Shown one piece after another: positions 1-64,000 of a DNA stretch of 64,000 bases. Position 1 is the stretch's first letter. Each line of letters opens with the position of its first letter. The notes under the pieces are model-generated. The model was not told the origin of the DNA and searched no databases. It worked only from the letters and a program-made list of their open reading frames with translations. Origin of the DNA: Zygnema cylindricum (lineage: Eukaryota > Streptophyta > Zygnematophyceae > Zygnematales > Zygnemataceae); contig JBBHKE010001644.1 of NCBI GenBank assembly GCA_037447655.1, positions 61,083-125,082 of the forward strand. Direction: 5' to 3'. Both the position numbers and the translations under genes were made by a program.

Positions 1-241
1 TACAGGCTGTCAAGACTGTCAGGTTAACATGGTGAATTTTGAAAGAGCTTAAAGACAGACAGGGATAAAAATCTAATTTTTGAATTGAACATATTGAAAA
101 AAAAATCAAATCGTAGTCAACCACGTATTAGCTGCCTTCTCTTTTCAAGTAAAAAGCAAATATCAGCGAAAACAAACTGGTGCTCAAGTGGCAAAGAATT
201 CAATACAAGAAACACCGTATCAAAGAAACTCAATTACTCAC

Positions 242-1163
242 TTCTTTGCCTTTACTGTGATCTTCTTTTGACTCTGAGCCACCCGGAGCTTCCCACTTCC
301 AGCTTGTCCCAACATTCCATAACCTTCTCCAATACCATCACCTGCATGAAAAACCATTCCATAAACAACCATCGAACCTCCCAAAATTTCCCATTTTGTT
401 CTTGTCCCATGACAACCACAAAATTTGCGACAAGACATAGCCTGATTGGCTGGCTACGCCTCTTATCCCTCTTCATAACATAATAAATGTGTTATCTTAG
501 TATTAAAAAGACCTAATACCATCTGAATTTGTTACTCCATTAAAAAGCCAAAAAGACAGAAAGTCTAATGTGTATCTTTCCCCTTTAGACTCCGTTGAAT
601 TTTTGCCACATGCAAACCTATCTGTTAACAACTACATTAAAAGAACAGTGAACCTTCCTAAGTGTACAAAAGCTATTTAAAGACTATATTTAAGCCCCCG
701 GCAATGTCTAACACACATGTTCGAAATGTACTTGCAATTATCTTGAAATTATCTAAAATGTTTAAATCGATGGTTTTAACATATGTTAAAATGGCGGAAT
801 TACAAAAAAGGATACATAGAAAAGGAACGATTGCTCATAATCCTGGAGTAAAAACGGCCGGCTAACTAAAAAGGAAATCCACGAAAGAAATCGCAACAGA
901 GCCCTTTCATTTGACAGACGCTGTGCATAACCCGATTCATTCCTCTTCCCTCTCCCCCCTCCCTCTCCCTCCTCCCTCCCTCCTCTCCTCATCCATCCAT
1001 CCATCATCATCATCCATTCCATCCCACTCCATCATCATCATCCATCATCATCATCATCATCATCATCATCTCCCTCCCTCCTCCTCCTCCTCATCCACTC
1101 CATCATCCATCTCGTAAATCATCCATCATAAATCATCCTCATCATCCATAAATCGTCCATCCG

Positions 1164-1196
<33 letters not shown>

Positions 1197-4100
1197 CCTC
1201 CCTCCTCCATCATCATCCATCCGTCATCCATCCATCCATCCATCCATCCATCTCATCATCTCTCTTCCCTCCCCTCTCCCTCTCTCTCTGTCCCCCACTC
1301 TCTATATACGTGTTTTTCTAGCATGAAGGACTTATCAAAGTCCAGTAAATCTTTTCCCATGACTCCTTTAACCTGTCCATCTCCTTGGCTAAACCCTTGA
1401 GATACATACCAAGTGAGCTCTCCTCAGGGATCCCAAATTGCATTCGGTTCGCCAGTTTCCTCATGTCTGTCATCGCATACCTAGTACCGCAAAAAAAAAA
1501 ATGGGTTACTATAATAAAACGATTTTTCCTCTAAACTTAAGATTTGACAAGCAAGCAGGTATTTGTACGCAAATCATTAACTCTAAAAGCACCGTCCGTG
1601 ACTTGAAAAGAAACGCAAAAACCTTCGGTTTTTTTACCCAAAACTGGAAGGATACATGTGCGATACACCAAACACAAACGCTGCAACAGTGTATTCTTCT
1701 AGAAACTGAAAAAACTTTTCTGGCTCAGATGAAAACAACACAAGAATGAAACAAACGTTTTGTGAACCTAGACAAACATGTTGCATCGGAGGGCACAGCA
1801 GAAGAGACTTGTTAAAATCATGAGGCAAGAAACATGAGGAAAACAAACCTCACCTTTCCTTCTGCTTTCGAAGTCGCAGTCCACCTCTCTTTTTCTTTGG
1901 ATCAGCATCAGGGACCGGAAGAGGCTTCGGTTGCTTTGGAGGCGGAGGCTCTTGCCATTTATCAATTTTTCGTTTTATTTCGTCCCGTAAATTTTTCCCA
2001 TGATTGCCCCCTGTGTCACTTCCTGCTGCGTCAACTCGGGCAGACAAACTGCATTTTCCGGCTACTAACCTACAGGCCCTCATTCTAAGAGCCGGAGGAG
2101 TACTCTGTACAATTTCACTGTTGAATATGAACCCCGTATGTTGATGAGTGGTGGCCATGGAAAAACCTGCAAGATTTTTCTTCTTTGCACCTAAAACGAG
2201 GACATTTGCAGCAGGCATATTTGCTAAGTTTGGAAGACCTCCAGCCACTCCCATTAACTGGGCGGCAATGGCACTCCCAACTATGGCTGAAAGGTTGGGG
2301 GCAATGGATCCCATACGGCTTTCTACAAAAGCAAGAACCAGTTTTTTTGATTCGTCAAGATCAAGCGCCCTATCACAAGCCTCGAGAGTCTTTTGTAGAG
2401 TTTCATCAGGTAGAGGTTTCCCGTTCGTGGTTGAAGCAGTGACTGATACCACCATGATAGTTGCAGAAGGAAGAAGGCCTTCCAAGTCCACCAGTGTCAG
2501 GTCCATCTCATTCCCAATTTTTTTAACCACACGTGCATAATCTATGGGATGAAGCACAAGTGACTCAAGCTCTGGAAACTTAAGACGATACTTGTCGCGA
2601 ATGAAATTGTGAACCACTGCAATCTCATTATCAATATCGACCATGAGCTGGTTGCAATCAACAATTAGCTGATAGTTAGGGTCTTCTAAGCCCACAAACT
2701 CCACTTTGGACAACTCGTTATTTCCTCCTTCCATAGCCTTGTTGACTTTCTGCAATACCAAGCAAAGATTAGTAATTGAACATGCTAGGTTGTTCATAAT
2801 GGATAGGAAACCAGCTTCCCATTTGCTGTATCTCAAACAGATGCAAGCCTCCATACTTAGAGCATTTTATAAAAATCAAACAGGTATGCTTTTGGGAGAC
2901 TTTTTAGAAAATTGAAACTGGTATGCTTTTATTGCAAAATTCATCACAGCCTGCTCTTGAAGGCAGCAAAGCGATTACAACTTGAGTTGCATGTTGGAAT
3001 CAGTGTGGGTTTGGGACACAAATTTTTCATCTTTTCTTATCTCTTTCTTTGCAATAACATTTTTGGATCTTCTCAATCATATCTAACTCGGAAATAATGC
3101 CCAACTGAAGTTTTTTTGAATATTGAAATGAATGAGCACCGACGACTAAGAAGCAACGCCAGCTGCCACCAGCATTTCATAAACTTTAAACTCCCTATAC
3201 AGAGTATATGACACTCGTAATAGAAAATCCACAATCTTTTATCCTGAAAAACTAAGAATATTTGACAAGGCACACCATGTATCGTTACTAGAGTAAACAA
3301 CACTATATCAGTGCCCAAATTCGAGCTCTTGAACCTAAACTGTTATTGATAAAACTAATCGTTGTTTTCTTAGCGGCAATTCTTTAAACAGTTCAGAATC
3401 AACCACGCCATTTGAAACTGAAATAGAACTAATAACACTAAAATAAACAAAAAGCTAATAATTTGTTTACTCTAATAAATTAATGATATTTGCAGAAGGG
3501 CATCTGTCACATATCTGCCAAGCTGCCAAAACTAAAGGGTGATATAAACATATCATCAGATTGTGAATTACATACAATCTTCAATCTTCCTTGTCTAAAA
3601 ACTGCGAACATTTTGTTCAGCCACACCTTGCCAAATTGCATCCTGAACAGGAACGCGTATTATACAAAGTCCAATTGACGTACTGTAATTATTGTTACAT
3701 GGTGTTGCAAGTTATAAGAACTTGCTATGTCGCCCTTGTATAAAAAACTACCCGCATGATCTCATGGTAACTAGCTGATAATACAAAGTTGCATACATCT
3801 CCAATTCACATATTGTAATTATTGGCACATAATGGTGCAAGTTATAAGGAATTGCTATGTGGCTCTTGTAACATAACAAAACTACCTGCATCTGATGTTA
3901 ACAAGCTGATTATACAAAGTTGCATACAATCTCCACTTAACACATTGCGATTATTATTATTACATAATGATGCAACTTATGCTCTTGTACAAAAGGTTAC
4001 TCAGCATGATCTCATGGTAATGAACTAATTGTACAGATCCAATTCACGTATTGCAGATTGTACATAGTGGTGCAAGTTAAAAGGAATTGCTATGCGGCTC

Positions 4101-4925
4101 TTGTAACATGAAAAAATACCTGCATGATCTCATGGTAACGAGCTGACTTTTGCAGCTTTGCAACAGAATCGAGATCATCGTAGTTGAGCGCTTCAATGTC
4201 AAGCATGTCATCATCGGCATCTCCATTACCTCTTTCATCCTCCACATGCTCCTGCAGAACCCGGAGACCTGTTCAGATGCCGCCATAGGTTAAGTGCGCA
4301 CAAATTACAACGCACAGTCAGAACCTCCATGGGAAGGTTTCCAAAAATACACACATAATCTGGAAGAAGGTATCCCTTAGTCAAACCTCCATCTGAAGGT
4401 TTAAAAAAATATACACATAATCTGGACGAAGGTGTCCCTTGGTCAAAATTTCCATCTGAAGGTTTCCAGAAATACACACAATCTGGAAGAAGGTGTTCCT
4501 TAGGCAGGATGTGGTATGCCAGTTGCACCAAGATAAAAGTTATCTTACCTCATTTCGGTCCTCATTGTCTGAAAGATCGTCGAGATCGGCTAAAAAAGAG
4601 TCGGCCAAAGTTGCCTGTACAAAAAAAAAAAGAAAAAAAGAAAAAAAAGGCACCAAAAGGTTTCTATCAATTTATTTTATGTAGAAAGAGGCTGAGCTCA
4701 TCAAACTATGCATACGGAAAAGGCCAAAGCTTAATGAGCAGTCAACATCCTTCCAAAACGACTCCTCCCAAGAGCACTACCACGAACACTGCTCACAGAG
4801 TGATTTTTTTTTCATTATTATTATTATCCTCCCATCTTCTCTTTCCCTGCACGATTTCAGCAGGCAAATCAAGAGGATAGGACGACCCTTGACAAGTGTA
4901 TTTGCTTTTTTGCACAACTGACCAT
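242..4925 (-). CDS. PRP31: PRP31 pre-mRNA splicing factor (3' end outside window)
   Basis: U4/U6 snRNP protein needed to assemble the U4/U6.U5 tri-snRNP in the nucleus. Exons I can join on the minus strand are 4549-4614, 4120-4251, 1854-2749, 1410-1480 and 242-341. All have GT-AG borders and compatible phases. The first starts ATLADSFLADLDDLSDNE, as in plant PRP31, and needs an ATG from an upstream exon. A tentative one is ATG followed by GTCAGT at 4923-4925. The 896-bp exon holds the NOSIC/Nop domain: ATIMVVSVTASTT, SRMGSIAPNLSAIVG, then KWQEPPPPKQPKPLPVPD and the basic KKKRGGLRLRK. The next exons carry YAMTDMRKLANRMQFG and GEGYGMLGQAGSGKLRV. About 422 residues are present out of roughly 490-500 in the family; the C-terminal exon lies left of base 1. 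The first codon and exon are the only weak points. Confidence 0.93.
925..1270. repeat. CATC/CCTCC microsatellite in PRP31 intron
   Basis: Plus strand shows runs of TCATCATCATC, CCATCCATC and CTCCCTCC over about 330 bp, between PRP31 exons 242-341 and 1410-1480. In the gene's own sense it reads as purine-rich GATG/GGAGG. Open frames through it (poly-His, poly-Ser) are by-products of the repeat. Confidence 0.9.
3338..3482. mobile_element. Degenerate copy of the CACCGTGAATCGC inverted-repeat element
   Basis: Aligns by eye with the inner part of the element at 12,961-13,182: TAATAAAACTGATTG-like start, CAATTCTTTAAACAGTT, ACTAATAACACTAAA and TTTACTCTAATAAATTA. The terminal repeats have decayed. 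It lies in the PRP31 intron between exons 1854-2749 and 4120-4251. Confidence 0.55.
3660..4140. repeat. About four tandem copies of a ~110-130 bp unit containing an exon edge
   Basis: Landmarks recur at about 3681, 3813, 3941 and 4050 (TGTAATTATTG...TGCAAGTTATAAG) with ACCTGCATGATCTCATGGTAA about 75 bp later. In the rightmost copy that landmark is the real 3' end and splice donor of PRP31 exon 4120-4251 (reads HEIMQ then GTATTT). The other copies carry decayed versions of the same exon edge downstream in the intron. Confidence 0.8.
4325..4505. repeat. Three tandem copies of a ~63 bp unit
   Basis: CTCCATSTGAAGGTTTCC...AATACACACATAATCTGG...GAAGGTGTCCCTT recurs three times with point differences, in the PRP31 intron just upstream (gene sense) of exon 4120-4251. 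Confidence 0.85.
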
Positions 4926-6373
4926 TTCTTGTCGGACTTCTGTGAGTGTTTTCTTCTAGCCTTGCTCCTTGGTTGTATTAGGCTTGGGGGCAAAAAAAAA
5001 AAAATCTAACCTTCTCAATATATATACTTTTCTGGTTCAATTCCCTTCCTTCTGCAAACAGCTTTATTCCAACCAAGTTCATGAAAACATATGCAAACCC
5101 CTAGGATTTGCTATTTACTCACCAACACAGTACAGTACAGTACTGTACTGTAGTGACAGTTGATTTAAATTTTAAAGGGAGCACATGTGAAAAGTGAATG
5201 ACAGTTTTTTTGTTACAGGATCTTATACGCATCGTATACTATCTGAGTGACGTCATAGTTTGTCGCTGTGGCCATTTTGTCAAAACCTTTTCAGGTCAAG
5301 GGAAGCGACGAGTTTATCCAGCAATTTGTCGTTTAGCGCAGCGTAACTGTGCTACAGTCCAAAATACTGAAAATAGCAATGTCCTACACTTCTGTGGGCA
5401 AGGATATGAAATTTTACGCATACCCTTCTAGTCTGTGTGGCCTCCTGAAAGTTTTATGTTCATTTCATAGTTCAAAAGTAGGTGACAATACATCCATATA
5501 ATATGCTTATTGTACGTAAATTTTACAATACTACAGTACCTTAAGACCCATATTGTATTGGCCGCAAAATGAATTAAAATAGTAACAGGGTTGAGTTGCA
5601 CATGAAATAGTAACAGGGTTGAGTTGCACATGGTTCGACAGAGAATTAAACGTCATGTCTAAATTTGAAAAAAAAAACGGACAAAAAAATCTTTTTCTGT
5701 GAGTTTTGAGCGACTTTTATTTAAACCGTCAGATTTGGACGATCTGACGGTCGTTGATGAAAGTATCGATCTAAGAAGATCACATGAAAAGCCCATAACA
5801 CAACTTACGACAGGACTATCGTCAGATTCGTCCGCGGGTTTTTTTTTTTCCTGGTATTTTTGATTTTTTTTCCCGCGCAATGTCATCCTACGTCGTGTCA
5901 GTTCGCTAAAAAATTTCGTTCGGCGGCGTGCGCTGTACTATGAGCATACGTTAGATTCGTACGCTCGTACAGGGGTGTGCACAGCACACACCCATACAGT
6001 ATGCCTACGTTGAGCGAGTTTTGTGCCAAGCTTTGTGCGCCTACCAAAGGCCTACCATAAAAACGCCTACTTTTGAACTATGGTTCATTTCTTTTTTCCT
6101 CGTGCTTATCGCCCCGTCTCCACATAAATATCATCATCATACGTCATTGTAGGTCACACGGATATTACAGTACAGTGCTTTCACTTTTACTGTTTTACAG
6201 TACAGTACAGTCGAACCGAATACGTCATCGTAGGTCACACAGATAGTACTTTCTACAATTTACACTTTTACAGTACATACAGAAGCCCTAATTTGAATGA
6301 AAGGTTTCTTCAAAGCGTCAAGCCTCTCCTCACACCCTTAGGAGCTGCCTTCCACCTACAGAGTCACGTTGCC
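4926..6373. promoter_or_regulatory. Divergent intergenic region between PRP31 and the SET gene
   Basis: No coding region recognised. It should hold both promoters, since PRP31 runs left and the SET gene runs right. Visible structure: a 27-bp direct repeat (AATAGTAACAGGGTTGAGTT...) at 5578-5632; a palindromic ACAGTACAGTACTGTACTGT run near 5130-5150; two copies of ACGTCATYGTAGGTCACAC near 6142 and 6222; and repeated TACAGTACAGT strings around 6168-6200. No clear TATA box was chosen. Confidence 0.5.
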
Positions 6374-9300
6374 ATGGCCGCTAGTTTGGGATTGGCTCCG
6401 TCTTCTCTCGCGACTGGCCCTTCCGCTTTATTTGAAAATAGCAAAGGAAATGGAGCGTTCGGTCAAAGTGAAGGAATATCATTTTTTGCTGGAAACTCAT
6501 TTCAAGGAGTAAGTCTCCGAGGGCAAGATAAAGGGCTCAGCTGGAATCGCCGGGATGATTTTTCAGGTAACCATAATGTCTCTTGTATTTTTCGTACCTT
6601 TATTGCATTTGCACAAGAAACACACAAATGGAGCTTGCTGGGATTCCATATCCTTCGTCCTGTAATTTCAAGCGCTTTAACTGTCACAGGATAGTTTTTA
6701 GGATAGCTTCCATCAGATTTTCTCTTGTTATATCCTCTTCCATCATCATTCCTCAAGTTGAAGATGTTATTTTAGAGCACCTTTACTGTCCAGCTGATGT
6801 TTGAGTTTATAGGTTTTTTCCTGCATTAAGTGCTCTTTATTTCAGCAGTTTCCTTTTTGGTCTACAATTTCTTTCTTTTTTATTTCAAGGGATGCGACTA
6901 TCGCTTGCATGTAATGACATTCTAGTCAATTTTCCTTGTCAAGTTATTGTTCACCAAGTTCTGGTACCATAATTTGCATGCCTTTGATGACATAATTTTT
7001 TTTGTACCAAGCTAGATATTTTTCTCCTAAATGCTTTAGCATTTCTTTCCAGAATGTAGATTGGTGTAGCAACTTGTACTAGCACAATCAAATTACCTTT
7101 TTGTGTCTCGAGTCACACTTGTTTAACAGCGATAAGTTCCTCACACAGGGCCTTGAACTCTAATTGTTTATTTGATCACTAATAACGAGTCAAATGGCCG
7201 ATACCGTCAGACATTGTTTGGATATTAAGGAATAATTTTCTGGATTGTTGAATGTGTTCAAAGCTAAAAAAAAGACTTAATTGAACAAAACATTTCCTGC
7301 ATCTTTCGTGACGTAAAATTGCTTAAAAAACAAAAAAAAAACGATTTCGGTTTTTCTTAATAGTACGTCAAAGTGCTTTACTTTGTGCGTGTATTGTACA
7401 AGCTAAAAGCTCTTTTCTTTAACAAGGGGCGAATCTACTTCTTTTACAAGCTAAAAGCTTGTCAGACACGTTATGTGTACTCATACTTTATGTCTATCAA
7501 GTGTACTTCATGTATGCATTATATTTACTTTATGTGTACGTACGTGTACTTTCTGTATAAATAAAGTCCAACTCATAGTAAATTTTCTGTTCATTTTGTA
7601 CAAAAGTGATTGCCTGTCAGTTCAAATCGACGGGCAAAAGAAAGTACCGTTGAACCACCAACTGTGGTTCAAATACTGTGTTCTTAGAGGCAATTTTTGC
7701 ATCAGTATTGAAACATTGAGCCAACAACTCATCGTTTTTTTAATTCTGGCCCTTCTCATTTTGTCATTGTACGTATTTCTTATGAATGGGACGTTACCGC
7801 TAAACATTAGCATATCATGTCCTCCTTCATTCAATGAAGATAAAGAAAATATGTTTGCGCAAGAAAAAGAAATGTTGTGGATATCATGTTTCACCAGAAT
7901 TTTGACGCATTATATCCAAAAATTATAAACCGAGTTGTCCAGTCAAGTAGACTTCATTTGCGTGTGCTTCAAGCATGAAATTAAGCCACTTGCCAGTATA
8001 ATTACACCTAGAACAAGGACCACTTTGTTGTAAAAATTAAACGGATTTGACTGATATTGCCATCACACCTTCCTGTGTACTTGTTACTATGGTGATCTGA
8101 TCAATCGCTCCGTCCTTTTTGTTACTTGTTTGACTTGTGCTGCTTTGCATGCCACACGACTGTTCTGTGCAGGACGTCAGGTGGCAGTTTTAAGAAGTCC
8201 AAGTACATCATCATCCTTTGAATTAAGGGCGTCATCCCTGAGTACCACCCCCAATATTATCTCAAGCCTTGCTACTGACGAAGAGCAGGTATTGATAGCT
8301 TCAGGAATGTATGATTGATTTTACTTTATCGTTACTCTAATACCTTCCATGGTATGGAAGGTATTAGAAGATTTTGGAAGGTGTGGAAGGTATATAGGTA
8401 TTCCAGCTTCACAAATGTTTAATTTAGTTTACGTTATCTTTACTCTTTAATACCCATGATGGTTTAATCCCCATCATTCCATTTTGTTAATCCTGTCTAT
8501 GCAGAAGAAGTTTTATGCCACTAATGTTTTTAATGCAACAACACTTTCTAAAAAGGTTAACATTTGCACGACTGACATAATTTTTATCACTGTTTGCAAG
8601 TTAGCATTCTTGGTTTTTGATCTGAGTATTTCATTCTAACATCAATTTTGCAACTTTGCAACGGGGACAATTTTCTGAAGTTGTAATTATAGTAGGAATA
8701 AATGTTGTACATCCAGTTCACCTCTTGGGAGGATGGCATGGACTCATCTAAATTATTCTTATTAGAAAATTATTGTAGTTCTCCTATTCCTGGCTGTGCT
8801 TGGAAGTTTTCATGATTGTACGTAAAGAAAAAACCACTTTAAGGGTCATTTAAGTTATCAGTAGCACTTTATTAGCAACAAGCTTAAATATTGGCCCAAT
8901 CCTTGAGTAGCAAGAGTGTTTTTTCATATTTTCGCCGTACCATGCTAAACCATAACTAGAATTCTCCATATATGACTTATTGTTTTGTTCAAGATAAAAA
9001 GGAAGAGCTCTAACGAAACTGCATGATATCCTGTTCTTTTTTGTTCTTTTTTGTTCTTTTTTGTCCTGTTTTTTTTTTGTCGCTGGCCCAGCTGGTGCCT
9101 TTAGATCCAGACTTCTATCGTATGGGTTTTGTTCGAGATGTCCGAGCATATGGAGTGGAGTTCAAGGAGGGCTCCAAAGGAGTGGGCGTCTATTTTACAA
9201 GCGATATTCCATTTGTTAAAGTGCCTCTTGTATGTGGCCTGTCTGAGACCAACCATGAAACTGTTTGTCATTTGATGAATTGCCATTTTGTTATTTTCTT

Positions 9301-12300
9301 GTCAAGACAACATTTCTTTCTCTCTTTTGACTGATAGACTCGCTGGCTGCACCAATGCTCCGTTTGCTTGGTTTATTGTAGGAGTATTTAATGTTTGACT
9401 ATAGTTTATACAGTGAAAAGTTTTGGTTGGTGAATACTGCAGTCCAATTTTATCTGTTAACATGACTAGACTGGACCATACTATGCTTTCGTGCCAATGT
9501 TGTGATGTCTAGACATGTTTTAAAATGGACCACAGTTAGTTATTTTCCATGTTATTTTCCATTTGCATGATGTGCTAGTAGTAGATTGAGGTGTATTAGG
9601 GTGCAGATTGAAGTTTGCCTGGACTTCAGTTTACTGTTAGTCTCAGATTAGTATGAATAATTTGTTTTTGGCTTCTGCAGATATTTTAGTTCCACTATGT
9701 CTGTAGAGACCAATTATGGTTGATAATTGATGTTTTTCACTGTAATCAGTTTTGCCATACAAATGTTAGGTACCTGATATTTTACACATACACACGAAAT
9801 TGTGTGGACTATTGTGTTCATTTCAGTATGTGAACTACAAACATACACAATAGGTCCTCTTTTGTCAGGTGTAGTAAATGCACCCGACTAAGTCTTTTGT
9901 TTTTCTCTCTTATTCTTTTCAACCATTGAGTTTCAGTCTCTGTATTTTCTTCTGTGCCTATATGTTCTTATAGGATGCATGTGTTTGTTTACTTATTTTT
10001 ATCGCTGGCGCAGACAGTGTTAGAAATCCCTGCAGAATTGATGGTGACCGTAAGCAAGGATCCTCCGTGGATGTTTCGCCCAGACTTTTTACCGATGGGA
10101 GATCCTCTTTTTCCAGTCATTGACTCGACTGTTGCAGAAGTGAGTATCTTGTCTGCTTTGCCACCTGACTTGGGCTTTTCATAATTCGCAAGCCAGTAAT
10201 ATTCTTTCTAGACTTAGGCAGCCGCGTTTCAAGCAGAATACACTGTGAATCGCTATTGGCGTTCATAACACTAATTTGGTGCTGGTTTTTGTTTGGCCCC
10301 TGAACATAAAATAGCGTTAATAATACTGATTTTTTTTCTGACGCTAATTTTGAAAGCTGTTGAAAACCGCTCGTGTCGTTTTGACGTAAGTTAGAATAAA
10401 TAACACTAAAATAAACGCCACGCTAAATATTTCTTAATGCTTATAGCGATTCACGGTGTTTTCTACAGTCTGGAAGATACTCATGCAGGTCATTGTCGTG
10501 CTTAGGAAGTTAGCAAGTTGAATCTGGTGGATAATTCTGACATTGATACTAACTGGTTGAGGTGACACTTAAAAAGCTAAAGTCTTGCCCATCAAAAATC
10601 ACGTTCAAGATACATAAAGGAGGAAAGTTTGCTCCTTAAGGGCCTTGTGCATTTTTTTTTGTATTATTGGAAGAGTACTTTGCAATGCAATAGGTCTTTG
10701 TTTATTGTTTCACACAGTCAACTAAGTTGAACCATTGGTGTTATTGCCGTCGCTTCTTTATGCCATTAGAAATTCTTCTCGAACATGTTTGTGTCCACTG
10801 CTGTCAAGCTTGTGACTGTGAGCGTTGGGCTCTTATCTTCAATTCTTCGTTTAACTGTAAGGAGCTTTTGGGGCCTTTGCTTTTGCTGTACAGACAGATT
10901 GGGATATACGTATGGCCTGTATGCTTCTGTTAGGTGTATATCAAGAAGACAATTTTTGGCATTATTACAGCGACTTTTTGCCACCATTGGAAGAGTGCAC
11001 TTCACTACTTCTTGCCACAAAGGTATTTAAACTTCTACTTTTTAAAGGTATTTTTTCTGTCTCATGCAACGTATAATCACAAACTCGTAAATGTGCTGCG
11101 TTATATGGCCTTTTACTTGTCAAGGATGCCGACTCTAAGGTAAGTACTAGTTTAGGAAGGCTACATTGGAAAGTGACCGGTGACTTATAATTGATAACCG
11201 CACGATTGTCGGTTCCTGTGGAATTTCCCCGACAAAGGAAACGAGTGAGCTAACAACTGAAATTTAGTCTTTTTTTATAGAGGATCTCTTTTTGGGAATT
11301 TTGTAGAAGTGTCATTCCTTTTGTGTCCTTTTGTGACAGTGATATGTCACAATAATATGTGATGGTGACTATGGAGAACTCCCCTAATCTGCTTGAATAG
11401 CTGTTTAAAAAATACTCTTGAATGGGTGTGACGTGACAGGAAGAGCTTTCAGAGTTGCAAGATTCATACTTGGAACAGTACATGGCTGGGCAACAGACTC
11501 GTCTGGAGGAGTTTTGGGCAAAGCATTGGGTGAGTAACAGAATAATTATACAATACGTGATTTCTGTCACAGAAATCACAGAAATCACACAGCAATCACA
11601 GCAATCACAGAAATCGTACAGAAAACTGTACAAATCGTGAAGTTTTCTTTTACGATTACTGCGATTACTTGCCAGTAACGCTATTAATCGGGTATATGTA
11701 ATTACCCTATAAGCAGTCAAATCTTGAGCGTTTTTTATACACTACTGTGTGGTGGACCTTCCCAATCTATTCTTATCGTGGCAAGAAGTATCGCTTCTTG
11801 TTCGAGATGTCTTGATGTTAAGCCCTTGAAATTCAGAAGCTCGAACGCAACTTATGGTATTCATATCGACATCATAAATGTCTCAGCATTTTTTAAACAT
11901 CGGTTCCTTTCATTGTTTGTTACTTTTTATCATTTTAAATTAGTTTAGAGCTTCAAATAATATTTGTCAAGTTCTTCCTGTTTATGCTCTTTGCCAATGG
12001 TAGCTACCAACTCGCGATTTAGTTGGTATGACAGGGGAATTGCATAATCGAGTTTTTCCCTCGTTTTGTGGGTTTTTGTATAGTTGGGTAATTTTATGTA
12101 CGGTTACTCACATTTTACCCACAAAACACGGGTAAATTTGGTAGTGTATCACCCCTACGAGTGTGCGCCGCTCTATCTTTGCCAGTTTCCTTCTTATCGT
12201 CTGATAGAAGGCATGTAATGACAGGATTCTCCAAATGTCCCTCTCAAATTGCAACGAATTTGCAGCGGCAAGGAGCAGTTTAAGTGGGCTGTGGCACAAA

Positions 12301-15300
12301 CTTGGTCTCGGACTCGTCTTATCCACTGCATTTTTTCTGCTCTTCGACAAGATACACATGTCATGTGTCCGTATGCAGGTATATACACCAGCAAGAAACT
12401 CCTTTTACCATGTTTCTAGTTTATTCTGCATCTCGACGTGGGTTTTGAGTCTTGATTGTGGGAGAGACTGTGGGATATTAGCTAACACTGCCAGTTAATG
12501 CGGAACAAGCCATCTTGGCCAGAAAAGGAATTATACTATCGGAAATTATCCTCGTTTTTTGGGTAAAACGCGAGTAATTGTACACTTTGTGATTTTTTTA
12601 GTAATCGTACGCATGGTTACTGGTAAGATTGTGTGAGTGCTCACAAAATGAGGTAAATTTCGGTAGTGTGATTCTTCTATGTCAAGAGATATATAAAGCG
12701 TAGTCTTTAAAGCTGGAATGAGGAGTAGTGCAGTCCTTAAAGTGGAAAATTTGAGATTAAAAGCACTGAAAAATGTGGATTTTCATAGGGAGCCTCCATG
12801 GGCTGAGCTGGCATGTTCTCATTGGCCACTAATCTTCTGCACCATCTATCAATATTAATATGGGCTCAAATCTAGTGTTAGGTAAAAACAAAGAATGCCT
12901 CACATTACTTGTGGTGAGAATTCGAGCAGGTGGGAATTACCCAATAAACTGTGGGTTCTCTACATCGCGAATCGCTATTAGCGTTAATACCACTTGTTTG
13001 GTGCCTGTTTTTTTTGCCCGTTGACCACAAAATGCCGCTAATAAAACTGATTGCTTTTTTTTAACGCTAATTCTTTAAACGGTTTAAAATAATCCACGTT
13101 GATTGGAACTTTATTAGTATTAATAACGCTGATTTAAACCTCGCGCGAATATTTTCTTTACTCTAATAGCGATTCAGAGTGTACGTAGTAGGGGCTACAC
13201 TATTTAGTATGAAGAGGTTAAAAACAATCCAGTTATCTAACTTAGGATTGTCCACACTAATGGTGGTAGACTCCGTAGTGTTTCGTGCTAGCTCTGTCTG
13301 ACTGCAAACCAGTTAATTATCCACTTCTCAGAAGAACATATATCTCCATGAATCAGATGGGTTTGGAGTATGTGAACCTATTTGTTTATTTTTATATATT
13401 TTAGACCCTTTGGGCAGATATGTTGACTGGATGAACTTTATTTTTTAGGACCCTTTGGGCAGATATGTTGACTAGATGGATTAATTTATTCTTTATCTCT
13501 TTTGGACTTTTTGGGCAGATATGTTGAACCATTCGTACAACCCCAACTGTGCCTTTAGATGGCGAAAGCACGACCAAATGTTGGAAGTTTACATTATGGC
13601 GGGCCAAAGTATCCGCGCAGGCGAAGAGGTGGTGCCATAGCTCTCTCTTCTTCTCCCTCTTGGTGGGGAAACTATTCCAACTATTGTTGTCTTGCTGAAA
13701 TTTTTTGATTTTGCTTCTCTATGTTTTTGAAATTTTGAGCGACAGTCATCCATGTGCACCATCATTTTATGGCTCCAAAGGATTATTTTAGAAAGGTTGT
13801 TTGTTTTAAAATGGATTCACTTCTTGTGAAAAAATTCTTACACTATCTAGCCTGCCCTTATTTACCTTCTTGACCTTTCTTGTGTGTTCCCTTTTTTTTT
13901 TGTCTGATTTTTATGCTTTTCTCTTCATCATCCTCTCCCTTCTCTCTTGGTCACCCTCCCCCTCCCTCTCCCTCTCCTTGTTCTTTCCTGTTCCTCTTTT
14001 CCTTTTCAATTTTCTGAGTACTCTTCGACAAGGTTGTGGGAGGGTCCAGTTGACATTTTCCTATGTGGAGCAACAGCCTAATGACGTTTTGATGCGTACC
14101 TTTGGATTCTCTCTCCGAGACGTACGTTTAATCCTTTTATCTTACTTTTTTTTTTTTCACGATTATCTTCTTTTGAAGCTTTTCTTATGAGATGCCTCAC
14201 TTTCGTGTGTCATAGCATGCTAAACAAACCTTGTTTAACTCGAGTTTTCTCCTTCTTTATCACTGATTATTAAGAGACTATCGAGGGAAATTAGTGTGGT
14301 ATATGAGCATGAGATTAGTGCTAATGTATGCGTTTGGAGTTGCCAATACAGAATGAATGGGAAGGAGTTGTCTTTTCGGGGAACGCCAAAATTCATCGTG
14401 ACTCTTTTCTCTCCACTTTCAACATTCTGGGAACATTTGACTGCTATTATCTCAAAAGTGAGGCTCCACTCTGATAACCAACCACTGTTACCTCAATTGG
14501 ATTATTTGATGTCATTTTTGCTTTTGTGTTTTTTGTTAAGTGTCTTCAGTTTTATTTCTTATGGATGATCGACGAGAAAATAATTTCTATTGTCGTTAAT
14601 AACAGAGCCTTACTGTTGTGATGGAAACTTTCAAGGGTTGAACGAAAGAAGTATTTTCTGTCATTGTTTCTCAAATCAATTATAACAGGGTAAAGCTGTC
14701 ATAACGAAAGTTTTCAAAGTTTGATGGATGAAAGCATTTTCTATCATTGTTTGAAGAAAAAAATAAGAATCAACGGTGGTGCTGGAAACTTTCGAGGTTT
14801 GATGAATGAAGTACTTCCCATCATTGTGAAAAATTGGTAGGATCGTCATTATAATTGTTATGATTGCCATCATTGTTATCATTGTTATCACTGTTATATG
14901 ATTGTTATGGAAACAGGAGAAAAAATGGATGTTGTGGTGTAATTTTTTCGCGCTGTCCTTGCAGGTGGAGGCTTCCAAAAAGATTCTGAGTTTGGAGATG
15001 GTTCTATTATCGCCGCGGCTCGAACTTTACCAATGTGGCATGAAGGTGACAAACCTGCCCTTCCCTCGGAGGAGATAGCAGCAGCCGCAGAGATTCGGAG
15101 AGAATGTGAAGCAATGTTGAAAGAGTTTCCGACAACCGTGGAGGAGGACAAGGCTCTACTAGGTGAGTTGTGGCAAATTCTGATCTGTCAAACTACTGGA
15201 AATCAATTTAGTTACGACCTGTGAAGCAATTAATTTCTGAAGTGGGAAACAACTAATTTCTGACCAATCAATTTACCCTGGAAAATGGCCGTTGTTTGGC

Positions 15301-16198
15301 ATGTAAAGCAATTAATTTCTGGCCTGTGTGAAGCAACTAATTTTTGAGGTGTAAAACAACTAATATCTGACGTATAAATAATTAATTTTCGACCTGTATA
15401 ACAACTGTTTTCTCACCTAAAAAACTAAGGAAGAGGAGAGAATGGCTCAATCATATGGAGTAACTCAGCAGGGTCAGTGAAAAATGCAAGGAGGCAAAGC
15501 TTACAGGACAGGTTCTGTAGCAATCATTCTTCTCTTTTAAGCAAATCATGTTTTTGGCGGGTAATTTTTCACGTCAAGCAAAAAACTATAAGTCAGCGAT
15601 TCAGTTTTTTGTCATTGTAACAGATGTGAGTTTGACTTTTGTTCGATATCCATGTGACTGAAAGCCATGTAACTGAATGTAACATGTGACCAAGCCATGT
15701 AACTGAAAGCCTGATGTGTGGTCACTTTTCTATTATATGTCCATTTGTCCTGTAAATTCTCAGAATATCATCTGAAGTGCACAAGTTTTGTCTCTGCCTG
15801 TCGATAAAGTTTCGGTCAAAAGTCTTATGATCTCACTTTTTTTCTTTGATGTTTTTGCCACAGAGAGACGAGGAAAAAATAAGTCGGATTGTTGGAGATC
15901 TGCTCTCAAGTAAGTTTTGTTGTCCTTCTTTTTCCTTGTTTGAGGATTTATTAATTCATTCTTAAATATTGTAGTCCTGATTATAAATTTTAGTAGTATA
16001 TGAATGGTGCCTGTTTTGTTTCTGGCCAAAGTGAATCGTTTAAGATTTGTAGTTTCGAAAAGTTATGCAGGAGTTTATTTAAAGGAAGTTTTTAACGTGG
16101 TTCAAACTTTTGATTGCAGATATCGTATTCACCGGAAAGAGTTCATCAAGAAAATCATGAGAGCGTTAGAAGTTTATTGTCAGAGTTTTTGGTATTAA
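6374..16198 (+). CDS. SET-domain protein-lysine methyltransferase, Rubisco LSMT-like, probably plastid
   Basis: Thirteen exons join with GT-AG borders and matching phases: 6374-6566, 8173-8288, 9092-9220, 10014-10139, 10894-11022, 11440-11529, 12225-12378, 13519-13628, 14050-14121, 14352-14457, 14965-15162, 15864-15909, 16120-16198. They give 515 aa. The first about 100 residues are Ser/Ala-rich and acid-poor, as in a chloroplast transit peptide. The SET core follows: GVEFKEGSKGVGVYFTSDIP, LEIPAELMVT, then the signature DMLNHSYNPNC (NH residues for SAM binding) and GEE-LTFSYVEQ. The C-terminal half is the Rubisco-LSMT substrate-binding type, with DGSIIAAARTLPMW and RYRIHRKEFIKKIMRALEVY. Length and order match the Arabidopsis At5g14260 family as I remember it. 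The substrate is unknown. The in-frame ATG at 6374 has GCC around it and no earlier in-frame ATG exists in this exon. Confidence 0.92.
10241..10458. mobile_element. MITE-like inverted-repeat element, copy in SET intron 4
   Basis: Starts CACTGTGAATCGCTATTGGC and ends ATAGCGATTCACGGTG, which are near-perfect inverted repeats of each other. About 218 bp, no coding capacity. The interior shares TTTGGTGC, GACGCTAATT and AATAACACTAAAATAAACG with other copies in this window. Non-autonomous; the transposase source is not in the window. Confidence 0.85.
12961..13182. mobile_element. MITE-like inverted-repeat element, copy in SET intron 7
   Basis: Starts CGCGAATCGCTATTAGCGTT and ends TCTAATAGCGATTCAGAGTG. 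Same interior as the 10,241 copy. Its right half, from 13,101, is the left edge of the tandem segmental duplication, so a truncated second copy of it occurs at 18,793-18,874. Confidence 0.85.
13395..13530 (+). repeat. Three tandem copies of the SET exon 8 acceptor
   Basis: TTGGGCAGATATGTTGA occurs at about 13,405, 13,446 and 13,510. Only the third continues as ACCATTCGTACAACCCC, the true exon 8 (DMLNHSYNPN). The first two are decoy acceptors followed by non-homologous sequence. The same triplet is repeated in copy 2 at about 19,097-19,222. Confidence 0.85.
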
Positions 16199-17995
16199 TT
16201 TCAACGGTATTTCTTTTAGATGTGAACTAACGTTGATGTTCTCGATTTAGCGTCAAGTTAAAGGCTTTGCGTATTATCATTATTTAAGTTCAGGTCTTAA
16301 GAAAATTGATTAGGTTTAGGTGAGGTGGCGAGTTCATGTAATTCTTTTTTATGTAACCATTTTTTCAACGCTTAAGGTTCAACATCAACTTTTTTAGTTT
16401 TTTTTTTTTTATTGCACATGTTCTTGTGGCTCACTTCATAGTTGAAATGTGCGAAAACAGCTGGAAGACAATATGGTTATATGGTTTATATGGTTACCCC
16501 CATGCTATACGATAACGGGGTTAGCACATAGTGTTTCCAATTTGTTTTTTGCACATTTGAACTAGGGTTTACATGCTTGGGGCTTGGTTATGGTTGGTCA
16601 TCCTTGTTGGTATGCTTCAATGTTTATGTGTAACATCTATTTCTCTGTACACCTTCGTGCATTAATCACAATTTTGAAGCTTACTAGTATTTTGTGAGGT
16701 GGTATTTTCGAAGACTTTTGCAAAAACTGTTTGTGCATCATATCTACCTCTTTTTTTTATGAGTAATTTGTTGATGCATCTTACACTTTTTTATGTTTTA
16801 TTGGTAATCGTGTCTCCGCGTACCCTTTTTGGGGTTTCGGCAGTAATTTTGTTTGAAATGTGACTAACCTTTGATAGTGTTATTAGCCTGTTAGACCTAG
16901 ACCCTGAGACCTTGTTCAGACCGCAGTTTGGAGTTTTTGCAAAACTAGGCAGTTAAGCTGCTCTCTCGTACATTCATACATGTACGAAAATGAACATTTG
17001 TACGGTAAGATACTTCCTTACAAGTACATAAAAGTACATATGGTTGAAGCGCCGAGCGAAGACAAGAAAACAATTCATGTCGGCATGACAGTCCAAAGCT
17101 AAACAGTTTCAAAAGACCTTCATAGTCCATACCAGAAAATGACGCAGTACTTTATTGGATTTTAGGGCGGGAGAGGTGCAGAATTATAGTTGTTTTCGTC
17201 AGTTGAAAGATGCTGTACATATTTATCTAGTGCCGTACATATTTATCTAACTTCTGCAAATCGGGTAGAACTCGAATTGTTAAATTGACGGCGTGTGGAA
17301 AAGTCAAGTACCGTATGCTATTCCATCGCTCAACTATAATTTGGAAGCGAGCGGCGAATTTCGTCCATATACGCTAACGACAAGATCTAAATTTTGTTAC
17401 GGCACAGGGGCGGTTAACGACTGTCGTACATTTGGTTTCCCGGTCTCAGGCTTTCAGCGAATCGCCTCCGTTGAATGACGAAAATCGTTCAATAAGGAGA
17501 GCATCTTACCGACAATCGAGCCAAGTATTTGTACGTCCGACTAAAATAGCATTGGTTTCGCTGTAATTATCGAACCGAAAAACATTGATAACGACAAAGT
17601 CAAAAGCAAACTGGAAAAGTCCAAAAGTCCAAAAAGACAGATAAACCACAAAACGACAAACAACAATATCTAACTCATTACAGGGTACAGTAAACTGTCC
17701 TAAAATTCCAGCTGTTTAATCCACCTTTCCGTGCACCTTTCCCGCCTCCCGCTGAACCAGTAGATGACAAAGATTTAGAGAATCGCATCAAAACATGATC
17801 CAGGTCCTAGATCAGCCTCCCCCGGTTAAAGCCCAATTTAGTTGAAAGTACCAAGGAATCCTATCCGTACGAAAAGATACTCCTTGTACTGGATATTCCT
17901 GGGGACCGCCTTTAAAACAAAACTTTGCGCCAAATTCAAAATTCAAAAAGCTTCGTAAGTCACTATCAAACAAGAGATCAAGTTTCCTTTTCCTT

Positions 17996-18004
17996 TTAGG
18001 GTTT
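17996..18004 (-). promoter_or_regulatory. Telo-box-like motif upstream of orphan EGF exon 1
   Basis: TTAGGGTTT (AAACCCTAA on the minus strand) sits 40 bp before the ATG at 18,044. In copy 2 the same place (24,219-24,237) reads TTAGGGTGTTCGGTTTT, with the motif interrupted by a short insertion. Telo-boxes are known promoter elements in plants; function here is inferred. Confidence 0.4.
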
Positions 18005-18043
18005 TCCAGTGGATTTTATAAAAAAATTGAGAATTCTCAAGCA

Positions 18044-18418
18044 ATGGCGATGGCGAAAATTGTCTTTTTTGTCCTTTTAGCTCTTGTGGCGACTGCTCAA
18101 GGTGAGAATAACAAGTGAAAGACATTTTCTAACATTGTTCTTCTTTAACTAATGAGATTTCATTGACATTGTTTATTGAACTATAAGTGTGAATATATCA
18201 TATTTTTTTCCTTCACAAGAGAAGGAAATAGCTTTGCATTCATATTTTTCTTATTGCAACATGGATTTCTCCTACAAATTGTATTATTGTATCTAAGGAT
18301 TTTTGCTAATTCATGTTTGTCGTTTTGTGATGTACGGCTTTATCAATTGAAAATTTGACACTAAGCATTTTCCTTTTTTTTTGTGGTTTATTTTTTATGT
18401 TTGCAGCCGCGCCATGCA
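18044..18418 (+). pseudogene. Orphan first two exons of the EGF-like secreted protein (copy 1)
   Basis: Exon 18044-18101 encodes a signal peptide (MAMAKIVFFVLLALVATAQ) and ends at GTGAGA. The 12-bp exon 18407-18418 follows, bordered by TTGCAG and GTAAGC. The duplication then ends and the next exons are absent, because copy 2 of the SET exons follows. It could still be transcribed, since its promoter region is duplicated too, but it cannot make the EGF domain unless it splices about 7 kb onward to 25,912. Confidence 0.8.
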
Positions 18419-19210
18419 GTAAGCTCCCTTTTCTCCTTGTTACGAACGACATTTTTGTCCTTTTGTGCCCTTCGAATATTTTTGAATATTCGATTTGTTT
18501 TTCATATTCGTTTACTTTCCCGCGCTGAAAAACGAAAAAATGTTTATTTCAGTTCCAAGTGTGAACACTGAACAGACACTGCGCGCCAATTTTTAAATAA
18601 TTTTGACGTCTATCGGTTAAAATAAAAAATGTACTTGCAATCGAAACGGCGGCCGAATCGCCAACGTCGATCGCGTTTCTTTTTTTATTTTGGCGGTTTT
18701 TAAAGTCACGACTACGAAACTCTTGATTAAAATTTTTAAGTTTTTTTTTTTTTTAATTTTTGATTCGGTCTTAAATCGCATGCATGCATTTTGAATGGAA
18801 CTTTATTAGTATTAATAACGCTGATTTAAACCTCGCGCGAATATTTTCTTTACTCTAATAGCGATTCAGAGTGTACGTAGTAGGGGCTACACTATTTAGT
18901 ATGAAGAGGTTAAAAGCAATCCAGTTATCTAACTTAGGATTGTCCACACTAATGGTGGTAGACTCCGTAGTGTTTCGTGCTAGCTCTGTCTGACTGCAAA
19001 CCAGTTAATTATCCACTTCTCAGAAGAACATATATCTCCATGAATCAGATGGGTTTGGAGTATGTGAACCTATTTGTTTATTTTTATATATTTTAGACCC
19101 TTTGGGCAGATATGTTGACTGGATGAACTTTATTTTTTAGGACCCTTTGGGCAGATATGTTGACTAGATGGATTAATTTATTCTTTATCTCTTTTGGACT
19201 TTTTGGGCAG

Positions 19211-21963
19211 ATATGTTGAACCATTCGTACAACCCCAACTGTGCCTTTAGATGGCGAAAGCACGACCAAATGTTGGAAGTTTACATTATGGCGGGCCAAA
19301 GTATCCGCGCAGGCGAAGAGGTGGTGCCATAGCTCTCTCTTCTTCTCCCTCTTGGTGGGGAAACTATTCCAACTATTGTTGTCTTGCTGAAATTTTTTGA
19401 TTTTGCTTCTCTATGTTTTTGAAATTTTGAGCGACAGTCATCCATGTGCACCATCATTTTATGGCTCCAAAGGATTATTTTAGAAAGGTTGTTTGTTTTA
19501 AAATGGATTCACTTCTTGTGAAAAAATTCTTACACTATCTAGCCTGCCCTTATTTACCTTCTTGACCTTTCTTGTATGTTCCCTTTTTTTTTTGTCTGTT
19601 TTTTATGCTTTTCTCTTCATCATCCTCTCCCTTGTCTCTTGGTCACCCTCCCTCTCCCCCTCCCCCTCCCCCTCCCCCTCACCCTCCCCCTCCCCCTCCC
19701 CCTCACCCTCCCCCTCCCCCTCCCCCTCCCTCTCCCTCTCCTTCTTCTTTCCTGTTCCTCTTTTCCTTTTCAATTTTCTGAGTATTCTTCGACAAGGTCG
19801 TGGGAGGGTCCAGTTAACTTTTTCCTATGTGGAGCAACAGCCTAATGACGTTTTGATGCGTACCTTTGGATTCTCTCTCCGAGACGTACGTTTAATCCTT
19901 TTTATCTTACTTATTTTTTTTTCACGATTATCTTCTTTTGAAGCTTTTCTTATGAGGTGCCTCACTTTCGTGTGTCATAGCATGCTAAACAAACCTTGTT
20001 TAACTCGAGTTTTCTCCTTCTTTATCACTGATTATTAAGAGACTATCGAGGGAAATTAGTGTGGTATATGAGCATGAGATTAGTGCTAATGTATGCGTTT
20101 GGAGTTGCCAATACAGAATGAATGGGAAGGAGTTGTCTTTTCGGGGAACGCCAAAATTCATCGTGACTCTTTTCTCTCCACTTTCAACATTCTGGGAACA
20201 TTTGACTGCTATTATCTCAAAAGTGAGGCTCCACTCTGATAACCAACCACTGTTACCTCAATTGGATTATTTGATGTCATTTTTGCTTTTGTGTTTTTTG
20301 TTAAGTGTCTTCAGTTTTATTTCTTATGGATGATCGACGAGAAAATAATTTCTATTGTCGTTAATAACAGAGCCTTACTGTTGTGATGGAAACTTTCAAG
20401 GGTTGAACGAAAGAAGTATTTTCTGTCATTGTTTCTCAAATCAATTATAACAGGGTAAAGCTGTCATAACGAAAGTTTTCAAAGTTTGATGGATGAAAGC
20501 ATTTTCTATCATTGTTTGAAGAAAAAAATAAGAATCAACGGTGGTGCTGGAAACTTTCGAGGTTTGATGAATGAAGTACTTCCCATCATTGTGAAAAATT
20601 GGTAGGATCGTCATTATAATTGTTATGATTGCCATCATTGTTATCATTGTTATCACTGTTATATGATTGTTATGGAAACAGGAGAAAAAATGGATGTTGT
20701 GGTGTAATTTTTTCGCGCTGTCCTTGCAGGTGGAGGCTTCCAAAAAGATTCTGAGTTTGGAGATGGTTCTATTATCGCCGCGGCTCGAACTTTACCAATG
20801 TGGCATGAAGGTGACAAACCTGCCCTTCCCTCGGAGGAGATAGCAGCAGCCGCAGAGATTCGGAGAGAATGTGAAGCAATGTTGAAAGAGTTTCCGACAA
20901 CCGTGGAGGAGGACAAGGCTCTACTAGGTGAGTTGTGGCAAATTCTGATCTGTCAAACTACTGGAAATCAATTTAGTTACGACCTGTGAAGCAATTAATT
21001 TCTGAAGTGGGAAACAACTAATTTCTGACCAATCAATTTACCCTGGAAAATGGCCGTTGTTTGGCATGTAAAGCAATTAATTTCTGGCCTGTGTGAAGCA
21101 ACTAATTTTTGAGGTGTAAAACAACTAATATCTGACGTATAAATAATTAATTTTCGACCTGTATAACAACTGTTTTCTCACCTAAAAAACTAAGGAAGAG
21201 GAGAGAATGGCTCAATCATATGGAGTAACTCAGCAGGGTCAGTGAAAAATGCAAGGAGGCAAAGCTTACAGGACAGGTTCTGTAGCAATCATTCTTCTCT
21301 TTTAAGCAAATCATGTTTTTGGCGGGTAATTTTTCACGTCAAGCAAAAAACTATAAGTCAGCGATTCAGTTTTTTGTCATTGTAACAGATGTGAGTTTGA
21401 CTTTTGTTCGATATCCATGTGACTGAAAGCCATGTAACTGAATGTAACATGTGACCAAGCCATGTAACTGAAAGCCTGATGTGTGGTCACTTTTCTATTA
21501 TATGTCCATTTGTCCTGTAAATTCTCAGAATATCATCTGAAGTGCACAAGTTTTGTCTCTGCCTGTCGATAAAGTTTCGGTCAAAAGTCTTATGATCTCA
21601 CTTTTTTTCTTTGATGTTTTTGCCACAGAGAGACGAAGAAAAAATAAGTCGGATTGTTGGAGATCTGCTCTCAAGTAAGTTTTGTTGTCCTTCTTTTTCC
21701 TCGTTTGAGGATTTATTAATTCATTCTTAAATATTGTAGTCCTGATTATAAATTTTAGTAGTATATGAATGGTGCCTGTTTTGTTTCTGGCCAAAGTGAA
21801 TCGTTTAAGATTTGTAGTTTCGAAAAGTTATGCAGGAGTTTATTTAAAGGAAGTTTTTAACGTGGTTCAAACTTTTGATTGCAGATATCGTATTCACCGG
21901 AAAGAGTTCATCAAGAAAATCATGAGAGCGTTAGAAGTTTATTGTCAGAGTTTTTGGTATTAA
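19211..21963 (+). pseudogene. Duplicated SET-gene exons 8-13 without exons 1-7
   Basis: Exons 19211-19320, 19814-19885, 20117-20222, 20730-20927, 21629-21674 and 21885-21963 match SET exons 8-13 with intact frames and splice sites. Exon 9' differs silently (TTAACT for TTGACA). Exon 12' changes one codon, GGA to AGA (Gly to Arg). No promoter or N-terminal exons accompany it, so on its own it is a fragment. Because it lies downstream in the same orientation, exon 7 (ends 12,378, phase 1) could also splice to 19,211 and give an alternative 3' end. Confidence 0.85.
19645..19745 (+). repeat. CCCCCT/CCCTCT tract before SET exon 9'
   Basis: About 100 bp of CTCCCCCTCCCC repeats, only about 70 bp from the acceptor of exon 9'. 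Copy 1 has a 30-bp version at 13,948-13,975. The length difference accounts for the 73-bp offset change between duplication copies. Confidence 0.9.
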
Positions 21964-23096
21964 TTTCAACGGTATTTCTTTTAGATGTGAACTAACGTTG
22001 ATGTTCTCGATTTAGCGTCAAGTTAAAGGCTTTGCGTATTATCATTATTTAAGTTCAGGTCTTAAGAAAATTGATTAGGTTTAGGTGAGGTGGCGAGTTC
22101 ATGTAATTCTTTTTTATGTAACCATTTTTTCAACGCTTAAGGTTCAACATCAACTTTTTTAGTTTTTTTTTTTTTATTGCACATGTTCTTGTGGCTCACT
22201 TCATAGTTGAAATGTGCGAAAACAGCTGGAAGACAATATGGTTATATGGTTTATATGGTTACCCCCATGCTATACGATAACGGGGTTAGCACATAGTGTT
22301 TCCAATTTGTTTTTTGCACATTTGAACTAGGGTTTACATGCTTGGGGCTTGGTTATGGTTGGTCATCCTTGTTGGTATGCTTCAATGTTTATGTGTAACA
22401 TCTATTTCTCTGTACACCTTCGTGCATTAATCACAATTTTGAAGCTTACTAGTATTTTGTGAGGTGGTATTTTCGAAGACTTTTGCAAAAACTGTTTGTG
22501 CATCATATCTACCTCTTTTTTTTATGAGTAATTTGTTGATGCATCTTACACTTTTTTATGTTTTATTGGTAATCGTGTCTCCGCGTACCCTTTTTGGGGT
22601 TTCGGCAGTAATTTTGTTTGTATCGTATGGTCTTCTCATGAAATGTGACTAACCTTTGATAGTGTTATTAGCCTGTTAGACCTAGACCCTGAGACCTTGT
22701 TCAGACCGCAGTTTGGAGTTTTTGCAAAACTAGGCAGTTAAGCTGCTCTCTCGTACATTCATACATGTACGAAAATGAACATTTGTACGGTAAGATACTT
22801 CCTTACAAGTACATAAAAGTACATATGGTTGAAGCGCCGAGCGAAGACAAGAAAACAATTCATGTCGGCATGACAGTCCAAAGCTAAACAGTTTCAAAAG
22901 ACCTTTCATAGTCCGTAGTCCATACCAGAAAATGACGCAGTACTTTATTGGATTTTAGGGCGGGAGAGGTGCAGAATTATAGTTGTTTTCGTCAGTTTAT
23001 CTAGTGCCGTACATATTTATCTAACTTCTGCAAAATCGGTAACTCGAATTGTTAAATTGACGGCACGGGGAAAAGTCAAGTACAGTATGCTATTCC

Positions 23097-23556
23097 ACCT
23101 ATACCCACCGGAGCATTTGATTTTCCGAAACTGATCGGAAAACGTACACGTTTCGACGTCATCAAACATAGGCGCGAAAAACAAACCTGCAGTATTGAAT
23201 GTTCGAAGGACGACAACGGTGGTTCAAAACCTGCAGTTGTTTCGCGCGAGTCCAATGAAATAGCCGTTCGATGTTGTTTTGGCTACGTCAGTTTTTCGGC
23301 GAAATACGCTACTTTAACCCGACTTCTACATCCCGCAATATTTTTTGTACGGTTTTCAGAGAAAGCCGTACATTATTCGACCGTCCGTCTGTTGCGGAAG
23401 TGATTTTTTTCCCTTGGGAATAGGCTAAGAATGAAAGGATCGCTGTTCGACAAATAGAAAGAAATTTTTGCACGTACAAAGGATTTTAAAAGTTTCATAT
23501 TTTATCAGAAATCGGAAAATCATCGGAATCGGAAATGCTCCGGTGGGAATAGGCTA
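23097..23556. mobile_element. Inverted-repeat element present only in duplication copy 2
   Basis: Left end CTATACCCACCGGAGCATTT; right end AAATGCTCCGGTGGGAATAG. These are inverted repeats about 20 bp long. Copy 1 reads straight through at about 17,327 (CTATTCCATCGCTCAACT), so the element entered after the duplication, or the empty state was restored in copy 1. No coding capacity is seen. Confidence 0.8.
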
Positions 23557-24274
23557 TCAACTATAATTTGGAAACGAGCGGCGACTCTTCTCCATATGGG
23601 ATAACGACAAGATCTATATTTTGTTACGGCGCAGGGGCGGTTAGCGACTGTCGTACATTTGGTTTCCCGGTCTCAGGATTTTAGCGAATCGCCACCGTTG
23701 AACGATCAGAGTCGTTCAATAAGAGGCATCTTACCGACAATCCAGCCAAGTATTTGTACGGCCGACTAAACAGTATTGGTTTCGCTATAATTATCGAACC
23801 AAAAATAAAGAAAACGACAAAGTCAAAGGCAAACCCGAAAAGCGCAAAAGTCCAAAAAGACAAACAAAGGAGAAAACGACAAACAACAATATCTAACGCA
23901 TTACAGGGTACAGTAAACTGTCCTAGAATTCCAGCTGTATAGTCCACCTTTCCGTGCACCTTTCCCGCCTCCCGCTGAGCCACTAGATGACAAAGATTTA
24001 GAGAATCGCATCAAAACATGATCCAGGTCCTAGATCAGCCTCCCCCGGTTAGAGCCTAAACAAGTTGAAAGTATCGAGGAATCCATTTCGTACGAAATGA
24101 TACTCCTTGTACTGGATATTCCCGAGGACCGCCTTTAAAAGAAAACTTTGCGCCAAAATCAAAATTCAAAAAAGCTTCGTAAGTCACTATCAAAGAAGTG
24201 ACCAAGTTTCCCCTTTATCTTAGGGTGTTCGGTTTTCCAGTGTATTTTTTTCAAATTTTGAGAATTTTCAAGCA

Positions 24275-27200
24275 ATGGCAATGGCGAAAACTGTCTTTTT
24301 TATCCTTTTAGCTCTAGTGGCCAATGCTCAAGGTGAGAATAACAAGTGAAAGACATTTTCTAACATTGTAACCCTTTTTAAATATTGAGATTGTTTGTTT
24401 TTTTTTAATGTTGAGATTGTTTATTGAACTAAAAGTGTGAATATTTTCATGCTTTTTTTTGCTTTACAAGGGAAGGAAATAGCTTTGCATTCATATTTTT
24501 TTTATAGCAAATTGGTTTTCACCTACAAATTGTGTCTTAGGATTTTTGCTAATTCATGTTTGTCGTTTTCTGATGTACGGCTTCATCAATTGAAACTAAA
24601 CATTTTCCTTTTTTTTTTTTTTTGTGGTTTTGTTTTTATGTTTGCAGCCGCGCCATGCAGTAAGCTCCCTTTTCTCCTTGTTACGAACGACAGTTTTGTC
24701 CTTTTGTGCCCTTCGAATATTTTTGAATATTCGATTTGTTTTTCATATTCGTTTACTTTCCCGCGCTGAAAAACGAAAAAATATTTATTTCGCTTCGTGT
24801 GAACACTGAACAGACACTGCGCGCCAATTTTTAAATAATTTTAACGTCTATCGGTTAAAATAAAAAATGTACTTGCAAATGAAACGGCGGCCTAATCGCC
24901 ACCGTCGATCGCGTTTTTTTTTTTTGGCGGTTTTTAAAGTCACGACTACGAAATTCACCAATCTTCGGACTCAAATTTTTGATTTTTTTTTTTTTTTTAA
25001 TTTTTGATCCGGTCTTACATTGCATGCATGCATTTTTAAATTTTTAAATAAGCTTATTGGCGTCAATTCTCTCTCTCTCCTTCTTCCCTCTCTTCCTCTT
25101 TCTCACTTTGATTTTGAGGACCGGCCATGTCACCGCTCCCTCTTTTGTCCCCTCTCTCCCTATCTCCCTCGCTTCTCCCTCTCTCCTTCTCTCCCTCTCT
25201 CCTCTCTCTCCCTCCCTCCCTCCCTCCCTCTCTCCCTCCCCCACTCTCTCCCTCTCTTCTCTCCCTCTTTTCCTCCCTGTCTCCCTTGCTTTCTCCCTCT
25301 CCCTCTCTCCTTCTCTCCCTCTCTCCATCCCTCCTTCCCTCAATTTATTAACCTCCTTCTCATTATCATTATTATACCCCTTATGATCCCTTCACTATCA
25401 TCAATATAGTTGTTATAACATAACTCCTTTATGTTATTTATACCCTTTATAAATTCCTTTTCAAACCATTACCTCTCATAAATTATCTTTTTCTCATTAG
25501 TACTTCATTCCGTACAACCGGATTTTCCGCCACTTATAACATACGCCCTCTCCAACATAACTTCTCATTCTTTTTTTTATGAACCGCATGACGTCATCAC
25601 TATTTCTCCTCGTCATTATCATTGCCGTACAGCCGGATTTTCCGCCACTGGGCCCACATGCCCTCTCCCTCCCTCCCTCCCTCCCTCCCTCCCTCCCTCC
25701 CTACGTCCCTTTCTCAATCCCTCCCTCACCTAAACCTTTTCTTCCCATTTTTTCTCTCATTCTTATACCCTTCTCCTTTCTCTCTCTCTCTCTCTCCCTC
25801 CCCTCCTCCCTCTCTCCCTCCCTCCCTCCCTCCCTCTCTCCCTCACCTCCCTTAACCTCATGTTTATACCTGTTTAGAATAACTTCTTCCGTGATTCTGC
25901 CTTCCGTACAGCCGGATTCTGCGCCAATGATGCCACGTGTGACGACACAGGCGCCTGCGACTGCTCCACTGCGCCGCACACTTCTGGAGTCTTCTGCCAA
26001 AACTGCTTCCCCAACTTCTCGCCGCTCTCGAACTGCATGGACGGTCTGTCTCCCTCTCTCCCTCTCTCTCGGTCTCTTACTTTCTCTCTCTTTCTCCCTC
26101 TCTCTCTCTCTCCCTCTTTCTTGGTCCCTTTCTTTCTTTCTCTCGTTGTCTCTCTCTCTCTCTCTCCCTCTCTCTCTCTTTCTCTCTCCCTCTCTCCCCC
26201 TCTCTCTCCCTCTCTCTCTCCCTCTCTTCCCCTCTCTCTCCCTCTTTCTCCCTCTCTCTCCCCCTCTCTCTCCCTCTCTCCCTCTTTCTCCCTCTCTCTC
26301 CCCCTCTCTCTCTCCCTCCCTCGCTCTCCCACCCCGCAAAGCTCTCCCCAAGCCTCTCCCTCAATCTCCCCCATTTCTTTCCCTCTCTCTCCCTCTCCCT
26401 CTCCCTCTCCCTCCCTCCCTCGCAGTGATAAACCCTTGCATCACCTGCACCAACTCCAGCACCGACTCTTGTGCGGACACTCCCAACATCTGCCCTCTGT
26501 ACGGAACTTGCCTCAACATTGACGCCGGAAAGTACACCTGCAAATGCAGTAAAGGGTTTTCCGGCGTTGTGACCAATGCCACATACCCCAACGGCGTCTG
26601 TGTAGGTAAGAAAAATCATTTTTTTTTCTTTTCAAATTTCAATTCCCTTTTGGAGATATGTTGAGGATGTAAAATAAGAATAATTTCGAGATTTATATCT
26701 CATGTTCCGTTCTTGTATATAGTAAAGGAAAAAAAATGTGGGTGTTTGATTTTTTGGGAATATAATTTAAGTTTTCGTATATAAGATCGGTGAAAGTGAG
26801 ATTTTAAGAGTATTTTGGGTAAGCGTTGGGAATAGATTTCAATAATGTTTGTGGTAGGAGATTGAATTTGGATAATTCTTATTTTCATTTTGTTTGGATT
26901 TGGATTTTGATTTTTTTTGTGGAAAAATCTTGAGTATTTTGTGTGGATAAAAAAAATAAATTTCAACCTTTTTTTGGAGAAATGTCTAGTGTGTTGGTAA
27001 TGAAAAGAATTTCGATCGTCTTTCGTATTAATGTTGCACGTGTATAAAAATGGGACAAAAATGTGTGAAAGTCTATACAAATGGGACAAAATGTGTTTCA
27101 AAAGGTAAATGGGGGATAATGTGTGAAATTGTAGAAAAAATGGGACAATGTGTTTTAATGTGACAGAATGTTTCAAAAAAATTCTGGTAAAATGGGAAAT

Positions 27201-27404
27201 TACTATTTGTGCGGAAATGTGTTTTTTGGTGCAGATATTGACGAGTGCAAACTGAAGAAGAGAGCTTGCCCTGTCTGGTCCACGTGTACAAACACCAATG
27301 GATGGTACAACTGCAAATGTGTTAAGGGCCGAAAGCCCCTTTATGACAGCACCGGTTCTAAACTCCGCTTTTGCATAGTCGACAAGAAGAAAGGCGGAAA
27401 TTAG
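24275..27404 (+). CDS. Small secreted cysteine-rich EGF-like protein
   Basis: Five exons: 24275-24332, 24648-24659 (12 bp), 25912-26043, 26426-26605, 27235-27404. Borders are GT-AG, phases match, and they give 183 aa. Residues 1-19 are a signal peptide (MAMAKTVFFILLALVANAQ). The mature part begins AAPCTGFC. Exon 3 has eight cysteines (CANDATCDDTGACDC...CQNC). Exon 4 reads as an EGF-like repeat (PLYGTCLNIDAGKYTCKC). Exon 5 opens with DIDEC, the calcium-binding EGF consensus, and has TCTNTNGWYNCKC, ending in a basic tail KKKGGN. Extracellular or vacuolar location is likely; partner and function are unknown. The introns before exons 3 and 4 are mostly CT/CCT repeat. Upstream sequence and exons 1-2 are shared with the orphan copy at 18,044. 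Confidence 0.82.
25062..26425 (+). repeat. Long CT/CCCT polypyrimidine tracts in the EGF gene introns
   Basis: Dense CTCTCCCTCTCTCC and CCTCCCTCC runs occupy 25,062-25,345, 25,660-25,855 and 26,044-26,424. The last fills the whole intron between exons 3 and 4, from donor to acceptor. Mirror-symmetric pyrimidine tracts like these can form H-DNA. Long Leu/Ser/Pro or Arg/Glu/Gly open frames over them are artefacts of the repeat. Confidence 0.93.
25510..25655 (+). repeat. Two decoy copies of the EGF exon 3 acceptor
   Basis: TTCCGTACAACCGGATTTTCCGCCACT near 25,508 and TGCCGTACAGCCGGATTTTCCGCCACT near 25,625 copy the real exon 3 start at 25,905-25,925 (GTACAGCCGGATTCTGCGCC). Neither decoy continues into the Cys-rich coding sequence. 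Confidence 0.75.
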
Positions 27405-28165
27405 AGGGAAGGGAAGGATATTAAAGTGGGAGGGAAGGAAATTAGAGTGGGAGGGAGGGAAATTGGAGTGAGAGGGAGGGAATGGGACCGGAAAAGGTAG
27501 AATTGACAATGGTAGTTGTGTTTTGGTACATTTTTGAATGGATTACGGATCTCATTTGTGTAAGAGGTTGCTAAATATAAGCCGAGGGTTTTGTCGAGTT
27601 TGAGGAAATAGAAGGGATTCTTATTTTGTAACATCCATGATTTCTTTCAATCGATAACCAATGGTGAAAACTAAACAATTTGTTTGACAAATGGGATTTA
27701 GTGTGGTTTGGATTCACTTTTAGAATACCATATCATATCATATTAATATGCTACGTTATTGTGTTGACAATGCTGATATGAAATTTAAATATACAAGATT
27801 AAAATAGGTGTGCATAGTTTCTCTGATGCAGGTTCCATCTTTGGATTGTACAATTTTTTAATGTCATTTTTCTATGCGTGGCAATGTTTTCAATTTTTAA
27901 GCAACAGATTGAAGTATGTCACTATGAATTCGATCATGAATTAAAATTATTATAATTATGAATTATTATTATTTATGAATGTTGGCTATCATATTAACTC
28001 TTTGTTATATCATAATTTGGCAAAAAAAGGAATAACCAATGATGTTATACCGTCTAAATCAAGGTTGAGCTAATGTTGGGATGGGTCTCGTAAAGATCCT
28101 ATATATGGAAAAAGAAATATAAAGCAAATATATCACTTCTTATCATAATTGAACATCCTCAATGC
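27405..28165. other. AT-rich intergenic stretch
   Basis: No gene recognised. Just after the EGF stop, GGGAGGGAAGGAAATTAGAGT repeats about four times (27,410-27,485). The rest is AT-rich without clear structure and presumably holds the 3' UTR of the EGF gene. Confidence 0.5.
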
Positions 28166-28739
28166 ACTTCTTAGTAAAAAAAAAAACAAAAAGCAGGATA
28201 AATTAAAAAGCACAATGGTAGCCCATCTAAGTCCAGGGTACAAAAGGGGTGGAATGGCCAAAACTGAAAAACTACAATACAAAACAAATAGAGCGATGGG
28301 AACAAAAAGAAAAGAAAAGAAAAGAAACAATCAACAAGGAGAACATAAGCACCCAAACTCAAAATAAAAAGCACGACAACTCAGAAAAGCAAAACTACAA
28401 CCCCAACCCCAAATCAATTAAATATCTACCAAAAGCAACCCCGTAAGTCTCCCCAGCCTGGGGGAGCACGTTGAGGGAGTTCCGGAACACGGCGACGATC
28501 CATAACCCCAACAGCCGATCGAAGGATAATAGAAGCCTGCACTCGCTGTAAAGCCACCGATAAGCGTTGACGATAAAAAAGAAGTAAGGACCGAAGAAGG
28601 AGGGCTCCCAGGTCCTCGGCGCTCGAAAGCACAACGAGCACAAGTATGGAGAAACTCGTCCAGTAAACACCCAAACAACCAAAGATCCCGACCGCCATCG
28701 GAATAAAGTCATCCATAGGGTCCCGGTGGGCATAATCAC
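28166..28739 (-). mobile_element. LINE 3' end, fragment a (separated from fragment b by the LTR element)
   Basis: Minus-strand 3' part of a non-LTR retrotransposon. It parallels 47,600-48,175 closely: GCAACCCCGTAAGTC, CGACGATCCATAACCCC, GACCGCCATCGGAAT, GGTGGGCATAATCAC. It encodes the extreme C-terminus, related to DGFIPMAVKIFGRLG in fragment c, then an A-rich (plus-strand) 3' UTR. It stops at ATCAC 28,735-28,739, exactly where the LTR retrotransposon begins. Confidence 0.8.
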
Positions 28740-28980
28740 TGTCGTGCATGACAGTACAACCGTGAATGGCATGCATCACATCCCGCGTGGGTCGCCGAAA
28801 AACACCAGAAAATGAATGACCATTACATATGTACAGTATTTGTGACCACAATCGGAGGACAAAGAATATATACTGTAAAAAATAATAAATGAATATGCTC
28901 AAAGAAACAAATTATTCCGAACACATGGACTTAGCAAAGAAATAAAAGACAAAACAAGATCAGGTAAGTAAGGATGGAAT
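28740..28980 (-). repeat. 3' LTR remnant of the methyltransferase retrotransposon
   Basis: Bases from TGTCGTGCATGACAG to GTAAGTAAGGATGGAAT are nearly identical to 39,633-39,873, the outer part of the right LTR. The other about 0.94 kb of that LTR is missing here. Instead a C10 run (28,981-28,990; G10 in element sense, polypurine-tract-like) joins it to the integrase/PHD stop region. Two or three mismatches over 240 bp are visible. Confidence 0.8.
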
Positions 28981-28996
28981 CCCCCCCCCCAGCTCC

Positions 28997-30091
28997 TTAG
29001 CCTGCGGAGGAGCTGGTCAGGACAGCTGGTAGATCGCGACACCCGTGGCAAAACCACTGCCCAGCCGGGATAGTGTGCAGAGGTGGAACCAGACACTCCA
29101 TATGGAATCCCAGATTGCAATAGTCACAGAGGAGCATTGTTGTTTCTCCATCGGATCGCCGGCATAATTGGCACTCAGTGGCCTCGGTAATCGGCATCCG
29201 CCACGGGTCCATGCTGTGGGAAAGGTCAGGTAGATAGCAAGGAGCACAATTTTTCGAATGCTCCCGCAAAGTTCGCGTGTCGGCCCCTTGTAAGCTTAAT
29301 AATCCATGAGCGTCGATTTTGGTTATCCTCAAAATGTGAGCTGACACATCCGTGTCGAGTGTGTCGAAAGTTTGCCGTCGCAAATAAATGTAATCCCCCA
29401 CCCGAAAGGGTTTTTGTTGTGGCCGGTAACTGCCACTGCGAGTCGTAGCAAACCGTAAGGAGTCGCGATGTTGGGCGATCTGCAAGTTTTCAAAAGCCAT
29501 GGGCATTTCTCTAGCAAAAAGCAACGCTCGGTTAGTTAGTTCTTCCAAAAATAGAGAATCAGACATAAGAGGTAGAGGTAAGCTCACGGTTTTCTGTACA
29601 TTCCTACCTAGTAGTGGTTTTCGGCCAAATAACACATAATAGGGGCTGAAATTTGCCAGACTGGCCTGTACAGACATGCGATAACCCATGACAATATATC
29701 CCAAAGATTCATCCCACACTGTAATCTGTTTTTCTAAGCAATGTTTACGCAAAGCACGCTTAAAGGTTTGTACAACTCTCTCTGCCAAACCGTCTGCTTG
29801 AGGATGATCTCGGCTCGTCCGCCGGTGATCGATTAACGCCTCGTCTAACATCTCCTGAAATTCACTGCGGAACTCGGTTCCTTGGTCGATAAGTACTTCT
29901 GCGGGGGCTCTGTATCGGAGAAGCACATGCTCTTTGAAAGTTGCCGTGGTGAGTTTAGCAGTTTTCTGTGAAAGGGCCACAACTTCCACCCATTTGCTGA
30001 AATTTTCGATCATAATCATAATGTACTGCTTGCCCCTTCGAGAAATGGGAAAGGGACATGCAAGATCACACCACCACCTGTAAAAGAGACC
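28997..30091 (-). pseudogene. Integrase core with C-terminal PHD finger (end of pol)
   Basis: Open from 30,019 to a stop at 28,997, and continuous in frame with the upstream pol segment except for one TGA at 30,089-30,091. The rve integrase core shows YIMIMIENFSKWVEVVAL, LIDQGTEFRSEF (second Asp), and AERVVQTFKRALRK (Glu); the first catalytic Asp is in WWCDLACPFP just downstream of the TGA. After the GPY/F-like region, the last about 60 residues form a PHD zinc finger at 29,039-29,173: CQLC, CDYC, H in FHMEC, CHGC (C4HC3 spacing). A PHD finger reads histone H3 tails in other proteins, so it may steer integration here, as chromodomains do in chromoviruses (inference). Confidence 0.85.
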
Positions 30092-32540
30092 TCAAATAGG
30101 TAAGGGCTGAAGGGAGGTCTGTCGGTTAGAAAATGAAGTTCGTAGCCGGTCATAGGTGCTACATTCCTGCAACACAGCCGCCACATCAGCCTGCATGCCA
30201 GACCACCAATACCGTGCCTGTACCAAGCTCAAAGTTCGTTTGGTGCCATAGTGTCCAAGGTCAATATGAATTTGGTTAATAAGTGATAGTCGCTCCGTCG
30301 GTCGTGGGACGTGCCGGTGACTTCCATCTGAGAGTAGACGAATAAGTGAGCCCCCCATCCATAAGTAACTCTGGGCTCTCTTACGAACACGCTCCTCTTC
30401 CATTGGTAAGGTGCCCGCCCGAAAAGACTGAGTAGATAGGAAAAGGATTAAAGGGCTGTCCCGCCATGGATCGTGTTCGATTTTGTGATATGTAGGTGCG
30501 GAAAAACTGTAGATCAGATGTGCTCCGGCGGATAGGGAGGCAACTGTTTCGCCATCAAAATCCTGTCGTACCCCATTATCAATGGAGTTGGGCAAAGGAT
30601 TCTTGGAGAGCCCGTCGGCATTCAAGTTGAGGAGCCCGTGTCGGTGAATTATTTCCATATCATATTCCTGTAAAATAAGAGCCCAACGGGCTAATTTGCC
30701 GGATAGCTTGTCATTGGTCATGAGCCAATGCAACAGTTGATGGTCAGTAAGAAGGGTAAAAGGCTTGCCATAAAGGTAATGACGGAAATGCACAATACCC
30801 CAAACTGCGGCAAGGCATTCTCCCTCATAACTACTGGAATTTGATTCCGCTTGGTTGTTGCTTCGACTGGCATAAGCCACCACATATTCTTCACCTGTGA
30901 GTTCACGCTGAGTTAGGATGGCCGCAATACCTGGCTTACCAAAGTCTGTCTGTAGGCAAAATGGTAACTTATGATTCGGTGGACGAAGGATGGGAGCGGT
31001 GGACAGTGAGTCCTTTAATCCCTGAAATGCCTCGATCTGAGAAGGTCCCCACGTGAACGGGACAGATTTCTTCAAGAGTTCATTTAATGGTGATGCAAGT
31101 GTGCTGAAACTAGGAACAAACTGTCGGTTATAATTGGCTAACCCCTGAAATGCACGCAAGCTAGTCAAATCCGTTGGTGCCGGTAGTTTACTAATTGCAA
31201 CCACTTTGACTTCTAGCGGAGTAATTCCCTCAGATGAGATAAATTGCCCAAGGTATGGAAGCCCTTCGGCCCCAAAGGTACATTTGGCGAATGACATTTA
31301 AGTCCTACCTTTTTTAATTCCTTCAACACCCACTCTATATGCACTGCATGTTCCTCAATAGAGGCTGAAGCGATGATTAGATCGTCAATTTACAACGGGC
31401 AAACTTACATCCCCCCAAGACTGAGTCCATGACTTTCTGGAATACTGCCGGTGTATTTTTCAGTTCAAAAGGCATAACCGCCCATTCCCAACGTCCGTCA
31501 CTACCCCAAAATGCAGTTTTGTGTCGATCTTTTTCCTTTATTTCGATTTGATTAAATCCCTGTCGCAGATCTAAGATGCTAAAATATTCAGCTCCGCCCA
31601 CGTGATCAAAAATGTCCTCGGCCAACGGCATTGGATGTCGGTCTTGGATTGTTCGTGAATTCAGTTCTCAATAGTCCCCACACATGCGACGTTCTGTAAA
31701 ATTCCCCTCCACGTCTTTCTTACGAGGCATGACGGTAGGAGCCGCAAAGGTGGAATCGGACCTATAAATCAGACCTGCCTCTTCTAACTCTGCGCATCGT
31801 TTGTCCACGGATTCCTATTCAGTTTCTGATAGACGATGCTTGGGCTTAAATATAGGTCTGTCATCTTCCAGGTCAATAGACATTTTGTAAGTTGTGTGTC
31901 GACCTAAGTCTTTCATGGAGAAAGCAAATGCGTCTACGTTCCGGTTTATGACTTTATCTAACAGTTCGTGTTCAGTTCCTGTTAGTCCAGTTCCGAATTT
32001 CCATGTCGGTTTTTCAGGCGTGTTAATGGTCATGGCTTCCATGGCTTGTGCAAATGCTAGCTGTTCATCTGCTATCAAGGAGTGACCCAACCCATACTCG
32101 ACAGGATGCTGATGCAAACAATTTACTACGTGATGCCAACTTCTAGACGGAAATGCAGCTGTCCAGTGTGGTGATGCTCGTACTGGAACATGAGATCTAG
32201 CGGCCGTGTATGCTGGGAGAGACCAACTCATGTGACTAGGTTCCAAAAAATCATAAATAGTGTGATTTGTGTCAGACTTAGCGGGGAAAGGAAAAAGAGC
32301 GAGCTGCAAAGTTGTACCCCGAAGAGAAGGTGACGATTTGGAAGCCGTGTGTTTAAATGGTGTATGTGTATGCCCCCCCCCAGCTGATTGAGACGGATGG
32401 TTCTGTGCGTATTGACCGGCTGCGAACCCCATGCCTAAGACAAATGACAGTGATTGGGGATCCATGACACGACCAAGTAAGGTGCAACGTTGCCTCTCGG
32501 TGAGTCCCGGAGCAGTAGTGGTGCCTGGATGAAATGTAAA
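30092..32540 (-). pseudogene. Reverse transcriptase, RNase H and integrase zinc-binding segment
   Basis: From 5' to 3' on the minus strand: linker after the methyltransferase (31,815-32,465); RT with CGDY-ELNSRTIQDRHPMP, YFSILDLRQGFNQIEI and MPFELKNTPAVFQKVMD (31,377-31,660); the catalytic IDD near 31,385; thumb/connection AKCTFGAEGLPYLGQFIS; RNase H with QTDFGKPGIAAIL, YEGECLAAVWG and LTDHQLLHWL; then integrase HHCC with H-LGH...C. Damage: in-frame TAG at 31,813-31,815, TGA at about 31,663 in place of an expected Arg (CGA to TGA), a one-base frameshift right at the YIDD site (about 31,383), and another near 31,300. Confidence 0.87.
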
Positions 32541-34941
32541 AGATGTTCTCGTTCTGTGGCAGTAGGTTCCTCTAAGCTGCCTGTATGAGTATTCTGAAGC
32601 ATGCGCGGTTCATCATGCGAGTATGCGTGAGAGTGTGGATATGCAACTAGTGTAGGCAGTGCACGTAGTGGTTGGCCCGGGATGTTAAGACCAAATGCCG
32701 GAGGATAGTCAGTCTGTATACAGGTCTGGACCTTATGAAATGGAAGAAGTGCGTCCTGGATGGAAAGATTAGGTGGACGGACAGCGAGGTTAGCTTCTCG
32801 GAGCCGACCCATGTCCACCAGGTTAGTCCACTTGGAACGAACCCGGTGGGCCAGCGAACCGTGGCGTGCGGCATCAATGATCAATGGTGGTCCAATTAAT
32901 GATTCAATGCGTTTATAATCTGCGAGGACCGTAGGTCGAGGGTCATTATAAGCTGCGACGTTCTCTAAGATGTATCCAAAAGGACGGTCCAGTTTTTGGA
33001 AGAAGTGGATAAGACGCACCACCTCGAAAAACAACTTAGTACGTGGATTTGCGAGACCTAAACCTTTCCCGGCCCTGGACATGCCCTGACATTCCCATCC
33101 GGCAAAGAGGAGATCAATTGGTTCCAATTCCATTAAATGATGATTTCCTATTAGCCGGATATTGTTGTTTTTGAAGATTTAGTTTCGTGCGTACTCGTCG
33201 TTTCGTGCGTTTGCGATGTTTAGTGTGTACGCGGTTTTTAGTGCGTACATGTTCACCAAGTATAGCGTTGAGGTTCGCATGGTTTCATTGATTGGTTGAG
33301 ACGTACAAAAGTACTAATTGAGTGACGCGAACAAACATATGTAAAAGTACGGTTCGCGTAAGTGAAATGGACGGCGGATCACGAAGCGATCCGATGTATG
33401 AAATTCGAAGTGTATATTATTGTACGTCGCACGTACGAAACAAAATGCGACAGGGGACATTTATTAAAAAGGACGCCGCCGGTACGGAACGTCTTCTTTT
33501 GCAAGTGGACGTTAGATTTGACATGCGTCATTTATGACGAAGTACGTAATTCAGGTACGGACAAATTTGGATGGTTTGACGTCGTTTCGTCAAGTGGACT
33601 TTGGGACCACGTGGCGCGACATCAAGGGTGCCGAATAATAGCTACGGACGGCGGACAAAGGCAGCCGTAATATTTCAAGTAGTGGGAACGCGAAATCGCG
33701 TCAAATCACAAGATGTATGTTTTGGACGTCTCACATTCTTTGACGAAAATCAAGGAGTTACGTTGAGTGACTCATCATGACTCAGCATACGATTCTGTGC
33801 AATTGTGTGTACTTGTAAATATTTGGAACAACATTGGTTTGTCTTATTTGTATTAATAAATTAGTGTTTATTATGACAGTTTTTATTTACGTAATCATTT
33901 AGGGTTTGGATACTCTAAATTGTGAGTGTTTATGTGTCGTACTTCTAGACAAGTGTACGCTTATGATTGCTTGACTCTCAGGTGTACGCTTACGATTAGC
34001 TTATTCTTAGTAGCAGTTTATTATGGTTAAATAGGACTTAATAACAGTTACGTAATTTACGTTGGTTATTTTGACACTTAGTGATTCGTTGACAGCTCAC
34101 AAGTGTATATATAGGAATGAGCTTTGTTAGTAATAAATCATCAATGCTGGTTAGTAAAGTGGGGACCAAAGATGTAGTATTTTAGGGTTGTCGATTAGGT
34201 CATGCACTTTGAATGATATAATGATTATTTGATTATACTTTGATTATACTTTTGTTTATGTGTGATGCATTTGTTTGTTATTATTTATTTATGTTATTTT
34301 ATATATGTTTGATATGCATTGTTTATGCATTTGTCCTAGGGTTTGTTTATGTCGATTATTCCATCAAACCTTAGATGCTGTCATAGGATTTGTTTATGTC
34401 GATTATTCCATGAAAACCTAAATGTTGTTTGTTGCGTCTGTGTACGCATATGGAGGATGCATTTCAAATGATTGTTCATTGGCCTAGCTTTGCTTAGTTT
34501 TTTGCAGGATAGTTTGGGTTGCTTCTGCGGTCTATTTTAGACCAAAGAACAACAAATATCTTGTGGCAACGCCGAATGCATATCGTGAAAAGCAGACTGA
34601 GGTAAGAGATGAGGATACTGTTCGTGCAAGACTTGACAGTGGTGCAACTGAGCGCGTCTGGCCAAAGGATCAATATCTACGGAATAGTAATGTTTTATCA
34701 GAAGACCGTTCCGAAGGCAAGAGAGAAGTGAAGTCCCTATTCCTGCAAAAAGGTCTAAGATGACGAGACCGTTTTGGTGAGGTTGTAAATTGACCGATGT
34801 AAATTTAATGGGCAAGAACCCGCAAGGATCTATTGTAATGGAGGGTGGATCTGGAATACTAGATAAAGGAATTGGTATAGTAAACTTATAAAGCTGGTCA
34901 AACTCCGAAGAGTTTATGATAAATCCCGGTGTACTAAATAA
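32435..34941 (-). pseudogene. C5-cytosine DNA methyltransferase domain inside pol, split by a solo LTR
   Basis: Lies between protease and RT in the same frame. N part (34,537-34,941): PHQNGLVILDLFAGIGTSLL is motif I (SAM binding), followed by VDIDPLARR (motif II). C part (32,435-33,162): LLFAGWECQGMSRAGKGLG is motif IV with the catalytic Cys, though the usual PCQ is ECQ; YILENVAAY is the ENV motif VI; HGSLAHRVRSKWTNL is motif VIII; ATEREHLL is the IX region. After a frameshift near 32,535, RCTLLGRVMDPQSLSFVLG looks like motif X. A 1.39-kb solo LTR separates the parts, and the frame agrees on both sides of it. It would methylate cytosine in DNA if intact; target preference is unknown. It is too short for plant MET1/CMT regulatory domains, so it is an element gene, not a host one. 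Confidence 0.88.
33163..34554 (+). mobile_element. Solo LTR inserted in the methyltransferase domain
   Basis: About 1.39 kb starting TGTTGTTTTTGAAG and ending AGAACAACA (TG...CA ends), flanked by GATAT at 33,158-33,162 and AATAT at 34,555-34,559 (ATAT shared; one mismatch in 5). It contains a TATATATA box at about 34,107 and AATAAA at about 34,133, suggesting plus orientation. No coding region was found inside. Taking it out lets the methyltransferase frame run on, which confirms the boundaries. Confidence 0.83.
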
Positions 34942-35106
34942 TTATGGTAAACTTGGGGGATATGGTGAGATTTCATCCGCGGTTAGAGATTTAAGGATGT
35001 CTGCACCTATGCCAATTGTGGCATAGGCTGGCAAGATCAGCGCCGAATGAGCCGTAGTAGGCATGGGTTGTCGGGCCGAGATAAGGGGTAAGCAAATTTT
35101 ACGTTT

Positions 35107-35199
35107 CGGAAAGTTGTTCGGTCTGTACGAAAATGTCTGATCATGCATATCAAGGAAAGTTGTTCGGTCTGTACGAAAATGTCTGATCATGCATATCAA
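35107..35199. repeat. 46-bp tandem duplication breaking pol
   Basis: GGAAAGTTGTTCGGTCTGTACG... occurs twice in direct contact, followed by a C9 run. Because 46 is not a multiple of three, it shifts the frame between the protease and the methyltransferase leader. With a single copy the protease frame continues into 34,942-35,106. Confidence 0.88.
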
Positions 35200-36490
35200 T
35201 CCCCCCCCCAACTCGAAAAATAACGTCTTGACCGACCAAGCATTCATAGTCACTCCACTTGGTGAACAAGGCGTGAGCATAAATTTCTGCGAAATCCATC
35301 GCAGACTTACTCTGAAACTGAAAACAGATTGGTTCTATCGTAATACCGAGGACTGGCTCTGTGGTACCTGCAGAAATCAATAGACGTGTGGTAGTGGGTT
35401 GTAACTTATCTGCAGTAAGACCTATTTTGAGGGCAAAATCAGAACCGAGGATAATTGGCTTTGCGCCTGTATCCATGAGAGGAAGTGCCGGAGCAAACCC
35501 ATTAACCGTAAAAACGCCCAATTTGTTATCTAGAAAACTGATGTGAGGAGTGAGGCTAGACCGCTCTTCAAGAGTAATAGCTTGAAGAGAGAGAGCATTA
35601 CGATGGTTTTGTAATGCTTGTAACGCAACTGCTGAAGGAGTTAGATCTATAGTTTGTCCGTTGCTATCCAACTCGGGAAGCATGGTGGACAGGATGGACA
35701 GACGTTCTTTGACCTTATATGTGTCTTGTATACTCCTCTCTAAAATAGTTAATGCCTCAGCGGTGATGCTTGAGGCCGTTTCTGGAATAGGTGAGCGAGG
35801 TTCTTTGGCAAATGATAATGGGATTCGTGTGTTAATGGATTTTGACTCGCGATTGTGATCGGGAGTCCCTTTAAACTGAGCTGCCCGCTGTTGAACAGTG
35901 GACTCCCGAAGAGATCGCCCAGCAAAAGAGGGCATATGGACCACAGTTCGAGCCATTCCAGTTAATTGCGGTTTGACTTGCGCCATAAGCGCGGCAAACT
36001 GCTCCTTCATCATGGCTGCGACGGTAGCCTGCATCTCGGCTTTCTCTCGGTCCCTCCTGCTGATTTTCTGAGGGTTGTCTTTCTCTACCCCTTTGGGTAG
36101 AGTGACCAATTTTGCCGAGCGAGCAGGTATACCGCCGTTTTTGATTTGATTTTGATAACTGAAATCGGGATTTTTAATGTGGCATCGATGTACATAATGA
36201 CCCGTTTGATTACAATGAGTACACGTGGCGGTCTTATCCGGACAGCTGCGTGCGTCGTGGCCAGTGTTACCACATCGAAAACATATACGAACACTAGGGT
36301 TGGTTGGTAATGTTCCCATGGCCGGAGCCCTTGGAGGTCTCGGATTAGGCCATGGGTTGCGTGGGTTAGGATTAGGATTCAGGTTTGCATTGGGAGAAGA
36401 CTTAGGTCGCTCGTGAGCGTCCCACCAGCTGGTCTGCATTTCATATGAAACTCTATGGGCTCCATTGCCACACAGAATTCGCAGGTCCAA
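35150..36490 (-). CDS. Gag zinc knuckles and retroviral-type aspartic protease
   Basis: About 446 residues open on the minus strand. Two CX2CX4HX4C knuckles lie at residues 70-83 (CFRCGNTGHDARSC) and 90-103 (CTHCNQTGHYVHRC), preceded by an Asn/Pro-rich linker. They are typical RNA-binding nucleocapsid motifs. A coil-prone middle follows, then the protease: PLMDTGAKPIILGSDFA near 338-352 (catalytic DTG) and CLVGQDVIF near 417-425. No ATG fits the left boundary; the frame meets a TAG at about 36,502, so Gag upstream is missing or frameshifted. The right end is broken by a 46-bp tandem duplication (35,107-35,199), after which the frame resumes at 34,942-35,280. Confidence 0.82.
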   Translation of the reverse strand: MDLRILCGNGAHRVSYEMQTSWWDAHERPKSSPNANLNPNPNPRNPWPNPRPPRAPAMGTLPTNPSVRICFRCGNTGHDARSCPDKTATCTHCNQTGHYVHRCHIKNPDFSYQNQIKNGGIPARSAKLVTLPKGVEKDNPQKISRRDREKAEMQATVAAMMKEQFAALMAQVKPQLTGMARTVVHMPSFAGRSLRESTVQQRAAQFKGTPDHNRESKSINTRIPLSFAKEPRSPIPETASSITAEALTILERSIQDTYKVKERLSILSTMLPELDSNGQTIDLTPSAVALQALQNHRNALSLQAITLEERSSLTPHISFLDNKLGVFTVNGFAPALPLMDTGAKPIILGSDFALKIGLTADKLQPTTTRLLISAGTTEPVLGITIEPICFQFQSKSAMDFAEIYAHALFTKWSDYECLVGQDVIFRVGGGIDMHDQTFSYRPNNFP

Positions 36491-38880
36491 AAGAAGCTAA
36501 TCTAGATAGTGCCAACTCCAACTTGATATAAACCCAAATGACTGACCCCTTGACAATTAAAACCCCAATAGAGCTTCACCCTTCTGAAATAACACTTTTT
36601 GTGTGCTCAGTTCAACTACATAATGCAAAGTTAGAATATGAGATTTGGACACATTCACCCACTTTGACTTTCCCTTAGAAATTCAGCCACCCAGACAGGA
36701 GAAGACTCTGACCGATTACACCCCTATGTAGCGTGGACTCCCCTGAGTCCGCAGCAACAAGAATCACTGAAGTTGGTCAACTGAGTTGAGAGTTATGGCT
36801 GGCCAAAGTTTGCCATTTATACAAGGTGCTCTCTGGGAGAGAGGTGGCTACCTACCCGAAATATTTGAAGTCCTAAACCCCTCTCTAAACCCTCTAGTAA
36901 TGAGGTACGGACTAATCACATTACTGTATAGTACATAAAGGTACAGATGGCGGTGTACCTTTTGTACGGTCATCGTACGACATGGCTAAAAAGTCAATAC
37001 ATGTCATATCCGGATTCGCTCTTATAATCTCCGGAATTCCGGCCTCAAAATATTTTCTCTCCACGTGGCGCCCGGTCATGCTCTATCAGAAAAGTGGTAC
37101 CGTACAAGAAAGTACAAGTGCTGGAGTACTTTCTGTACGTACATTGTACGATGTCACCATTGTGCGACATTTGTCACTTCCGGATTTGTTTTCTGCCTTT
37201 CAAGAAATTCCGTAATCCCGTACGATGTTGCCACGTGTCATCTAGAGTGGCGGTGTCTGCAAACTGCCAAATTGTCCTTTCACGATGTCGGCGCTAACCA
37301 CGGCCGTCCGATAAACATCGTCATTTAAACGGACCGTCGAAATAGATGTCCATACTATTTATTTCGTCCGGTACTAAAAGTACAGCTAATTCTATGCCCT
37401 ATATACCGTAATATAGTTAAATCGAAAACCCTACTTCTAATTATATAAATATCTACGAAACCCATTACGTCTTAGCACTAGGTCTAGACTAAACGGATAA
37501 GGCTAACGGCTATTGGGTACTTGACGGACGGTAGGTACGAGGATCAATACCTTGGTCCGTCAAATACTGTTTTGGTAAGTCTACCAAATCTACACCCTTT
37601 CTCCATAGAGAGCCTAGGCAGCCATGGCTTTAGCTCCATGTCCAGCCTTTAGTGACTACAACAAGTGTGGGGGCTTGGAGAAGGGAGTTAGAGGCAGACT
37701 GCCTTTGCTCTTTTTCCTATACTAAAACAGACCCAGAAAATACTCAAATATCAACACACACTAGGCCTGAAAATATGCTGGCCAAACAAGGCCAATGTAA
37801 TAGACAAGAAGTCGCTATCCAGGACCAATCACGGTCAGATCTAAAGAAAATGCAACCACAATGCCTATGCGAAAAGGAAGGCACAGCCTTCAGTCGTATC
37901 CTTACCCCTCTAGGTTATCGCGCTTCACAACCTATCACGCGCCTGCAACCACAAGGACCCGATTACTCACCTGTAGCGATCTGTAATGTCTCCCAGCGAT
38001 GCTCCAACCTCCTTCCAACTCCGAATCATCGAAAAGATATAGCGATCTGTAATGTCTCCCAGCGATGCTCCAACCTCCTTTCAACTCCGAATCTTCGAAA
38101 AGATATCACAGCTCAAAATACCAACGTAGTTAGTAGCCTGTTAGGGTACGCGTATCAACTTTAAGCCACGCTCTACCCAACTATTAAAGCAGTTATAATT
38201 TTATGTGATAATTCATGCAAGCTAATTTATATATTTAAATGAATATATATTTGTTTTTTTTTTCTTGGTTTTGAATATGGATTTTTTTTTTATAAGTTTT
38301 TTTAGGTTTGCTAGGTTTTCTGAGTGAGTTAATCCGGTAGGTGGACAGCAAGAGGAAACTATACCGGATGTCTAGATAAAATCGGAAATATCAAACTCTA
38401 AGCACACTAGCAACGAAACCCTAAAGATCGAAAATAAAAACAGATCAAAGCAATCCAACGAAAACAACAAGACTGGGAAAGAAACAAATTACAATAACTA
38501 GATGGAAAGAAAGCAATTGTCACCGATAATGAAGAAAAATAGAAATAAGCAAATCAAAATAAACTAGAAATAAAGAAACTAATTAACACCAGGAATACAG
38601 AAAATTAGAAATAAAAACAAATTAAGTACGGGAATATTTGCGACAGTAGCCACTAGGCCCTGAATTCATCAATATTCCCTACAGGAGTCCAATCAGCTTG
38701 TAAGAACCCTTCCTTAGCCGGATGAAAGAGCCGAGATAAGCCAGAAGCATCCATGCTTAGGCCACAAGGAATCGAGTGGGAGCATGTGAAGGCTCCAGAC
38801 AGAGAGCTGCTTGTGAATAACAGAATATGTATCTTGTCTATACTGCAATTTCGAATGCAATGGTCAAGCAACTAGAATTA
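36491..38880. other. Non-coding inner part between gag and the hAT remnant
   Basis: No convincing domains. It contains a 66-bp tandem repeat at 37,974-38,105 (TAGCGATCTGTAATGTCTCC...), an A-rich stretch 38,370-38,640, and near 38,717 a copy of AGCCGGATGAAAGAGYCGAGATAA also found in the right LTR at about 39,876. It is probably the decayed 5' leader of the LTR element with later insertions. Confidence 0.45.
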
Positions 38881-39596
38881 GAAACCATCTGGTTGGAAAT
38901 GTGCAAAATGGCGGCATTAGAGCTTGCATTCTATATCGCGATGAGGTGAAGGCGGAGTTAAACACATCTGAAACCACAAAATCTTCTCATGGCTCTCAGA
39001 AACGTGTCATATCCGATTCGGATGAACTTTCTAAATGTCCTGGATCAAGCCAAAGTAGCAAGGTACAAGGTGTTCAGTCAAAAATAATAAATACATTTAA
39101 TAGGCATAACAAGTAGGAGGTGGATGCAGCATGGGCAAAGGCTTTATTTGCCAATGGCTTGCCGTTTCGACTATTAGAAAACCAATATTTTAAGGTAGCG
39201 GTGAAGAAGATCGGGGAGATAGGGTCGTCTTACAAATTACCTCACCCAAATACCATGAGAAATCGTCTTCTATCTGAGACGAAAGTAACGGTCACTGACG
39301 ATTTGGCAATCACCCCTATCTTACAAAAAGTAGCAACGAGGAACCTTCCCCGGTGCACAGTTGCCAGCTCATGTGAGAGGAATTGGTCAACCTACAACCA
39401 TATTCACTCTAAGAAAAGGAACACATTGACAGCTAAAAAAGCTAATGATTTGGTTTGGGTCTTTAGCAATCTCAGATTATTACAAAACACTAGGAATGTT
39501 AGTTATGAAGAGGAAATGGTAGCATGGGAGGAAGAGAAAGGGGAGGTGGGAGAAGAAGAGTTTGATGAAGACATGTTTGACATACATTTGGAGTAA
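38880..39596 (+). pseudogene. hAT-family transposase remnant
   Basis: Two plus-strand pieces in one frame separated by a TAG at 39,114. The first (38,901-39,116) looks like the tail of a BED finger and linker (VKAELNTSE, VQSKIINTFNRHNK). The second (39,120-39,596) has DAAWAKALFANGLPFRLLEN, as at the start of DUF659-type hAT transposases. It then jumps to the C-terminal dimerisation domain, CERNWSTYNHIHSKKRNTL and ANDLVWVFSNLRLL. The catalytic middle is missing, so it is an internally deleted copy. It abuts the right LTR boundary at 39,633. Confidence 0.8.
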
Positions 39597-39632
39597 AGAG
39601 GGATAGGGGTGATATATACATATTCACGGCCT

Positions 39633-40811
39633 TGTCGTGCATGACAGTACAACCGTGAATGGCATGCATCACATCCCGCGTGGGTCGCCGAAAAACACCA
39701 GAAAATGAATGACCATTACATATGTACAGTATTTGTGACCACAATCGGAGGACAAATAATATATACTGTAAGAAATAATAAATGAATATGCTCAAAGAAA
39801 CAAATTATTCCGAACACATGGACTTAACAAGGAAATAAAAGACAAAACAAGATCAGGTAAGTAAGGATGGAATTCAGCCGGATGAAAGAGTCGAGATAAC
39901 CGGCATTCCTCCAAGGCCAGACAAGGTGAGTACCAGCCTGTACGGTTAGCGTCCAGACAGCAAGAAAACGCCAAGTCCACAGACGCAATTCACAAATCAC
40001 AGCAAGTAGAAAATAGTCTGGATAACCGTCCAGACAGCAAGAAAACGCCAAGTCCACAGACGCAATTCACAAATCACAGCAAGTAGAAAATAGTCTAGAG
40101 GGAAACCTTCCAGGATGGCTTACGCCGGTAGATTAGGTAAGGTCTTAATACAAAGAAAAGGAGAAGCTCAGAGACATATACTAGCATAAAACTATGGGGC
40201 TGAAAAAGGAAAAACCCTAACTCAAAAACCAGCATGTCACTAAATATTTAGGTGAAACCCTAACCGTAGAGTTCGACAAATCCCGAGAATAATGCTTATC
40301 AGAAAACGACAACCTTCCAATGTTGGATTCCCGTACTTAATTTGCAAAGGTTACTATCTTGCCAAATGGCATTTATCCTATGCTCTCACTAATCCGTACG
40401 GCTACACTAATTTTTACATGTCTCTGAGCAGGCAGGTTTCTATGTTAAAACACTGCCAGTTTCAAGAGACGACCGCTGCGTGGCCGCCTCGGACTGCCTT
40501 ACATCCACACCTCGAGGATAAAAACCCTCCCTAAGCTAAGCAAAAATGATGCATGAACCTCCAAGGGTTCATGACTTCAAACACCTGTCAAGTTTATAGC
40601 CGTTTGAATTTCTGACGTCTGATGCCGTACCGTGGTCCAGTTCCACGCTGATTTCATATTGTGTTCCCGTGGTGCCGTACGAGAGTATATTTCGACCTTT
40701 GTCCCGTACGAATCTCTAGTTGTACTTTCGGATATGTACCTGTCACGTCACCGAAACTTCAATTAGTACACGATATAATCACAATACCTGCTGACGTCTT
40801 ACGGCATGACA
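39633..40811 (-). repeat. 5' LTR of the methyltransferase retrotransposon
   Basis: About 1.18 kb between TGTCGTGCATGACAG and TTACGGCATGACA. The first 240 bp match the left LTR remnant. It contains a 77-bp tandem repeat (39,951-40,097; GTCCAGACAGCAAGAAAACG...). No tRNA-complementary primer site is obvious just left of 39,633, where hAT-related sequence abuts. Confidence 0.75.
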
Positions 40812-41880
40812 TCACACTCCTTCGCCTTAGCGGCATCACGAGCTGCCACCCCAACATGTCGAGCCGCCTGACCAACAACTGTAGCTGAAGTAGCAATAAC
40901 ACCAAAGATGGGACGGGCACCATCAAGCAAAACAACATCGATCCGACGCGAGAGAATGATATTAGAAACCTCTCCACGCACACAAAAGCCCCCTTCTGAA
41001 ACGATAGTCGCAGTGGTGTCGCGAATAGTGTCATGCGCCTGGATCAATCCTCCCCCATGGGAACAACGAAGCAAATGGACACCATCGGGCCCCAAGACAC
41101 GACCACATGCACAAACAAGAGAGCCAAGTAAAAGAGGATGGGGGAGGCCCAGGCGAAATTGGAGGGCGGTAGTGAATTGAGCAAGTGAAAATCAGAGAGT
41201 GGCCAAAATAGGTGTGGAGAAAAGCCAAGACCCAGAATCAGGTCCACCACATGAGAGAAGACGGGCACGCGAAGAATCGGAGGGAAGCGCCTTGAGAAGG
41301 TCGAATTTAATGGCGGCGACAACCCAATCAGAAATCGATTCCTGGACACGCTCAACAGATTTGGTAACAATGGTGGAGAAAATTGGCACATCCACTAGGG
41401 CATGGGGAGGAAGAGAACGTGACGCGTCCAATAGAGATCGCTGGAAGGCGAACACACCGTCTGAAACCCGGGGGAAAACAATAGCTAGAACGGGGGTGTC
41501 CCCAACCAAGAAACGGGAAACAAGAGTAGAGGCAATAAGACACCAACTTCCCAAATAGGCAGCGAGAGCAACACGAGCAGTGGATAATAGACCCAACCCC
41601 CCAGTAGAGACAGGGAGGGATGCTTGAATGCGGGCCGATGGCCCAAACTCGCGATCAAATGCCCCCGACCTAACAGAGTGTGGAGGACTTCTACTAGGCG
41701 ATCGTCAAAAGCCGAGAGAAGATAAATGTCGGAGTGGGTATAAAACAAAAGTTGCAATGCAGTTAAGCCACAAAACAAAGAGGTTTTTTGAGGAGGAAAA
41801 AGTAGAACTTGTTGGAAAAAAAGGCTCTTCAATGTGGTTGTAGTAGCTTGTACTGTTACCACTTTCAATTTTCTAGTTCT
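40811..41880 (-). mobile_element. LINE fragment b: C-terminal half of ORF2
   Basis: Continues fragment a (28,166-28,739) on the other side of the LTR element. Minus-strand frames with shifts read STARVALAAYLGSWCLIAS, VHLLRCSHGGGLIQAHDTIRD and RRIDVVLLDGARPIFG, then ARHVGVAARDAAKAKE. Fragment c has the same blocks. The arrangement suggests the region after RT in a LINE ORF2; the I/VDVVLLDG...FGDIV block may be a restriction-like nuclease fold (weak inference). 5' truncated near 41,880 and frameshifted. Confidence 0.72.
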
Positions 41881-41889
41881 GGTACTCAG

Positions 41890-44570
41890 ATGGCTCACCA
41901 TCTTGCTTTCTCAATAAAGCTGTACATCAATTAATGTTATTTAAGATCTTAAGGAAGTGAAATATTTTCAGTATAACAGATTTAGCAAGTGGTTATTTAA
42001 ATTACTAAACACCTTAGAACATGTCCTACATTGCCGTGACATAGGATACACTACTACTTTCAGATTATTGAAGCATTGCTCTCTTCATCTGAGCTGCAAA
42101 ACGGAATCCATAGGAAAAAGAACGTCAATTGACTTTAATTCAATTTAACCCAATTTACTATTAAAAAGAACATCAGTAGTGGCAAATACTCGCAACTCTG
42201 GTTCACAACACTAAGCGCTTGGTATTCAATATCAGCATTACAATTGAGACTAAAAATATGCCAGAATTTCTAATTTCCCTATTTTTTCTCCACAGCTTAC
42301 ATGCGGAATATGTTCTCAACTCTTACTTTTCCTTTTAACCTCTTGGTATATTCTACTGTTTTCCAGTCGTTTAAGGGTTTTTCCCATTGTTCCGAGTTCA
42401 GGAATTTTAAAATTTCACTGGTTTTCAGCCTTCTATTCCGAGTCTTAAGCTACTTCTATGCAATTTTTGGCAGGAAGGAAAACTTTCTGATGTGTTATCA
42501 CAATAACCCTAAATAATAAGAACTTCTTTGGACCTAAAGTGGCCCAAATAAACATAAAGAAAATGGAGCCCTCTTTCTATCGCCAAATTTAGTCAAAACG
42601 TTGACAAAAGACAAAAAATCCAGAATCCCTGCCAATACTGAAAAACGAAAACCATTGGTTCCAGTTCGATCCGCAAGATGACAACTTTAGTCTGTTCTAA
42701 GCTCTAACTTTTAAGACGCTACAAATTTATGTTTTAGTGTACAAGACATACAGTGAATGAAACTAACAATTTTATGACTTCCTCTACATATGATGACTCA
42801 TATACTCCGGCTTTTCGACCACCTGTAAAATGACTAATTTGTTTACACATTCACTTCACCCAAACATTTGATGTACTATCTCTCTCTCTCTCTACCCAAA
42901 TTATTTTCTCTCTCTCTACCCAAATTATTTTTTAAGTTCAATACCTGATTCTTGCCTCAATTGTGATTTAGTTTGGAGCATAGCAACTCCTACACACAAA
43001 ATTTTGAATACTATCTGTTTCTTCGGGGAATTTGTTTCAGATGTGACACATCAAACATTAATTATTTAGCCTCAATTGATATATTTTATTATGTAGCCTC
43101 AAGTGTTCAATAGTGCAAAAGAAATAAGGATATATCTAAAGGATAACATTCAACTCCGAGTTCACCAAAACTCTTTTTTAGTGAGCAAAGCATTAGTTGG
43201 AGGCATATATCATTAGAAAAAAACAGCTTTTCCCCACTTTTCCATGTTTTCAAACATACGCTGGCTCTTATTTCTTCATAATCACTGTCATTTATTCCTC
43301 CATGGTTCAAAACTTACTAAATGGCAAAAGCAACTAATTGATATTTTGTTCGAATACTTTGCTCATGTACAACTTTTTGCCACGACATACGCATAATGAA
43401 CGGTTGTTAGATAACTATTTTTTAGCAATTAGGCTACAAATTTTAGAGCGCCTCATCATAAGACACAGGTTGATCACTTTTTCGGTTTACAACGACCATT
43501 ACACCACTCCTCTACATCATATTCCAGCTTTACAGGTTTTGGTCGGGACCTAATCTAGGGTAAATGGTGTCTTCATTAGATTTCTTATTTCACCAACCAC
43601 TATAACAGTTGATAGATAGAAGTCACAATACTCGCCTTCTAAAACCCATCTCCACGTAAACATCACAGATCCCATCGAAATGCCACTTGCAAAAAAGAAT
43701 CTGGACCAGCGAATCCAACAAAAAATATTATTTTATGAACATGTACCCTAGTTGTCAGTTGCTAGCCATAAGTGTTATACCCCAGAGATATGGATTAATA
43801 CCGTTCTTCACCTTAATTTTGGGAACATGTAATTATTATGTACATAATATTATGCATACACTAAACAGCAACGAACAAGAAAAGGAAACTTGGATAAAAC
43901 ACGTACACACTTGCCAGCTTCAAAATAAAGAGTCAAAGCAGGACTCACCGGCAGCGAACTCCAAAGGTTTTCGGCCAATCCAAGAGACTATAAGCCTGCC
44001 ATGGTTGCCGCTGACAAGGGTTTTAAACACGATATTACATCCTCCATAGTTTTCGAACATAAAAGTAATAAGAACTGCAGGCCGTTTTCAGCATTTCTCC
44101 AAACAAAGGGGGCGGAAATGCTTGTGGTGCAGTGAAGTTTCAACATAATAAAAGAACTCGTGGGAGAACCACCTGTAGCACGGACATAAAGAGCTCCACG
44201 CAGCAATAATGTCATGTACATTTACTGTACAAGGTTCATACTATCCTTAAACTCGTGCGGGTAAAGCAAAGATTGATAGAAAAACCAAGACGCAAACCTC
44301 TAATGATGCCTGCGCAACCAAACACACTCCCACTCTGACCATAGCTCAATGTAGAAAACAATTGGAAACGCTATCTGTGGTTAACCCATACTATACGAGT
44401 ATTTAGCGGATTATACCGTATAATACGCGTCTCAAATTGCACTTCAAATTGTTTTCACACATTTGAGCTATTGCCCCTGACCGCCAAAACATATTCACAT
44501 GAAACATTGATATCTGAGCAAAACAAAACAAAAAAAAATCATTACAAGATTTTCTGACAAACGAGGAGGA
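41890..44570. other. Region without a recognised gene
   Basis: AT-rich. Short CT microsatellites occur at 42,882-42,918 (TCTCTCTCTCTACCCAAATTATTTT twice). One minus-strand exon-like piece near 43,945-44,040 reads VFKTLVSGNHGRLIVSWIG and is followed by a GTGAGT donor. It may be a downstream exon of the RING-CH gene or belong to another gene. I cannot join it confidently. Confidence 0.4.
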
Positions 44571-44579
44571 AAGGCTTAC

Positions 44580-46319
44580 AAGTCTAAACCAGATGACGAT
44601 CAAAATGGCTACAGCGCCTCCCATCACAAAGTCAAGACCCATATCGCTGAGTTTCTGCCAAAAAAAGTGACAACATAGCCTTTCCAATTACTAATCCGAA
44701 TAGGACTGCACTGAAGTAGGTCAGAAAGAAATCAGCCCAAGTCCATTTGGGCATAGGAAAACAAAATTTAACGATCAGGTATTCTTCATATCCAATCAAA
44801 TAATCTCACACTCAGTGCACACTCTTGGATAGCTATAGAAATGGATACAGAAATGGACTCGACCACTTCAGCACCTTAACTTCTAATGAGCAGTATAAGT
44901 TAACCTGAACAAATTTTAAAACGTATACGGGGAGGGGACAGGGGGCCACCGCATTGTTACGGGAATTTTTGATACTAAGCCTTCAAACAGGGTCATGAAA
45001 AGCTGTAAAAAAATAAACCTTAAAACATCCTTGAATTTCTAATCAAAGCCACATCAAAAGGGCGAAGACACCATTTAATAAAAACAGAAGCAGTGAGACT
45101 AATGATAAAAACTGAGCTTCTGCTTCACAAAAATGAAGAAAGATGAAAAAAGATAAGCAAAACTACTTACTGTACTTAAGAATTTATTAAATATTCGAGA
45201 AAATCCAAATGCAAGGAGCGCCATCGCAAAAATTGTAATACATGCTTCAAAAAATTGGCAGGTTCCGCCAGAAAGGCAAAAACCAGGTCGTGGAAAAGGT
45301 TGTCTGTCACTATCCCCTCTCCAAAGCCCTCTGAGTCTAGACAGAGGTAACACTCCTACTTGCTCAAAAGAATCATCTCCATGCTGTAAATCAAACCATC
45401 CAATTGCGTCAAGCAGAGCTTTATGCTCAGCAAGAGCAATTGCCAATCGGTGATTGCGTGATGGAGAAGATACTGTTTGAGGATCTCCTCCCCCAAAGCT
45501 CTCTCTACTTGGAGAACTCATTACTGTTACTGTTACTGCTGTCATTCTACCTGAAGTTGATTGGTTCCCATCGAAGTTTGTGCCTGTTTGGCCTTCAGTT
45601 GATAACAGTTGACCTGTACCTTCCTGTGAATCACTATTTTCTGCGCTTGTTCTCTGATTTAACGACGGTATGTGATAATCACCTAGTGGACGATCTGCGC
45701 TTGTCACAGAAGAGCCTAAATCTTCGCCGTCTCTAATTGAAAACTGCGGAGATACAAGCTCTTGCACGAGGATCCCTCTCCGACGTTCCTCTAATGCTGC
45801 CATAACAGTCGCCACGTCATCTGTCCGTACAGTCTCAGCAGGTTGACCACACACCTCACACACGGCTTCTCCTCGAAGAACAAACCACCTAAGTGCACAA
45901 GAATAGTGCGCCATGGCCATTTCCGAACGACAGGCACACCCGAGGGCTATTAGAGAGCTTTCCTTGGATGAACAGCCCTCTGAAGCAAGCTCTCCAGTCT
46001 TCAAACCTTTTTCTTCATCAATTTTAGGCATTACAATATTCGTTGCAATGACTGTTGGCTCTGCCACGTCAGCACGTGTAACTGTTGGCCCTGCCTTGTC
46101 AGCAATATCTGCCACGCCAGCATCTGAAGCGTGCACGTGTGAACATTCAGGTGAAGAGATTCCAAGGGCTGTAAGTGCAGCTTCTCCATCAGGGTCCACG
46201 TCAGCACTCAGACAAACTCTACAGACAGCCGATTGTTCAGAAACTGGATGCTGTTTTAATTTTACATTAGGAGGAGCCACAGGGATGACAACATGTTGGA
46301 CAGTTTCCTCCGTATTCAT
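44580..46319 (-). CDS. RING-CH (RINGv, MARCH-like) zinc-finger membrane protein, partial
   Basis: Exon 45171-46319 starts at ATG 46,319 (MNTEETVQ) and ends at GTAAGT. Exon 44580-44654 (KLSDMGLDFVMGG...WFRL, between TTTTTTGGCAG and GTAAGC) follows in phase 0. The RINGv signature is CRVC at about residue 34 of the ATG-started protein and, after an 80-residue insert, CACRSEMAMAHYSCALRWF and CEVCGQ. Ligand order C-C-C-C-H-C-C-C is typical of membrane ubiquitin ligases. Usual RINGv loops between the first and second Cys pairs are short, so the long Ala/Val-rich insert is unusual. One membrane segment (ACITIFAMALLAFGF) closes exon 1 and another is in exon 2. The 3' exons were not found. Confidence 0.8.
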
Positions 46320-46399
46320 GGCTGTACGGATACAAGGTTGAAAACTCAATTAACAGAGAGTAAGCCGTCGCCACATGGCAACCTGACTCATAGCATATC

Positions 46400-46496
46400 A
46401 CTAGGGCTTTTCTAAATTACAACAGAAAATAGGCGTTGTGAAAATTTCTAAGGCCGTGAGATTACTAGGGTTGTGAAAACTACTAGGGTTGTGAAA
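46400..46496 (-). promoter_or_regulatory. Repeated ACCCTAGT motifs upstream of the RING-CH gene
   Basis: ACTAGGGTTGTGAAA occurs twice in tandem (46,463 and 46,482), and ACTAGGGCTTTT at 46,401. In gene sense these are ACCCTAGT/AGCCCTAGT, about 80-180 bp before the ATG. They resemble the telo-box/site-II neighbourhood of plant promoters. Role inferred from position only. Confidence 0.35.
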
Positions 46497-46620
46497 TTTG
46501 CGTAAGGGGAGCCATGAACGAATTGGAAAAGATGTTGCATGAGAGCCATCAAATATTTGAAGGACAATACTTCGAAGTTGAGAAAAAAAGGTCCACAAGC
46601 TTTCAAAGCGATGTTGACAG

Positions 46621-46786
46621 ATTGTAACTGGCTAACTGCAATGCTTTATTGCCTCCTTATTTTGCGGAAATCATACAGACCGTCCGATCCTATATGCTTG
46701 ACGCATTGTAACAGTAACTGCAGTGCTTTATTGCCTCCTTATTTTGTGGAAATGATGATTACCGTCCGATCCTATATTTTTGGATT
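46621..46786. repeat. 86-bp tandem duplication
   Basis: ATTGTAACNGNNTAACTGCA...TTTATTGCCTCCTTATTTTG...CCGTCCGATCCTATAT occurs twice back to back with about 10 differences, upstream of the RING-CH gene. No coding content. Confidence 0.85.
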
Positions 46787-47469
46787 GTAGTTTTTTTCGG
46801 GTGCTATCGCTGTAACGTACTGACCAAGGAAAACAAGGAAATACAGCGACTCGAAATTACGTACACTCAAGCATTAAAATTAGCGAAATACACGGTGTAG
46901 TGACTTCGGGTACATAAACACGGTCAATTAAGATACGGTGGCCCCTTCTGGCCAATGACAGCGCAGGAAGACAGCCTGGTCATTTCCGCGTCGGACATAT
47001 ATCCATCGCAGCCGTTCGATTAGACCCAGATGCTCTCACAGCCGTTCAATTTGTCAACGATCGCTATCAATTTCTCGTACGGTACAGTACAGTAATGTAA
47101 ATAGTATCGCATCTCACACCTTTCCTCGTATCTGCGTATCAGCGTTTTCTTGTCGGATACATTACACGTCAGCACTCATGATGCCCTGTTTTCGCTAGAT
47201 TAACGGTATAAATACTAGAATCGGACTATTGATCTTGAACAGTTATCAGAATGTGTACATCGCTATCGCTTTCAGGGAAATTGATCAAAATCGGCGTACC
47301 TGTACCGACTCGAATATCGGAATCGGTCAGAGCTGCGAAAATTGGCAAACCCGTGCAAATTCTGGCCAGAATGCATTCGAAATTTGAGATTTGTTCGAGT
47401 GAGAAACTTATAAATTTGGACCTTTGAAGTTTTAGCCCCGCAGCCAGCACCGTACAAGCAACCATTTAG

Positions 47470-47600
47470 GGCTAATCACTTTAATTCGAATGAGTGTTTT
47501 TGACCAAAAGTCCTAACTTCGTGTAAATAACACTAACTAGTTAAGTGGTTTAGCGTGAGCCACGTGGCAAAACATAAGCTCGTGCATTTAATTTTAGTAA
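47470..47600. mobile_element. Partial copy of the CACCGTGAATCGC element family
   Basis: Shares AATCACTTTAATTCGA, GTGAGCCACGTGGCAAAACATAA and GTGCATTTAATTTTAGTAA with the element at 60,520-60,722. Ends are decayed. It lies directly against the 3' end of LINE fragment c. Confidence 0.5.
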
Positions 47601-48990
47601 ACCATTAACAAAAAAGGGGGCCGACTTTATTAAAAAGCGCGATGGTAAACCATCTGAGTCCATAGGAACAAAAGGAAGTAGCATTGCTAAAACTGAAAAA
47701 ACCACATGACGAGGGAATAAACAAAAAGGAAAATCAAGGCAAAACCAACGAAAATACGAAAGAATGGCAGGGAAATCGAAAACACCCATAAAAGCAAAAC
47801 CCCGCAAACAAAACATCAAAGGAAATAACTAACACGTAACAAAAAAAGCCCCCAACATAACTAATAATCTACGGAAAGCAACCACGTAAGTCCTCGAATC
47901 CCGGAGGAGAACGAGGAGGAAGTTCTAGAACACGTCGTCGATCCATAACGGCAATAGACGATCAAAGTAATATAGAATCAAACACCCGTTGTAGAGCCAC
48001 GGAAAAACGTTGACGAAAAAAAGAAGTAAGGACTGAAACAGAAGGGCTCCCCCTCTCGAACAAGCGCCGACCACAAGTACAGAAAAACTCGTCCAAAGTC
48101 ACACCCAAACGACCAAATATCTTGACCGCCATCGGAATGAAGCCATCCATAGCGTCGCGACGGGCATAATCACGCTCCTTCCTTTTAGCCGCGTCACGGG
48201 CGGCCACTCCCACATGTCGAGCCGCTTGGTTGACGACTGTAGTTGAGGTAGGGTTTGCCAAAACAATGTCACCAAAAGTACAACGCGCACCATCAAGTAA
48301 TACAAGGTTAATCCAACGCGATGGAATAATGTGAGAGACCTCCCGACGAACAGAAAATCCCCCCTCAGAAGCGATAGTAGCAATGGTGTCTCGAATCGTG
48401 TCGTGCGCCTGAATCAATTCGCCCTCATGGGAGCAACGAAGCAAATGGACCCGTTCAGGCTCGAGAACGTGGCCACAAGAGCAAACAAGGGAGCCAAGCA
48501 AAGGTGGGTGAGGGAGGCCAAGCTGGAACCTGAGGGCCGTCGTGAACTGAGCCGGCGTGAAACGAAGAGTGGATAAGATAGGGACAACCAATAGCCAAGC
48601 GCTAGAGCCAAATCAGCCACAAGACAAAAAGCATGCACGCGAAGAATCGGAAGCGCCTCAAGAAACTCGGATTTAATATCGGCGACAACCCGATCAGAAA
48701 TGGAATCTTGAACCCGCGCAACTGATGTTGTAACAAGAGTGAAAAAAATCGACATGTCCTTGATAGCAGCCGGATTAAGAGCACGTGATGCATCCAAAAG
48801 GGACCGTTGGAAGGCGAGCTCACCATCTAAAACGTGGGGAACCACGGCCGCAAGAATAGGAGTGTCCCCAGCCACAAAACGAGAGACAATAGTGGAAGCA
48901 ACAAGGCACCAACTGCCCAAATAGGCGGCTGGAGCAACATGCGCCGTCGAGAGTAAACCCAAACCGCCAGCCAAGGAAATTACAATAACC
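47600..48990 (-). mobile_element. LINE fragment c: ORF2 C-terminus and 3' UTR
   Basis: Best preserved of the LINE pieces. Minus-strand coding blocks are GGLGLLSTAHVAPAAYLGSW (48,974 down), FQLGLPHPPLLGSLVCSCGH, VHLLRCSHEGELIQAHDTIRD, INLVLLDGARCTFGDIV, ARHVGVAARDAAKRKERDYA, DGFIPMAVKIFGRLG and FFRQRFSVALQRV, with a stop near 47,962. One frameshift near 48,580 divides it. An A-rich (plus) 3' UTR runs to about 47,605. The 5' part is cut by the N gap at 48,991. Confidence 0.75.
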
Positions 48991-49000
48991 NNNNNNNNNN
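48991..49000. other. Assembly gap (10 N) in LINE sequence
   Basis: Ten N. Right after it, A-rich DNA and CCCAATATAACTAAAAATCT...GGAAAGCAAC (to 49,081) repeats the LINE 3' region found at 47,852-47,882. A second LINE copy therefore probably lies partly in the gap. True length of the gap is unknown. Confidence 0.9.
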
Positions 49001-49081
49001 CAACAAAGAAAAAAAAAAACCAGAAAAAAAAAAAAAAAAAAAAAAAAACCCCAATATAACTAAAAATCTACGGAAAGCAAC

Positions 49082-50240
49082 ATTAACATTAACCATTAAC
49101 ACTAATATTTCAGTATGACAATGAATGGTGAACGTTACTCCACTTTCCAACGTTATTACGGTACATCTTGAATCAGGTTAAGAGTTAATATTTAAAAACA
49201 CTTTTTTTGGTGCGGGCCATTTTTGGTCAACAAAAGGCCGAGCAGCCAAAAGCTAACGGTCAAGAACGATTTCGAGGGAGTACTTTGAAAGTTACCCGTT
49301 TGTTGACGTTAGCATAGAGACAAAGCTACCCGTTTGCTGACGTGAGCCGAGGGACAAAGTTACCCGTTTGGTGACGTCGGCCAGGGGACACGCCGATTAG
49401 GGGTGCAGACGAACAGAAAGTCGGCCTATTTAAAGATTTTCAAACGGACAACCAAAGGTCTATAATTTGTATAAAGATAGGAGGATAGTGCTAATAGTAA
49501 TTTTCTGTTCATAACTCTCATTTGATAAATGGTAAAAAATCATCCACGACACGGGCCAAAATTAAAATCATGGTGACCCGGTAATAACACATCACCTTAC
49601 GGTAAGTTGGCATGATCCATACTATACTTCAATACTGATAATTCCTTCACAGGAAAAGTGGAGACCAGTTTACATTTGCTACATATGACAAAAATATTAC
49701 CAATATTTGACCAAAATCCATGTCAAAACATGGGGTGAGGATCCAGAAACAAAAAAAACTACTCCTCGACTATCACCTCAAAACACAGTTGTGGCTAAAA
49801 CCTCCTCGAATTCTACCACCTCCAGACCTGCCTAACTAAACTCCAGAACTTCAACATAGAAGATCTCGTACGGAACTTGTAAGCATTGAAAGTTCAAGTT
49901 TACGAACCAAAAGTGCAAAAATACTAATATGGCGTTGAGCAATTAATGCTTACATATTGCACAAGTACCACATGGATGATACCCACTGTAAAAATTTTGA
50001 GACTAAATATTCACTATGGGAAATGTCTGACGGGAGTGCACACGCCACAGTATTCCCACACTTTCTATTTGTAAAATTTTTAAAAATGGTTGATACCTTA
50101 ATTCAACTGCGAGGTAAAACTTGGTCGAAATTTGGAATCAGAACTGGAAACTGAAACCAAAACTTTGAATTTAACTGAAGTAGAGTCTGAAACTGGAACT
50201 GGAGGTGAGATGGGAATAGAAAACAGGAACAAAACACATA
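49082..50240. other. Intergenic stretch with a ~42-bp triplicated unit
   Basis: AAAGTTACCCGTTTGTTGACG-like units recur three times at about 49,288, 49,323 and 49,356, interleaved with GAGGGACAAAG. No gene recognised between the LINE debris and the end of the EDEM gene. Confidence 0.6.
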
Positions 50241-50244
50241 TGAA

Positions 50245-50470
50245 AAGAAAGAGGGAGAGAGGGAGGGGGAGAGAGGGAGAGAGGGAGAGCGGGAGAAAGG
50301 GAGAGAGGGAGAGAGGGAGAGAGGGAGAGGGAGAGAGGGAGAGAGGGAGAGAGGAAGTGAGGGAGAAAGGGAGAGAGGGAGTGGGGGAGAAAAGGAGAGG
50401 GAGAGAGGAAGAGGAGTGAGGTAGAGAGGGAGAGAGGGAGTGAGGGAGAGAGGGAGAAAGGGAGCTGAGA
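50245..50470. repeat. GGGAGA purine tract
   Basis: About 220 bp of GAGAGGGAGAGAGGGAG on the plus strand, about 220 bp beyond the stop codon of the EDEM-like gene (gene sense CTCTCCC). Long Arg/Glu or Leu/Ser/Pro frames here are artefacts. Confidence 0.93.
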
Positions 50471-50686
50471 ACAGGCCAGAAACCAAGCAAAATTGATATC
50501 ATAAATCATAGAGCGTTTAAACCAGATGCACTAGTATTACCTTCATCATATGTGGGAGAAACATTAAAAGAAACATCAGGAAGTACTAATATTTAACCTA
50601 GCAAAATTACTGAACTAAAAAAATCATTTCAAATACTACTCCGTCTCCTGTACTACTATTGTATATTGGTGTCTGTGTGAAATCAA

Positions 50687-52471
50687 TTATTTTCCATCAT
50701 TCGTCTCTCTATCCCCTTCAACATTCCAAGAACATGTTTGTGAATGGACATTATCTTCGTTACATTTGTGTTGTCCCACCTTTGCCTCTTTATTTTCCAT
50801 AACGTTATTACGTAAAAGCTCCTGAGATTGATTTAAATCTTCAAGCATACCCTCCGCACTTGTTTCTAAAACCGTTTCTTTTTCTTCAACAACATTAGAA
50901 CTAATCAACTCTTCCCCTTTTTCGCTCTTCTCTCTTAAGTCATCATTTAACTCATCCTCGTTCGATCCACCCTCGTTTAAACCGTCTTCATCAAAACCGT
51001 CGTCATTTAAACCATCTTCGCTTACATTGTCCTCGGTTAAACCATCCTCGTTTAAACAAACCCCAATATCTTCATTCATACACATCGAATTAAGACTTTT
51101 GAAGAAATGGAAGACGTCCCTCAAAGGGCATTTACAACTCTTTTCACTCCCTTCTTGAAAAGGAAGCTGGTTTTGCAAGTGTTGTTCAAAACTTCCTACC
51201 TGAAAAAGTCGAGTAAGTTCTCCACGTCTCACCATACCTATAATAAGATTTGAGACATCCGTCATCTGCACTCCACAACAATAGAACCACAAAAATGCAT
51301 CAAAAAAATTCAGCTGTAATTATAAAATGCGGAGATTATGGCCACAATACGATTATTTTATGCTTTTGTGTTTTTGAAGCAAATATTTACCAGTTCCAAT
51401 TCGCGATTTCCTCCAGTAAAGATCCAATAAAAAGCGATAAAATGCCTCGAATTTCAAGAATCAAGAACTTTAAAACAAAATTTATACGATCCCACAAAAG
51501 CTCTCTTCTTCTTTCTCCTCTCTTGGCGTCTCTTGTTCCTCCAGCAAAACAACCGAAACAATAAAACAGGTGTATCTATTGCAAATTTACTTTAGAATTA
51601 CTTTAAATTTACCTGTAAAGGAGAATCTACGGCTAAGCTTAATACCAACTCCACGAGTTGACGTCCATCCGCCTGTTTCCCTCCTGCTCTTTCTTTTGGA
51701 CAAAGCATCGTCAAATGTACCTCTTCATCACTACCTTCCTCTAAATCATTCTCAACTCCTTTGATATCCCTCCCATCCCCACCTTCGTTCTTCTTACCCC
51801 CATCTTCTACTTCTTCCCCTGCACTCCCGTCTCCTTCTTCCTTCTTCTCGACCTCATCTCCTCCTTCCTTGTCACACCCACTTATGATATGACCTTTCGC
51901 ATCTTCACTTGCTTCCAGTGGAACCTTTGTATTCTGCGAAAGCGTATTTTCCTCTTCTCCTTCCCCCCTTCGACAATTCTCTTCAACAGTTGCAGTTTCC
52001 AAATCACCACCACCGGGATCAATATCACTACCACCCTCGGTCGTCTTTTCTGACTTTCCCTCCACCTCCCTCTCCCCCCCCATCTCTCCCGGACGACTAA
52101 TTCGCTCGTCGACAATGTCACCGGTGATTTCGGGTACGGAAATTTTATTAAAATCAAAGTGTTTACGAAACAAATCTTTAATAATAATTCCTGCTTGGTG
52201 TGTGATGAGAAGAGAGGGAATTTTGACTTGAACACTGTTGACATCTGGACCCATTACAAGGACAGTATTTTCTTCTGCGGTATTAATTACGACCATTCCT
52301 ATGGCTCCTGCTGCCTGAGAAAAGGCAGAAACACACAGAAGAGAAGAAAAACACACAAACAAAAGAAAGAGCTTTAAACGATTCTTTCTGCAAAGAAGGC
52401 CACAGCTGAAATGCGCACGTAATCACACACAACAAAAAGGTAGAGAGAGAGAGAGAGCGAGAGCGAGAGAG

Positions 52472-52524
<53 letters not shown>

Positions 52525-55500
52525 CACCTGTACAGTGAGCGCTTTGCTCGTAAACGAACATCCTCCACGTTCCACCACTGCGATACGATTCACCACCTCT
52601 TCTCGATTTTCGATTGGAGTGCAAGCGTCCAATGGGACAGCTTCTCTTCCTCCTCCCACCAATAAGAGGCCTTCACTAAGAGACGGACCAAATAAGGCGT
52701 GGCCAGCCGGATGTTCCTCAGTACTGCTTCCGATTCGTACTCCACAGCCTCTCCAGTGAGGCTCGTCAGTCCCTTCTGTCAAACAAAAGTTATCGCATCC
52801 GAAAATGAAACATTAACACGTCTGAAAACAGCAACGAAAGAAGTAAACCGAAAAAAATGAAAAGATCGCAAAGAAAATGGAATAGAAAGGGAAGAAAGAA
52901 AGCCAGAAAAGTCCCCAATAATGACACAGAGAACTGTCCATGAAAAGAAGCAACGAAACACACCGCTTCTTCTTTTAATTAACAACAGCCACAGGAAAAA
53001 AAGAAAAAGAAAGTGCAAAATTTATGATCGCAAGCGTCACCGCCATTGTAAGTAATACATCCTAAAGCCCTTAAAAACGCCAGTTTGAGACCCTTTAAAA
53101 AAACAAAAAAAAACACCTCCGTTCTCGTAAAATATCGCAACAAAACGGTGATAACAGATGCAGCTTTCAAATTCCAGACATATTATAAAAGTTTTCAACA
53201 CAAAAGCTAGAGAGGTGTGCAAGAGTAAAAAGCGAAAAAGAAAATTTTTTGGAATATTTTACCGAGCAGAAAGTGAACTCAAGAAGTAACATCGATGTTC
53301 AAGAGTTAAAAGAAAAAGACCACAAATACTAAAAAACGATAAAACAAACCTAAGACAGAAAAAATAAAAATGGAAAAAATTACCGAGGAGAAACTGAACT
53401 CGAGCTTTACGTTGATGGTCAGAAGCCTCTATAGGAACACCAATCGTCCATCCTTTGCAAGTCCCATAACCTTCTTGATCTATAGTAAATATACAGACTA
53501 TTTGTCCCGATCCGGCCGGTCTAGAAAGTGTCCCCAAAACTTGTCCTGGAATCAAAGCTTTCCGCAAAGGCGCCGTTTCTGAATTTACTACTAACCGTAC
53601 GTCATTTATCAGATCTCTCTCTCTCTCTCTATCCACTTCTTCAACTCCATCAGCTTTCTTATGTTCCGAAATACGAATGAGTGCGATAGCTTTTTGAACG
53701 GATACACGTCTTCGATGGAGGATTTGATCGACTAAGGATCCAAGAATAGGCAGTTTATCTTGAAAGAATGGACTCTCAACTCCCAATACTTCTTTCATTC
53801 CCACAGTCTCCTTCTCATCTCCCACTTCTGCATTTTCCATTTGCACGGATTCCTTCTCATCACCCCCTTCTACTCCTTCCAGTCCCACAGATTCCTTCTC
53901 ATCTCCGACTTCCTCTCTATTTGAGATTTTAAGATTTGAATCTTGCTGTTGGGTTGATATTGACTCTATCTCGTTCAAAGATTCTTTCCTAACGTTCGAA
54001 CCGGATCCCTCGTCTTCCAGATTCTCCTCTCTCCGAGAACCTGAATCAATATCCGGATTCCGCGAAACATCTTCGGACTGTACCGACTCTCGATTCCCTT
54101 TAACCTTTCCTGTATCCTCTCCTAGTATAAGAATATTTTCTTTCTCGTCGTCGACCCCTATGGGAAGAGATCTAGAGGAGCCTTGAGAAGTAATAATGCA
54201 AGTCGTATTCTTCCCAGAGGAGGTACAAGTGGTGTGGAAGGAAGAGGAGAGAGAGAGAGGATAGAGGTGGCCTTCTGTTGAGAACACATATCGTTCAGCG
54301 ACATCTACATGTGGTGCAAACAGCAAATACAAATACCTGATACCAGAATGCCCTCCTCCACCCACCCCCAAAGTGAAAGAGACGTTTTTTTTTGGTTGAG
54401 ATTGCCATGAGAATTGTACAATTGCAGAAAAATCCCAAAAAAAATCTGAGCCTCAAATCCCAAAATATGGCAGTCCTCTCACTCTGCCAAATTTTATTCG
54501 CTTCACTGTACATCGTTAATAACGTGAACATGTTTCTTTATTGTGGAACTTGACATTTTTTTATTCGTTCAGAAAAATATGTATTTTTTCACGCTTCATC
54601 TTTGTGAACTATTTCTGACAATTTGTGTAATTAGTGTTATAAATATCCTATTGTAGTCAAAGGCCAGGAAGAAAAAGAAAACTGGCACAAAAGTATTGGT
54701 TTTTAACTCTAATAACTAGTGTAGAATATCGAGTGCGATTTACCAATAATCGATACGTACTATTTTATAAGGTATCAGTAACCAATATATCAAGTCGATA
54801 ACCGATACCGCCGATATCGCGATATCTCGATGTCGATAACACAATAGGATCAGTATTCAAAACATTATCTCCGTACTATTCAAAAGTTTTGCTTCCTACG
54901 CCACCGAGGCTGACAATTTTTCTCACTACGGTACGCTATACTGTACCGTACCATAATGAATTGCTGTACGACCAAACGTTTGACTTCGTACTCATTTCCG
55001 CCCAATCAAGTGTTCGGTGAAGATTTGTCAAGATTTCCTGTCTGGTAAAGGTTTACGTTCTTAAGTACCGCACATATACCAGTTAATTATTGCCAGTTAT
55101 CGCGATATCAATAATTACCGGCAAAGTCAATAAATATCGAATTTTCAAGATCTTGATATCACAGTATACTAATATTGTTATATATTGACCCTGAAATCCG
55201 CCGATATACATCACTAGTAGTAAATCACGGTGTACTACAGAACTAAAGCCACTATGTCTTAAACTTGTGAATCATAAGAAAATGGATGCGAAAGCTATTT
55301 AAATTGAGAAACCGCAAATAGCTACAACAAACATAGAGCATTCGCTCACACTTTTACCACATTTACCAAATAAAAAACCCACAAGAATCCCAAATCACCC
55401 CAGTGAAAACTTGACGGTTATCTAAGAACATAAACCACAAGGAAAAACTTCAATGTTCTCTAAAAACATAGACCAGAACTTCTGAGAAAGAGGTCAGAAA

Positions 55501-58500
55501 CACCGTCCTAAGGTAAAAAAAAATACGAGCTGTCATATCATCAGTACTGCAAAAATATGGGAATGTAAGAAACACGTACTTGAGAGTTTCAGACAAAAAG
55601 AAGCTTTCCATGTGATCACTTAACCGTTGTGTGCTCACATCACCGATACTTGCAAATCCGCACTCTGTTTTCCTCCAATAAACATTTGAAATAAGTAAAT
55701 AAACAAGTACATAACTATGTAAAAACAGTCATTTTACACATTATGCCAATTTAAAATCTCAAGTGAATCATCTCAATCAGACAAAATCGTAAACAGGACT
55801 GTTATAAACCAGCAGTAAAGTTCTGTTCCTGTCCCCTTACCCCAACTGATGCATGAAGTTTTCAGTTCCAGAAACTCTCGTAGTATACTGTTGAAGACTC
55901 AAAATGCTTCATTTCTTCAAATCTCCCACTTCAAATTTTGTTCTTTCAAGGTTCCTTTGTAGGTTTAACTTTATTAAGCTTTCTTCGGCTTTAGGCTTAT
56001 TTTGTCATTTTTTTGTGATTTTTGTGCATTCGAAGGCCTACATTAATAATTTTGAACGTACTTATGCTTTGTTTAGGTTTTGTTTTAAACTTTCTTGTTT
56101 TTTCAAGCTTCTGTTTGCAAACTTTTTAAAATTTCTTTAAACCTTTTTAACTCGAAGGACGAGAGGCAAATTCATTTACAAGTCATAGTATACTGTTGGA
56201 GATTCCAGATGATTTTTATACTTCAAAGTTTCCACTTCAGAAGCCTTAAGGAAGGGAGAGAGGGAATGTATTTACCTGTCATAGCATACTGCTGGAGACT
56301 CCTCACCATATCTTGGCCCACATCCAGATATTTAGTGTCCCCTGTGGCCTGAGTGCCCCTCCCTAAACCACAAATTGCTGAATCAAAAGCCTCTTCTTAC
56401 TTCCCAAACCCATAACTTTTTCACTTTCTATCGGTAGGCATATTCTCACTAACATTTCTTTATTGTGTTTTGGTCATCTTTTGGTCAAATATCGGGTAAC
56501 ATGACCAGGAGTTGACCAAAAGACAGCCAAAAGACGACCAAAACATGACCGGAAAATGTAAGAGAGAACGTGCCCACTCTCAAAACGTGTCTTTCTCTAT
56601 ATACATCCTTATATAGAAATCAAAATCGACAAGAAATGTAAATTTATTTCTTCGAATAAGAGTTCACACAGTAACTTTTGAGGCCAGGGATTTGTATGAA
56701 TAAAAACTTTGTCAAGTATGACATACAATCCAACACTTGTCCTCAAAATTTGCAACGAGCTCGAGTGCTGAGATCATAACCAATAAACAAAGAGAAGTAT
56801 ATAGACCTTGTAAAGGAGGTAAGTGCTTTCAGCCATTTCGGGTCGCAGAGGATATCCCTTTTCGCTGTCCCCCAAAAAGAAAAAGGAGAAAGACAACCAA
56901 CAATAAAAACAAGTGAGACATACAAAAATCTTACAAAAGAATACAAAAAAAGACAAAATTTGAAGCTTGCAGCTCTTACTCTGCCTCTATTTCTCTCGGA
57001 ACAACTGACACGTGTAGTATAGAAAAAGGCATCTCTTGGGAGACTCATTTTTGAATTACAATATGACACAACATCCTGGGAACGACCCAAAAGTTTCTGA
57101 CAGAAGGTATTCGATAACTTTTGGTTAAACGGTGAAGTCATTTACGAAATGGGTCAACTTCATCATAAACGAAAAAAAAGAGAGGGAGAGAGAGAGATAC
57201 ATAGAGAGGAAGGAGAGTGAGCTTACAGGGGATGCACCTGCGTCGCCAGCAGGTTGAAAAGTTCGGGCAGGAAGGAAAACTTTTGCCACACTGTCCAGAA
57301 CTTTTCATGGAGTGGGACAGCCAGTTGGAGATCTCCCACAAGGACCTACAAATCTCATAACACTAGTTCACATTTCGGTCCAAATGTTCTTTTCTTATGA
57401 CTCACATATTCCTCGAATCCCAAATCGGAATGCAAACCAGCTTAACATTCAATTTTGATTACACAGAACTTTTCCATCACTTGCGGTAGCTGTAGGAATT
57501 TACAGAAAGTAAAACCAAGAAAATGGATAAAGAGTGCTTTCTTCGTGTCTTTGTAACGGGGCCAAGAATATCACAAGAAAAACCGACTTCAGCACTGGAA
57601 AAATGTTTAACACTTTTTGCTTTGAGCTTTGTAATAAAAGAAAAACCGAATTTGCATACTCCACATAAATTACATACAACACCGTTTGTCGGTATTAGAG
57701 TTGAAAACACTTATTCGGAAGTAAAGACAATAGAATTAATTAAAGAACTGAACAGGATGCCACGATATCCTAAATTAATTTTCTTGATTTTAATTTCACA
57801 CTATCAATTAATTTCCCTGCATTAATCATCTGCATTCCACTTCCGCTGCAACAGTAATAATCCTAAATTAACGCTCTTGATTCCACTTTCGCATTAACAG
57901 GAACAACAAGCAGTAACAATTTCTTTATTCTTAAGTGTATTCACCTGCATTCCTGGCCAGAAGGCTTGAAGAGAAGATATCCAGGGACGTGACAATCTCC
58001 CTGTGTCCATATTGACATCAAGAAGCCATGGGACTCTGGGCTCCGATGGAGCCCATAAATGTTGCATAGCTGCAGTATACGTCTGTTTCCAGAAAACGTC
58101 CAGAAAATCGAGACAGTAACAAGTCCAATTAATTTTATTTTGATTTTTATTTTTCCTGTCAACTGGAACAACGTGGAAACAAACTAAGTCGGCGATTTTC
58201 GTTCACATATTACTTTGGTTTACCAACATTTCATATTTTCCCTTTTAGTTTGGAGTGATCCAAACTGAATTGCAGCAATCAAAACATCAACACCAAAAAT
58301 CAGTGTGGCCCGGATTGATTTCAAGGAGCAGTGTGGACAATGAAAATATAGTTTAATGTTTTTAATTGATACTTCACTGTGTACAATGCAGTTTAGCCCG
58401 CGATTTTACTCAGCAAATTTGAATGAAAAGCGTCTAATATTGTCCTTAATTTCCGTCTAATATTGTCGTTAATTTCCCGCACTTCAACGCTAGAAAGAAA

Positions 58501-61500
58501 GACAAGTTTAGGAAAAAAAAACAAAGGCAAGAGAACTTTCAACAGCTCAAAGGAACATAACAACAAAGGATAAGGAAAATTGTTGTAAAGAGTCTCACCG
58601 TCGTAAACATTGAAAGAAGTTGTGAATCCCCTAAGAGTAGATATGACTTGAGAAGATACTGCATTCCATGGCCACATAAGTGTCAATTAGAGAGTAGTTA
58701 TAATTAAAATAAAATAAAAAAACCAAAAAGATAAAAAAGATATCTTAAAAAACCGGCATACTACTCAAGTTATTTTGAACTACTAGTTATTCAAACTGTA
58801 AAAACTGCCTATGTTTCACTGTATGGGTAAATCAGTGTGGTTCTCAAGGTCACTTTAAACTGCTGTTTTCCACAAAAACGACAAACAACCAGGCATAATA
58901 ACCTACAAAGGGCCGAAAGAGCTCAAATTCTTGTCATTTATTAATCTCAGATAATGTTACTGAAAGAACCTTATCAGTGGAAAAGTCCCTTATGAAGGAA
59001 AAAGGACTTAAGGGTATCGATGCAATATCCTTTTCGATCGCTCACCTTACAGTCAATCACAGACTTAAATGCCTTTGACTGCCCGGAAAATGCTTAACTC
59101 TAATAACGATGGGCAGTGTAGTTTCTTAAAAGCTTACTACACAACATACACACCTCTATTTTGACCTCTCTTAAGACATCATAGGTGATAAACCCTATGA
59201 AGGTTTAAGTATGTGAGGGATTACGTCATCAGGAAAATACTCGATAAATAAAATTATAATGGGTGAACTAAAACGATGACTGTAAATGGTAATCTCCTTT
59301 ATTTGCGCGACACGGGAATAAGTAAAATTATTTTCTCACCTTCTTGATAAGATACTAAAAATACGGTGCACAGTTAGTCACTATTACTGGTAAAAACTAT
59401 ACAAGCGTGAATTTTATTTTATTGTTATTAATGATTTCGATCATTTTCAATATTTTACCAAATAAGCGTTAAGAAAAAAACAAATAGTATTATCAACGCT
59501 ATTTCACATTCAAGAGCCAAAAAGACCGGCACCAAGTTAGTGTTAATAACGCTAATAGGGATAAAAGTGTACCTCATAAAAAGAATCGATACCAGGCCCT
59601 GCACCACTGTCTCTGTGAATCCAATTTCCTGCAACCCATAATTGCCTTATTTAGTGACTTTCCTGGAAATTGCCGTAATTTGTCGTTGAAATTATTTTAT
59701 TTCTAAGGGACGTACACTCTTTACCACAGACCCTTACTTGATGTTAAGCATAAAGAGCAACAATCCCATTATTTAGTGATTTTCCTCGAAGTTTATATCA
59801 TCAGCACTTTCATAAACTTTTTGCTTTATACTTTGTACTTGCCTTTACTTTGTATTTTGTACTTTGTACTTTGCTTTGTATCAGTAAGGGACGTACATCA
59901 TTTACAACAGGCCCTTACTTCTTGTTAAGCATAAAGAGAGACTAATACAGCAGCAAGACTAAGATAGTAGGAATGGACCAATCAACCACATGTATTGGCC
60001 CTACTCAGAAATCGACAAAAACATTGTTTCTCTTCCCTCTCTCTCCTTTGCTGAATTCCCCTCCCTTTCTCATTCTCCCCTTCCACATTCTCTGCCTCTT
60101 TCCCTTTACCTATCCCCCTCCCCTCTCTCTCCCTCTCTATAAATTCCTTCTCCTTCTCCTTCTCCCCTTCCTCACTCCCTCATCTGCTCCAAAGAGTGAC
60201 AATTCCAACAGAAAGGAAGTGTGTGCTGTCAAAAAAATGGGAAAAATGTAAGAAATCAGAGCAGATAGAGGTGAGGTGTTACCAGTGTCACAGTGAATCG
60301 TGTTCCCAAGAAGGCCCAGATCCGATCGTCTTTCATATAGAGCGATAATAGCCGCCTTAGCATTTTCCTGCCATCCTCCAGTCATGATCCTAAATTAGAA
60401 ACAAACCTAAAAAATGTGAAAGAAACCTCAAGTTGTGGAAACATAGAATCGTGGGAACAAAGTTTCAATACCAGGGAGCAACCAAGGAAAGTTTCTAGCT
60501 TTAGCGTGCTTTTGCTATACTACACTGCCCATCTTTTAGAATCAATCACTCTAATTCAAGGGAGATTTTTTCTGACGTAAAATCAGTATTAAGAACGCTA
60601 TTTAATTAAGTGCCACGTGAGCCATGAGCCATGTGAAAAAACATAATTTAGTGTACTTAATTCTAACGAAGTACTACCGCTAATAATTTATTGACTTTAA
60701 TAGGGATGGGCGGTGTACTGCACACTTCCTGAAAAATCTTCAATGACTAAAAAAGGTTTTGCTGTTTAGTAAGCCTCAAGCACCCCACCATTTTAAAGGA
60801 ATGGAGTGGTTGGTCAGGCTAAATAGCAGTATTCCAATAATGGAAGTAAAAGTAGCACCTATTTCACATTTCCATTGTCCCAACCTTTTATGCACTCTGG
60901 CTTTACTTCATTTTTCCAGCGTCTACGTTGTATTCATGTAGTCCTTGAACTTTCCCAGAGCCGATGTTGTATTCATGTAATTTTTACTTACGCTTTTCCA
61001 GTGTCAACGTGTCATGTATTTTGTTACTTGAACTTTTTCAGCGTCAATGTTGTATTCATATACTTCTATTAGACACGAATGAATAATCATGTGTTGTAAT
61101 CATATACTTCTATTAGAGACGAATGAATAATGTTGCAACAATTAAGCAGATATCCACTCTTGAACTTCATGCACAAGCTTAGGAACATCCCCCATAAAAG
61201 CTTCCATTCCCTACCACTTGATATCTCTCCGACTTCTCTTTGACTACGGTTTTTGAGTAATCGTATGTAGTTTACCCATAAAACTGTAGAACTCACCCTC
61301 AACGTGAGGATAAACTTCTCTCAAGTAATCACCCTATGAGTCTACAAACAGAGTAGAAAACCATGTACCTCAAATACAGGTTGTCCCAAAAGTCGACTCA
61401 GGAGCCCAAATTTGAACTGCACTGTCACTCTCTGACTTCCCTCTGACTTCTCTTCTTTGAGTCTACAAACAGAGTAGAAAACCATGTACCTCAAACACAG

Positions 61501-64000
61501 GCTGTCCGGAAAGTCGGCTCAATAGTCCAAATTCCAAAAGCAATGTCCCTGCCCCTGCCGTACAAGTGTGTCTAACATCTCCTGGAATCAATCCATGCCT
61601 AAGGTTTACCTGCATCAAATACAATCAGTAAAAAAATGAAGAAATGAAAAACCAAAAATGAAACACTTCCTCATATGACTCTTTATCTGCTCTTGGCGAC
61701 AGTTCAAACCCACGTCTAAGGTTTACCTGCATAGAATACAATGGATACTGAAAAATTAAAGACTTTGTCAAACGACTCTTTATCTGCTTTCGACAACAGT
61801 CAAAAAGTTGTTGTGATCTTCTGAATTTCATGAATGGAAATCACTTCTGGAACTACACCTGTGCCACTGTCGAATTATTAAAATATTGAAACTAGTTATC
61901 ACAATTTCTTTTCAAATAAAATGACGATTCCTTGGCCGCCTCTGCAATTATGTTTTGTGGCCTAAGGCCAAAGAAAACAGGTCGCAATTAGTGTTACTAC
62001 ATAGTAACACGTGATAACTGATTAACTGATTTGTAACGGGCCACCCGTTGCCAACTATTGTTGGCAAATTGTACTTCGACGGAGGATTTTTCCATAAATT
62101 TAATAAAACAAGGCCTAATATAACTATGTACATTCTCCTGAGAGTCTTTTTGATGCAGTATATTCCTCTACAGTACACCTGTTTTACCATGTGAGTTTTA
62201 CTATTAGCTTACATTGAAGGTTATAGCAGTCACAGACCTTTATTGTTACATATAGTATCATGCAACTCCATTAAGTTTGGACACAATTTTTTTGGTTATT
62301 TTTACAGATGCACCGTGAATCGCTACTAGCGTTAATGTTTTTTTGCCAATTAAAACATCTTTTCTCCGTACACACATGTCAGATTGTGAACCTGACGGTT
62401 GCGATTGAGAGATAAGGTTCTTAGCTTCCGATTGGCGCTCTCAAATTGAAAATCAGACAAGTGTGTACAGAGAAAAGATGTTTTGAATGGCGGAAAAATT
62501 ATTAACACTAATAGCGATACACGGTGTAGTGATCAATTTTGAGGTAAACCGTGGTGCATGGCTGTATAAACAAATGAAGAGCATATATACTCGCATTGAA
62601 TTGTATCCTCTCTAAGTTAAGGAATTTCACTTAAAGCTAAGTTATAGTGAGGTTTTTATGATGAGTAACAAACAAAGAGCTTCACCACTAGAGACCACAT
62701 ACTATATTATCCCTTGTAGTATAAGCCCAAGACAACTAAAAAGGGCTATAGCAAACAACATAATTAAAGTGTAAATATTACAGGCATTCTAGTGACACCC
62801 CAGCATCAAATTGATACATAAATACCACAAGACTAACAAATACCCAAAACATTGGATCAAACTGTAGACACTACACCGTGAATCGTTATTAGATTGAAGA
62901 AATTGATAGCCTGGGGTTTCTATTAAAGTTATTCAATTTTAATTCAAGACGTGACTGCCTTTGTACCGTTTAAATAATTAACGTCAAGAAAAAACCAGTG
63001 AGTATAATCAACACTATGCTGTGCACAGAGGGCAGAAAAAATGGGCACCGTTATCAACTCTAATAACCATTCATGGAAAACGGATATGTGTTGTCCAATA
63101 TACAATGCAGAATGTAAGGGTTAAGAATATGAAGCCTACCCAAGCATATGGTAGCCTTGTCTTGGAGGTGAATGCGGGCAAAAGTCTGGATCCCATGAAC
63201 CCAATCATAAAATCAATTTTAAATTTCATATCATAGATTTATACTTTTCAACTGCTCTCCATTTGATGATGATCTCACCAGCGCTTCAAAACAAAAAAGT
63301 TACTCTATGGAAAAAAAAGAAAGATTATTCAATGAACCTAAGAAAAAAGGTAATTCAATGAAAATGTTATTCAATGGAAATAAGGAAACAAAGCTTATGC
63401 AAAGCAAATAAAACATGTGCAAAGTTGTTCACAAAACACATACAACATAGACATGCACATAATGTAAAGGTTCACGTTCTAAATGAAGTCTAGAAAAGAC
63501 GAAAATTTAGCCCAACTTAAGTTCTTTTCCAATCGTGATAAGGTGCGATAAGATGAGAAAAAAGACTGAAAGAAACCAGCCTTCAAAGATCATTAAAAAC
63601 ACAAATCCACAGTACAAGAGAGAATAAACAACAGAGACAATTAAGTTTACCACTGAAAATGAGAATACGTGGATAATGAAAAGAGTTTGGGAAGTTGCCT
63701 GTCACATTCTCTCAATGAAAATGATAAGAAAAATGTCCACTTTAGTATCAATGTCAAACATTACCGACAACAACAATCAGCAAAAACTTACAAACATAAG
63801 ACTTTCAATCAATGAATTAGCCTGAGAGGGAGAGAAGAGAGGGGAAAGGGACATGGGCAAAAAATAAAATCATACCTATACCCCAAGTCCAAAGCATGTT
63901 GGAGGAGCTCTCCATCGTAACCAGGCGCGAGTTCAATACCTTCTAAATTTGGATGAATAGGAGTTTCATTTTTTTGAGCCTGGTTGCTTTGCTCAATGAG
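50687..64000 (-). CDS. EDEM3-like ER mannosidase (GH47) with PA domain and acidic tail; 5' end outside window
   Basis: Role in the family: trims mannose from misfolded glycoproteins for ER-associated degradation. Fifteen exons join in phase: 63876-64000+, 63140-63185, 61490-61609, 60283-60367, 59573-59628, 58599-58658, 57945-58082, 57227-57345, 56807-56864, 56276-56348, 55580-55664, 53384-54336, 52528-52775, 51613-52314, 50687-51265. They give 1148 residues; the N-terminus is off the edge. GH47 landmarks: [58 protein letters not shown] (catalytic Glu), [47 protein letters not shown] and FSTEGH. The PA domain ([20 protein letters not shown] then [16 protein letters not shown]) comes late, as in EDEM3. 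A charged insert precedes it and an acidic tail with LNEDG/FDEDG repeats ends the protein, making it longer than human EDEM3 (932 aa). Confidence 0.92.
52441..52522. repeat. (GA)n microsatellite touching an EDEM splice donor
   Basis: About 80 bp of GAGAGAGA. In gene sense it is (CT)n starting four bases after the donor GTGC of exon 52528-52775, inside the intron that interrupts the PA domain. Confidence 0.93.
53250..53402. repeat. Duplicated donor edge of the large EDEM exon
   Basis: TTACCGAGGAGAAACTGAACTCGAG at 53,380 is the true exon end (donor at 53,383). TTTACCGAGCAGAAAGTGAACTCAAG at about 53,259 copies it about 120 bp into the intron, including the splice donor. Confidence 0.75.
54716..55225. 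mobile_element. Palindrome-rich putative MITE in EDEM intron
   Basis: Starts AACTAGTGTAGAATATCG and ends CCGATATACATCACTAGTAG, forming imperfect inverted ends. The interior is full of GATATCG/CGATATC and GGTATCAGTAACC-like strings. No coding capacity. Confidence 0.5.
55875..56300. repeat. Three spaced copies of an EDEM exon edge
   Basis: The real exon end reads TGTCATAGCATACTGCTGGAGACTCC at 56,276. Decayed copies AGTCATAGTATACTGTTGGAGATTCC (about 56,181) and GTAGTATACTGTTGAAGACTC (about 55,880) lie downstream in the intron. Confidence 0.75.
56462..56552. repeat. Short inverted repeat
   Basis: GTTTTGGTCATCTTTTGGTC at about 56,468 faces GACCAAAAGACGACCAAAAC at about 56,522-56,541, with GTTGACCAAAAG between, so a hairpin of about 90 bp could form in an EDEM intron. 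Confidence 0.6.
59354..59572. mobile_element. CACCGTGAATCGC-family element abutting an EDEM exon
   Basis: From ATACGGTGCACAGTTAGTCACTAT to TTAATAACGCTAATAGGG-TAAAAGTGTA. The interior AAGCGTTAAGAAAAAAAC and AACGCTATTT match other copies in reverse. Its right end lies at the splice donor of exon 59573-59628, so the element may supply intronic bases of that donor. Confidence 0.6.
60520..60722. mobile_element. CACCGTGAATCGC-family element
   Basis: Left TACACTGCCCATCTTTTAGA, right TTTAATAGGGATGGGCGGTG: inverted ends of a diverged subfamily. The interior includes TCAGTATTAAGAACGCTATT and GTGCCACGTGAGCCATG. It lies in the EDEM intron between exons 60283-60367 and 61490-61609. Confidence 0.7.
61336..61535. 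repeat. ~75-bp duplication of an EDEM exon end and donor
   Basis: GAGTCTACAAACAGAGTAGAAAACCATGTACCTCAA... occurs at 61,337 and at 61,459. The right copy is the true end of exon 61490-61609 (QPVFE then GTACAT). The left copy keeps the donor and about 45 bp of exon, but not the exon's 5' part. Confidence 0.87.
61700..61735. repeat. Decoy copy of an EDEM exon acceptor
   Basis: In gene sense TATGCAGGTAAACCTTAGACGTGGG (around 61,710-61,734) copies the true acceptor at 61,609 (GATGCAGGTAAACCTTAGGCATGG). It keeps VNLRRG, then loses homology to the exon. Confidence 0.75.
62309..62535. mobile_element. CACCGTGAATCGC-family element with a nested hairpin
   Basis: Left GCACCGTGAATCGCTACTAG, right ACTAATAGCGATACACGGTG. 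Inside, ACATCTTTTCTCCGTACACAC (62,367) faces GTGTGTACAGAGAAAAGATGT (62,461), a second inverted repeat of about 20 bp, probably an insertion within the element. Confidence 0.8.
62869..63080. mobile_element. CACCGTGAATCGC-family element
   Basis: Left ACACCGTGAATCGTTATTAG, right TCAACTCTAATAACCATTCATGG. The interior is in reverse sense to the 12,961 copy (ACCGTTTAAATAATTAACGTCAAGAAAAAACCAG-like). About 60 bp from EDEM exon 63140-63185. Confidence 0.75.

Follow-up and report, generated by a model that had tools for sequence, protein, structure and literature searches.

A predicted DNMT3-like cytosine methyltransferase in the Pol frame of an amplified Ty3/Gypsy retrotransposon family of Zygnema cylindricum

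The window, a 64,000-nucleotide stretch of the Zygnema cylindricum genome (contig JBBHKE010001644.1, positions 61,083 to 125,082), contains a dead copy of a Ty3/Gypsy element that includes a CCHC knuckle, a protease, a C5-cytosine methyltransferase (MTase), a reverse transcriptase (RT)/RNase H, a DDE integrase, and a PHD finger. Its host site is a LINE, with a 4-bp target duplication, GTGA; the joined flanks align without a break across another LINE copy at approximately 48.0 to 48.25 kb. The features are as follows, with c1344 denoting copy G000:C1344 of the same family.

28740..40811, minus strand: full extent of the dead insertion (A ... int ... B) (joined flanks versus LINE copy)
40812..40815, minus strand: 5' target-site duplication GTGA
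39878..40811, minus strand: first 847 of the 931 positions of repeat A, including a short duplication within it (blastn with c1344 A)
39633..39875, minus strand: additional repeat B abutting the truncated A, terminating in CACGACA (blastn)
38743..39632, no strand: foreign DNA, 890 bp, with a hAT transposase fragment (39117-39596, plus strand)
38635..38742, minus strand: repeat A tail (824-931), adjoining the primer-binding site (comparison with c1344)
38618..38635, minus strand: putative primer-binding site (PBS) ATTCCCGTACTTAATTTG, complementary over all 18 nt to part of the window's own repeat A
36239..36286, minus strand: CCHC zinc knuckle (PF00098, E 3e-4)
35357..35509, minus strand: retroviral-type aspartic protease (PF13650, E 0.0027, under the curated cut-off; alignment to the intact copy)
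35108..35199, minus strand: frame-breaking 46-bp tandem duplication (comparison with the intact copy)
34735..34755, minus strand: DNMT motif I, DLFAGIG (translation)
33163..34555, no strand: 1393-bp insertion separating motifs I and IV (4-bp duplication ATAT at its borders)
32435..33162, minus strand: DNMT motifs IV to X (PF00145, E 3.9e-10; best PDB match DNMT3A)
33086-33094, minus strand: ECQ of motif IV (translation)
31298..31900 (approximate), minus strand: RT with stops and frameshifts (intact homologue matches PF00078)
30092..31297, minus strand: RNase H and integrase zinc-binding domain (PF17917, PF17919, PF17921)
29039..30091, minus strand: DDE integrase core and C-terminal PHD finger, the latter at 29039-29173 (PF00665, PF00628)
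28740..28984, minus strand: repeat B1, with the polypurine tract (PPT) CTAAGGAGCTGGGGGGGGGG just before it (comparison with c1344)
28736..28739, minus strand: 3' target-site duplication GTGA

The first-pass annotation had described a C5-cytosine MTase lying between protease and RT in one reading frame of a Gypsy polyprotein. The position of the domain was borne out, and motif I, motif IV (ECQ), ENV, motif VIII, and a motif X-like end were all located, but the single frame was not: the window copy is disrupted by the 1.39-kb insertion, the 46-bp duplication, stops, and frameshifts, and motif I and motifs IV to X occupy two ORFs. Because of the insertion, about half of the span 32435..34941 is foreign DNA. 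The PF00145 profile proposed as a check matches the frame at 32435-33178; the motif I frame at 34537-34941 gave no match to this profile, and in the intact copy the match begins at motif I.

At least 151 matches to the element family are present in the same 352.8-Mb genome, which also has a DNMT1-type gene. In c1344, protease, DNMT, RT, RNase H, integrase, and PHD finger are all in frame in a single 2395-residue ORF, and the terminal repeats are identical; the protease-DNMT-RT order, whose absence from other copies would have pointed to a pseudogene, is stable. The family was recently active, with recent insertions. No chromodomain, a chromovirus trait, follows the integrase; the PHD finger, whose best PDB matches are PHF12, BAZ2B, and WSTF, takes its place. 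Protein database searches found related DNMT-bearing elements in other green algae, and none of the relatives retrieved was labelled K. nitens. The tree compares one Zygnema genomic copy of the domain with 49 database proteins, 15 of 65 domain hits having been omitted as too short, and its root on P0027 is an arbitrary choice. The possibility that the domain came from a phage or virus was rejected: 80 viral loci were kept out of 499 gathered with patterns, one of which permitted E or P before the Cys, and these share at most 34% identity with the domain and all have PCQ; no close relative was thus seen among them.

By profile search, DNMT3A (best solved relative of the window domain, E 4e-10), DNMT3B, and DRM2 are the closest solved relatives among the matches listed, with the tRNA enzyme DNMT2 scoring far lower. 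The element enzyme is DNMT3-like in sequence and predicted fold, with motifs I to X in the standard order, as in DNMT3A/B; this order is rearranged in DRM enzymes. DNMT3A/B carry ADD/PWWP modules rather than a Pol polyprotein, and Pfam found no ADD domain in the 2395-residue frame, which has the PHD finger at its far C terminus instead. The ECQ of motif IV, already singled out in the first-pass annotation, proved to be conserved: WEC is present in 26 of 26 distinct genomic copies (followed by a stop in 3), and among 64 database relatives, 53 have ECQ where the PC pair would stand. The Cys and Gln of this motif, ENV/ENT, and motifs VIII and X are retained in most relatives. The host PCQ enzymes were not the nearest comparison, since the aligned motif of DNMT3A is PCN. 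Glu in place of Pro ahead of the catalytic Cys could weaken catalysis.

The MTase domain is under purifying selection. Ka/Ks was below 0.5 (0.09 to 0.44) in all 14 within-subfamily pairs and below 0.2 in 8 of them, decayed copies included, and in 6 between-subfamily pairs dS was saturated, with dN at 0.15 to 0.17; five minus-strand loci (L001, L003, L016, L019, and L020) were omitted because of their orientation. Near motif IV, three young copies carry private deletions of 1 nt, which counts against the explanation favored below.

The retrotransposon-borne DNMTs of algae that the first-pass annotation mentioned do exist. KnitGypsy-Dnmt3 of Klebsormidium nitens is a multicopy Gypsy element with an intronless Dnmt3-related domain in its Pol frame, Ka/Ks under 0.2, and A-coding-B-A-B repeats called DIRS-like (de Mendoza et al. 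2018, PMC5890265), and it shares the domain in the Pol frame, the repeat order, and the purifying selection with the Zygnema family. Beyond that element as described in the available text (PMC5890265), the present data add the copy number, the spread of relatives among other green algae, ECQ as a conserved mark, an integrase that ends in a PHD finger, 4-bp target duplications, covarying putative self-primer/PBS pairs, apparently LTR-internal integration ends, and an imprecise A2/B2 joint. Two further retrotransposon-borne cytosine MTases are known from Symbiodinium (PMC5890265): SymbioDIRS-Dnmt3 has the same repeat geometry but a tyrosine recombinase, and SymbioLINE-Dnmt has LINE machinery, in contrast to the Gypsy DDE integrase found here. 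The SymbioDIRS domains methylate CG in yeast (PMC5890265).

Copies of the Zygnema family have the repeat order A-coding-B-A-B, 4-bp target duplications, and TG...CA ends, with the PPT adjoining B1 and the PBS adjoining A1; the duplication of c449 matches at 3 of 4 bases, and none was seen in c783. In all 10 copies tested, the PBS has its complement within repeat A, and these predicted pairings, 14 to 21 nt long, covary. In c783 the start of the exact self-primer match is shifted inward by 10 nt relative to the other copies. Gypsy elements of the Tf1/sushi group self-prime with a PBS complementary to LTR-internal sequence near the RNA 5' end; the predicted pairs here likewise involve a segment inside the LTR, which would lie near the RNA 5' end, but the pairs are longer and the repeats are split. 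The integration ends appear to fall within the LTR as delimited by the PPT and PBS, and the imprecise A2/B2 joint resembles end-joined cDNA ends.

As read from this anatomy, the RNA 5' end would fold back to serve as its own primer, and RT would produce [B-gc-A]-int-[B-gc-A]. The integrase would then cleave the palindrome GACA-GC-TGTC within one LTR rather than the cDNA ends, which would be sealed together through end joining, giving A-int-B-gc-A-B flanked by a 4-bp duplication. Integrases of PFV (PMC1180852) and HIV-1 (PMC1905944) cut palindromes at the joined ends of two LTRs; here the palindrome lies within the LTR, and the cut would yield normal proviral ends. Whether a DDE-integrase retroelement bypasses its cDNA ends in this way, with a palindrome opened within one LTR, the cDNA ends joined by the host, and the exposed DNA marked by the MTase, we regard as a tentative proposal with somewhat less than an even chance of being right. 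If read correctly, the repeat anatomy breaks the rule that retroelement integrase uses linear cDNA ends, and LTR-internal cutting, if true, would be a new integration route and a mechanical reason for the DIRS-like repeats of Gypsy elements.

Alternatively, the split repeats may be copied as such through DIRS/PAT-like reverse transcription, the variable A2/B2 joints being later deletions. This is unlikely, though a serious competitor, because the geometry is that of DIRS elements (PMC5890265), one order prevails among copies with a nearby junction, and some odd joints lie in old, mutated copies. However, the integrase is of the rve type, the target duplications and TG...CA ends stand against it, and no tyrosine recombinase, the DIRS criterion, was matched in the 2395-residue frame. 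In addition, with the PPT adjoining B1 and the PBS adjoining A1, B2 would not be copied by canonical reverse transcription, and c1344 and c1407, 99.9% alike across 6.4 kb, differ in their joints. LTR-internal integration itself has to accommodate the junction counts. An exact junction lay no more than 20 kb away in 28 DNMT copies; 27 were of the usual type, none was of the mirror type, and 1 had its junction on the other strand (this covered 100 of 133 junctions, whose contigs hold 116 of the 150 typed copies). That a two-LTR circle is opened at random, which predicts that half of the copies are A-B-gc-A-int-B, was therefore rejected, and the model requires an unexplained asymmetry. Of 14 PPT-B ends chosen for a missing exact junction, 8 had a mutated junction, 4 ran from B into flank, and 2 were ambiguous; B running into flank can arise when B1 and B2 recombine or when a single unit inserts.

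To our knowledge, elements silenced by methylation rarely encode the methylating enzyme themselves. We favor, as the probable explanation, a DNMT3-derived cytosine MTase that belongs to the Pol of an amplified Ty3/Gypsy family as an integral domain under selection, with the cDNA methylation and integration route proposed here. The element protease would free the MTase within the particle, alongside RT, and the MTase would modify new double-stranded cDNA before integration, probably at CG. A host DNMT1/MET1-type enzyme would keep up the mark, and the PHD finger would guide the integrase to chromatin. The idea of self-methylated cDNA dates from 2018 (PMC5890265), and it becomes testable in a family that has many copies, was active recently, and encodes an intact enzyme, in a host with a DNMT1-type gene. 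If the enzyme family is active, ECQ would mean that a conserved group of enzymes can do without the proline ahead of the catalytic Cys.

CpG depletion was sought in the element as a footprint of methylation, and none was seen: the observed/expected ratio is 0.85 to 0.90 in the element interior and 0.87 to 1.63 in repeat A, against 0.75 in the window outside the element. CG sites of repeat A, 36% of its C/G sites, receive 68 of 158 transitions (43%). Thus nothing here amounts to a strong footprint of persistent CG methylation. The undepleted CpG would suit an MTase fold retained for another job, such as methylation of element RNA or binding of nucleic acid or SAM, with ECQ leaving poor DNA activity. 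ECQ in most relatives against PCQ in 80 of 80 viral loci points the same way, as does the inactivity of KnitGypsy-Dnmt3 in yeast, a result judged inconclusive by its authors (PMC5890265). We consider this rather improbable, since most relatives retain the catalytic and flanking motifs and the DNA enzymes DNMT3A/B are nearest in fold and sequence among the matches listed, far ahead of DNMT2 in the profile search. Less probable still is an enzyme working in trans on host chromatin or rival elements and reshaping the host epigenome to the element's benefit: the chromatin-reader kind of PHD finger ending the integrase and the high copy number are consistent with it, whereas the Pol position between protease and RT predicts copackaging with the genome, and no sign of a separate nuclear product was seen here. 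Chance nesting of a host gene fragment in a single Gypsy copy, for which nothing speaks apart from the broken window copy, is excluded for practical purposes by the copy number, the open frames, and the related elements in other algae.

The 5' part of the window copy departs from the usual repeat order. Reading it as the mirror type (A-B-gc-A-int-B) was dropped in favor of A-int-B plus a putative repair-templated insertion, because B stops exactly at GACA before the foreign DNA and positions 824-847 of A are present twice; the insertion would correspond to another copy's A-B end plus flank. The hAT fragment in this foreign DNA matches PF05699 with E 0.0021, under its cut-off, and a 73-nt direct repeat lies within the repeat A region. 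Copy L003 shares most of the window's 1393-bp insertion.

The window copy is a Ty3/Gypsy element on the minus strand, composed of a CCHC knuckle, an aspartic protease, a cytosine methyltransferase (DNMT), a reverse transcriptase (RT), an RNase H, a DDE integrase, and a PHD finger. It is bounded at 28740 and 40811, with a 4-bp duplication (GTGA), and its flanks, when joined, form an unbroken alignment across the insertion point with a second LINE copy, 79% identical, elsewhere in the window. Other features of the window are the following.

1850-2866, minus strand: gene of host type, probably PRP31, having Nop and Prp31_C domains
25000-26400: long C/T-rich low-complexity tract, with adjoining EGF-like coding sequence recognized by eye only
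33163-34555: insertion of 1393 bp in the DNMT region, flanked by a 4-bp duplication and largely shared with copy L003
38743-39632: foreign DNA that includes a hAT fragment and adjoins the A-B end of another copy
47962-48612, minus strand: LINE fragment, a relative lacking the window insertion, taken as the empty site

The first-pass annotation, which described a methyltransferase domain within a Gypsy polyprotein in one reading frame, was right about the domain. The single frame does not hold for the window copy because motif I lies in one ORF and motifs IV to X in another, with the 1393-bp insertion between them, a 46-bp duplication upstream, and stops and frameshifts in the RT part. Two stretches of the insertion (383 and 853 bp) are common to L003 at 99 to 100%. 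The foreign DNA and the attached A-B end look like a repair-templated insertion. The window copy is dead.

The genome (352.8 Mb, 2689 contigs) contains at least 151 domain matches, a lower bound since 150 of 1595 candidates were scored. Among ten copies fetched, of 16 to 20 kb each, one (c1344) has a single 2395-residue frame comprising protease, DNMT, RT, RNase H, integrase, and PHD, and its 931-bp repeats are identical. Because repeat identities in the remaining six full split-repeat copies range from 89.2% to 99.6%, the family must have been active in recent times. Three young copies, c2234 (L027/L028), c1063 (L037/L038), and c2495 (L031/L032), carry different 1-nt deletions no more than about 45 nt from motif IV. 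Every deletion pattern is present a single time in the genome, which suggests that the deletions came about after insertion or in assembly and were not passed on; their occurrence in three copies may reflect chance clustering, postinsertion loss, or assembly error.

The complete arrangement A1-int-B1-gc-A2-B2, in which A and B are repeat parts, int is the internal coding region, and gc is a GC dinucleotide, was found in 7 of the 10 fetched copies; an eighth, c1407, is without the 5' part. The full copies have the termini TGTC...GACA, with one start mutated, and their 4-bp duplications are exact in six and match at three of four bases in the seventh. A genome search with a 19-base pattern spanning the B-gc-A junction gave 133 occurrences, and its reversed control gave 0. 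Strand and order were counted with 100 of the 133 junctions, whose contigs hold 116 domain copies; for 28 of these copies a junction lies no more than 20 kb away, on the same strand and downstream in 27, on the same strand and upstream in 0, and on the other strand in 1. A G run following CTAAGGAGCT or a near variant, the polypurine tract (PPT), immediately precedes B1, and the putative primer-binding site (PBS) lies immediately 3' of A1. From the standpoint of RT, the LTR would therefore be B-gc-A, whereas the provirus begins with A and finishes with B.

Dnmt3 domains in a Klebsormidium nitens Gypsy element, with the repeat geometry found here, have already been published (PMC5890265). A 2019 paper (PMC6338049) places methylase-encoding Gypsy and DIRS elements in several groups, green algae and charophytes included, and a 2025 paper (PMC12477816) reports a different, unrelated methyltransferase inside an algal DNA transposon. 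In the literature searched, as listings apart from the papers cited here and with few subscription papers and no supplements, no description turned up of self-priming, target duplications, end-joined repeats, or an ECQ motif in elements of this kind.

The region at the A1-int boundary has a perfect 14- to 21-nt complement inside A in all 10 copies examined, namely the window copy and nine of those fetched. This pair covaries between subfamilies, and does so even when the window copy is compared with its close relative; in a test on three copies 0 of 500 shuffles attained the observed complement length.

In most copies the A2-B2 joint coincides with the PBS and PPT boundaries, yet it is variable. 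A second set of 20 copies was fetched, and 15 of them could be read: in 11, A stops no more than 12 nt from full length; in 3, it is short by 89, 428, and 738 nt; and in L129, it overruns its end by 59 nt before a second A end precedes B. The start of B lies no more than 6 nt from its boundary, with three exceptions (L136 judged by eye). In the first set, A is short by 226 nt in c1407 and by about 80 nt in c2234, and a 16-nt filler occupies the c2495 joint. These joints have the appearance of end-joined cDNA ends, to which later deletions could contribute. In the simplest reading, integrase would cut the palindrome GACA-GC-TGTC in the PBS-adjacent LTR and the cDNA ends would be sealed to one another; only one LTR might be cut if the other were still single-stranded then. 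The integrases of foamy virus and HIV-1 are reported to cleave palindromes at LTR junctions (PMC1180852, PMC1905944). The C1112 copy (L029/L030) terminates in a second, inverted repeat A, so that both outer ends are A termini; no clear target duplication was found for it, and it is possibly a self-integration.

Because the methyltransferase domain adjoins RT, its most likely substrate is newly made cDNA inside the particle. A host DNMT1-type gene at G000:C2527:79997-82439 shows two DNMT1-RFD matches at one locus, an arrangement resembling that of plant MET1, and its enzyme could maintain CG marks. No CpG loss was seen in the element sequences. Repeat A is CpG-rich in c2234, c1063, c2495, c2602, c1915, and c449 (observed/expected ratio, 1.54 to 1.63); the ratio is 0.87 in repeat A of c1344 and 0.75 in the part of the window that lies outside the element.
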